Shown piece by piece: positions 1 to 38,551 of a stretch of DNA of 38,551 nucleotides. The notes beneath the pieces were generated by a model. The model searched no databases, was not told the origin of the DNA, and worked only from the letters and a program-made list of their open reading frames with translations. Position 1 is the stretch's first letter. Each line of letters starts with the position of its first letter. Origin of the DNA: Chloroflexota bacterium. Lineage in GTDB: Bacteria > Chloroflexota > Dehalococcoidia > Lucifugimonadales > Lucifugimonadaceae. The stretch spans positions 1 to 38,551 of the forward strand of contig JAJRZP010000028.1 of assembly GCA_024275195.1 (NCBI GenBank). Direction: 5' to 3'. The position numbers were made by a program, and so were the translations under genes.

Positions 1-771
1 CGCGAGTACGACCTCGGTCTGATCGCGACCGCTCCCAGTGTGAGCTATGAGGTGCTGCTCAAGAACGGCGAGACCATCACCGTCGATAACCCATCGAAGC
101 TGCCTGAGAATCACGCATACGACTCGATTTTGGAACCGTGGGTGAACATCACCATTGTCACGCCTGCGCGGTATATCGGCGCCATCATGGAACTTGTAAC
201 CACGAAACGTGGTGAGTACAAAAAGATGGAATATCTTGAATCGGTGATGACAGATGATGCCGATCCCGGAAGCGCGGCAGCTCGCGACGCAAGGGTGTTA
301 CTTGAGTACGACATTCCACTCTCAGAGATCCTTGTCGATTTTCACGACAAGTTGAAATCTGGCACTCAGGGATACGCGTCGATGGACTACTCGGTGATCG
401 ACAACCGTCCTGCCGATCTGGTCAAGCTGGATGTACTGGTGAACCATGAGCCAGTTGACGCTCTCTCAATGATCACGCATCGAGACGAAGCCGCCTCATA
501 CGGTCGATTGCTGACATCAAAACTGAAGGAATTGATTCCCCGTCAGATGTTCGCTGTGCCGATTCAGGCTGCAATTGGTGGAAAAATCGTCGCGCGTACC
601 AACGTCAAAGCCCTTCGCAAGAATGTGCTGGCGAAGTGCTACGGCGGTGATGTCAGTCGGAAACGAAAATTGCTTGAGCAGCAGAAAAAAGGCAAGAAGC
701 GACGAATGAAGATGGTCGGCTCGATTGAAGTACCGCAGGAGGCATTTATGGCGGTACTGTCACTCGACTAG
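1..771 (+). CDS. lepA: Elongation factor 4 (LepA), C-terminal part, 5' truncated
   Basis: The reading frame is open from base 1 and ends with TAG at 769-771, giving about 256 residues of a protein that is normally near 600. The N-terminal GTPase domain lies outside the window. The first residues ([18 protein letters not shown]) match the EF-4 segment just before domain V. The stretches [20 protein letters not shown] and, near the end, [19 protein letters not shown] with [19 protein letters not shown] are hallmark EF-4 C-terminal sequences that contact tRNA and the ribosome. EF-4 is a ribosome-bound GTPase that remodels or back-translocates stalled elongation complexes. The GTG at position 40 is internal, not the start. 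Identification is very secure; only the N-terminus is unseen. Confidence 0.95.
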
Positions 772-801
772 CCTCGTGGGCGCGTCCAGAATGGCGGGCT
801 C

Positions 802-2055
802 ATGGCGACCAATAACACAAACAGCGCTTCACCAGTCGGTTTCTCGCGCCCACGTGGGCCGCTCGCAGCCTTCGCATTCCCGCGATTTCGTCGTGTGTGG
901 TTGGCGTCAGTCGTATTCTCTCTCGGCAACTGGGGCGAGCGACTTGCTACCGGTTGGGTTGTCCTAAACGAAACGGAATCGGTGTTCCTTACGGCAGCGT
1001 CATTCGCCGTGCGACAGGCACCACAGCTTTTGCTGGCTCCAATCGGTGGAGCGGTAGCCGATCGATTTTCTAGAGGGAAGATCATGTTGATCGGCGGGAT
1101 ATACAAGGCCATCGTGCTGGCATTTCTGGCACTGATCGCCGCAAACAACCTTGAACCGTTGTGGCTGGTTTTCGTGATCCTGGCATTTTCCGGGGTAGGC
1201 CAGTCGTTCGAGATTCCAGCCGTTCAGGGGATGGTCACGAGCTCGGTGCCAAGAGAAGTCAGAATGAATGCCGTGGCGGTGCAGTCGACCGGGATGCGTG
1301 CAGTTGGAGCTGTTGGAGCACTGGCCGCTGGATTTGCCATCAGCGCGCTCGGAGTGCCAGTTACATTCATCGTTTCAGGAGTCGTGTTCGCGTTCGGTGG
1401 CTTTCTGGCACTTCTCGCCGACCGTGGGTTGAGAAAGAGGGTGCTCGATCGTACGAACTCGATGGTCGGGGATGTGATCGATGGGTTGAGATTGATGTCG
1501 AGCCTGCCCATAGTCAGGATGATCTTGATCACTGCGGTGATGGTCGAAATATTCGGCTTCGCTTACGGCGCAATCATGCCAGCAGTAGCAAAGCAAGCGC
1601 TCAACGTCGATGAAAAAGGTCTGGGTACGCTAACAATGATGGCTGGTGTAGGTTCAGTTTTCGGCTCGGCTTTTCTCATGGTGCTGGGTAATTTCCGGCG
1701 AAAAGGTCTACTGCTAATCGCGGTGGCACTGGCGTACGGGGTGTTTCTTTCGACGTTCGCCGCATCCGGGTCTTACATTGTTGCTCTGGTGCTGATTATG
1801 GGGGTCGGAGCATCCGCGGCAGCATTTGACGCAATGCAGTGGACACTGCTTCAACTCAACGTGCCGGACGACATGCGAGGGCGTGCGGTTGGCGCATGGG
1901 TGTTTGCGATAGGCTGCGGATGGATCGGGCAGCTCGGGCTTGGTGCAGTGGGCGAGGTAATCGGAGTTCAGTGGGCGCTGGCTGGTGCTGGCCTCACCGT
2001 AATTGCGACTGGCGTTGTCGTTCTCGCAATCTCACCGGCGCTCCGGCGTATTTAG
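802..2055 (+). CDS. MFS transporter, EntS/MFS_3-like
   Basis: A 417-residue integral membrane protein of typical major facilitator length. The loop 2-3 signature is clear at residues 82-94 (GGAVADRFSRGKI, matching G-x3-D-R-x2-R-x), and the rest is about 12 hydrophobic segments in two halves separated by a charged loop near residues 208-225. Overall character resembles the EntS/MFS_3 group of exporters, many of which carry siderophores or drugs. The substrate cannot be read from sequence. The ATG at 802 lies 30 bases after lepA and could be cotranscribed with it. The gene converges on galU, with only two bases between their stops. Confidence 0.85.
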   Translation: MATNNTNSASPVGFSRPRGPLAAFAFPRFRRVWLASVVFSLGNWGERLATGWVVLNETESVFLTAASFAVRQAPQLLLAPIGGAVADRFSRGKIMLIGGIYKAIVLAFLALIAANNLEPLWLVFVILAFSGVGQSFEIPAVQGMVTSSVPREVRMNAVAVQSTGMRAVGAVGALAAGFAISALGVPVTFIVSGVVFAFGGFLALLADRGLRKRVLDRTNSMVGDVIDGLRLMSSLPIVRMILITAVMVEIFGFAYGAIMPAVAKQALNVDEKGLGTLTMMAGVGSVFGSAFLMVLGNFRRKGLLLIAVALAYGVFLSTFAASGSYIVALVLIMGVGASAAAFDAMQWTLLQLNVPDDMRGRAVGAWVFAIGCGWIGQLGLGAVGEVIGVQWALAGAGLTVIATGVVVLAISPALRRI

Positions 2056-2057
2056 CG

Positions 2058-2957
2058 CTAATTCCGCGAATCATTGAATGCCTGAGTGACGATCTCTGCC
2101 AGTTCTGGGTCCTGCATCGCTACATGAATCGCAGCACGTAGCATCCCCCCGGGATTTCCCGTGTCGGCGTGGAACCCGGTTATCTCGCGGGCGTGAATCG
2201 GACTGCTGCCCAGCAACGATGCGATGGCATCCGTTATCTGAATTTCGCCCCCTGCGCCCGCATGCTCTCCTGATAGGTAGTCGAACACTGCGTTATCCAG
2301 GATGTAGCGGGCGACGATAGCCAGATTGCTCGGCGCATCTGCCAGTGCGGGTTTTTCAACCATCGAGTCGACCTCAACTACGCCAGGTGCAACAGAACGA
2401 CCGCCGACCACGCCCTTCGTGTGAATAATTTCATCAGCGGCTTTACTGACAGCTACAACTGAGCCACCGTGTTCCCGATAGACCTGCATCAACTGCTCGG
2501 TCGCAGATGTTTCATTGATAATCACATCATCGGGAAAGATAGTCACAAACGGCTCACCGTCGCAGAATTCACGCGCCTGAAGAATGGCGTGACCGGGTCC
2601 CTTCGGCTCGTGCTGATAGATCGTTGTCACTTTTGCCAGAGAAGCGATTTCAGCTTGAACAGCGTGAAGTTCGTCGTGCCCTCGCGATATTAGTTCTCGT
2701 TCAAGGACTTCCTGGTTGGCAAAGTAATCGGCAACGGATTCCATTCCGGGCGACATGACGATCGCAATGTCGGTTACACCCGCCGCAACGGCATCGCGTA
2801 CGGCGAATTCGATCACCGGTACGTTCAGTACTGGCAATAGCGGTTTGGGTACAGTGCGAGTGGCGGGAAGGAACCGTGTTCCGAGTCCGCCGACAGGGAT
2901 TACCGCTTTCGTTACGGCTGGAAATTCGATTGAATTGTTGGGGTTCTGGTTGACCAT
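2058..2957 (-). CDS. galU: UTP-glucose-1-phosphate uridylyltransferase
   Basis: A 299-residue sugar nucleotidyltransferase that makes UDP-glucose from UTP and glucose-1-phosphate. The nucleotide-binding signature is at residues 22-41 (VGGLGTRFLPATRTVPKPLL), including the catalytic-site lysine K38. Further GalU-like elements include FPDDVIINETSATEQLMQVY, VVEVDSMVEKP and EIQITDAI. Length matches bacterial GalU (about 290-300). UDP-glucose would feed the envelope glycan genes seen further along the window, though they are not linked in an operon. It reads away from the SRP RNA gene, leaving about 200 bases of divergent upstream region. GalU is preferred over RmlA because of the TRTVPKP form and the length. 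Confidence 0.9.
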   Translation of the reverse strand: MVNQNPNNSIEFPAVTKAVIPVGGLGTRFLPATRTVPKPLLPVLNVPVIEFAVRDAVAAGVTDIAIVMSPGMESVADYFANQEVLERELISRGHDELHAVQAEIASLAKVTTIYQHEPKGPGHAILQAREFCDGEPFVTIFPDDVIINETSATEQLMQVYREHGGSVVAVSKAADEIIHTKGVVGGRSVAPGVVEVDSMVEKPALADAPSNLAIVARYILDNAVFDYLSGEHAGAGGEIQITDAIASLLGSSPIHAREITGFHADTGNPGGMLRAAIHVAMQDPELAEIVTQAFNDSRN

Positions 2958-3157
2958 ATCGGGATTCTATCGGGAATCAACGCCGTAATCGTGTTGGATT
3001 TCAGCGACTATCGAGTTGCTCAGTAGTACGATTAAGCTGATCGTGCTAGGTGGGGCGTTAGCGGTGCCCTGTACTCGCAATCCGCTATAGCGAGACTGAT
3101 GTCCCCCGTCGAGACAGTTCGCATGTGGCCGCTGGAGTCAATACTTAGACGTTGATA

Positions 3158-3252
3158 GCCTGGTCCTGCGCGGCGAGGCCTCGTGAACTCCGTCAGGACC
3201 GGAAGGTAGCAGCGGTAAGCGAATCACCTCGGGTGCCGTGGGTACGCCGGGC
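3158..3252 (+). ncRNA. ffs: Signal recognition particle RNA, small bacterial (4.5S) type
   Basis: The highly conserved Ffh-binding region of helix 8 is present as CAGGACCGGAAGGTAGCAGC, including the GGAA tetraloop and the asymmetric internal loop nucleotides AGCAG. The ends pair: GCCTGG at 3158-3163 with CCGGGC at 3247-3252. Internal segments such as CGAGG and CCTCG are complementary, consistent with the long hairpin of roughly 95 nt typical of 4.5S RNA. It acts with Ffh and FtsY (encoded at 17875 in this window) in co-translational membrane targeting. The exact ends are estimated from the terminal helix. Confidence 0.93.
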
Positions 3253-3395
3253 TAGAGTCGGTGTTGGTATCTATGCCACAAGCAACTGGCGACATGGGGG
3301 CGCACGGTCATATTTTTTGCATCAGATACCTCTTGTGCCGTTCGTACAAGGACTACTCCCCAAGAGCTATGAACTTTTGCGGGTTGGATTAGCCC

Positions 3396-4244
3396 ATGAC
3401 GCCACAACGGCTGGGTCAGCACTTTCTCGAAGACGCAACGGTTGTCGATGCGATCATCGCCGCCGCCGATTTAAGTCCTGACGATACCGTGGTCGAGGTG
3501 GGGCCGGGCCGAGGCGCACTAACCGATCAACTCGTGCAGCGCGCAGAACGGGTGCTGCTACTTGAGTACGACACAGATCTCGCTGATCGATTGGCGTTCA
3601 AGTACGCGGCGAATACGAACGTACGGGTTCTAAACGTAGACGCTCGAGAGTTTGGATCTGACCTCGATCCGTGGCTCGTCGAATCCGACTATAAGGTCGT
3701 TGCAAACCTGCCTTATTACGCGGCGAACCCGATAACCAGAAATTTTCTTGAATCTACGCGCAAGCCGTCACTGATGGTGATTATGATTCAGCGCGAAGTT
3801 GCCAACGACATGGCGGCAAGTCCCGGCGATATGAGCCTGCTGTCGCTTGCGATTCAAATCTACTCAACCGCGGAACATGTGATTGATGTTCCACCACAAT
3901 GTTTCAGTCCTCCGCCGAAAGTCCATTCATCAGTTCTCAAGCTAACACCAACAGACGAGACACGAATAACATTCGATTCCGAAGACGATTTCTTCAAACT
4001 GGCGCGCAGTGGGTTCAAAAGCCCACGAAAACAACTTCATAACTCTCTTTCAGATGGCCTGTTTATCCCGCTGGAGCAGGCTCGGAAACTTGTTGAGAGC
4101 ACAGGATTCGAGACATCGCGCCGACCTTCGACCTTGTCGTTGGACGACTGGCAGGTTCTGTACGATGAATGGGTCAAAGCTGGACGCCCCGCGCAGGTTC
4201 ACGGCTCGGTTCGCCGCAAACGCCAGAAGAAGAACGATGAGTAA
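3396..4244 (+). CDS. rsmA: 16S rRNA dimethyladenosine transferase (KsgA/RsmA)
   Basis: A 282-residue SAM-dependent methyltransferase that dimethylates two adjacent adenines in the 3' hairpin of 16S rRNA. The N-terminal RLGQHFL motif is at residues 5-11, the SAM-binding VEVGPGRGALT at 33-43, and the catalytic NLPYY at 104-108. QREVANDM and the CFSPPPKVHSSV stretch complete the family pattern. The ATG at 3396 begins MTPQRLGQHFLED, as expected. Its TAA overlaps the ATG of ispE by eight bases (ATGAGTAA), so the two are translationally coupled, a rsmA-ispE order known in several phyla. The C-terminus is Arg/Lys-rich. Confidence 0.95.
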   Translation: MTPQRLGQHFLEDATVVDAIIAAADLSPDDTVVEVGPGRGALTDQLVQRAERVLLLEYDTDLADRLAFKYAANTNVRVLNVDAREFGSDLDPWLVESDYKVVANLPYYAANPITRNFLESTRKPSLMVIMIQREVANDMAASPGDMSLLSLAIQIYSTAEHVIDVPPQCFSPPPKVHSSVLKLTPTDETRITFDSEDDFFKLARSGFKSPRKQLHNSLSDGLFIPLEQARKLVESTGFETSRRPSTLSLDDWQVLYDEWVKAGRPAQVHGSVRRKRQKKNDE

Positions 4245-5133
4245 CGTTATTTCCATTACGGAACGGGCATTTGCCAAAGTTAATCTCACTTTGGAGATAC
4301 TCGGCAGGCGACGTGACGGTTACCACAATCTGGCTTCAGTAATGCAAACCGTAGACCTGTTCGACACCGTCACCCTCACTACCTCCAACGATGTTGTTGT
4401 GACCTGTGACGACGATGCAATCACCCCTGAGATAAACCTCGCCACTAAGGCGGTTGAGGTTTTGCAGGATCGAGTTGGAATATCTGATGGGGTAACGATT
4501 TCCATCGAGAAAAATATCCCGGTATCCGCGGGTCTCGGTGGTGGCTCAGCAGATGCGGCGGCAACATTGCGTGGGTTGAATAGCCTGTGGAAGCTCGGGT
4601 TATCCATGGACGAACTAACCAACATTGCAGCAGATGTGGGCTCCGATGTGCCATTCCTGATCCGGGGAGGCACATCGCTGGTGCAGGGCAGAGGTGAAGA
4701 TGTGACACCGATCACCGCGGCTCAAGTACCGAGATTCATGATCCTCACTCCAGAAGTTGAGCTACCAAATCCGAAAGCAAAAACCACATCTGTGTTCTCA
4801 CATGTCGACCAGTCGATGTTCACCCGCGGCAACCTGAGTCACAAACTGGCGGCGCGTGTACGTTCTGGCAGCGATTGTCCGCCAGAGTTTTTCTTCAACC
4901 AGTTCGGAACGATAGCGGAAGAGTTGTTCCCCGGATGGAGTGCAGAACGTGACCTGTTGATTTCGCTGGGTGCAATCGACGTCATGCTGTGTGGGGCTGG
5001 GCCGTCGATGTTTGCTGTTCCACCAACAAAGGAAATCGGCACAGCATGGCATCTTTTGCTTACAGGTATTCACCATAAACAGGCATTTCTTGTTGATACT
5101 GCCCCGGCAATAGCGGAAGAATCGGGCTCGTAA
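4237..5133 (+). CDS. ispE: 4-diphosphocytidyl-2-C-methyl-D-erythritol kinase
   Basis: A 298-residue GHMP kinase that phosphorylates CDP-methylerythritol in the MEP pathway to isoprenoids. AFAKVNLTLEILGRRRDGYH at residues 11-30 carries the substrate-site lysine K14. The ATP-binding GHMP motif is PVSAGLGGGSADAAA at 95-109, and GSDVPF at 135-140 carries the catalytic aspartate D137. The frame is open further upstream inside rsmA, but the ATG at 4237 gives the expected N-terminus and overlaps the rsmA stop. It implies this bacterium uses the MEP route. Confidence 0.94.
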   Translation: MSNVISITERAFAKVNLTLEILGRRRDGYHNLASVMQTVDLFDTVTLTTSNDVVVTCDDDAITPEINLATKAVEVLQDRVGISDGVTISIEKNIPVSAGLGGGSADAAATLRGLNSLWKLGLSMDELTNIAADVGSDVPFLIRGGTSLVQGRGEDVTPITAAQVPRFMILTPEVELPNPKAKTTSVFSHVDQSMFTRGNLSHKLAARVRSGSDCPPEFFFNQFGTIAEELFPGWSAERDLLISLGAIDVMLCGAGPSMFAVPPTKEIGTAWHLLLTGIHHKQAFLVDTAPAIAEESGS

Positions 5134-5565
5134 TTGGAAGAGCCGCTACGTACTGTAGTCGCCGGAATGATCGGCGGCGCTCTGATGGGGATGATCTTTG
5201 TCACCCATCTGGCTCTGTTGCTTGTCTACGATCCCCCTCAAAAGCTGAAAGAACGAGCCTCAGAATCGAACGTATCGTACCTGATCATGCTGACTGCTCT
5301 TGTGACATTTCTGGGCTGGAACATTCTGGCGATACTGATGTCGTTTGCTGCTCAGGCCACTCAATCCGGCGACAATCTCGCGATTTCCCTCGCACCCAGT
5401 CCTGCCTATCTATTTGTCGTTCTGTTTCTGGTTTTGTTCATCTCCATTCCCTCGTTTATCTTCTTCCGAGATCGCAAGAACCACCTCTTGTTGGAGCTGG
5501 CGATTTTTATCGCTATATTCGGGTTTTTGATTCCTAATCTAGTCGTTGCTATACAGCGTGTGTAG
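5134..5565 (+). CDS. Small four-TM membrane protein of unknown function
   Basis: A 143-residue hydrophobic protein that I do not recognise. It has about four predicted membrane segments, roughly residues 8-30, 48-72, 88-108 and 118-138, joined by short charged loops (PPQKLKERASESN, FRDRKNH). The TTG start immediately follows the ispE stop, with GGAAGA inside the end of ispE as a plausible ribosome site, so it is probably translated in the same operon. A later ATG at 5167 would cut into the first membrane segment. No catalytic motif is visible. Confidence 0.65.
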   Translation: MEEPLRTVVAGMIGGALMGMIFVTHLALLLVYDPPQKLKERASESNVSYLIMLTALVTFLGWNILAILMSFAAQATQSGDNLAISLAPSPAYLFVVLFLVLFISIPSFIFFRDRKNHLLLELAIFIAIFGFLIPNLVVAIQRV

Positions 5566-5685
5566 ATGCCGGTTGAACAATTATCAAAACTCACTCGTCC
5601 GGGTCTAGAATTGCCAGACAAATTTTGTCAGCGCAGATGCGTAACAGCATCACGAAGTACGATCGCAAAGGATCAATAGAACAAA

Positions 5686-6513
5686 ATGTCCAGACGATTC
5701 GCAAATCGGTTTGACGGGAAAGTCGCACTGCTCACGGGTTCGGCCGCCACAAATAAAGACGAACTAATGGGGTTTGGCGGTGCAACCGTCTGGAGGTTTC
5801 TCGAAGAAGGGGGCCGTGGCGTGGTTATCACCGACGTACAGGATGACGTTGGTGAACGTTCGGCACAGCAGCTTCGTGAAGCCGGATACGATGCAATTTA
5901 TATGCACCTCGATGTGACCAAAGAGGACGAATGGCAACAGGTTGTCGATGCGACCATGGCGCGTTTCGGTCGACTGGATATTCTCGTCAACATTGCCGGA
6001 ATACTCGATCCGAAGTCGATTCTCGAAATTGAGCCGACGGTCTGGAAGAAAACGATGGAGATAAGTACCGTCGGCATCTTTCTCGGTACTCGCGCCGTTG
6101 CCGTGCCGATGGAAAACTCCGGTGGTGGGGCGATTATCAATCTTGCTTCGATGGCAGCAAAGCAAGGATCGGGTTCGTATGGATCTGCCTACTCGTTCTC
6201 CCGCGGTGGGATGTTGAATTTCTCGATGTCGGCAGCACTTCAACTGGCGGGCATGGGCATTCGAGTCAACACCATCATGCCGGGTTGGGTACACACCCCG
6301 TTCACTGACTATCTCTACACTGATCCCGAGCAGAGTAAGTTCCGTACTGATCGCGTACCCCTTGGGCGATGGGGAAAGCCGGACGATATTGCAGCGGGAA
6401 TCCTGTTTCTCGCTTCTGACGACGCGTCCTACATGACCGGAGCCGAACTTCTGATGGACGGTGGCGTCAGCGCAGGTTCAGTTCGCCCGGCAAACCCGAA
6501 AGGCGACAACTAG
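5686..6513 (+). CDS. SDR-family oxidoreductase with altered active site
   Basis: A 275-residue short-chain dehydrogenase/reductase-fold protein. The core looks classical: VNIAG at 101-105, INLASMAA around S155, and a C-terminal cofactor-loop region. Two features are odd. The glycine-rich nucleotide loop after TG (17-18) is lengthened (TGSAATNKDELMGFGGAT) compared with the usual TGxxxGIG. The catalytic YxxxK is YSFSR (Y169, R173), so the lysine that lowers the tyrosine pKa is replaced by arginine. It may still bind NAD(P), but the chemistry could be changed or lost. The gene appears monocistronic, and the substrate is unknown. Confidence 0.82.
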   Translation: MSRRFANRFDGKVALLTGSAATNKDELMGFGGATVWRFLEEGGRGVVITDVQDDVGERSAQQLREAGYDAIYMHLDVTKEDEWQQVVDATMARFGRLDILVNIAGILDPKSILEIEPTVWKKTMEISTVGIFLGTRAVAVPMENSGGGAIINLASMAAKQGSGSYGSAYSFSRGGMLNFSMSAALQLAGMGIRVNTIMPGWVHTPFTDYLYTDPEQSKFRTDRVPLGRWGKPDDIAAGILFLASDDASYMTGAELLMDGGVSAGSVRPANPKGDN

Positions 6514-6667
6514 ACAGGGTAGGCTGACGAAACCTGACAACGAAATCAATTGGGGCTATTTGCAGTCGAACCAGAAGTTTTGGGTATAAAAACCCTAAAC
6601 CCTGTAAAAACAAACGAGATACTTCTGAGCCAGGGTGAACAGGAGAAATCTGGCTACAGCAAGCTGT

Positions 6668-9217
6668 CTAGTGAGTATGGGTTGTCCCGTCACTGTGACT
6701 ATGGGGCATCTTCTGATTCACGGCACCGATAGCGTCGGTGAACACTTTCCGGATAGTTGCATGGCGACGGGCATCGGCTCGTGTCGCCAGCGTGTCGAGC
6801 CACTCGATTCCGCCTTGCATCGTGGTGATCAAATACTCACCCAGAGCTGCATCGAACACATCAGTCTGGCCGGCCTTCACATAAACAGCCGACGTATGTG
6901 CAGCGAAATTCACCGGCCAGACGTGCCATGCGATGTGGTTGCTGACCGCCCGTGCCGCAATCCAACCAGAACCGGAGAGATCAAGCTGCTCGTCTATCAC
7001 GAGTATCTTTTCGCCGCCGTCAGATGTCGTCTGGGCAATCACTTTGCCGTTAAACACAATCTCGAGTTTGTTGATCGGCATGGCACAGGTGGCAGTAGCT
7101 TTCACATGCACAGAACCGCCGGATGCAGGAAGGGATAATTCATCGCCGGGCGTCAGGCCCTCCACCTCGAAGTCCATCAGCGGGCCACTGGTCGTGTAGG
7201 TGCGACCCGCTCGTACGGCATCGCTCCACGATTCATGAGAAAGCTCTCTGTCACCGATATTGGCGTACGTTCGCACGCCACCCACCGGCATCCCCGCCGA
7301 CATCTTGTCGGTGCCTCCGACTGCTGGAACCCGATATCCGCAGTTCATCAGGCGATACCACTCGTGAACTGCGAAGGTATCCATGCTCGGAACGTGAAAA
7401 TCACGTATCTCGAGTCCATCTATCTTGCCCAGAACAACCTCGGCGATGACCTCGGAGTGAGGAAATGGGAAGTGGGGGACGATGGCGAGCCCGCCCTTCT
7501 CACGAGCTTCGTCGGCCCATTCGCTCATTGCTCGTACCGTCGGATCTCCAATGTAGCCCTCGGTTGGGCCACTGGTCGACATTGGGAACACCGGCGAGCC
7601 GGTCGCGCCCATGAGGCTGATGTGACCCAGGAAGTGCTGCCGATTCTCGCTTCCAACCCAGACGATCGTTTCCGCAGACGACGATCCAGAAACTTCGCCC
7701 GTCAGGTCGCCAACGTTCGTGTAAAGATCTCCCCACTGGGCAGCGAGAAGGTTGATGACGTTTACATCTTCGGCAGCAGCTTCGAGGTGAGCGGTCTCAG
7801 GCGTGAGGAAGTGTGTGTGAGTATCGGCGGTCACCCAGCCGGACTTCCGTAGGTTTGAATTACGTTCGAGAGTGATTTCAAGATCACGCTGCCCCGGCTT
7901 GATGTTTAGTTTTTGCCGGATAGGATCGAACTCAAAACCTTTCGAAACCTCTACGTAAACATCCCCTACAGGTAACTCACCCTGAAACGTTCCATCGATG
8001 TAGGCGTACTGAGTGTCACCAAGTAAAAGATCGGCCCCGTAGTCCTCGAACCAGTTGTCGTTGACTTCGTGGGTGTGACCGTAAGGCGGAAAGTATCGTC
8101 CATCGGGAGAACGAAAATGGATACGCGCTGCCGTCGGTTCTCCTGTACTGGAATCGATGATCTTCCCGTGTACCCACGTTCGTTTCGCAGTTAAGACCCG
8201 GGCACTGACTTTGCCGTCTCTACTCCTTGCCTCGCCCCGTTCCACCAGTGACCGAACATCGATCTCGTGGCCTTCTACTGACAGCGTTGCGTCTGTCGAT
8301 GCTGCTAAGTCGATTGTGGCAGTCGATTGAGAAGGTTCACCCGACTCACCCCACCCCTTTACCGGATCGGCAAGCCACGCGTCACCGTCGAAACTCGGAA
8401 CGTCCTGTCGTCGTGCGATCACACCGAGATCAATGTTGATATCAAGGTTCTCCACGGACCTCTCTTCGAACTCAAGCCCGACAGTTTCGAGCGGTTCGTG
8501 GCGAAGTGGGTGTTCTGATCCATCAAAGACTGTGATTGCACCAACTGCGAACGAAGCTGCCCCGGTAGCTTCAATCCGTACCGACCTGACGATTTTCGAT
8601 CTATCGGGAAGTTCTAATGCATAGATCGTCCACGAAGCCGGTGGATTCGAACGGCTCGTGTGATCGTCCTGCGCCCGCGTCCTGCCAGATGTCGGCGGAT
8701 CGCCGACCATCACACCCGTCTGCCATCTCCCCCAGGCATTGTTCGGATACGGTCCACGTTTGGGGAGAGAGTTTAACCCCTGGTGCTGACGAGATGAGAA
8801 TCCGCTCTGCATACGTGTCTGGATTTGATTTATCTCAAACCGCCGCCGAACGGTTTGCCGATGCTCGGAGCCGTCATCGAATACGACGATGTAATCGGCG
8901 ATATGTTCACCGGGCGCGGTGACAACAGGATTCAGGTAGTCGGAAGATTGGCCCGCAACGGTCGTTGACGCGTTCTCATCGCAAAAATGTGCGAATACCA
9001 GATGTGAACCTGACGCGTTGACACTGATTTCTAACTCTGATTTGTCCTCGACGATCACGAGGTGATAGTCGGCAATTTCGAAGGGAATTCCCCAGAACAC
9101 TTGACTGCCCGTCGGGAGTTGAGAGGTTGCACCGGCAGTTTTCGACGCCCAGTATCGTTCATCGTTCGGCTTCGAGTTGAGACTCTGAGAAAGTGAGATT
9201 GGGGTGAACTTCGGCAT
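6668..9217 (-). CDS. CehA/McbA-like metallohydrolase (PHP superfamily)
   Basis: A large 849-residue protein. The N-terminal half is rich in beta structure with no evident signal peptide. It includes a carboxypeptidase-regulatory-like segment near residues 348-450 (VHGKIIDSSTGEPTAARIHF). The C-terminal half carries a PHP-type metal site starting with TADTHTHF (D465, H467, H469), followed by the regions IVPHFPFPHSEV, GLEIRDFHVPSMD and PAVGGTDKMS. This arrangement matches CehA/McbA-type hydrolases, some of which open carbamates or phosphoesters; the substrate here is unknown. The protein ends in a His-rich tail (MPHSHSDGTTHTH) that could bind metal. It lies on its own, opposite to its left neighbour. 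Confidence 0.75.
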   Translation of the reverse strand: MPKFTPISLSQSLNSKPNDERYWASKTAGATSQLPTGSQVFWGIPFEIADYHLVIVEDKSELEISVNASGSHLVFAHFCDENASTTVAGQSSDYLNPVVTAPGEHIADYIVVFDDGSEHRQTVRRRFEINQIQTRMQSGFSSRQHQGLNSLPKRGPYPNNAWGRWQTGVMVGDPPTSGRTRAQDDHTSRSNPPASWTIYALELPDRSKIVRSVRIEATGAASFAVGAITVFDGSEHPLRHEPLETVGLEFEERSVENLDINIDLGVIARRQDVPSFDGDAWLADPVKGWGESGEPSQSTATIDLAASTDATLSVEGHEIDVRSLVERGEARSRDGKVSARVLTAKRTWVHGKIIDSSTGEPTAARIHFRSPDGRYFPPYGHTHEVNDNWFEDYGADLLLGDTQYAYIDGTFQGELPVGDVYVEVSKGFEFDPIRQKLNIKPGQRDLEITLERNSNLRKSGWVTADTHTHFLTPETAHLEAAAEDVNVINLLAAQWGDLYTNVGDLTGEVSGSSSAETIVWVGSENRQHFLGHISLMGATGSPVFPMSTSGPTEGYIGDPTVRAMSEWADEAREKGGLAIVPHFPFPHSEVIAEVVLGKIDGLEIRDFHVPSMDTFAVHEWYRLMNCGYRVPAVGGTDKMSAGMPVGGVRTYANIGDRELSHESWSDAVRAGRTYTTSGPLMDFEVEGLTPGDELSLPASGGSVHVKATATCAMPINKLEIVFNGKVIAQTTSDGGEKILVIDEQLDLSGSGWIAARAVSNHIAWHVWPVNFAAHTSAVYVKAGQTDVFDAALGEYLITTMQGGIEWLDTLATRADARRHATIRKVFTDAIGAVNQKMPHSHSDGTTHTH

Positions 9218-9289
9218 GTAAATCAGTCCGTTCGAACAGTGAGAGAACTATTTTGAGCGAATGATGCTCCGACTGGTTAATGCAAACAA

Positions 9290-9309
9290 GCCCCGGAAAT
9301 CTCCGGGGC
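9290..9309 (-). terminator. Hairpin terminator downstream of the peroxiredoxin gene
   Basis: A perfect 7-bp GC-rich stem, GCCCCGG (9290-9296) with CCGGGGC (9303-9309), has a 6-base loop. Read on the minus strand it lies 35 bases after the peroxiredoxin stop and is followed by a T-rich but interrupted tract (TTGTTTG). It separates that gene from the metallohydrolase downstream. Confidence 0.6.
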
Positions 9310-9343
9310 CTGTTGCGGTTTTTGTTTCGAGTTGAAAACCAGG

Positions 9344-9817
9344 CTAGTCTGCTGCTTCGACTGCTGACTTCACGTCACTGAAGGGGGGGAGATCAGAGGG
9401 GACATCCGAGAGCCATCTCCAGGCGATATTGCCATCAGTTCCGATAACGAATACTGAACGACGGGCCGCAGTGTAGCCATCCATACCTGCGAAATCGGGC
9501 CACTCAACACCGTAATCGGCTATTGCGGTCTGCTTGTAGTCGCTGAGAATCGGGAACGAGATGCTGTTTGCGTCACGGAAAGCGCCGTTGGCGAAGCGTC
9601 CGTCAGTTGAAATGGCAATTACGACGGCGTTGATGGCAGAGTAGTCGGCAAGTGCATCTCGAAAGGTACACAGTTCGTCGGCACAAACACCACTAAATGC
9701 CGCCGGGAAGAAAGCGATTACCGCTTTTTTACCGGCGAGGCTGGCAGAACTGAACTCGTTGCCATCAGTATCCAGCAATGCAAACGATGGTGCCTTTGAT
9801 CCTACTTCTCCGGACAT
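9344..9817 (-). CDS. Peroxiredoxin, AhpE/Bcp-like
   Basis: A 157-residue thiol peroxidase that reduces H2O2 and organic hydroperoxides. The active-site segment AFFPAAFSGVCADELCTFRD (residues 35-54) has the peroxidatic cysteine C45 and a second cysteine C50 five residues later, the Bcp-type spacing that allows an intramolecular disulfide. The active residues are ordinary Cys codons, not TGA, unlike the DsbA-like gene at 16483. The reductant could be the thioredoxin at 34461. The gene ends at a hairpin terminator and has an AT-rich upstream stretch. Confidence 0.9.
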   Translation of the reverse strand: MSGEVGSKAPSFALLDTDGNEFSSASLAGKKAVIAFFPAAFSGVCADELCTFRDALADYSAINAVVIAISTDGRFANGAFRDANSISFPILSDYKQTAIADYGVEWPDFAGMDGYTAARRSVFVIGTDGNIAWRWLSDVPSDLPPFSDVKSAVEAAD

Positions 9818-9882
9818 ATATAACTCCTTATTAAGCGTAATAACGTGAATAGTATCGGGTGGGGATTATGCCACCTATCGGA

Positions 9883-10848
9883 CTAGATAGACATAGCTAC
9901 CTTGATAACCCCGTCCTGACGCAGGCGGTACATCTCGAATGTATCCTGTGCGTCTTCAAAATTGGCGTCGTGCGTTTTCAGTACGCCGGGGTCGATCCAG
10001 CCTCTTTCCTTCAGTGCAACGATGTCACGGATTTCCTGTATCGGTTCGTGAGTGGCAGCGATAACCGTGGCGTTCATCTGAATGTTTTTACCCATCCACT
10101 TCCGATGATCGAATGAAACATCACTCTGCCCCACCAGGCTGAACGAGACAATCTGACCTTGATCCTTCACCAGGTCGATCGCGATACCCAGACCGTCAGG
10201 ATTTCCACTCGCATCGACCACCACATCAAACATTTCACCACCGGTGATCTCGGTCGATGCCTCGATGGTATTTTCGTTCGAAGCGTTGATCGTGTGAGTA
10301 GCACCCAGTTCAGACGATTTTCGACACCTGTACTCCTCGAGATCGATACCGACAATCTGCGCCGCACCCTGTCGTTCAGCGATCATCGTGAAGGTAAGCC
10401 CGATGCCACCCTGTCCGATCACCGCGATTTTTCGTCCCATCGGGTTCCCCCAGTGTCGGGCGGAGTAGAGTGCAGTTCCAGAGTGTTGACACATTACCCA
10501 TTCGGAAAGATCACCCCATTCGGGGAGTTTGATCAAGCGATCCGCTGTCTGAACAACCTGCTCCTGCATTCCTGCAACTCGACGAGGGATAACAATTACA
10601 CGCTGACCCTCCCGGTAGTCGGTATCCCTACTCTCGACGACAACACCCGCACACTCATGCATCGGGGCACCTGGCACGAACGGGTAGTCCTCTTCTGGTA
10701 GCTCTGCGTCGTATTCGAGGTAGATATCACTTCCGCAAATAGACAACGACTCAAGTTTGATCTTGACTTCACCATCCTCAAGGGGGCCTGGCTCTGGAAC
10801 GTCGAGGAGTTCGATCTTGCGACGGGCTACAACTCTGGCTGCTTTCAA
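9883..10848 (-). CDS. Zinc-dependent alcohol dehydrogenase-like (MDR) protein
   Basis: A medium-chain dehydrogenase of 321 residues if started at the TTG at 10848-10846, which gives the typical N-terminus MKAARVVARRKIELLDVPEP and has AGAGAA just upstream. An upstream in-frame extension to 10977 adds 43 atypical residues and is rejected. The catalytic zinc site region reads SLSICGSDIYLEYD, and the GHE motif is changed to PMHECAGVV. The cofactor loop is IGQGGIGL, followed by an acidic residue in VGIDLEEY, which favours NAD(H). The four-cysteine structural zinc lobe of classical ADHs is absent. The substrate is unknown; threonine or polyol dehydrogenase relatives are possible. Confidence 0.82.
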   Translation of the reverse strand: MKAARVVARRKIELLDVPEPGPLEDGEVKIKLESLSICGSDIYLEYDAELPEEDYPFVPGAPMHECAGVVVESRDTDYREGQRVIVIPRRVAGMQEQVVQTADRLIKLPEWGDLSEWVMCQHSGTALYSARHWGNPMGRKIAVIGQGGIGLTFTMIAERQGAAQIVGIDLEEYRCRKSSELGATHTINASNENTIEASTEITGGEMFDVVVDASGNPDGLGIAIDLVKDQGQIVSFSLVGQSDVSFDHRKWMGKNIQMNATVIAATHEPIQEIRDIVALKERGWIDPGVLKTHDANFEDAQDTFEMYRLRQDGVIKVAMSI

Positions 10849-11315
10849 TATTTTCTCTCGTTCGCTTGTGCGGAAGGTGCTTGGTGACACGTCAACTATC
10901 GTGCCGCCGGAAATTCTAACCCCACCGGGCGTATACTCGCCGACCATCCGAGTTTGAATTGAACCCAATCCCAACAAAGCAATCGATAAGTGAAAATCAC
11001 ACTCATAGAGACAGTGCTGGTCGCCACCGACAGCGGCATGGGTATGGCCGATCTAAATAAACTCACAGGTGGACGTGAACCGCAGATGCCGTTGTAGGAA
11101 TCGCCAACCCCGTCAACGCCGCAACGGTCGAAACAATTCGAGCAATCGATGCGAATGAACTCGAGGCAGGTTTTGAAAACGTCGAACGCATCCTGAGATC
11201 CGCCGGGTACTAATCGATCTGGATCGATTCATTTATCAACCCGTAAACCACTCGTGACATCAGAGATTCCGTTAGAGTCGATTGCGCACGCACGAGCGTC
11301 GAATAATTTCACTAT
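10849..11315. other. Gap of 467 bases between divergent genes, with degraded coding remnant
   Basis: No intact gene is visible here. The right half contains two short plus-strand open stretches in different frames (10990-11097 and 11079-11213), described separately. The remainder should hold the promoters of the divergent alcohol dehydrogenase and exonuclease-helicase genes, but I see no box pair good enough to call. Confidence 0.5.
10990..11213 (+). pseudogene. Probable degraded gene remnant
   Basis: Two adjacent open stretches on the plus strand have protein-like composition. The first (10990-11097, GTG start) reads MKITLIETVLVATDSGM and onward for 35 residues, resembling the N-terminus of an enolase-superfamily protein (MKIT-IET). 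The second (11079-11213, shifted frame) encodes 44 residues containing AVVGIANPVNAATVETIRAI and ends NVERILRSAGY then TAA. The frame change and short length suggest an internally deleted and frameshifted gene. The family is not recognised with certainty. Confidence 0.35.
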
Positions 11316-14150
11316 TTGCCACGCAGCACTCATAGATTATTGTCTGGAATTCACGAAGACATACTGATAGCCCTCGACCTTGAGACGACAGGTGTGAGTG
11401 CAAACTCCGACCACATCATCGAGGTTGGAGCCGTCAAGTTCCGAGGTGATGAGCAGCTCGATACGTTCAGCATGCTGGTAAACCCGAGGCGCAAGCTATC
11501 TAGTTTCATCGTGGGCCTCACCGGGATAACTCAAGAGAAGGTCGATTCCGCACCTGACTGGGACCAGGTCAAGTCAGATGTTGCCGAATTCATCGCTGGC
11601 GTCCCGATCATCGGGCACAACGTCGGTTTCGATGCATCGTTCCTGCGCTCGCATGGAGTAAAACCAGATGGTCTTTACGACACGATGTCGATGGCCGAGA
11701 TCGCACTTCCCGCGGGCCCCGAATACAGCCTGAGTCGTTTGTCTCAGAGGTTCGGATTTGCACATGACGACCCGCACAGGGCTTTATCTGATGCTCTCGT
11801 TACTCGGGACCTGTTTCTGCACCTGCTGCGAATTATCGAGAAATTTGACCGTTCTGTCCTTGAGCAGATCAGGTCGCTGGGCGAGTACGCGAAGACCCCG
11901 TTGGGAGCCGTCGTACGCCGCATACTCGAATCGGAAGTGTCGGCATTTCTTCCAAGCAGCGACAGCCTGACCGGAATCGACCCGAAAGAACTATCACAAC
12001 GACTGCGATCATCGAACAGGATTCCCTCGGTTGAGCCACATGAGTATGACCGGGATGAGACAGATGCTCAAAGCGTGACAGCCGCGATTGACGAGATATT
12101 CGGTGAGAGCGGCTCACTTGAGAAGACACTGGCAGGATACGAACCTCGGCCTGAGCAGATCGAGATGGCGAAAGCCGTCGGGCATGCCATCGAGAATGGC
12201 GAGCACCTGATCGTCGAGGCAGGTACTGGTGTCGGAAAATCCCTTGCATACCTTGTGCCGTCTGTACTGCACGCTATCCGAACGGGGAAAAAGATCGTCG
12301 TTTCGACAAACACCATTAATTTGCAGGAGCAGTTAAACGGCAAGGATGTCGAGATAACTTCGAAGGCTCTCTCCGAATTCGGTGAGTCGACCGACAGGAT
12401 GCGTGCGACGCAACTGAAAGGCCGAGGGAATTACCTTTGTTTCAAACGCTGGCAAAACGCGATTCTTGCAACCGAACCCACTGATATCGAATCAAAACTG
12501 CTATCAAAATTGCTTGTCTGGCTCCGAGAGACCGAGACAGGTGATCGCAGTGAACTGGCACTGGGACGCTTAACCCCGTTGTTCAGCCGGTTCTCTGCTC
12601 AGGGCGCAATGATGTGTCCGTCGAACGAGGGCCCTTGCTTCCTGCGAAAGGTAAGGAATCAGGCTAATGCTTCGAATGTTGTCATCATCAACCATGCGTT
12701 GCTGATGTCGGATATAGCCATGGGTGGTGGGCTACTGCCGGACCACGACGTGCTGGTGATCGATGAAGCGCACCATCTTGAATCGGCAGCGACCAACCAC
12801 CTCGGATTCTCAGTCAATCAGTTTCTGTTGGAGAACGAGCTTCGTCGGCTAACCGGCAGCAGGGGAATACTCACCAGAATTGCAGCGGTCATAGCAAAGG
12901 GAGTAGTAAACGCACTCGATGCTTCTACCAGCATTGCCATTCAGGCGATGGAATCTGTAGAAGCCGCTATACAAAATGCGTCGGTCATGTTCGAATTGGC
13001 GGCCGGGATAGCCGCGGAAGAGGTAGGGGGGTCTCGGCAACAATCGGAACTCCGCCTCACCGACAGCGTCCGCGCCCAGCCTATATGGAGCGATCTTGAA
13101 ATCGCATGGGAAAACGCGAATGCACGCCTTCTAGAAGTGTCAGCGCATCTTGGAGATCTATGTGAGCAGGCGACGGCGGTGAAAGACAGCTCTTCTGAGG
13201 GGCTTATTCTCGACGCTTACGCAGTAAAAGACTCCATCGAATCAGCGGTGTCTTCATTGCGGGAAGCTATCCCGGAGCCAATGCAGGGCAGTGTCTACTG
13301 GCTGAAGACTCAATCGGGAACTCGCGGAACCAGCATCAACGGCGCACCACTTGACGTATCGATCAAGCTTGGTGAGGCGTTGTTCGAGAGTGACAGATCG
13401 GTGATTCTAACTGGCGCAACGGTCGCCTATGAAAAGAGTTTTGAGCGGTACAGGAACTCCATTGGTCTCGAAACCGGTGACGAGTTAATTCTGGGTTCAC
13501 CGTATGACTATGAGAAAAACACGCTGATTGCCGTACCTGAAGATATGCCTGCGCCGGGAGACACAGGCTTCGCAAACGCTACTGCTGATGTGCTGGTCGA
13601 AATCGCTAAGGCAAGCGCCGGGCGGGTACTGGCATTGTTTACTTCTATCTCAGCGCTCGATAACGCCAGAAAGGCAATAACTCCAGTTCTTGGGCAGCAC
13701 GGGATCAGAGTGATTGCCCAGGGTGCTGATGGTTCGCCAGCGCGAATCATGCGCATGCTCGCTGACGACACTCCAACCATCGCGCTGGGAACAAGTAGCC
13801 TCTGGGAAGGTGTCGATCTTCATGGCGCGTCGCTCGATGCGCTGGTGATGGCAAGACTGCCGTTCCCGGTGCCATCAGACCCGATCGTAGCCGCGCGGAG
13901 TGAACAGTTTGATGATGGATTTGGCGAGTACAGCATTCCAGAGGCAGTCCAGCGTTTCCGACAGGGATTTGGCCGTCTCATCCGATCTCGCACTGATCGT
14001 GGAGTATTCGTGATTCTGGACAACAGGATCGTGACTAAAAATTATGGGGTTAAGTTTCAGCGTTCTCTACCACGCTGCAACGTTCGTAGAGTTAGTACTG
14101 AACGACTGTTCCCGCTATTACAGAGCTGGCGAAACGGGACATTTGAGTGA
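11316..14150 (+). CDS. dinG: Exonuclease-helicase: DnaQ-like exonuclease fused to DinG-type helicase
   Basis: A 944-residue fusion. Residues about 14-170 form a DEDDh 3'-5' exonuclease: DLETTG (D21, E23), GHNVGFD (D106) and HRALSDA (H154, D159). The remainder is an XPD/DinG superfamily 2 helicase with Walker A AGTGVGKS at 302-309 and the DEAH box at 483-486. C-terminal motifs include LGTSSLWEGVDLHG and a QGFGRLIRS arginine-finger motif near the end. Only three cysteines (C375, C434, C441) lie where Fe-S members have four, so a cluster is doubtful. The architecture matches Bacillus-type DinG. It starts at TTG 11316, although a TTG at 11340 is an alternative. The stop overlaps the next gene's GTG. 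Confidence 0.88.
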   Translation: MPRSTHRLLSGIHEDILIALDLETTGVSANSDHIIEVGAVKFRGDEQLDTFSMLVNPRRKLSSFIVGLTGITQEKVDSAPDWDQVKSDVAEFIAGVPIIGHNVGFDASFLRSHGVKPDGLYDTMSMAEIALPAGPEYSLSRLSQRFGFAHDDPHRALSDALVTRDLFLHLLRIIEKFDRSVLEQIRSLGEYAKTPLGAVVRRILESEVSAFLPSSDSLTGIDPKELSQRLRSSNRIPSVEPHEYDRDETDAQSVTAAIDEIFGESGSLEKTLAGYEPRPEQIEMAKAVGHAIENGEHLIVEAGTGVGKSLAYLVPSVLHAIRTGKKIVVSTNTINLQEQLNGKDVEITSKALSEFGESTDRMRATQLKGRGNYLCFKRWQNAILATEPTDIESKLLSKLLVWLRETETGDRSELALGRLTPLFSRFSAQGAMMCPSNEGPCFLRKVRNQANASNVVIINHALLMSDIAMGGGLLPDHDVLVIDEAHHLESAATNHLGFSVNQFLLENELRRLTGSRGILTRIAAVIAKGVVNALDASTSIAIQAMESVEAAIQNASVMFELAAGIAAEEVGGSRQQSELRLTDSVRAQPIWSDLEIAWENANARLLEVSAHLGDLCEQATAVKDSSSEGLILDAYAVKDSIESAVSSLREAIPEPMQGSVYWLKTQSGTRGTSINGAPLDVSIKLGEALFESDRSVILTGATVAYEKSFERYRNSIGLETGDELILGSPYDYEKNTLIAVPEDMPAPGDTGFANATADVLVEIAKASAGRVLALFTSISALDNARKAITPVLGQHGIRVIAQGADGSPARIMRMLADDTPTIALGTSSLWEGVDLHGASLDALVMARLPFPVPSDPIVAARSEQFDDGFGEYSIPEAVQRFRQGFGRLIRSRTDRGVFVILDNRIVTKNYGVKFQRSLPRCNVRRVSTERLFPLLQSWRNGTFE

Positions 14151-15082
14151 TTATTTCGAATAGCTACACGACAACCACTCGTCCACTATTCCTACCCGTG
14201 GGATATATCGATGTTGAAGCGACATTCGATGGTGGACAGGCGTTTCGCTGGTGGCAGGAAGAGTCAGGCGGATATCGTGGTGTGATTGGTCGGCGGGTAG
14301 TCAATGTTCGCGAGACACACGATGGTCTGATAATCACCCCACTTGACCGAAACGGTATCGATGGGCTCGAACACACAGTGCGTGAGTATCTTGGCGATAA
14401 TCAGAATATCGACGACTTTCGAACAAGATTTGCCGACGATCCCTGTCTCGGCCCAGCGTTACGTGGATACTCCGGGCTTCGTGTCCTGCGGCAGGACCCC
14501 TGGGAGTGTCTCTTCAGCTTCATCACGTCCAGTACTTCAAATATTCCGAGGATAAAACTTAACGTCGGGGCGGCGGCTGAACGTCTCGGCTACGCCGTTG
14601 GTTCTGAGGTACGGGACGTGACGTTTCCTGAGCCAGAAGTAGTAGCTGAGGCTGGTGAACGTTTCTTGCGTGACCTCGGATTTGGATTTCGTGCGAAATA
14701 CATAATTCCGGCGGCTGAGGCAGTTGCTTCCGGGCAGTTGAATCTGGCTGATCTCCGGGAAGCCTCGTACTCGGACGCTCGTGCCGAACTAACCGCACTT
14801 CACGGTGTTGGTGAGAAAGTTGCCGACTGCGTGCTGGCATTCTCGCTCGACAAACCCGAGTCTTTCATCGTAGACCGCCACATAATACGTGCGCTCCACA
14901 AGTGGTACGACTTGCCTGAGAAGTCATCGCCATCGTACGCGGCCGACTGGGCGCGCGACTATTTTGGTGACCACTCGGCGCTTGCCAACCAGTACATGTT
15001 CCACCGCGAACGGCTGGCTCGGCGTGCATCGGAATGGGGTGGGGCACACGTAGCGCGGGCACTCCCTGAGGACGAGGGTTAG
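14147..15082 (+). CDS. OGG1-like 8-oxoguanine DNA glycosylase/AP lyase
   Basis: A 311-residue base-excision repair enzyme of the HhH-GPD superfamily. The hairpin-helix-hairpin ALHGVGEKVADCVLAFSLDK contains the Schiff-base lysine K224, and FIVDRHI contains the catalytic aspartate D243. The spacing and the KVADC form match eukaryotic-type OGG1 rather than MutY or Nth. There are no Fe-S cysteines at the C-terminus. The N-terminal OGG_N-like region has GGQAFRW, an OGG1 signature. GTG at 14147 overlaps the dinG stop TGA (GTGA), indicating translational coupling of a repair helicase-nuclease with a repair glycosylase. It converges with the next gene with a 4-base overlap. Confidence 0.88.
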   Translation: MIISNSYTTTTRPLFLPVGYIDVEATFDGGQAFRWWQEESGGYRGVIGRRVVNVRETHDGLIITPLDRNGIDGLEHTVREYLGDNQNIDDFRTRFADDPCLGPALRGYSGLRVLRQDPWECLFSFITSSTSNIPRIKLNVGAAAERLGYAVGSEVRDVTFPEPEVVAEAGERFLRDLGFGFRAKYIIPAAEAVASGQLNLADLREASYSDARAELTALHGVGEKVADCVLAFSLDKPESFIVDRHIIRALHKWYDLPEKSSPSYAADWARDYFGDHSALANQYMFHRERLARRASEWGGAHVARALPEDEG

Positions 15083-16353
15083 CGTTCCTGCAAACCGGGA
15101 AGTCGGCTCTTGGCCAGTTCGAGTTCGTCCCTTTTCGAACGCACCTGACCATTGAGTTTCGCGCGCGTCACAATATCGATCAACTGCCCGATAACCGGTC
15201 CTTCCGGGATTCCAGCGGCAGTCAGGTCATCCCCCGTAATTTCAAGCTTCACGAACCTGATCTTGTCCAGATACTCGGTCAATCTTTCCCGGCGTGGAAG
15301 TGGCGGCCCGGCTGCGATGTATGCTCGTATCGATGCTTCAGGTATTGGACTGAGTACCTCGGCTATTTCGCTCGGTAGAACATTCGGCTGATCCAACACG
15401 CCGACGTGCCTGGCAAGATCGACATTGCCGAGAATCGGATCGCCCCATTCCGCGGGTCCGTCGAATCGTTCAACCACCTGAGCCGCTTCAGCCTCGTTCA
15501 AGCCGGAAGTTGTGATCGCCAGAAGATCGGATATATTCGGCGACAATGCTCCCTGGTTCGCCTGCTCCTCAAGTACCTGATGCGCACGCGAACCTACTCG
15601 AAGCCCCGGACTAATCGCCCCAAGTAGCCCGATTTCCTCCGACTTACGGAGAATCTGCACACGTGTCGGCTCGCGGAGCATGAGTTCGAACTCGTTACGG
15701 ATACGGGCACCACTTAAATTGTCGATGTTTCCGAGCGCACTTGACATAAGCTCGCTGGTTTTCGAATCGATCGAAAAACCCAATCGAACGGCATAGCGAA
15801 CCGCTCGGAATATTCGCGTCGGGTCATCAATGAAGCTCGAATCATGCAGAATCTTGATTCGTTTGCGCATGACATCGCCAAATCCGTTTGCTGGATCGAT
15901 TAAATTCCCCCAAAAAGAGTCTGAGAGAGAAATCGCCATCGAATTAATGGTGAAATCGCGTCTTTTAAGATCATCTTCGATTGAAGCCGGTGTAATTTCA
16001 GGCAACGCTGCGGGTCCACCGTAAGTTTCGGATCGCGCTGTGACGATATCGATTGAGGCAACATCGGGAAGCGTCTTGACTGATTCAATCTTGAATGTCA
16101 GAAACTGAGATCCTGTCGACGTAGTGGCTTCTAATCGGTCGGCAAGTGCCTCTGAAAACGTGCGGGCGTCACCAACTACTGAAATGTCGATGTCACCCGG
16201 CTCACGATCGAGGATAAGATCGCGCGTGAAACCACCGACGAGAAAGACATCCTCAACCGAATCGAGGTTTTTCGTCAGTTCACGACAGTGATCAAATACG
16301 CGCTGATATTCGGCAGGTGATTTTGAACTGAGTAGCTGGGCTAAATTGGGCAT
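15079..16353 (-). CDS. cca: tRNA nucleotidyltransferase (CCA-adding/poly(A) polymerase family, class II)
   Basis: A 424-residue class II nucleotidyltransferase. The catalytic motif is LVGGFTRDLILD (residues 38-49) with the metal-binding GDIDIS (D54, D56). The head-domain motif RRDFTINSMA is at 131-140, and DPTRIFRAVRYAVRLGF provides the ERxxxE-like neck region. It would build or repair the CCA end of tRNAs; a poly(A) polymerase role cannot be excluded from sequence. The C-terminal ~180 residues form a helical body and tail, with no HD phosphohydrolase motif visible. Its upstream region is shared with the divergent selenoprotein gene. Confidence 0.88.
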   Translation of the reverse strand: MPNLAQLLSSKSPAEYQRVFDHCRELTKNLDSVEDVFLVGGFTRDLILDREPGDIDISVVGDARTFSEALADRLEATTSTGSQFLTFKIESVKTLPDVASIDIVTARSETYGGPAALPEITPASIEDDLKRRDFTINSMAISLSDSFWGNLIDPANGFGDVMRKRIKILHDSSFIDDPTRIFRAVRYAVRLGFSIDSKTSELMSSALGNIDNLSGARIRNEFELMLREPTRVQILRKSEEIGLLGAISPGLRVGSRAHQVLEEQANQGALSPNISDLLAITTSGLNEAEAAQVVERFDGPAEWGDPILGNVDLARHVGVLDQPNVLPSEIAEVLSPIPEASIRAYIAAGPPLPRRERLTEYLDKIRFVKLEITGDDLTAAGIPEGPVIGQLIDIVTRAKLNGQVRSKRDELELAKSRLPGLQER

Positions 16354-16482
16354 CGGTTGATAGATTTTCCGTATGCATGAATAGTAAGCGTTAAAACAGA
16401 ATCTTTGCCCGAACGTTTCGATGTACCGTTGCTAGAATTTGAACAGGCGTTGGAAGTTATAGCGAAAGAGTACTCACAAGAG

Positions 16483-17118
16483 ATGGAAGTTAGTAAACCA
16501 GTCAAGATAGATGTGTTCATCGACTACACCTGACCATGGGTGCAGCAAGCCGGCATTTGGTTGGCCAGGGTGAAAGATGAACTCGGAGACGACCTGCGAA
16601 TCAATTGGCGCAGTTTTGCGCTTGAACAGGTAAATTCCAGAGAAGGCGAAGACTGGAAAGCCTGGGAACAAGGTCCCGATTACGTGAGCCGAGGACTCTG
16701 GCCGTTACGTGGTGGCATCGCTGCAAGGGCACAGGGCACCGATGCCCACGTCGACTACATGGAAAAGATTCTTCATGCAAAGCATGTTGAACGTGAAGAT
16801 ATCAGAACCCGAGAAGCGGTAATTACAATCGCGAAAAACGCTGATCTCGATATCGAAATATTCTCCAACGTACTCGATGACCCGGCGTCTCTCGCACAGA
16901 TCGGGGTTGATCACGAGATAGCACTGGGGCTGGGGATATTCGGAACCCCGACTTTCGTATTTGAAAACGGTACATCGGCCTTCTTGAAGATGTTTACGCC
17001 TCCTGAAGACGAAACGATGAGTGCATTCAACGATTTCATGGGTATAGCGAGTGGTCGGAAGTATTTCGGCGAACTCAAACGACCGCAACCGCCATGGCCG
17101 CGGGATGCACGAGACTAA
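16483..17118 (+). CDS. DsbA/FrnE-like selenoprotein (in-frame TGA = selenocysteine at residue 17)
   Basis: A 211-residue thioredoxin-fold protein of the DsbA/2-hydroxychromene isomerase type. From ATG 16483 the frame reads MEVSKPVKIDVFIDYT, then TGA at 16531-16533, then PWVQQAGIWLARV and on to TAA. The TGA falls exactly where DsbA/FrnE proteins carry the first Cys of the C-P-W-C type motif, so the active site is Sec-Pro-Trp-Val. No Cys codon occurs anywhere in the protein, leaving U17 as the only redox residue. The cis-proline loop is GIFGTPTFVF. A SECIS-like hairpin follows the TGA, and tRNA-Sec is encoded at 35050. Calling the gene from GTG 16540 would drop the active site. The frame is also open upstream to 16381 (possible TTG starts at 16405, 16429, 16450), so the N-terminus is uncertain. 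It is first in a run with rnc and ftsY. Confidence 0.85.
16545..16565 (+). promoter_or_regulatory. Putative bacterial SECIS hairpin
   Basis: Just downstream of the in-frame TGA, GCAAGCC (16545-16551) pairs with GGTTGGC (16559-16565): six pairs with one G-U wobble and one A-G mismatch, closing a 7-base loop GGCATTT. The loop starts 18 bases after the TGA and begins with G. Both fit known bacterial SECIS rules (apical loop about 16-37 nt from UGA, a G in the first two loop positions). A competing fold at 16534-16560 is possible. SelB would bind here to deliver Sec-tRNA. Confidence 0.6.
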
Positions 17119-17124
17119 CGACAC

Positions 17125-17865
17125 TTGCCGATAAATCCACTAGACCCTGATCAACTCGATGCCGTCGAAGATGCACTAAACGTAAAGTTTCGTGACAGAG
17201 AGCTTCTAGCACTCGCATTGACACATCAGTCGTACGCCAACGAGCACCCGGATGTCCCTTCCGTTTCCAATGAGCGACTCGAGTTTTTGGGTGACTCGAT
17301 CGTTGGCATGATCGTCGCGGAGCGCCTGTATACAGGCGCTCCCGACCTGGCCGAAGGCGACCTGACAGTAAGGCGTTCGCACATAGTTCGACGGGAAACA
17401 TTGGCCCATGCCGCCCGAGCTATTGGATTGGGAAGTTGGCTTGTGATGGGTAGAGGAGAATCCGTTGCCGGTGGCGATAGGCGATCATCGAATCTCGCAG
17501 ACATGTTCGAAGCGGTCGTTGGGGCCGTTTACGTCGACCGCGGCTATCGCCAGGCGCGTGCGTTCGTGAATAGATGCCTCGGGAAATATGTTGATGAGGC
17601 TCTACGAACCGAGACACGAAAAGATCCGAAATCGCGTTTGCAGGAATATTTACAGGCCAACGGAAACCAGCCACCTCGATATAACTTGGTATCTGAAAGT
17701 GGTACACCAAACGAACTCATATTTACCATGGAGGTGGTAGTTGAGAACAACGCGATCGCTTCGGGGTCGGGAACACGAAAAATTGATGCCGAACGTGAAG
17801 CTGCGAATCGTGCTCTGGACATCCTTCTGCTGAGATCAGATTCGGGCCAATCGTCTGGTCAGTAA
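17125..17865 (+). CDS. rnc: Ribonuclease III
   Basis: A 246-residue double-stranded RNA endonuclease for rRNA and mRNA processing. The catalytic signature NERLEFLGDSIVG is at residues 49-61 with the acidic residues E53 and D57; a second acidic cluster lies in NLADMFEAVVGAVYVDRGY. A C-terminal dsRNA-binding domain spans about residues 165-238 (DPKSRLQEYLQANG to the AEREAANRALD helix). The start is TTG at 17125, six bases after the selenoprotein stop. Order rnc-ftsY is conserved in many bacteria. Confidence 0.95.
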   Translation: MPINPLDPDQLDAVEDALNVKFRDRELLALALTHQSYANEHPDVPSVSNERLEFLGDSIVGMIVAERLYTGAPDLAEGDLTVRRSHIVRRETLAHAARAIGLGSWLVMGRGESVAGGDRRSSNLADMFEAVVGAVYVDRGYRQARAFVNRCLGKYVDEALRTETRKDPKSRLQEYLQANGNQPPRYNLVSESGTPNELIFTMEVVVENNAIASGSGTRKIDAEREAANRALDILLLRSDSGQSSGQ

Positions 17866-17874
17866 ATAGAGAAA

Positions 17875-18819
17875 GTGAGACCGAAACTGTTCGGCGTATT
17901 CAAGAAAAAAGAAAAAACCGCTAAAAGTTCCGAGAAAACCGGATCAGCCTGGCGAAATCGGCTCGACGGAATTTTCCGCCGGTCGAGCATTGACGATGAT
18001 TTCTGGGATGAACTTGAAGAGGCTTTGGTCGTTTCAGATGTTGGCATCAACACTACGATGAACCTCATCGACCAACTGCGAGATATTGTGGACAGCGAGT
18101 CTCTTAAAGAGCCCGAGCAGGTACGCGTACGGATGCGAACCCAGATCGCCAAAATGCTGACTGATTCGTCTGAGATCGATCCGTTTCCCGATGGCGAGTC
18201 GGTTGTTCTGCTCGTAGTTGGAGTGAACGGAGTTGGGAAAACCACTTCGATAGCCAAACTGGTCGATGCCGCCAGATCTGAGGGGCAGAATGTGATGCTC
18301 GCTGCAGCGGACACGTTCCGAGCCGGCGCAATTGAACAGATAAAGATATGGGGTGACCGGCTCGACGTACCGGTCATTGCACAAAAGGCAGGAAGTGATC
18401 CTGGAGCCGTTGCGTTCGACGCACTTAACGCTGCCCGGGCACGTAACGTCGATCTGTTGATAATCGACACGGCAGGGCGGCTGCATACAACTCACAACCT
18501 GATGGAAGAACTCCGAAAAATAAAAAGAATCGTACAGAAGAACGGATCAGGGTTTACCGAAAGAGTTCTGCTCGTGATCGATGGGACAACCGGTCAGAAC
18601 GGGCTGATGCAGGCGAAATCGTTTGCTGAATCGGTCGATTGCAGCGGAGTGTTTTTGACAAAGCTTGACGGAACGGCAAAAGGTGGGGTGGCTCTGGCTA
18701 TCGCTGGAGACCTGAGACTACCGATCTGGTTCATCGGAACCGGTGAAAAATCATCTGACATGTCGGCATTCGACGCCGAAGCGTTCGCGACTGCGCTACT
18801 ACCGGAACCGACTGGTTAG
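17875..18819 (+). CDS. ftsY: Signal recognition particle receptor FtsY
   Basis: A 314-residue SRP GTPase that receives the Ffh-4.5S RNA-ribosome complex at the membrane. It has a short basic N-terminus, a helical N domain (about residues 25-100), P-loop GVNGVGKT at 116-123, the DTFRAGAIEQ motif near 146-155, DTAGR at 198-202, and TKLDGTAKGG towards the C-terminus. The long acidic A domain of E. coli FtsY is absent, as in many bacteria. GTG at 17875 lies nine bases after rnc. Its RNA partner ffs is at 3158 in this window; ffh is not. Confidence 0.95.
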   Translation: MRPKLFGVFKKKEKTAKSSEKTGSAWRNRLDGIFRRSSIDDDFWDELEEALVVSDVGINTTMNLIDQLRDIVDSESLKEPEQVRVRMRTQIAKMLTDSSEIDPFPDGESVVLLVVGVNGVGKTTSIAKLVDAARSEGQNVMLAAADTFRAGAIEQIKIWGDRLDVPVIAQKAGSDPGAVAFDALNAARARNVDLLIIDTAGRLHTTHNLMEELRKIKRIVQKNGSGFTERVLLVIDGTTGQNGLMQAKSFAESVDCSGVFLTKLDGTAKGGVALAIAGDLRLPIWFIGTGEKSSDMSAFDAEAFATALLPEPTG

Positions 18820-18856
18820 TTCGAGACCAGCCACAACCGAAAAATTCATTCCGTAA

Positions 18857-21244
18857 ATGCTGCAAGCTATCGCAACACTACTCACGGTCGAGCTTATCGG
18901 GCTTGCAGCATTTCCTGTTGTCGCGCGTGCATTCCCAATTCTGGCAGATCGTGGTTGGGCGATCTCAAAACCAATCGGCATGTTGCTGGTCGCTACGACG
19001 GTCTGGCTTGTTTCGTACACCAGGCTCGTTCCGAATTCCCCGATTACCTGGTGGATAGCCCTTGTTGTTCTGGCATCGATAGGTCTCTGGTTTCTACGGA
19101 CGGACTTCCCCCAGATCAGAAGGTCGTTCGTTCGAAGATGGCGAATCATCGTCACCATCGAACTGATATTCATCGTCTTTTTCGTGATGTTTCTTTCGCT
19201 GCGAGCGTACGATCCTGCGGCATCGGGAACTGAAAAGCCGATGGACCTGATGATGCTGACGGCTGTCACCAGTTCCGAATACGCACCACCGCAGGATCTC
19301 TGGCTGGCAGGAGAGCCGGTTGCCTACTACTACTTCGGGTACTGGATATACGGCGGTGTGAACGCAATGGCAGGAACTGTGCCTACAGTTGCGTACAACG
19401 TCGGCATAGCACTCGTTGCCGGGCTGGCTGCGTCGGTCGCTGCAGCGTTCGTTGCGACACTGGTGCGCCGTGATGGCGCCCGTACGAAGGTCGCACTTCT
19501 GGCGGGTTCAGCTTCCACTGTACTGCTGCTTCTGGTATCGAACCTGTCAGGGCTGTGGACTATTTTAGATATCACCGGGGTCGCCCCAGATTGGTTGCTC
19601 AACTGGTATCAAGGCGATCAGTACGACCGCGTCGATCGGATTATCACCTGGCGGCCCGACGATTTTTGGTGGTGGTGGAAAAGTTCAAGAATTATTAACA
19701 CCTACAGTGATACAGGCAACGGGCTCGACTTCACTATTCAGGAGTACCCGTTTTTCAGCTTCCTGCTGGGTGATTTTCATCCTCACCTGATGTCGATACC
19801 GTTTGTACTTACCGGACTTACGATATTGATGGCGCTGTACATCACTCACCGGACAATTTCTTTCGATGTACTGAGGAAGAACTTACCGGCTGCGATCTTA
19901 GTTGCCATTGTTGTCGGAGCATCCGGCTTTATAAACTTCTGGGACGTCGGGCTCTTGCTCTTGCTCTCCACCGGTCTGGTGGTGATGGGATTTCTCGCGA
20001 CACGCCAGGTCGGAATGAAGTCGCTTTTATCGGCAGCACTACCTCTGGGATCGTTGTGGTTGGTTGGCATTCTCGTCTACTCGCCCTTCTACTTCGGTAC
20101 AGCCGAAAGTCAGGTGCAGTGGCCCCCGATAGCCCCGGTGAGTTACGGCACTCGTCCTATTCATCTCATCTCGGTCTGGTTGCTTCTGTTCTCGGTTGGC
20201 GCACCTACTGTCATACTGCTGCTGAACCGCTACATGACGGTTCTGGTAAGAATGGTACGCAGAGGAAGTTCTGATTCAATTGATGGCAGTGGCCGTCGGC
20301 TGATATGGCGACCGGCATGGATAATTGCGCTCAGTCTTGCGGTTGGGCCGTGGGTGATCTGGGCGCTCGCTCACCTTGCGTTCAATGACGGCGCTCAACC
20401 ATCTGATGTGATCACACGACTCCCGATTTCAGGCCTGCTGGGTGGGTTGTCGGTAATCCTGATCGCAGTTGTACTTACCCGTGCCCGGCGTGGGGCGGAC
20501 GATGGTGCCCAGTTTGTGTTGCTTCTCACGGCACTTGCGATCTACCTTATCTTTGCCGCCGAACTGTTCTTCGTCAACGACCTGTTCGGAAACCGTATGA
20601 ACACCGTGTTCAAGTTTTACTATCAGGTCTGGATAGTTCTGGCCATCGTCGGTGGCTATGGCGTTTATATCTGGTGGAAACAACACCAGTTGCTCGATGG
20701 CAGATTCAAACTACTCAGTAGAACCGCTATAGGCATTTTCTCCGTAATAGCTGTTAGTTCGGTCTACTTTCCTGTGGCTGCAGCCGTTACGAAGACGACG
20801 ACTTCTGGACTTGGTCCCAATCTTGATAGTTTGAGTTTCATGGAATCGCGAAACTCCGACGAGTTGAATGTAATTAATGACATCCGGGATATGGCAAACA
20901 GCGACGATGTACTCGTTGAAGCTGTCGGAGGTAGTTATTCAGAGTTTGCTCGAATTTCGGGGTCTTCCGGGGTTCCGACTGTTTTAGGATGGATATTCCA
21001 CGAAACACAATGGCGCGGTGGCGATGATCTGTTTTCTGATCGAGAGTCTGATGTTCGGACGATCTACACCACGAGCGATACGAACGAACTTCAGGAATTG
21101 ATAGACAAATATGAACTCACAATGGTGGTTGTTGGACCACGGGAAAGATCAACCTACGGAAACATTGACATGGCAATGTTCGATACGATTGGTGACCGGA
21201 TAATTGAATATGGCTCTTACACCGTGTTTCGTATCAACTACTAG
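18857..21244 (+). CDS. DUF2298/'YYY' polytopic membrane protein
   Basis: A 795-residue protein with many hydrophobic segments and a tri-tyrosine stretch, EPVAYYYFGYWIYGG, near residues 154-168. This matches my memory of TIGR03662/DUF2298, the 'Chlor_Arch_YYY' family found in Chloroflexi and Archaea. Other notable parts are the aromatic WRPDDFWWWWKSSR loop and FLLGDFHPHLMSIPF, which resembles acidic-loop motifs of GT-C glycosyltransferases. A C-terminal soluble segment of about 130 residues follows the last membrane helix. A GT-C-like polyprenol-sugar transferase is plausible but unproven. It lies 37 bases after ftsY and 3 bases before the GT39-like gene, which I recall as its frequent partner. 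Confidence 0.8.
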   Translation: MLQAIATLLTVELIGLAAFPVVARAFPILADRGWAISKPIGMLLVATTVWLVSYTRLVPNSPITWWIALVVLASIGLWFLRTDFPQIRRSFVRRWRIIVTIELIFIVFFVMFLSLRAYDPAASGTEKPMDLMMLTAVTSSEYAPPQDLWLAGEPVAYYYFGYWIYGGVNAMAGTVPTVAYNVGIALVAGLAASVAAAFVATLVRRDGARTKVALLAGSASTVLLLLVSNLSGLWTILDITGVAPDWLLNWYQGDQYDRVDRIITWRPDDFWWWWKSSRIINTYSDTGNGLDFTIQEYPFFSFLLGDFHPHLMSIPFVLTGLTILMALYITHRTISFDVLRKNLPAAILVAIVVGASGFINFWDVGLLLLLSTGLVVMGFLATRQVGMKSLLSAALPLGSLWLVGILVYSPFYFGTAESQVQWPPIAPVSYGTRPIHLISVWLLLFSVGAPTVILLLNRYMTVLVRMVRRGSSDSIDGSGRRLIWRPAWIIALSLAVGPWVIWALAHLAFNDGAQPSDVITRLPISGLLGGLSVILIAVVLTRARRGADDGAQFVLLLTALAIYLIFAAELFFVNDLFGNRMNTVFKFYYQVWIVLAIVGGYGVYIWWKQHQLLDGRFKLLSRTAIGIFSVIAVSSVYFPVAAAVTKTTTSGLGPNLDSLSFMESRNSDELNVINDIRDMANSDDVLVEAVGGSYSEFARISGSSGVPTVLGWIFHETQWRGGDDLFSDRESDVRTIYTTSDTNELQELIDKYELTMVVVGPRERSTYGNIDMAMFDTIGDRIIEYGSYTVFRINY

Positions 21245-21247
21245 CCG

Positions 21248-23626
21248 TTGACCATAGATAACACTTCAAACGAATCAGACGTGATCAACAGTCAATCCAG
21301 CACTGGCAGCTGGGTTGACGGAATCTGGGTTGATGGCGACCCGACCGATATTCAAGTTACCCGTCCCCGTACCGCCGATACTGATCGGGCCGACTCAGAA
21401 TCAAAGACAGGTTTCCTCATCCCGTTCAAGATCGAATATTCGATCTATGCGGGACTTGTGATGATCGCCCTGGCAATGCGGCTATACGACCTTGGTGGGC
21501 GTGCTGTGCACCACGATGAGAGCCTGCACGGTTATTTTTCTTACCAGTTGTTCAATGGTGCTGGTTACGATCACAACCCATTGATGCACGGGATGTTCCT
21601 GTTCTACTCGATAGCGACCTCATTTTTTATCGTTGGCGACAGCGATTTCTCACTTCGCCTGCCGATGGCGCTGTTCGGGACGGGCCTCGTTCTTGTCCCG
21701 CTATTGCTGAAACCTCGAATCGGGCAGGTTGGTGCAGTTATCGCGGCAGGTATGTTGGCGTTCTCTCCAGCCATCCTCTACTACAGCCGTTTTGCCCGTG
21801 CTGACATATTCATGGCGGTATTCACCCTGGCCCTGATAGGCGTGATGTGGCGTTATCTGGACGAGCGTAAAAATCGTTGGCTGTACATCGCAGCCGCGCT
21901 GATGGCTCTTGGGTACGCAACAAAAGAGACGCAGTACATAGTCGTCGCACTGCTCGGTGCCTATCTTTTCACCCAGGTATGGCCAGAACTGCGCGATTGG
22001 CTCTACGCACGAAAGACGCTCAGGGAATTCAGCCCTGAGGCATCGTTCTTTGTGTTGCTGGCAGTATTGAGTTTGCCCCTGCTTGCAGCGGGGGTGGCCA
22101 TATTCCAGAACGTGCTAGGGGTAACACTGGCTGCTGAAGATGGCTTACCCGGAGTAGCAACCGGATCTCCCAACGGTGCTGGTTGGAACTTCGCAATTGG
22201 TATCAGCGCTGCATTTCTCGCAGCGGCCCTTGCTATCGGTTGGTACTGGAATCGGCGTGTATTCCTGGTTGCGTTTAGCGTATTCGCGATCATTTTCGTG
22301 CTGCTGTTCTCTGGTTTTGGCTCGAACCCGGCAGGAGTAGGCAGTGGAGCGTGGCAATCCCTCGGTTACTGGTTAGCCCAGCAGGATGTGGCACGGGGGA
22401 ACCAGCCCTGGTACTACTACTTCACGATTGCGTCGATCTACGAGTTCCTACCGTTTGGTGTCGCAGGAGCCGCTGGAATTTACTACGGGTTCAAATCGGG
22501 GTTTCGACCGTGGATCTTCGTTGCATTAATAGCCGTTGCGATGGTGGTTCTAGCGAACGACACACTGAGCTTCGAGCGCGGATTGGTCAAAGGCGAAGAG
22601 CAGGATGTTCTCTCTTACGTCGGGAAACTCGCCCTGATCGTCGTTTACGGGTCGGCCGTGGCGATTCCTTTCGTCCTGCGAATGTCGAAGTTCAACAAAT
22701 TCCTACTTTTCTGGACGATAGGCACCTTTATCGCATATACACATGCCGGTGAGAAAATGCCCTGGCTGCTGGTGAACATCGTGTTGCCAGCGATCATCCT
22801 CGCGGCATCCACGCTCAACGACGTCATCATGTCGATCGACTGGCGCAAATCCTGGCGCAGTCGGGCGGGTCTGGCGCTGGCTGGCGTTCCGATTTTCTAC
22901 ATAATGCTGTGGAAACTGGTCTTCGGCGATCTTGGTGAAGGTTCAAAGCAGTTTGCCTCAGCCTGGGCTATTCTCGCCCTACTCGGATTGCTACTTCTTG
23001 CATTGCAGATACTGGCAAGCAGAATCGGCCGATCGCAAGCACTGGGAATCGTCGGGCTAATTTCAGTTGTCATAGTATTTGGATTCACATTCCGCGCCGG
23101 TTGGGTCGCCAACTTCGAAAACGGTGATATCCCCCGCGAGATGCTCGTTTACACCCAGACATCTCCCGATATTCACGATCTGGCAGAAGAGATTGAAAGA
23201 ATTGGCCAACTGACTGGCGATCGGGAAGAGATAAAGATAGCGATCGACACACGAGATGCTTACTCGTGGCCCTGGCAGTGGTATCTCAGGCGCTACACCG
23301 AGGTTGCGTTCAACGACTACACATCCGGTGAGGTTGAAGTGGGTGAAGACCGTGTCATAGCCGTTATCAACGAAAACAACAACTCGAAAGTCGTCACCAC
23401 ACTTCCCGATGGCTTCTCCGAGGGAAGAAGACTTGTTCACCGCTGGTGGTTCCCCGAAAGATACCGAAACGTAACTCCACGAACATTTTTCGACACTTTG
23501 CGTGATCGAAATCGATGGGCTGGCTCGATAGACTATTTCCTGTACAGGGAGCTATCCAACCCGTTAGGCACCATCGATTCCTTCGTTTACATATCCGAAG
23601 ATGTGCCGCTCGTACCCGCGAGATAG
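21248..23626 (+). CDS. GT39-like membrane glycosyltransferase (TIGR03663-like)
   Basis: A 792-residue polytopic protein starting at TTG 21248, three bases after the previous stop. A polar N-terminal tail of about 58 residues precedes the first membrane helix. The first periplasmic loop has RAVHHDESLHGYFSYQLF (HHDES at 88-92), the Asp/Glu-containing motif expected of GT-C enzymes that use polyprenol-phosphate sugars (PMT/ArnT-like). The hydrophobic core ends near residue 620 and is followed by a soluble domain of roughly 165 residues. It fits TIGR03663, recalled as companion of the YYY family. The donor and acceptor are unknown. Confidence 0.8.
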   Translation: MTIDNTSNESDVINSQSSTGSWVDGIWVDGDPTDIQVTRPRTADTDRADSESKTGFLIPFKIEYSIYAGLVMIALAMRLYDLGGRAVHHDESLHGYFSYQLFNGAGYDHNPLMHGMFLFYSIATSFFIVGDSDFSLRLPMALFGTGLVLVPLLLKPRIGQVGAVIAAGMLAFSPAILYYSRFARADIFMAVFTLALIGVMWRYLDERKNRWLYIAAALMALGYATKETQYIVVALLGAYLFTQVWPELRDWLYARKTLREFSPEASFFVLLAVLSLPLLAAGVAIFQNVLGVTLAAEDGLPGVATGSPNGAGWNFAIGISAAFLAAALAIGWYWNRRVFLVAFSVFAIIFVLLFSGFGSNPAGVGSGAWQSLGYWLAQQDVARGNQPWYYYFTIASIYEFLPFGVAGAAGIYYGFKSGFRPWIFVALIAVAMVVLANDTLSFERGLVKGEEQDVLSYVGKLALIVVYGSAVAIPFVLRMSKFNKFLLFWTIGTFIAYTHAGEKMPWLLVNIVLPAIILAASTLNDVIMSIDWRKSWRSRAGLALAGVPIFYIMLWKLVFGDLGEGSKQFASAWAILALLGLLLLALQILASRIGRSQALGIVGLISVVIVFGFTFRAGWVANFENGDIPREMLVYTQTSPDIHDLAEEIERIGQLTGDREEIKIAIDTRDAYSWPWQWYLRRYTEVAFNDYTSGEVEVGEDRVIAVINENNNSKVVTTLPDGFSEGRRLVHRWWFPERYRNVTPRTFFDTLRDRNRWAGSIDYFLYRELSNPLGTIDSFVYISEDVPLVPAR

Positions 23627-23668
23627 CTGTTCCCGAAATTGAGAATTCAAGGACACCGGTAACATCAC

Positions 23669-24754
23669 ATGTTTTTCGGCAACAAGGCCTTCTGGCTTGG
23701 CGCAATTGGAAGTGCGGCATTCCTTGCCGTGTTCTTCATCTTGTTTGTCGACTTCGACACGATAGGCGACGTGCTGCGGGGTGCTAACTACGCCTATGTC
23801 GCTCCTTCTCTGGTGTTTTACTTCATCGCAGTCTGGTTTCGCTCTGCTCGATGGAAGTTCCTCCTGCGTCCGCTCATCGGGAAACCGCAGAAGAGTATTT
23901 ATTCGGTCGTGATCGTCGGGTACATGGCGAACAATCTGATTCCGGTTCGGATAGGAGAGGTTGTACGTTCGTATTACCTGAGCCTGCGCGAGTCATGTAC
24001 CGTGCCAGCTGCATTTGGGACAGTGGCAGTGGAACGGGCGACAGATGTTCTCGCACTATTGTTTTTCCTCGCGGCGGCAGGCTTGATGGGGACGGTAGGC
24101 GTGGAGCGCGCTGTTGGGGATATATCGGCCGACGTTCCCGGTGGGGCAGTAACTCTGGCGGTCGCTGCGTTACTCCCATTTTTAGGTGTACTTGCGGCAG
24201 TAGTAGTTATCTCGGCAGCCAGTGCAGAAACGGTTCTGGGGTGGCTCGACCGATTGATGTTCATCATCGGAAAAGGCTTACGCACCAGATTGCTGGGCAT
24301 CGCTGAACGGCTACTTGAAGGCCTGACCGTAATCAGTTCTCCTACCGATCTCGCCAAGGTGTTCGCGTGGTCGTTGCCGGTGTGGGCTGCCGAAGCGGCT
24401 ATGTACTACCTGATCGCCATCGGGTTTGATCTCAGACCCATATTCGATAGTCAGGTAGAGTTTATCGCGGCGATACTGGTGTTCACGTCGGCGGCCAATC
24501 TCGCAGGGGTTCTACCTTCAACTGCCGGGAGTTGGGGACCTTTCGATTTCTTTGGTGCGGCAGCACTGGTTGCACTGGGAGTCGGGCAGGAAGTAGCGGC
24601 GGCATATGCACTGACAGTCCATGTAGCTCTGTGGGTGCCGCCGACCGTGGCTGGTGCCGTGCTGCTGGTACTGGACGGTAAGTCGCTTTCGGGATTGATG
24701 AAGGGTGCTCGACAATCGGATCATCCGATCACAGGAGAGAGTTCTTCCACATGA
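23669..24754 (+). CDS. UPF0104/lysylphosphatidylglycerol-synthase-type flippase-like membrane protein
   Basis: A 361-residue protein with about eight membrane segments. The pattern VWFRSARWKFLLRP, IVGYMANNLIPVRIGEVVRSYYL and FGTVAVERATDVLALL is diagnostic for the MprF N-terminal/AglD/UPF0104 family. No soluble aminoacyl transferase domain follows, so it is not a full MprF. Such stand-alone proteins are thought to move or handle lipid-linked substrates. Its last four bases (ATGA) overlap the start of the FAD oxidoreductase, indicating coupling with an envelope lipid or glycan cluster. Confidence 0.85.
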   Translation: MFFGNKAFWLGAIGSAAFLAVFFILFVDFDTIGDVLRGANYAYVAPSLVFYFIAVWFRSARWKFLLRPLIGKPQKSIYSVVIVGYMANNLIPVRIGEVVRSYYLSLRESCTVPAAFGTVAVERATDVLALLFFLAAAGLMGTVGVERAVGDISADVPGGAVTLAVAALLPFLGVLAAVVVISAASAETVLGWLDRLMFIIGKGLRTRLLGIAERLLEGLTVISSPTDLAKVFAWSLPVWAAEAAMYYLIAIGFDLRPIFDSQVEFIAAILVFTSAANLAGVLPSTAGSWGPFDFFGAAALVALGVGQEVAAAYALTVHVALWVPPTVAGAVLLVLDGKSLSGLMKGARQSDHPITGESSST

Positions 24755-26088
24755 AAATTGGGATCATCGGTGCCGGAGCTGCTGGGTTAGCTGCCGCTCT
24801 TGATCTATCGGCCAGAAACCACAAAGTCGTTGTGTACGAATCGGCACCGTTCATCGGCGGGCAGGCTTCCACCATCCCGGTTGGCGGAGCCCCTCTTGAA
24901 CGCGGGTATCACCATCTGTTCAAAAACGACCAGGCGATTCTGGAACTAATGGATGATCTGGGTATTGGCGATGCGATGAAATGGTATCCGTCGCGAGTTG
25001 GAACTTACACATCTGGCAAGGTCTACAAAACCACGACCCCACTCGATTTACTACGGTTTGGCGCGATCCCGCTTTTAGATCGAATCAAACTCGGACTGTT
25101 TGCGCTAAAAGTCGGCAGAATCAAAGACTGGCGAAGTTTGGAAGATCAGACAGCAGATTACTGGCTCAGTAAACGGCTTGGCGGTAAAGCGTATGAAAAA
25201 GTGTGGGCACCCCTTCTAAAAGGGAAATTTGGCAAATACTACGACCAGATCGGGATGCCGTGGTTCTGGTCGAAAATCCAAACACGTTTAGCTTCGAGGG
25301 AGGGTATTCGTGGAAGAGAAATGCTCGGATACCCAGATGGCAGTTTCGACACGGTATTCGACAAACTCAGGAGCACCATCGAATCGCATGAAGGCGAAAT
25401 TCATTTATCAACAAAAGTCGTGAAAGTCGATGTGGTCGACGGAGTCGCCCGTGCTCTGTTGGCAAAACCTGAGAACGGGGAAGAAATTCGCCGTGAGTTC
25501 GACTGCATTCTGTCGACCGTTCCATCATTTTCGTTCCCAGAAATGGTCGATCTTCCCGCTGACTATAAAAAGCGACTGACAGACGTTCACTATCTGGCGG
25601 CTGTTGTGGTCATTCTCGAATTGTCACGCCCTCTTACCGACTACTACTGGATGAACATCGCTGATCCTGATGTGCCTTTTCTGGGTTTGATCGAACACAC
25701 GAACATGCTGCCAAAAGAGTGGTATGGCGGTGGCAACGTTCTCTACATCACCAATTATCTTGATCGGACAGATCCGGTCTACAAGATGACAGAGGACGAA
25801 ATTCTCGATCTGTACTTGCCACACCTGACGAAATTCAATTCTGAGTTCAATCGTTCGTGGGTCAAACGCAGTCACTACAACGCTCTGAGTGCTGCACAAC
25901 CGATAATCGGCACAAATTACTCGGCTGCAATTCCTGCTCACAGGACGCCGATTGAACGGCTGTACCTGGCGAATACCACACAAATCTATCCCGAAGATCG
26001 CGGGACCAACTACAGCTTCAAAATGGGGCGCGAAATGGCAAGCACGATCATCGGTGATGAGGAACAAAACTGGCGAAACTGGAAGTAA
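24751..26088 (+). CDS. FAD-dependent amine-oxidase/protoporphyrinogen-oxidase-like protein
   Basis: A 445-residue flavoprotein. The dinucleotide-binding motif is IGAGAAGLAAALDLS (residues 6-20), with the ribose-binding acidic residue in VVYESAPFIGGQAST (E30). The C-terminal FAD-contact region reads IERLYLANTTQIYPEDRGTN. The domain layout is that of NAD(P)-binding Rossmann/amine-oxidase proteins seen next to glycosyltransferases, where they may act on lipid-linked sugars or carotenoid-like lipids. A UDP-galactopyranose-mutase-type role is a looser alternative. It is translationally coupled to the preceding flippase-like gene. Confidence 0.78.
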   Translation: MKIGIIGAGAAGLAAALDLSARNHKVVVYESAPFIGGQASTIPVGGAPLERGYHHLFKNDQAILELMDDLGIGDAMKWYPSRVGTYTSGKVYKTTTPLDLLRFGAIPLLDRIKLGLFALKVGRIKDWRSLEDQTADYWLSKRLGGKAYEKVWAPLLKGKFGKYYDQIGMPWFWSKIQTRLASREGIRGREMLGYPDGSFDTVFDKLRSTIESHEGEIHLSTKVVKVDVVDGVARALLAKPENGEEIRREFDCILSTVPSFSFPEMVDLPADYKKRLTDVHYLAAVVVILELSRPLTDYYWMNIADPDVPFLGLIEHTNMLPKEWYGGGNVLYITNYLDRTDPVYKMTEDEILDLYLPHLTKFNSEFNRSWVKRSHYNALSAAQPIIGTNYSAAIPAHRTPIERLYLANTTQIYPEDRGTNYSFKMGREMASTIIGDEEQNWRNWK

Positions 26089-26154
26089 ACTCTTCGAACT
26101 GCTAAATACTTCGATGGCTTTACATCTGTTCAACTCGGACTGGAACTACGTTTT

Positions 26155-26943
26155 ATGGGACATCTCGACGGTCAGGTAGCGATCATCACCGGCGCAGGAA
26201 CCGGCATTGGACGAGAGACCGCTCTCATGTTCGCTGACGAGGGTGCCAGGCTCGTGCTGGCAGGTCGTCGCATCGAGCCTCTAAACGAGGTCGTTGAGCT
26301 GATCAAAACCAAAGACGGAACCGCAGTAGCGCGGTCTGTCGATCTTGAAGATGGTGATGCAGCGGCCGCACTGGGTGAGTGGACCCTTCAGGAGTTCGGA
26401 CAAGTCGACGTCCTAGTCAACAATGCAGGGCACAGTTCACGTGTTCGGTCTATTCGATACGTCGGTGTTGAAGAGTGGGAGAGTGTGTTCAAAGTTAATG
26501 TGGAGGGTGTCTTCCGGCTCACTCAATCTGTCGTTGGATCGATGATCGAGCGAGGTGGTGGAACGGTGATCACCACTTCGTCCTACGCCGCACTCCATCC
26601 CGGACTACTTGGCGGATCAGCGTACAGTGCAGCGAAAGCTGCGTCGTACAACATGATGCGAGGCATTAACGCTGAACTGAACTCCAGAGGTATCCGAGCA
26701 TCGACGATTTTGCCTGCCGAAGTCGATACACCCATTCTCAACAATCGGCCTCACAATCCTGATGCTGAGGCGCGAGCAACTATGATGCTGCCCGAGGATG
26801 TAGCGGCTGCGATCTTGCTGTGTGCGACACTGCCGGGACGAACGGTAATAGAAGAGATCGTAATGTCGCCGACTCAACCGCGTGATCGATCGGTTGATCT
26901 GGCGGTCGCTTCAAAGGCTGGATCATCAGACGAGAAAAACTAA
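26155..26943 (+). CDS. Classical SDR-family oxidoreductase
   Basis: A 262-residue short-chain dehydrogenase with every classical element: TGAGTGIG at 12-19, NNAG at 89-92, N115, S143, and the catalytic YSAAK (Y157, K161). AGRR at residues 36-39 puts arginines after beta-2, which favours NADP(H). The substrate is unknown. It follows the FAD oxidoreductase by 66 bases in the same direction and may be the last gene of that run. Its stop overlaps the convergent SRPBCC gene by four bases. It is a useful contrast to the SDR at 5686, which lacks the lysine. Confidence 0.88.
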   Translation: MGHLDGQVAIITGAGTGIGRETALMFADEGARLVLAGRRIEPLNEVVELIKTKDGTAVARSVDLEDGDAAAALGEWTLQEFGQVDVLVNNAGHSSRVRSIRYVGVEEWESVFKVNVEGVFRLTQSVVGSMIERGGGTVITTSSYAALHPGLLGGSAYSAAKAASYNMMRGINAELNSRGIRASTILPAEVDTPILNNRPHNPDAEARATMMLPEDVAAAILLCATLPGRTVIEEIVMSPTQPRDRSVDLAVASKAGSSDEKN

Positions 26944-27341
26944 CGTTCCGATTCGTTTGAGAAATATTCCAGCATCGGTGTGAAGTAGAAGTCCTGCCAG
27001 CCCTTCTCGTAATCATCCGCCTGATCATCTGGGATATTCCAGTGCCTCAGATGAAGAAGTGTGCCGTTCGGAACCGCATCCAGAGTTATTTCTACCGATG
27101 AATCAGGGTCATCTGGGTCGAACTGTGTTGTGCGCCACGTCTGCAAAATCCTTTCACCCGGCACGAGTTCAAGATTTATTCCGTTGATGTAGCCATCGTA
27201 CGCAGTGAATATCCCTGCGATCTCTTTCGACACGGTTGCTGGAGATTGAGTCATCGCACTGTGTTGATCGCTGTCTGTCCACGCGTCAAAAACTACCTGA
27301 GGAGAGGCTGGCAGTTCGGTTGAGATGGTGAATCGTTTCAA
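26940..27341 (-). CDS. SRPBCC (AHSA1-like) domain protein
   Basis: A 133-residue single-domain protein. The N-terminus TISTELPASPQVVFDAWTDS and the later GTLLHLRHWNIPDD and GWQDFYF are typical of the Aha1 C-terminal (AHSA1)/START-like fold, with a hydrophobic cavity that binds a small ligand. The central LVPGERILQTWR is also characteristic. The function cannot be assigned; members include uncharacterised ligand-binding proteins and Hsp90 activator relatives. It lies 34 bases after the enolase-superfamily gene on the same strand, so they may be cotranscribed. Confidence 0.82.
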   Translation of the reverse strand: MKRFTISTELPASPQVVFDAWTDSDQHSAMTQSPATVSKEIAGIFTAYDGYINGINLELVPGERILQTWRTTQFDPDDPDSSVEITLDAVPNGTLLHLRHWNIPDDQADDYEKGWQDFYFTPMLEYFSNESER

Positions 27342-27375
27342 TTAGCTGACCGGTTATGACTTCTGTTACCTGATA

Positions 27376-28659
27376 CTAACGGTCATCTGCAACCGAAACC
27401 ATATCTGTATCGACTCCGGTCCACGAGTCACGATACTGGACCCGTCGACTCCCTCGTTCACCAACCACCTCGAACACAGGAGATTCGTGACCGCCCCAAT
27501 GAAAGTGGTTGTCGGGCTCATCGGTGATTTCAACCCTCAGGTCAGAACGGTCGAACACGTCTTTGCGCAGTCGCGTGCCGAGACCAGGTCCCTGCGGTGC
27601 CAGCATGTACCCATCGACGACGGAGATGTTGGTTTCAATAACTTTTTCGTACCAACCGCCACTTCCATAGAAAGCGCGACACGACTCCATCAAGAATACA
27701 TTGGGGGCATTCATTGAAATATGAGCGCAAGCGAAGACGTTCACCGGGCCCGTCATATCGTGTGGCGCAACGGGGCGTTGCTCGACTTCCGCCATGGTGC
27801 ATATTTTCTTCGTCTCGGTTATCCCGCCAGTCCATATCAGATCAGGCATCACGACCTCGGCAGCCCCCGCTTTCAAATACTCCCTGAACTGATACTTACT
27901 GATAAGACGCTCAGAAACGCAGACTGGCGCTTCGATCTCGTCGGCGAGTCTCAGATGGCTGTCGACGTTTGTTGGTTGTATCAACTCCTCCTGCCACATC
28001 ATGTCGAGGTGGTCCATTGCCTTGCCGATTCGAATGGCGGAGTTCAGATTCCATCTGCCGTGACCGTCGTTCGCCACCTCTATCTGATCGCCAACCGCGG
28101 CCCTGATATCCTCAACCGGCTTTAGCAACAACCTCAAATCCTCGTTTGAAATGTGTGTACCGCGGTTGATATCGGCAAACTGGTCGGTGAAGGCCCATTT
28201 CATCGCCGTAATACCATCATCAATGAGGCTTTTAGCGAGAGTCCCGGCGTCGGTGATCGCCAACTCCATATCCCTGTTGTCGCCGTACTGCCCGGCAGTG
28301 TTGTACGTGCGTATCTTGTCGCGGCACGCACCACCGAGCAGGTTGTAGATCGGCTGACCGGCGACCTGCCCAGAGATGTCCCATAGAGCGATATCAATCG
28401 CGGATATCGCGCGTGCTTCGGCACCGGCATATCCATATGCGTTCGCCATGTCGAACATGTCACGCCAGTGGCGTTCGATGGCCAGTGGGTCTTTGCCAAT
28501 GAGCATTGGCGCGAACATATCGTGAATGCAAGCAGCCACCGCTCTGGGTCCGAAGAACGTTTCACCTAACCCGATATGGCCCGAGTCAGTTTTTACTTGA
28601 ACCCAGATGATTGATGGAAACTCTTCGAGTTGAATCGTTTCGATAGATACGATCTTCAC
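27376..28659 (-). CDS. Enolase-superfamily sugar-acid dehydratase-like protein (mandelate racemase/MLE)
   Basis: A 427-residue protein when started at GTG 28659, which gives MKIVSIETIQLEEFPS and has GGAG seven bases upstream; an upstream extension to 28704 is rejected. Likely residues: K154 (AMKWAF), metal ligands D198 (ANDGHGRW), E224/E225 (WQEELIQP) and E250 (VSERLI), then D273 and H300 (APHDM) as a possible His-Asp dyad. H200 two residues after the first metal ligand recalls galactonate- or mannonate-dehydratase-type members. The product is probably a 2-keto-3-deoxy acid, but the substrate is not readable. Confidence 0.85.
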   Translation of the reverse strand: MKIVSIETIQLEEFPSIIWVQVKTDSGHIGLGETFFGPRAVAACIHDMFAPMLIGKDPLAIERHWRDMFDMANAYGYAGAEARAISAIDIALWDISGQVAGQPIYNLLGGACRDKIRTYNTAGQYGDNRDMELAITDAGTLAKSLIDDGITAMKWAFTDQFADINRGTHISNEDLRLLLKPVEDIRAAVGDQIEVANDGHGRWNLNSAIRIGKAMDHLDMMWQEELIQPTNVDSHLRLADEIEAPVCVSERLISKYQFREYLKAGAAEVVMPDLIWTGGITETKKICTMAEVEQRPVAPHDMTGPVNVFACAHISMNAPNVFLMESCRAFYGSGGWYEKVIETNISVVDGYMLAPQGPGLGTRLRKDVFDRSDLRVEITDEPDNHFHWGGHESPVFEVVGERGSRRVQYRDSWTGVDTDMVSVADDR

Positions 28660-28715
28660 GTAAAAACTCCGATTGTCGTTGGCATCGTTAACAATGACTG
28701 GCAAACCGCCTAATT

Positions 28716-28829
28716 CTATGTGGCACGCTTGAGTAGCAATAGGGGTTTAATATTTCGGATTGCTTCACAGATCGCCTGACCAACCGCAATACGGGAATCG
28801 TCTGCGATGTGTTGCGCGATATCAGACAT
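28716..28829 (-). pseudogene. Possible gene remnant or small ORF, 37 codons
   Basis: The sequence MSDIAQHIADDSRIAVGQAI, followed by CEAIRNIKPLLLLKRAT and TAG, looks like a real amphipathic protein segment. A different frame just upstream reads VTAELLKEVRSWDV, ending at a TGA that overlaps this start, as if a single gene had been frameshifted. Too short to identify; it could equally be chance. Confidence 0.2.
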
Positions 28830-29240
28830 CCCAACTTCGTACTTCCTTCAATAATTCGGCCGTGACGTTCAATCACAGCGGAGTTCGCGTCTAATTTGTC
28901 GATGTGGGAATCGAGACTCCGATTTCATAAGATATCCAGATTAGCGGTATTTTTTGCCATCTCACACCCGTGGATGTGGTCGGGAAATGAGCTGTCAAAG
29001 TATGGGGCGAACCGATTGTCATGGGCGAAATCGAGAAAATTACAGGTGACTAAGTTTTCGTCGATATTGACGGTGTTGTGGTTATCCCCCAGACCTTCGT
29101 TAGAAGAGCGCAGTAAAAACACGAAAGAATCATGTCGACCGCAAGTGAACTTCGGACGATGATTATGAACGGCAATGGTTCACATAATGCGTGTAAAAAG
29201 CCTCGACTGTTTTGAGTCTCAAATATTCATATCCATTCCG

Positions 29241-29269
29241 TTGTCTGGCCTATTGGGCTCTGCTAGGAT
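29241..29269 (+). promoter_or_regulatory. Possible sigma-70-type promoter for the nuoE/F/G-like operon
   Basis: TTGTCT (29241-29246) and TAGGAT (29264-29269) are separated by 17 bases, the ideal spacing, and lie about 50 bases before the nuoE-like ATG. Each box has four of six consensus bases. No other promoter-like pair stands out in this gap. Confidence 0.35.
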
Positions 29270-29316
29270 TGTGAATCGATTCTCGAAGTCGAATATTCCA
29301 TATTTTCGTAGAGGTT

Positions 29317-29814
29317 ATGTTGACTACTGCTGAGACAGAGCAGAGCTTGAAATTGCGTGAGCAGATACGGCAGATCCTGAACGCACAGGGGCAGCCGACT
29401 GTCACGGTTCTCTCTTCGCTGATAGCGGTGCAGGACTCTATCCATTACCTGCCTGACGAGGCAATCAAAGAGACTGCAACGTTCTGCGGTTCGACTATCA
29501 ACGAAGTGTGGAGCGTCGCATCGTTCTACACGAACTTCCGGTTCACCCCCCCCGGTGAAAAGACACTGGATGTCTGCTGGGGTCCTTCGTGTCACCTCGT
29601 TGGCGCTCAAGAGATACTCAATTCGGTTCATCTGGCGCTCGATATTGCCGAAGAAGGCGAAAGCCCCGACGGTAAGGTCACGCTGAAATACAACACATGC
29701 CTTGGTGCATGTGCTCAGGGTCCGGTTATTGCAATCGACCACCATTTGATTGGTAAACAGACACCGGAATCGGCCGCAAAGATCGCCCGTGAACTTCGCG
29801 GCCAGAGCGGTTAG
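29317..29814 (+). CDS. nuoE: NuoE-like [2Fe-2S] subunit
   Basis: A 165-residue thioredoxin-like ferredoxin subunit. The four cluster ligands are present: C87 and C92 (VCWGPSCHL) and C128 and C132 (YNTCLGACAQGP). The N-terminal helical region and ASFYTNFRF are standard for NuoE/HoxE/FdsG. It passes electrons between NADH/flavin and the partner NuoF-like subunit encoded next. An adjacent membrane module is not seen, so it could belong to a soluble NAD-linked dehydrogenase instead of complex I. The ATG lies about 50 bases after a possible promoter. Confidence 0.88.
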   Translation: MLTTAETEQSLKLREQIRQILNAQGQPTVTVLSSLIAVQDSIHYLPDEAIKETATFCGSTINEVWSVASFYTNFRFTPPGEKTLDVCWGPSCHLVGAQEILNSVHLALDIAEEGESPDGKVTLKYNTCLGACAQGPVIAIDHHLIGKQTPESAAKIARELRGQSG

Positions 29815-29857
29815 CCAGCGATTCAACTGCCAGAAACACCAGAGGACCATATACCCA

Positions 29858-31579
29858 ATGCCAACGCCGTTCGAAGAACTCCAAACCCGCGCAGCTAGAC
29901 GCTGGGAGGAGTTGACCTCAGGTGAAAGCGCCTGGATTCGGGTTGGTGGTGGTACCTCTGGCCAGGCGGTCGGTGCAGATAAAGTATTTGAGGCTCTCAA
30001 AACCTCCGTCGAATTGGTCGGGGTAAACGCGAATGTTTCGATGGTCAGCGCCATGGGGCTGATGTACCTCGAACCTCAAGTCGATGTTCTCATGCCGAAC
30101 GGTGCGCGGGTTTTCTATGGCAACGTGAAACCTGAAGACGTCCAGGCGATTGTCGAACAGCATGTGAAGAACGGCGCTCCAATTACCGACCGGGCGTTCG
30201 CGTATTCAGGTGGCGATGGAAGTGGTGTCGGTGACCTGCCCGAACTCGGCAGCTTGCCAATGGTCGAGTTGCAGCAACGAATCGCCACCCGAAACTTTGG
30301 TGACACCGATCCTCACGATCTGCTGCAGTACATCGCCAATGGTGGCTACACTGCTTTGAATCGTGCAATAACCGAGATGACACCCGAGCAGATCGTCGAC
30401 GAGGTGAAAGCATCGGGTCTACGAGGTCGCGGTGGGGCTGCATTCCCGGCAGGTTTGAAGTGGAGCTTCCTCGCCCCGTCCACGGCTCCGGTGAAATATG
30501 TTCTCTGCAACTGTGAAGAAGGCGACCCCGGGGCTTTCAATGACAAAGGCATCATCGAAAACGACCCACACACGCTCGTCGAAGGTCTGATCATCAACGG
30601 ATACGCCACCCGTTCGTCACATGGTTACATCTTCATTCGCACCGGACACGAACTACCCATTGAATCGGCACGCAAGGCGATTGCCGCAGCATACGAAGCA
30701 GGCCTGCTTGGCAAGAATATCCTCGGCACGGATTTCTCGTTCGAGATGGAAGTCTCGCTCACTGGCGATTCGTACGTTGCCGGGGAAGAAACCGCCCTTA
30801 TGGAAGCCATCGAGGGCAAGCGCTCGACACCTCGATTCAAGCCACCGTTTCCGGCGGCTGCCGGGCTCTGGCAGAAGCCGACGAATATCAACAACGTAAA
30901 GACCCTCGCCTACGTACCTGAAATAATCCGGAACGGATCAGACTGGTTCAAGAGCATCGGAACCGAGACAACGTCAGGTACGGCAATCGTTTGCCTGTCA
31001 GGGCATATCACATACCCCGGAATGTATGAAGTTCCCATGGGAATGACCATCCGTGACGTACTGGAGAAGGTGGGCGGTGGAGTATCTGAGGGCGAACGTA
31101 TCAAGGTGCTTCAGGCCGGAGGTCCGCTCAACGGGCTGTTGGGTGAAGACGCTTTTGACACGCTGATCGATTTCGACGCAATGTCGGCAGCGGGCGCCTC
31201 GATTGGCTCTGGCGGAATCATCGTCGGTAATGAGACTACCAACGTCGTCGATCTGCTCCGAACCCTGATTGCTTTCAACCAGTTCGAGTCGTGCGGAAAA
31301 TGCTTCCCTTGCCGACTCGGAAACACACATATGCTCGAGATTCTCGATCGAATGTGCCAGAACAAAGCCAAATCGGCCGATCTGGCCCTCTTAGAACGAA
31401 TCGGCACAAGTATGAAAGCCGGTTCTCTGTGCGGACATGGTCAACTCGGTTTCAATCCGATCGCATCCGCTTTGAAGTATTTTGCCGAAGAGATCAAATC
31501 TTGTCTGGCTGGCGAAATCGCTCCTGTCGGCGTATTCGGCGACGGCACTATGATTCTTCCTACCCGTACACGCCCTTAG
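29858..31579 (+). CDS. nuoF: NuoF-like NADH-binding flavoprotein subunit with degenerate N-terminal domain
   Basis: A 573-residue protein from ATG 29858; the frame is open upstream inside nuoE but the ATG fits the family. The FMN/NADH module has GLRGRGGAAFPAGLKW (188-202) and CNCEEGDPGAFNDK (217-230). The N3-type [4Fe-4S] cluster ligands are C479, C482, C485 (SCGKCFPCR) and C525 (LCGHGQ). The extra N-terminal thioredoxin-like domain found in HoxF/FdsB/HydB-type proteins is present, but its cysteines are missing: the expected CxGTGC region reads VGGGTSGQAVGA (29-40), and there is no cysteine in the first 200 residues. That domain therefore cannot hold a cluster. Confidence 0.88.
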   Translation: MPTPFEELQTRAARRWEELTSGESAWIRVGGGTSGQAVGADKVFEALKTSVELVGVNANVSMVSAMGLMYLEPQVDVLMPNGARVFYGNVKPEDVQAIVEQHVKNGAPITDRAFAYSGGDGSGVGDLPELGSLPMVELQQRIATRNFGDTDPHDLLQYIANGGYTALNRAITEMTPEQIVDEVKASGLRGRGGAAFPAGLKWSFLAPSTAPVKYVLCNCEEGDPGAFNDKGIIENDPHTLVEGLIINGYATRSSHGYIFIRTGHELPIESARKAIAAAYEAGLLGKNILGTDFSFEMEVSLTGDSYVAGEETALMEAIEGKRSTPRFKPPFPAAAGLWQKPTNINNVKTLAYVPEIIRNGSDWFKSIGTETTSGTAIVCLSGHITYPGMYEVPMGMTIRDVLEKVGGGVSEGERIKVLQAGGPLNGLLGEDAFDTLIDFDAMSAAGASIGSGGIIVGNETTNVVDLLRTLIAFNQFESCGKCFPCRLGNTHMLEILDRMCQNKAKSADLALLERIGTSMKAGSLCGHGQLGFNPIASALKYFAEEIKSCLAGEIAPVGVFGDGTMILPTRTRP

Positions 31580-31626
31580 CTTTAGTTCTGGGTTTCATGT
31601 AAACCCATACGTCCGGAGATTTCTGC

Positions 31627-34317
31627 ATGGCCGATGGAACAACCTTCAAGATCGATGGCCGCGAGGTAATTGCGAAACCTGGCCAGACGATTCTGCAGGC
31701 GGCGATGGATCAGGATATATACATTCCTTACCTTTGCTACTACCCGAAAATGAAGCCGCAAGGCTCCTGTCGGGCTTGCATGGTTGAGGTCGAAGCGAAC
31801 GGTCGAAAAATGACTGTCGCCTCCTGCACGACGCCACCGATGCCGGATGCCGATGTCACCACGAATAGCCAGGATGTGAAGGAACTCCGGAAGAATGTGA
31901 TTGAACTCCTGATGACAGAGCACCCGCACGGCTGCCTCACATGTCATCGGATCGAACTATGTGGGCCACAGGATATTTGCCAGCGCCACGTGACGGTCAC
32001 CGACAGATGCACGATCTGCCCGAAGAACGAGCGGTGTGAATTAAAAGACACGGTACGTATGGTCGAACTCGATCTGCGTACACCGTTGAACTATCACCGA
32101 CGCGATCTGCCGATACACTCCGATGACCCGTTTTACGATCGTGACTACAACCTTTGCATCGTTTGCTCTCGCTGTGTTCGGGTGTGCGACGAGGTCCGGT
32201 TCGACACCGCTCTGACACTCACTTCCCGTTCAGGCGTTGCACTCGTCGGGACGGCTCATGGAACGTCACTGCTTGAGTCAGGTTGTGAGTTTTGTGGGGC
32301 TTGCGTCGATGTCTGCCCAACGGGATCACTTACCGAGCGATCGTACAAGTGGGAGAAGGCAGTCGCAGAAGTAAAAACCGTATGTATGAACTGTCCGGTG
32401 GGTTGTCAGATGATCGCCGAGGTGAACAAGTTCGGCAAAGTGGTCCGGTTCAAAGGCGATCTCGCGGGTGCTGCAAACAATGGTCAGGCCTGCATGGCTG
32501 GCAAGTTCGGGTACGAATACACGAACGACAGCTCGAGAATAAAGCGGCCCTATATCCGCGAAGGCGGAATTCTTCGAAAAGCAACCTGGGATGAGGCACT
32601 CGAGCGCATCAAGACCGGATTCAATGGTCGTTCCCCGGAAGAGCTTGCTGTAATCACATCTCCTCGGGGCTCAAATGAAGATCAATACGTCGCGGCGAAG
32701 TTCGCGAAATCTGTTCTAAACACCCCGAACATCGATTCGACCCTGAATTCAAATGGTGCGATGTTGTCACGTCTGGAAGACCGATTGGGAGCGGGTGCAG
32801 CGACGAACCCGATCTGGGATATCGAGAATGCGAAAAGCCTGCTCGTAATCGCCGGAAATCCAACCGAAGAACAGAACGTCCTCGCAGTTCCTGCCAAGAA
32901 AGCGGTGCGCGAAGGGGCAAAGCTGGTCGTTATCGACTCTCGCGAGACTGAACTGACTCGTTACGCCACTGAGTGGCTGCGTCCCAAGCCGGGATCGGAA
33001 GCACTTCTCGTAGCCGGCATGAGTCGTGTGATCCTCGACGAGGCGCTTGAGGACAAAGAGTTCGTTGGCTCACGTATCAATCAGGCAGAAGAATTGAAGC
33101 AGTCGTTGTGGAAGTTCGATCTTGCAAAGGTTTCTCGAGACACCGGAATAGAAGATTCGCAGATCCGTCGCGCCGCGAGAGTCTTCGCTGGGAGTGATGC
33201 AGGTGCAATCTTGCTTGGTAACGATGGCATGGGCGATTCTGCCGTCGAAAAACTTGTCGATGCCGTGGTCGATCTCGCGTCAATCACAGGAAACATTGGG
33301 AGAGTGTCTGGCGGCATCTACCCGCTGTATCACGGGGCAAACACGCTCGGTGCCCGCGATATGGGAGCTTCTCCCGGCGAGAACGGTTACGGTATTTCCC
33401 AGATGATCTCAAAGATGTCTACAGGAGACATCAAGGCCGCTCTGTTGATGGCCGACGGAGTCTCGGGATATTCACCTTCACTGCGAGCACTTCCGGCAGC
33501 ACTGGAATCTCTTGATTTCCTCGTCGTGTCAGCGGTGCTGGACTCAGAGCTAACGCATCACGCTGATGTCGTACTGCCCGCGGCAACTTACGCAGAGCAG
33601 AACTCGACCGCTACGAATGTTGAACGAAGAGTCCAGCTACTCAGGATCACGGCTGAGCCACGTCATGAGGAAAAGACCGGCTGGGAGACGATTGCAGCTA
33701 TTGCGAATGCAATCGGGACCTCAGAATTTAGTTTCACCTCATCATCCGAGGTATTCGCCGAAATTTCGGAAAACATACCTGACTACAACGGCCTGTCACA
33801 CGAACTACTTCGATCCGGCGGAGTCCAGTGGCCAACCGGCTCGGACGATTCGGCAGTACTGTTCTCTGACCCCAGTTCAAACGTAAGCGCGGTTTCTCTG
33901 GACTACGATGATCTGGCGAGTTCGATCGATAGTGAAGTGCTCACGTTTGCCCCCGGCCGTGTACTGAGCCAACCGGAACGGGATGTAATTGTTCGCAAAC
34001 CAGCCGATATGAACTATCTCGATCGTGAGCAACTTGTACAGGTACATCCTGACGATGCCAAATCTGCAGGGTTGAGCGAAGGCGACGTTGTTCAGGTCAC
34101 GAGCGAAGGCGGTCATGTGATTGCACGCGGCAAGGCGATATTTGAGTCGCCGCAGATAGGTCTGATAGGCGTCACAACCCTATTTGGCGAGTTGGCGACG
34201 CGGATGCATGAGCTCGATACCCCCGATTGGACACCACAAATGCCGGGTTTAGGGTATTCAAGGGTTACACTAGAGTCAGCACCTGTTGAACAAGAAGCGA
34301 GTGCAGCGGCTGATTAA
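31627..34317 (+). CDS. nuoG: NuoG/FdhA-like iron-sulfur molybdopterin-type subunit lacking the catalytic Cys/Sec
   Basis: An 896-residue multi-cluster protein. In order: [2Fe-2S] ligands C37, C48, C51, C67; a His-Cys3 motif H99, C103, C106, C112, with a further cysteine group C118, C128, C131, C137; two ferredoxin clusters C177/180/183/187 and C220/223/226/230; then a molybdopterin-oxidoreductase [4Fe-4S] site C253, C256, C260, C289 and the molybdopterin domain. Where formate dehydrogenases carry catalytic Cys or Sec (usually RxCH or RxUH), this protein reads NIDSTLNSNGAMLSRL, with neither Cys nor TGA. So formate oxidation is unlikely; an electron-transfer, NuoG-like role is preferred. The C-terminus is an aspartate-decarboxylase-like MopB domain (residues about 790-885). 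Confidence 0.85.
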   Translation: MADGTTFKIDGREVIAKPGQTILQAAMDQDIYIPYLCYYPKMKPQGSCRACMVEVEANGRKMTVASCTTPPMPDADVTTNSQDVKELRKNVIELLMTEHPHGCLTCHRIELCGPQDICQRHVTVTDRCTICPKNERCELKDTVRMVELDLRTPLNYHRRDLPIHSDDPFYDRDYNLCIVCSRCVRVCDEVRFDTALTLTSRSGVALVGTAHGTSLLESGCEFCGACVDVCPTGSLTERSYKWEKAVAEVKTVCMNCPVGCQMIAEVNKFGKVVRFKGDLAGAANNGQACMAGKFGYEYTNDSSRIKRPYIREGGILRKATWDEALERIKTGFNGRSPEELAVITSPRGSNEDQYVAAKFAKSVLNTPNIDSTLNSNGAMLSRLEDRLGAGAATNPIWDIENAKSLLVIAGNPTEEQNVLAVPAKKAVREGAKLVVIDSRETELTRYATEWLRPKPGSEALLVAGMSRVILDEALEDKEFVGSRINQAEELKQSLWKFDLAKVSRDTGIEDSQIRRAARVFAGSDAGAILLGNDGMGDSAVEKLVDAVVDLASITGNIGRVSGGIYPLYHGANTLGARDMGASPGENGYGISQMISKMSTGDIKAALLMADGVSGYSPSLRALPAALESLDFLVVSAVLDSELTHHADVVLPAATYAEQNSTATNVERRVQLLRITAEPRHEEKTGWETIAAIANAIGTSEFSFTSSSEVFAEISENIPDYNGLSHELLRSGGVQWPTGSDDSAVLFSDPSSNVSAVSLDYDDLASSIDSEVLTFAPGRVLSQPERDVIVRKPADMNYLDREQLVQVHPDDAKSAGLSEGDVVQVTSEGGHVIARGKAIFESPQIGLIGVTTLFGELATRMHELDTPDWTPQMPGLGYSRVTLESAPVEQEASAAAD

Positions 34318-34460
34318 CTCAGCGTACATAGTGCAGTGAGGTTGCATCCTTTTGCGACTGTCTGTATCTAATTTTTCGAAGGCCGTCCCGAAGATGGCTT
34401 TCCCAATCGGCTCCGGTGAGTCGACTACTGTGTGAATAATCGCTAAAGGGGCGAATTCGA

Positions 34461-34790
34461 ATGGCAAAACCGCTGGATGTAAATGACGCCGAGTTCGGCA
34501 CCGAAGTCATCGACTCAGATATCCCTGTACTGGTCGATTTTTGGGCAGAGTGGTGCGGTCCCTGCAAAATGATCGCCCCGGTCGTCGAAGAGTTGGCCGG
34601 TGAGTATGACGGCAAGGCTAAGTTCGTGAAACTGAACGTCGACTTCAACCCGCAGACATCAGCAAAGTATGGTGTGCGAAGCATCCCAACTCTGTTGATC
34701 TTCAAGGGTGGAGCACCAGTCGGTCAGGTAGTTGGGGCTGTTCCCAAGAGCGTGCTTCAGGCACGACTCGACGAAGCAATCTCCGTCTAA
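34461..34790 (+). CDS. trxA: Thioredoxin
   Basis: A 109-residue thioredoxin with the canonical active site [10 protein letters not shown] (C32, C35), cis-proline in [10 protein letters not shown], and the usual C-terminal helix. It reduces disulfides in cytoplasmic proteins and could recycle the peroxiredoxin at 9344. A good ribosome site (AAAGGGG) precedes the ATG. A strong terminator follows 20 bases after the stop. Both catalytic residues are Cys codons. Confidence 0.96.
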
Positions 34791-34809
34791 GAGAATCTGA
34801 AACCAAATC

Positions 34810-34844
34810 GACCCCGATAGCTCGTTCTATCGGGGTCTTTTTTT
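34810..34844 (+). terminator. Strong rho-independent terminator after trxA
   Basis: GACCCCGATAG (34810-34820) pairs perfectly with CTATCGGGGTC (34827-34837), an 11-bp stem with a 6-base loop, followed directly by seven T's (34838-34844). It closes trxA and possibly the whole nuo-like run. Confidence 0.93.
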
Positions 34845-35049
34845 ATTCCCGCCGGAGCGTTTCGCCGGAAGGGTTCGTCAGAACCTATCAGCACCAAGTC
34901 ATTCTGAGTTTAGCTGTTCTGGGCTACGTCGAAAGGAATTCAGAACCTCGCACATGTCATAACATCGACAATCTAATCTCGATAATTACTCAATTGGTTC
35001 CCGAGACCGATAAACACGCGGTACTCTTGCTGCGTTCACAAATCAGTGG

Positions 35050-35147
35050 GGGAGTGGATGGGTCCCGGTGGGCCTCACGGACTTCAACTCCGCTGGCGTG
35101 CGTCCTTCGACGTGCGCGGAGGGTTCGACTCCCTTGCACTCCCGCCA
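35050..35147 (+). tRNA. selC: tRNA-Sec (anticodon TCA)
   Basis: A 98-nt tRNA with all the special features of bacterial tRNA-Sec. The acceptor stem 35050-35056 pairs with 35137-35143; an eighth position would be a G-G mismatch (35057/35136). The D stem has six pairs with a 4-base loop (60-65 with 70-75, last two digits). The anticodon loop is CTTCAAC with TCA at 35084-35086. The long extra arm is a 9-bp stem (96-104 with 109-117) closed by CTTC. The T arm is 5 bp around TTCGACT, and discriminator G and CCA are encoded. It decodes UGA as selenocysteine. It stands alone between the trxA terminator and the enolase-like gene; selA, selB and selD are not in the window. Confidence 0.95.
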
Positions 35148-35184
35148 ATTCCGATTATTCAACCTGCCGGAAATATTAATACGC

Positions 35185-36384
35185 TCAACGCCGTTGAACC
35201 CTCAATCTTCCGATCGCGTCCTCATCGAATTCGAAGCCCCATCCGGGCGTGTCTGGCAACATCAAGTTGCCATCGACAATATCTGGATAGCTGCTGAACA
35301 TCTCGTATTTTCGATCCCAGCGAGTGAACTCCAACTCGTCATCCGATCCGTATCCAGCAGGATCTGGAAATACTTCTACCAACAACCCGTTCGGAACAGC
35401 CGACACAAGATGTGCGTGCATAAGCGGCCCATGATGCGGAGCCATCGGGATGTTCGCCTTTTCGCAAATTATTGCCACTTTGAGCCATTCACTGGGACCA
35501 CCAGTTCGCATACCATCGAACTCCATGTAGCTGATCGCACTCGATTCAACAAGATCAGCCGCCTCCCATCGTGCTGCGGCCTGTTCCCCTCCTGCGACTG
35601 GAATTCCACCTTCGTTAGCGACATGTTTCCACACCGAGGCACCTTCGTACCAGCGTGCCGGTTCCTCGAACCAGAAAATATCGTGTGGAGCGAACGCCTT
35701 TGCTGCTTCGATTCCAGCGACTGATTCATAGGCTTCGTTGGCATCAAGCATCAACCACGTCTCAGGGCCTAACGCCTCCCGTGCGACCGCCACGCGCTCA
35801 ACGTCGGTATCGAGCGACTCACCACCAACTCGCATTTTCACCGCGTTGAAACCCTGTTTACGGAAAACTTTCATCTCACGCATTAGATGCTCGATGGTCT
35901 TGCCTTCACGGTAGTAACCCCCGGCCATATAGCACGGAATAGAGTGCTGAGTACCTCCCATGAATCGAAACACAGGCATGCTGGCGATCTTTGCCGCAAT
36001 ATCCCAGAGCGCCATATCGACGGCGGCTATCACCGCCATCAACTGTGCTCTGGTCCGACCGTAACGATTCCATCGACTCTGGAAGGTGGTCTGAAACATC
36101 ACATTCCACAGTGCTTCGATCCTGGTCGGGTCTTGTCCAACAAGAATTGGAGCAATTAGATCAGGAAGAATCGATGCTGCATTTCCGGCGATTGGTTCGC
36201 CCTGACTATCGATCTGATACACGCCAGGAATCTGGTCGGTGTGCCCAAATCCGATCAACCCTTCATCAGTGAATACTTTGACGATGAGTTCGTGTGGCCG
36301 ATTGACGGGCAGCAGTGACATCCAGAACGGCGGGTCAAGTTCTGGCCACACAAGAATTTCATAGTCGATCTTCGTGATTTTCAA
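35185..36384 (-). CDS. Enolase-superfamily enzyme (mandelate racemase/MLE type)
   Basis: A 399-residue protein starting MKITKIDYEILVWPELD. Catalytic-site candidates are K183-x-R185 (AVKMRVGG), metal ligands D214 (LMLDANEAY), E240 (FEEPA) and E267 (VAGGEQ), then D290 (FDGMRTGG) and H317 (APHHGP), the mandelate-racemase-type His-Asp dyad. It would abstract a proton alpha to a carboxylate of an acid sugar or similar substrate. It differs strongly in sequence from the other enolase-superfamily member at 27376 and is not a recent duplicate. Its 3' end lies 37 bases from the 3' end of selC (convergent). Confidence 0.87.
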   Translation of the reverse strand: MKITKIDYEILVWPELDPPFWMSLLPVNRPHELIVKVFTDEGLIGFGHTDQIPGVYQIDSQGEPIAGNAASILPDLIAPILVGQDPTRIEALWNVMFQTTFQSRWNRYGRTRAQLMAVIAAVDMALWDIAAKIASMPVFRFMGGTQHSIPCYMAGGYYREGKTIEHLMREMKVFRKQGFNAVKMRVGGESLDTDVERVAVAREALGPETWLMLDANEAYESVAGIEAAKAFAPHDIFWFEEPARWYEGASVWKHVANEGGIPVAGGEQAAARWEAADLVESSAISYMEFDGMRTGGPSEWLKVAIICEKANIPMAPHHGPLMHAHLVSAVPNGLLVEVFPDPAGYGSDDELEFTRWDRKYEMFSSYPDIVDGNLMLPDTPGWGFEFDEDAIGRLRVQRR

Positions 36385-36547
36385 TTGGTAATCCGGTCTG
36401 TTCGATTCGATTGATGGTGGTGTCGAATTCTAGGGTTGGTGGCATGTCGCGAGCCAATCGTTTCGCAACTTACTGCGGAGAACCACGTATAGCCATTTAG
36501 TATCTGCTCGCGAGTGAGACCGTATACATCCAACGTATCGTTTCATA

Positions 36548-38086
36548 GTGGATCCTAAAAACACGAGCGTTTCTGACGGTGGGTTGAGTCATCGAGATCT
36601 TCCCAGTGAAAACTCATTGGGTTCGGGCTCTCCGGTCAAGCAGTACGCGCTTGCAAGCATATTGATTGTTCTGGCTGCACTGGTGGCAGTCAATTTCGTG
36701 TCGAGTCGCGTCGAGAGATCGAGCGTGATTTCGCGTCTGGAAGCCGAAGCACTCGGACCAGCAAAGGTCTCCACTTTCAGGATTGTGGAAGAACTCAGCC
36801 AAATCACCGATCCAACGGCTGGGATGCTACTGACGCTGCCGCATGAAATATCGGTGATCGACCGCATCGTGCTGGATGCACTGGCGGGTCAACAAGTGGC
36901 ACGAGTCGACATCCTCGATACAGACGGCAAGATCGTCTACTCGACAGATCCCTACTACATTGGTGATAAGTCCGAATATGCGGTCGGACCATATGAAGCT
37001 ACCGGCGACTATGTTGGGGCAGCCGCGATAAGCGGTCTTGACGGTCACGCAGCCCTCATCGAAGCGGTGATTACCCGGGTTCCCGTATTTACCGAAGGTA
37101 GATTGCCGAGTGCCGAATCACTCGAGACGACTGTGATCATGTACCGCGATGTTTCAACCGCCATCGAAGCGGCTACATCTGCAGGAGCACGCTTCCGGCT
37201 CTGGATGGTCATCGGTGTGATGACTGTTGTATTCGTGAGTTTGATGATCGTCGTAATTCGTGGACACCGAGTTCAAACAGATGCGCGTAACAAACTGCGC
37301 ATGCTCCTCATCCACGAACATCTACTTGTATCCGAATTGGATAAACGGAACGCAGATCTGAAATCGGCAGATGAAGCCCGACTACGGTTGTTGTCGGTGG
37401 TCACGCATGAGCTCGGCAATCCGCTCACGAGCATTTCCGCATTTACAGGAATCTTGTTGCAGAACAAGAATGGCAACCTATCTGATCGAGACATGAGCAT
37501 GATCGAGGCAATCGGTCGTGGTGAGACACAGATGCGTGCCCTGGTGAAAGATTTGCTCGACCTTTCGAGAGTAGAGGCAAACGAGATGGAACTCGATATT
37601 GACTTCGTCGATATTCGGGAAATCGTCGAAAGCGTCGTAGCATCGATGACGCCGATTTTCGATTCCAAGTTTCAGACCATATCGACCGATATTGCACCGG
37701 TGTCTACAGTTACAGAAGGTGATCGAAGCAGATTGGTGCAGGTGGTGACCAATCTGCTATCGAATGCTTCAAAATATTCCCCCGAAAATACCAACATCAA
37801 AATATCCACTTCGGTCGAAGCCACCTGCTCGATAATCGAAGTATCAGATAGAGGGATCGGCATTTCATCTGATGACCAGGAAAAATTGTTTACTCCGTTA
37901 TTCCGATCCGACAACAGCGAAACCCGTCAGGTGCAGGGCACTGGGCTCGGGCTTGTCATCTGCAAGCAGATCGTTGAGTTGCATGGAGGAACTCTCACCA
38001 TCAAGTCGGTACGAGGGCGAGGAACAACTGTCCGTGTCGAGTTGCCGCCAGCGACTGGTGACGAACTGACGATTCTTGCTGCCTGA
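36548..38086 (+). CDS. Membrane sensor histidine kinase
   Basis: A 512-residue kinase. Predicted membrane helices at about 33-52 and 217-238 enclose a 165-residue extracytoplasmic sensor region. The phosphoacceptor H287 lies in the H-box VVTHELGNPLTS, with a coiled helical stretch before it (residues 240-280). The ATP-binding module has the N-box NLLSNASKY (402-410), G1 DRGIGIS (434-440) and G2 GTGLGL (464-469). No response regulator is adjacent, so its partner must be elsewhere. GTG at 36548 is the likely start. The sensed signal cannot be inferred. Confidence 0.9.
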   Translation: MDPKNTSVSDGGLSHRDLPSENSLGSGSPVKQYALASILIVLAALVAVNFVSSRVERSSVISRLEAEALGPAKVSTFRIVEELSQITDPTAGMLLTLPHEISVIDRIVLDALAGQQVARVDILDTDGKIVYSTDPYYIGDKSEYAVGPYEATGDYVGAAAISGLDGHAALIEAVITRVPVFTEGRLPSAESLETTVIMYRDVSTAIEAATSAGARFRLWMVIGVMTVVFVSLMIVVIRGHRVQTDARNKLRMLLIHEHLLVSELDKRNADLKSADEARLRLLSVVTHELGNPLTSISAFTGILLQNKNGNLSDRDMSMIEAIGRGETQMRALVKDLLDLSRVEANEMELDIDFVDIREIVESVVASMTPIFDSKFQTISTDIAPVSTVTEGDRSRLVQVVTNLLSNASKYSPENTNIKISTSVEATCSIIEVSDRGIGISSDDQEKLFTPLFRSDNSETRQVQGTGLGLVICKQIVELHGGTLTIKSVRGRGTTVRVELPPATGDELTILAA

Positions 38087-38551
38087 TTATGGCAGTTCGT
38101 CGGGCAACTGTCCGCACGCTGTGTAGTTGGATGCGTCGGAGTACGACGCATGAACGTTGATCAGCGCACCGTCTTGCAGCACCTCCGACAACGGTAGATC
38201 GATTACGGTTGCCGAGTTGCCTTTGATCACATTTTGGAGAGCGAACACAACAGTGCCTACATCAGTACATATTCCAGAGTGGATATGGATTGGCTGTGCC
38301 TCGATTGAAGGTGGGCTGATCGATATTTCAACGGTAGTCGTTAAGGCATCTGAAACAAATGTTGCAGTGCCGACCTGCCCATCATCACCAGTCGCCGACA
38401 GATGTACGACAACGCGAGTTATCCCATTCTCTTTGGTCACGAGCGCGGTCGGCGACGGTTCGCGCGGATCGTCCAGTTCCGAATTTACGGCATCGGTATC
38501 TTCTCAGGCGCAGGACGCGAGCACCATCATCGTAAGCCCTGCGATTGCAAC
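38087..38551 (-). CDS. Lipoprotein of unknown function, partial, interrupted by in-frame TGA after the lipobox
   Basis: The gene enters from the right edge, so the start codon is missing. The visible N-terminal part reads AGLTMMVLASCA: a signal-peptide core and lipobox LASC (Cys codon at 38510-38512). One codon later comes an in-frame TGA (38504-38506), after which the frame continues for 139 codons: EDTDAVNSELDDPREPSP and onward to TGACGACTCGTC-side stop at 38087. The mature domain contains QPIHIHSGICTDVG and INVHASYSDASNYTACG, a pattern I recall from small secreted CHRD or Cu/Zn-SOD-like marine lipoproteins. The TGA could be selenocysteine, a nonsense mutation (pseudogene) or a sequencing error. 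Without it, a GTG at 38440 would give a leaderless 117-residue protein, which seems unlikely. Confidence 0.6.

Follow-up and report, generated by a model that had tools for sequence, protein, structure and literature searches.

Many of the catalogued thioredoxin-fold selenoproteins of bacteria carry a Cys partner near the selenocysteine (Sec), as UxxC or CxxU (PMC13188914; this and the other papers are cited for individual passages, except where a main text is named). DsbA-like form 1, a UxxC selenoprotein, dates from the Sargasso Sea work of 2005 (PMC1088965). A 2026 table lists separately, and as a prediction only, a 'DsbA-like protein form 2 (crotonase/enoyl-CoA hydratase family protein)' with the domain PF01323, the motif DxxUP and the accession MDP6049977.1, citing its ref. 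62 (PMC13188914). That reference is PMC5029168, where the main text mentions DsbA once, as a count in Table 3. An earlier review has a crotonase-type entry under another accession, with no motif in the passage concerned (PMC9312934). DsbA-like proteins with a single Cys have been described in Deinococcus; these DR2335-type proteins have one conserved Cys and are predicted to be cytoplasmic, and in the passage cited the authors were aware of no function or expression data (PMC8945050). Our literature search by 7DK9 and 7DKA, the PDB entries of DR2335, gave nothing relevant. We found no paper joining a selenoprotein with SAR202, and no reported assay for a mono-selenol reductase of the type that we propose here.

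The stretch of DNA that was analysed (the window, 38,551 nucleotides) belongs to a SAR202 Chloroflexota genome (assembly of 2.70 Mb, 171 contigs) of the same genus as Ca. Lucifugimonas marina. The features that matter for the argument are as follows.

16483..17118, + strand: gene of the predicted DSBA-fold selenoprotein (TGA=U translation, PF01323, homologs, AlphaFold2 mean pLDDT 92.2)
16531..16533, + strand: in-frame TGA, codon 17, read as Sec (46 close loci: 39 TGA, 7 TGC/TGT)
16549..16565, + strand: SECIS-like hairpin (stem excess in Sec forms; pairing in 11 near relatives)
16939..16953, + strand: cis-Pro loop F-G-T-P-T, residues 153-157 (F153, G154, P156 and T157 invariant in 37 rows)
17125..17865, + strand: rnc, ribonuclease III (PF14622, PF00636, PF00035)
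17875..18819, + strand: ftsY, next gene of the same-strand run (TIGR00064, 330.5 bits, above cut-off)
35050..35147, + strand: tRNA-Sec (ARAGORN; RF01852, 66.5 bits)

Translated with TGA as U, the gene runs from an ATG to a TAA stop (17116-17118) and encodes 211 residues, beginning with MEVSKPVKIDVFIDYTUPWVQQAG. There is a single in-frame TGA, in the context D-Y-T-U-P-W-V. The table-11 ORF listing of the window shows only a 192 aa ORF with a GTG start at 16540. An earlier note on this DNA had considered the GTG start to be only apparent, with the frame open upstream through the single TGA, and the translation confirmed this along with the coordinates. The cis-Pro loop that it had placed after the TGA was also observed, as FGTPT, and the active-site stretch reads I-D-V-F-I-D-Y-T-U-P-W-V. 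The PF01323 (DSBA) match (50.7 bits vs a cut-off of 25.6, E 2.6e-13, with Cys standing for Sec) covers residues 9-163, and thus spans the TGA. Table-11 ORF calling shortens the selenoprotein gene, and NCBIfam has no model that fits it. The best of the NCBIfam selenoprotein models for the window protein was NF041057, and a curated identity was rejected since the score (18.2 bits vs a cut-off of 190) was far too low; of 37 family members, 34 matched this model within an E limit of 0.1, the best of them with 1.6e-07. No export leader was visible by inspection ahead of the first strand (residues 7-13), and a promoter scan upstream of the gene gave one weak site vs 1.1 expected in shuffles.

We examined the TGA codon in relatives of the gene. 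Of 393 genomes of the class, 71 gave matches, and 47 loci were fetched from the best 49 rows (E up to 2e-26); the two rows outside this close set are a partial gene in G091 and the 3' half of a split gene in G308. One of the 47 loci (L018) is without its 5' part, so that 46 codons could be read. All 46 had either TGA (39 loci) or TGC/TGT (7 loci) at the column of the window TGA. This agrees with the earlier note, which had placed Sec at the position of the catalytic Cys and had looked to homologs with an aligned Cys for support. It had also named reads with TGC or TGT in place of the TGA as a refutation. We observed instead this TGA in further assemblies as well (protein identity 79-86%), one of them the complete genome of Ca. 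Lucifugimonas marina JH1073 (CP046147; gene at 85-86% identity), and the TGA is thus no read error. Among the loci of named genomes (L067-L084, partly the same genes as the close set), TGA was present in 16 of 18 and a Cys codon in 2.

The family extends over several classes of Chloroflexota. When 400 genomes were searched phylum-wide with a profile, 128 matched at E up to 1e-10, and the best 30 loci were read. Seven of these repeat earlier genomes. The other 23 are new and all come from other classes; 6 have TGA (L114, L116, L117, L118, L120 and L133) and 17 have Cys, which was the only Cys counted in 15 of the 17. We built a tree, with the trait column masked, from 59 proteins, of which 49 are Sec and 10 are Cys forms; it required at least six changes between Sec and Cys, outgroup included. 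This count has no direction, and several long branches were flagged by the tree program. Cys forms lie at up to five places within the family, two of them on one open fork that may be a single place. The outgroup consists of three more distant CPWC/UPWC proteins (L064-L066) that were read beside the 46 close loci. One of them, L066 (in G027), is a UPWC protein with an in-frame TGA of its own, and a UxxC DsbA-like selenoprotein is therefore probably also present in this class.

Coding constraint was seen on both sides of the TGA. In ten near relatives (45 pairs), pN/pS was 0.225 for the 9 codons that precede the TGA and 0.167 for the 12 that follow it. Over codons 13-100 past the TGA it was 0.259 in the ten near relatives, with synonymous sites saturated there.

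The SECIS-like hairpin was evaluated both in the window and across the family. In the window it has 6 bp (arms 16549-16554 and 16560-16565) and the loop ATTTG, which starts 21 nt past the TGA. Taken alone it is unexceptional, as 23% of 5000 synonymous recodings had a stem at least as long and 25% an energy at least as low. Compared with the bacterial SECIS model (PMC13188914, section 5), the spacing of 21 fits and the early G of the loop is missing. When the published rules for loop length, early G and spacing (16-37) were applied as a scan, the window gave no hairpin. By hand count and with L064-L066 included, the same scan was positive for 38 of the 40 Sec sequences and 7 of the 9 Cys sequences; hairpins of -7.5 kcal/mol or below were present in 29 of the Sec and 5 of the Cys sequences. 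The rule scan decides nothing, since the two groups are not separated and the window has no hit.

In the expected place, the longest stem of the 39 Sec forms averaged 5.82 pairs. None of 500 column-wise synonymous permutations (mean 4.46) and none of 300 recodings by their own codon usage (mean 3.78) reached this value. Their energy was -9.65 vs -6.89 permuted (0/500) and -5.82 recoded (0/300). No excess of stem was observed for the 7 Cys forms (mean 3.57; 212 of 300 recodings as high), the folding energy of which was nonetheless below that of the recodings (3 of 300 as low). Among the 11 near relatives, 96% of cells are paired in one register, vs 8% and 12% in registers shifted by two bases, and one pair has changed on both sides (types C-G, U-G, G-U and G-C). 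The 23 farther relatives share a register that is shifted by one base, with 78% of cells paired; a shift of two bases lowers this to 36% and 20%. These groups were picked after both registers had been seen, and the Sec sequences L007-L011 belong to neither. A five-pair helix in a mixed 16-row alignment paired no better than shuffles (125/500), and a slide by -3 scored higher. Judged across relatives, which is the only level at which it is significant, the hairpin after the TGA is a family-wide feature of the Sec forms. The earlier note had pointed to a SECIS-like hairpin within 16531-16580; it is present there, with the family-wide stem excess behind it, but its loop departs from the model.

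The genome was also searched for the selenocysteine machinery that the earlier note had expected, and both selA (511 bits) and selD (371 bits) were found. SelB was in pieces: an N-terminal match (283 bits) ends close to the edge of a contig, and the C-terminal part has a weak match (34 bits) on another contig. SelB is full length in four single-contig relatives. The tRNA-Sec is in the window, as the note had said. It lies ~18 kb downstream of the gene, and a spacing of ~16-18 kb occurs in several family genomes. The selD of the genome (G000:C68:7699-8628, L042) contains one in-frame TGA, so that SelD is probably a selenoprotein too.

Among the genomes of the close loci, selA was above cut-off in 38 of 39 with the Sec form vs 4 of 7 with the Cys form (Fisher p 0.0086, kinship ignored). 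The one exception, G029 (71% complete), has a tRNA-Sec match of 75.5 bits. As the Rfam cut-off for tRNA-Sec was unspecific here (all 53 genomes and all 14 controls matched), we set the threshold at 60 bits; by hand count, 35 of the 38 Sec-form genomes searched had such a strong match, as did 4 of the 7 with the Cys form. In two Cys-form genomes (G050 and G014), SelA and SelB were below their cut-offs and no strong tRNA-Sec was found. Since selA is kept in 4 of the 7 Cys-form genomes, loss of the machinery is not the sole route to Cys. It is also found in four genomes of the order or family that have no match to the selenoprotein family (G099, G230, G147 and G378).

The Sec/Cys pairs at one column, the two-sided coding constraint, the hairpin of the Sec forms and the presence of selA, selD, SelB and tRNA-Sec have led us to conclude that the TGA is almost certainly read as Sec, about as sure as sequence comparison allows. 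Genome-wide reassignment of TGA was rejected, as three of 16 window ORFs examined stop at TGA (a weak check).

We then considered the fold. The AlphaFold2 model (pTM 0.88, Cys standing for Sec) had its best PDB match by Foldseek in Deinococcus radiodurans DR2335 (7dk9, and 7dka with C24S), with TM 0.80-0.81 and 22-23% identity. A profile search likewise ranked DR2335 first (E 7.3e-27), with the DR2335 Cys on the Sec column. Weaker structure matches were YjbH and Rv2466c (TM by query 0.64-0.71) and DsbA proteins. D14, U/C17 and P18 are invariant in 37 rows, and also invariant or near-invariant are V20, W26, L47, Q49, N51, W61, A80, A81, G85, H101, A117, L122, F127, G151, F153, G154, P156, T157, E197, K199, R200 and P201. 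The earlier description 'DsbA/FrnE-like' stands as to the DSBA fold. 'FrnE-like' is only loosely apt, as the active site of FrnE is CxxC and the solved structure closest to this protein is that of DR2335, with its one Cys.

The window protein has no Cys, and U17 is its sole residue of Cys type. The term 'Cysteine-free' used by the earlier note is right for this protein and too wide for the family, since in the stretch counted only 24 of the 39 Sec forms are without Cys, and the other 15 carry one. Of the Cys forms, three have the active-site Cys only and four have two or three in all, so that another Cys could matter in some members. The absence of a resolving partner (U-x-x-V) was upheld throughout. 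Of 37 aligned rows, 36 have V at +3 after Sec or Cys and one has A; Cys at +3 was found in none of these rows, of the 46 close loci or of the best 30 phylum loci. The enzyme thus probably relies on an outside thiol. As the earlier note had argued, the anatomy excludes classical exchange within one CxxC-type site.

Thiol synthesis genes were looked for in five genomes. For glutathione, GshB was not above cut-off in any of the five (two sub-threshold matches); for bacillithiol, BshC was absent in all five. MshC was likewise above cut-off in none of them, and its sub-threshold matches are probably cysteinyl-tRNA synthetase. The lack of GshB above cut-off makes a glutathione route look unlikely for this protein, and weakens the glutathione branch of the chemistry suggested by the note.

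One active-site chalcogen, the cis-Pro loop, no partner at +3, exchange of Sec with Cys and not with Ser, and no visible export signal point to a cytosolic mono-selenol reductase that is resolved by an outside thiol, and we regard this as probable. Sec17 would be put in at the UGA by SelB and tRNA-Sec, aided by the hairpin just downstream. It would lie immediately ahead of the first helix and, as the fold suggests by analogy, face the cis-Pro loop. The protein would work in the cytosol, where a mixed disulfide, sulfenic acid or peroxide would be the oxidised substrate that the Sec attacks. An outside low-molecular-weight thiol or thioredoxin would then resolve the product, a selenenyl-sulfide or selenenic acid, since the protein is without a resolving Cys.

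The main rival is a selenoperoxidase, in which the single Sec would reduce peroxides in the manner of 1-Cys peroxiredoxins or glutathione peroxidase (GPx) with an outside thiol. One Sec with no Cys at +3 suits such an enzyme. The glutathione peroxidase tetrad includes Gln, Asn and Trp, and residues of these types are near-invariant here (Gln49 in 34/37, Asn51 in 34/37 and Trp61 in 35/37 rows), a match by residue type only. These residues may serve substrate binding instead, and the fold is DSBA, neither GPx nor peroxiredoxin. The cultured relative Ca. Lucifugimonas marina would fit with a peroxidase, being aerobic and light-inhibited; it is also described as slow-growing, with cell death of one strain under continuous light (PMC10444878). 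The main text of that paper has no selenium-related words (stem 'selen'). On balance, we consider a selenoperoxidase unlikely.

An isomerase or transferase resembling kappa-class GST or 2-hydroxychromene-2-carboxylate (HCCA) isomerase, with Sec as a non-redox nucleophile or thiol-binding residue, appears rather improbable to us. Structure matches to such enzymes were obtained (1r4w, 1yzx, 3rpp, 3fz5 and 2imd), and they too have a single residue at the site; the TM by query was 0.58-0.63, vs 0.81 for DR2335. The column has Sec or Cys in each member read and never Ser, GshB was not above cut-off in the five genomes, and the upkeep of a costly Sec would suggest redox chemistry. The earlier note had named isomerase and transferase chemistry among its options, and the fold is the one positive sign of it that we found.

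An ordinary CxxC-type DsbA/FrnE oxidoreductase, in which Sec replaces the first Cys, is very improbable. The PF01323 match would allow it, UxxC DsbA-like Sec proteins are known (PMC1088965), and the UPWC protein L066 is in the same class. However, residue +3 is V or once A in 37/37 rows, the window protein is without any Cys, and the UPWC/CPWC outgroup is split off by a long, flagged branch. A pseudogene or sequencing error, in which the TGA is a true stop and the product is the 192 aa ORF from the GTG or none at all, is hardly credible: table 11 does give the downstream ORF only, and the product is so far known from sequence alone, but TGA is found in 39/46 loci with Cys in the remaining 7, selection ahead of the TGA is purifying, the Sec machinery is present, and other assemblies including a complete genome agree.

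The gene directly downstream of the putative mono-selenol reductase is rnc, with a possible TTG start 6 nt past the selenoprotein stop. In 21 loci chosen for spread, the window included, rnc was the next gene on the same strand in 18 (the window, L087-L100, L102, L103 and L106) and was not found in L101, L104 and L105. With the longest ORF start taken, the gap in the 18 loci was -54 to +67 nt, often an overlap; no other neighbour recurs in more than 10 of the 21. Within the class, rnc was next in 28 of 29 loci (L001-L030 without L018; starts are estimated, and off in L006, L025 and L029). None of the 23 other-class loci had rnc within the 1.4-1.5 kb examined. The selenoprotein and rnc are a possible coupled pair. 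One could imagine translational coupling in SAR202, in which readthrough of the UGA would be needed for re-initiation at rnc, and selenium would set the levels of both RNase III and the mono-selenol reductase; we consider this a long shot. Cys forms also keep the pair (L015, L017, L019 and L099), and the linkage is therefore no proof of a selenium switch.

Other features of the window were also observed. A DUF2298 (Chlor_Arch_YYY) gene and an Agl23-type gene, adjacent and of membrane type, lie at 18857-23626, and they occur near rnc in 9 and 8 of the 21 loci. A large bacterial signal recognition particle RNA is present at 3041-3307 (176.1 bits), in the same window as ftsY. At 31627-34317 there is an 896 aa molybdopterin oxidoreductase that falls between the formate dehydrogenase alpha and NuoG types (TIGR01591 389.6 bits and TIGR01973 320.8 bits, both below cut-off). 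A simple motif scan found no Cys/Sec-His motif in it, so that the usual metal-ligand residue may be missing.

Comparison with the known systems places the DSBA-fold selenoprotein closest to DR2335, which has the same fold and a single conserved Cys aligned with the Sec of the window protein. It differs in having Cys instead of Sec and in belonging to a different phylum. FrnE of Deinococcus (DR_0659) shares the DsbA fold and a predicted cytoplasmic location (PMC8945050), but has a CxxC site, often with a C-terminal CxxxxC, and is a weaker match (TM by query 0.59-0.61). Kappa-class GST and HCCA isomerase share a DsbA-like fold. They have a single active-site residue, which is Ser, whereas all family members read have Sec or Cys; their partner is glutathione, for which no synthetase scored above cut-off in the five genomes searched.

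With respect to known selenoproteins, form 1 is likewise of DSBA type with Sec at the first active-site position, but it has a resolving Cys (UxxC) where the window family has V, once A. The family is very likely the catalogued DsbA-like form 2. We take it as already catalogued because it has the PF01323 domain and because DxxUP fits D14-Y-T-U17-P18 exactly, the identity being by domain and motif only. The catalogue passages on form 2 are without anatomy, distribution or function (PMC13188914). The present analysis adds the lack of a partner Cys, the repeated exchange of Sec and Cys, and the rnc gene almost touching downstream. As a close relative is in culture, the selenoprotein is open to direct testing. 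Together, these comparisons indicate a family that spans several classes of Chloroflexota and keeps a single active-site Sec or Cys, with no Cys at +3 in the members read.
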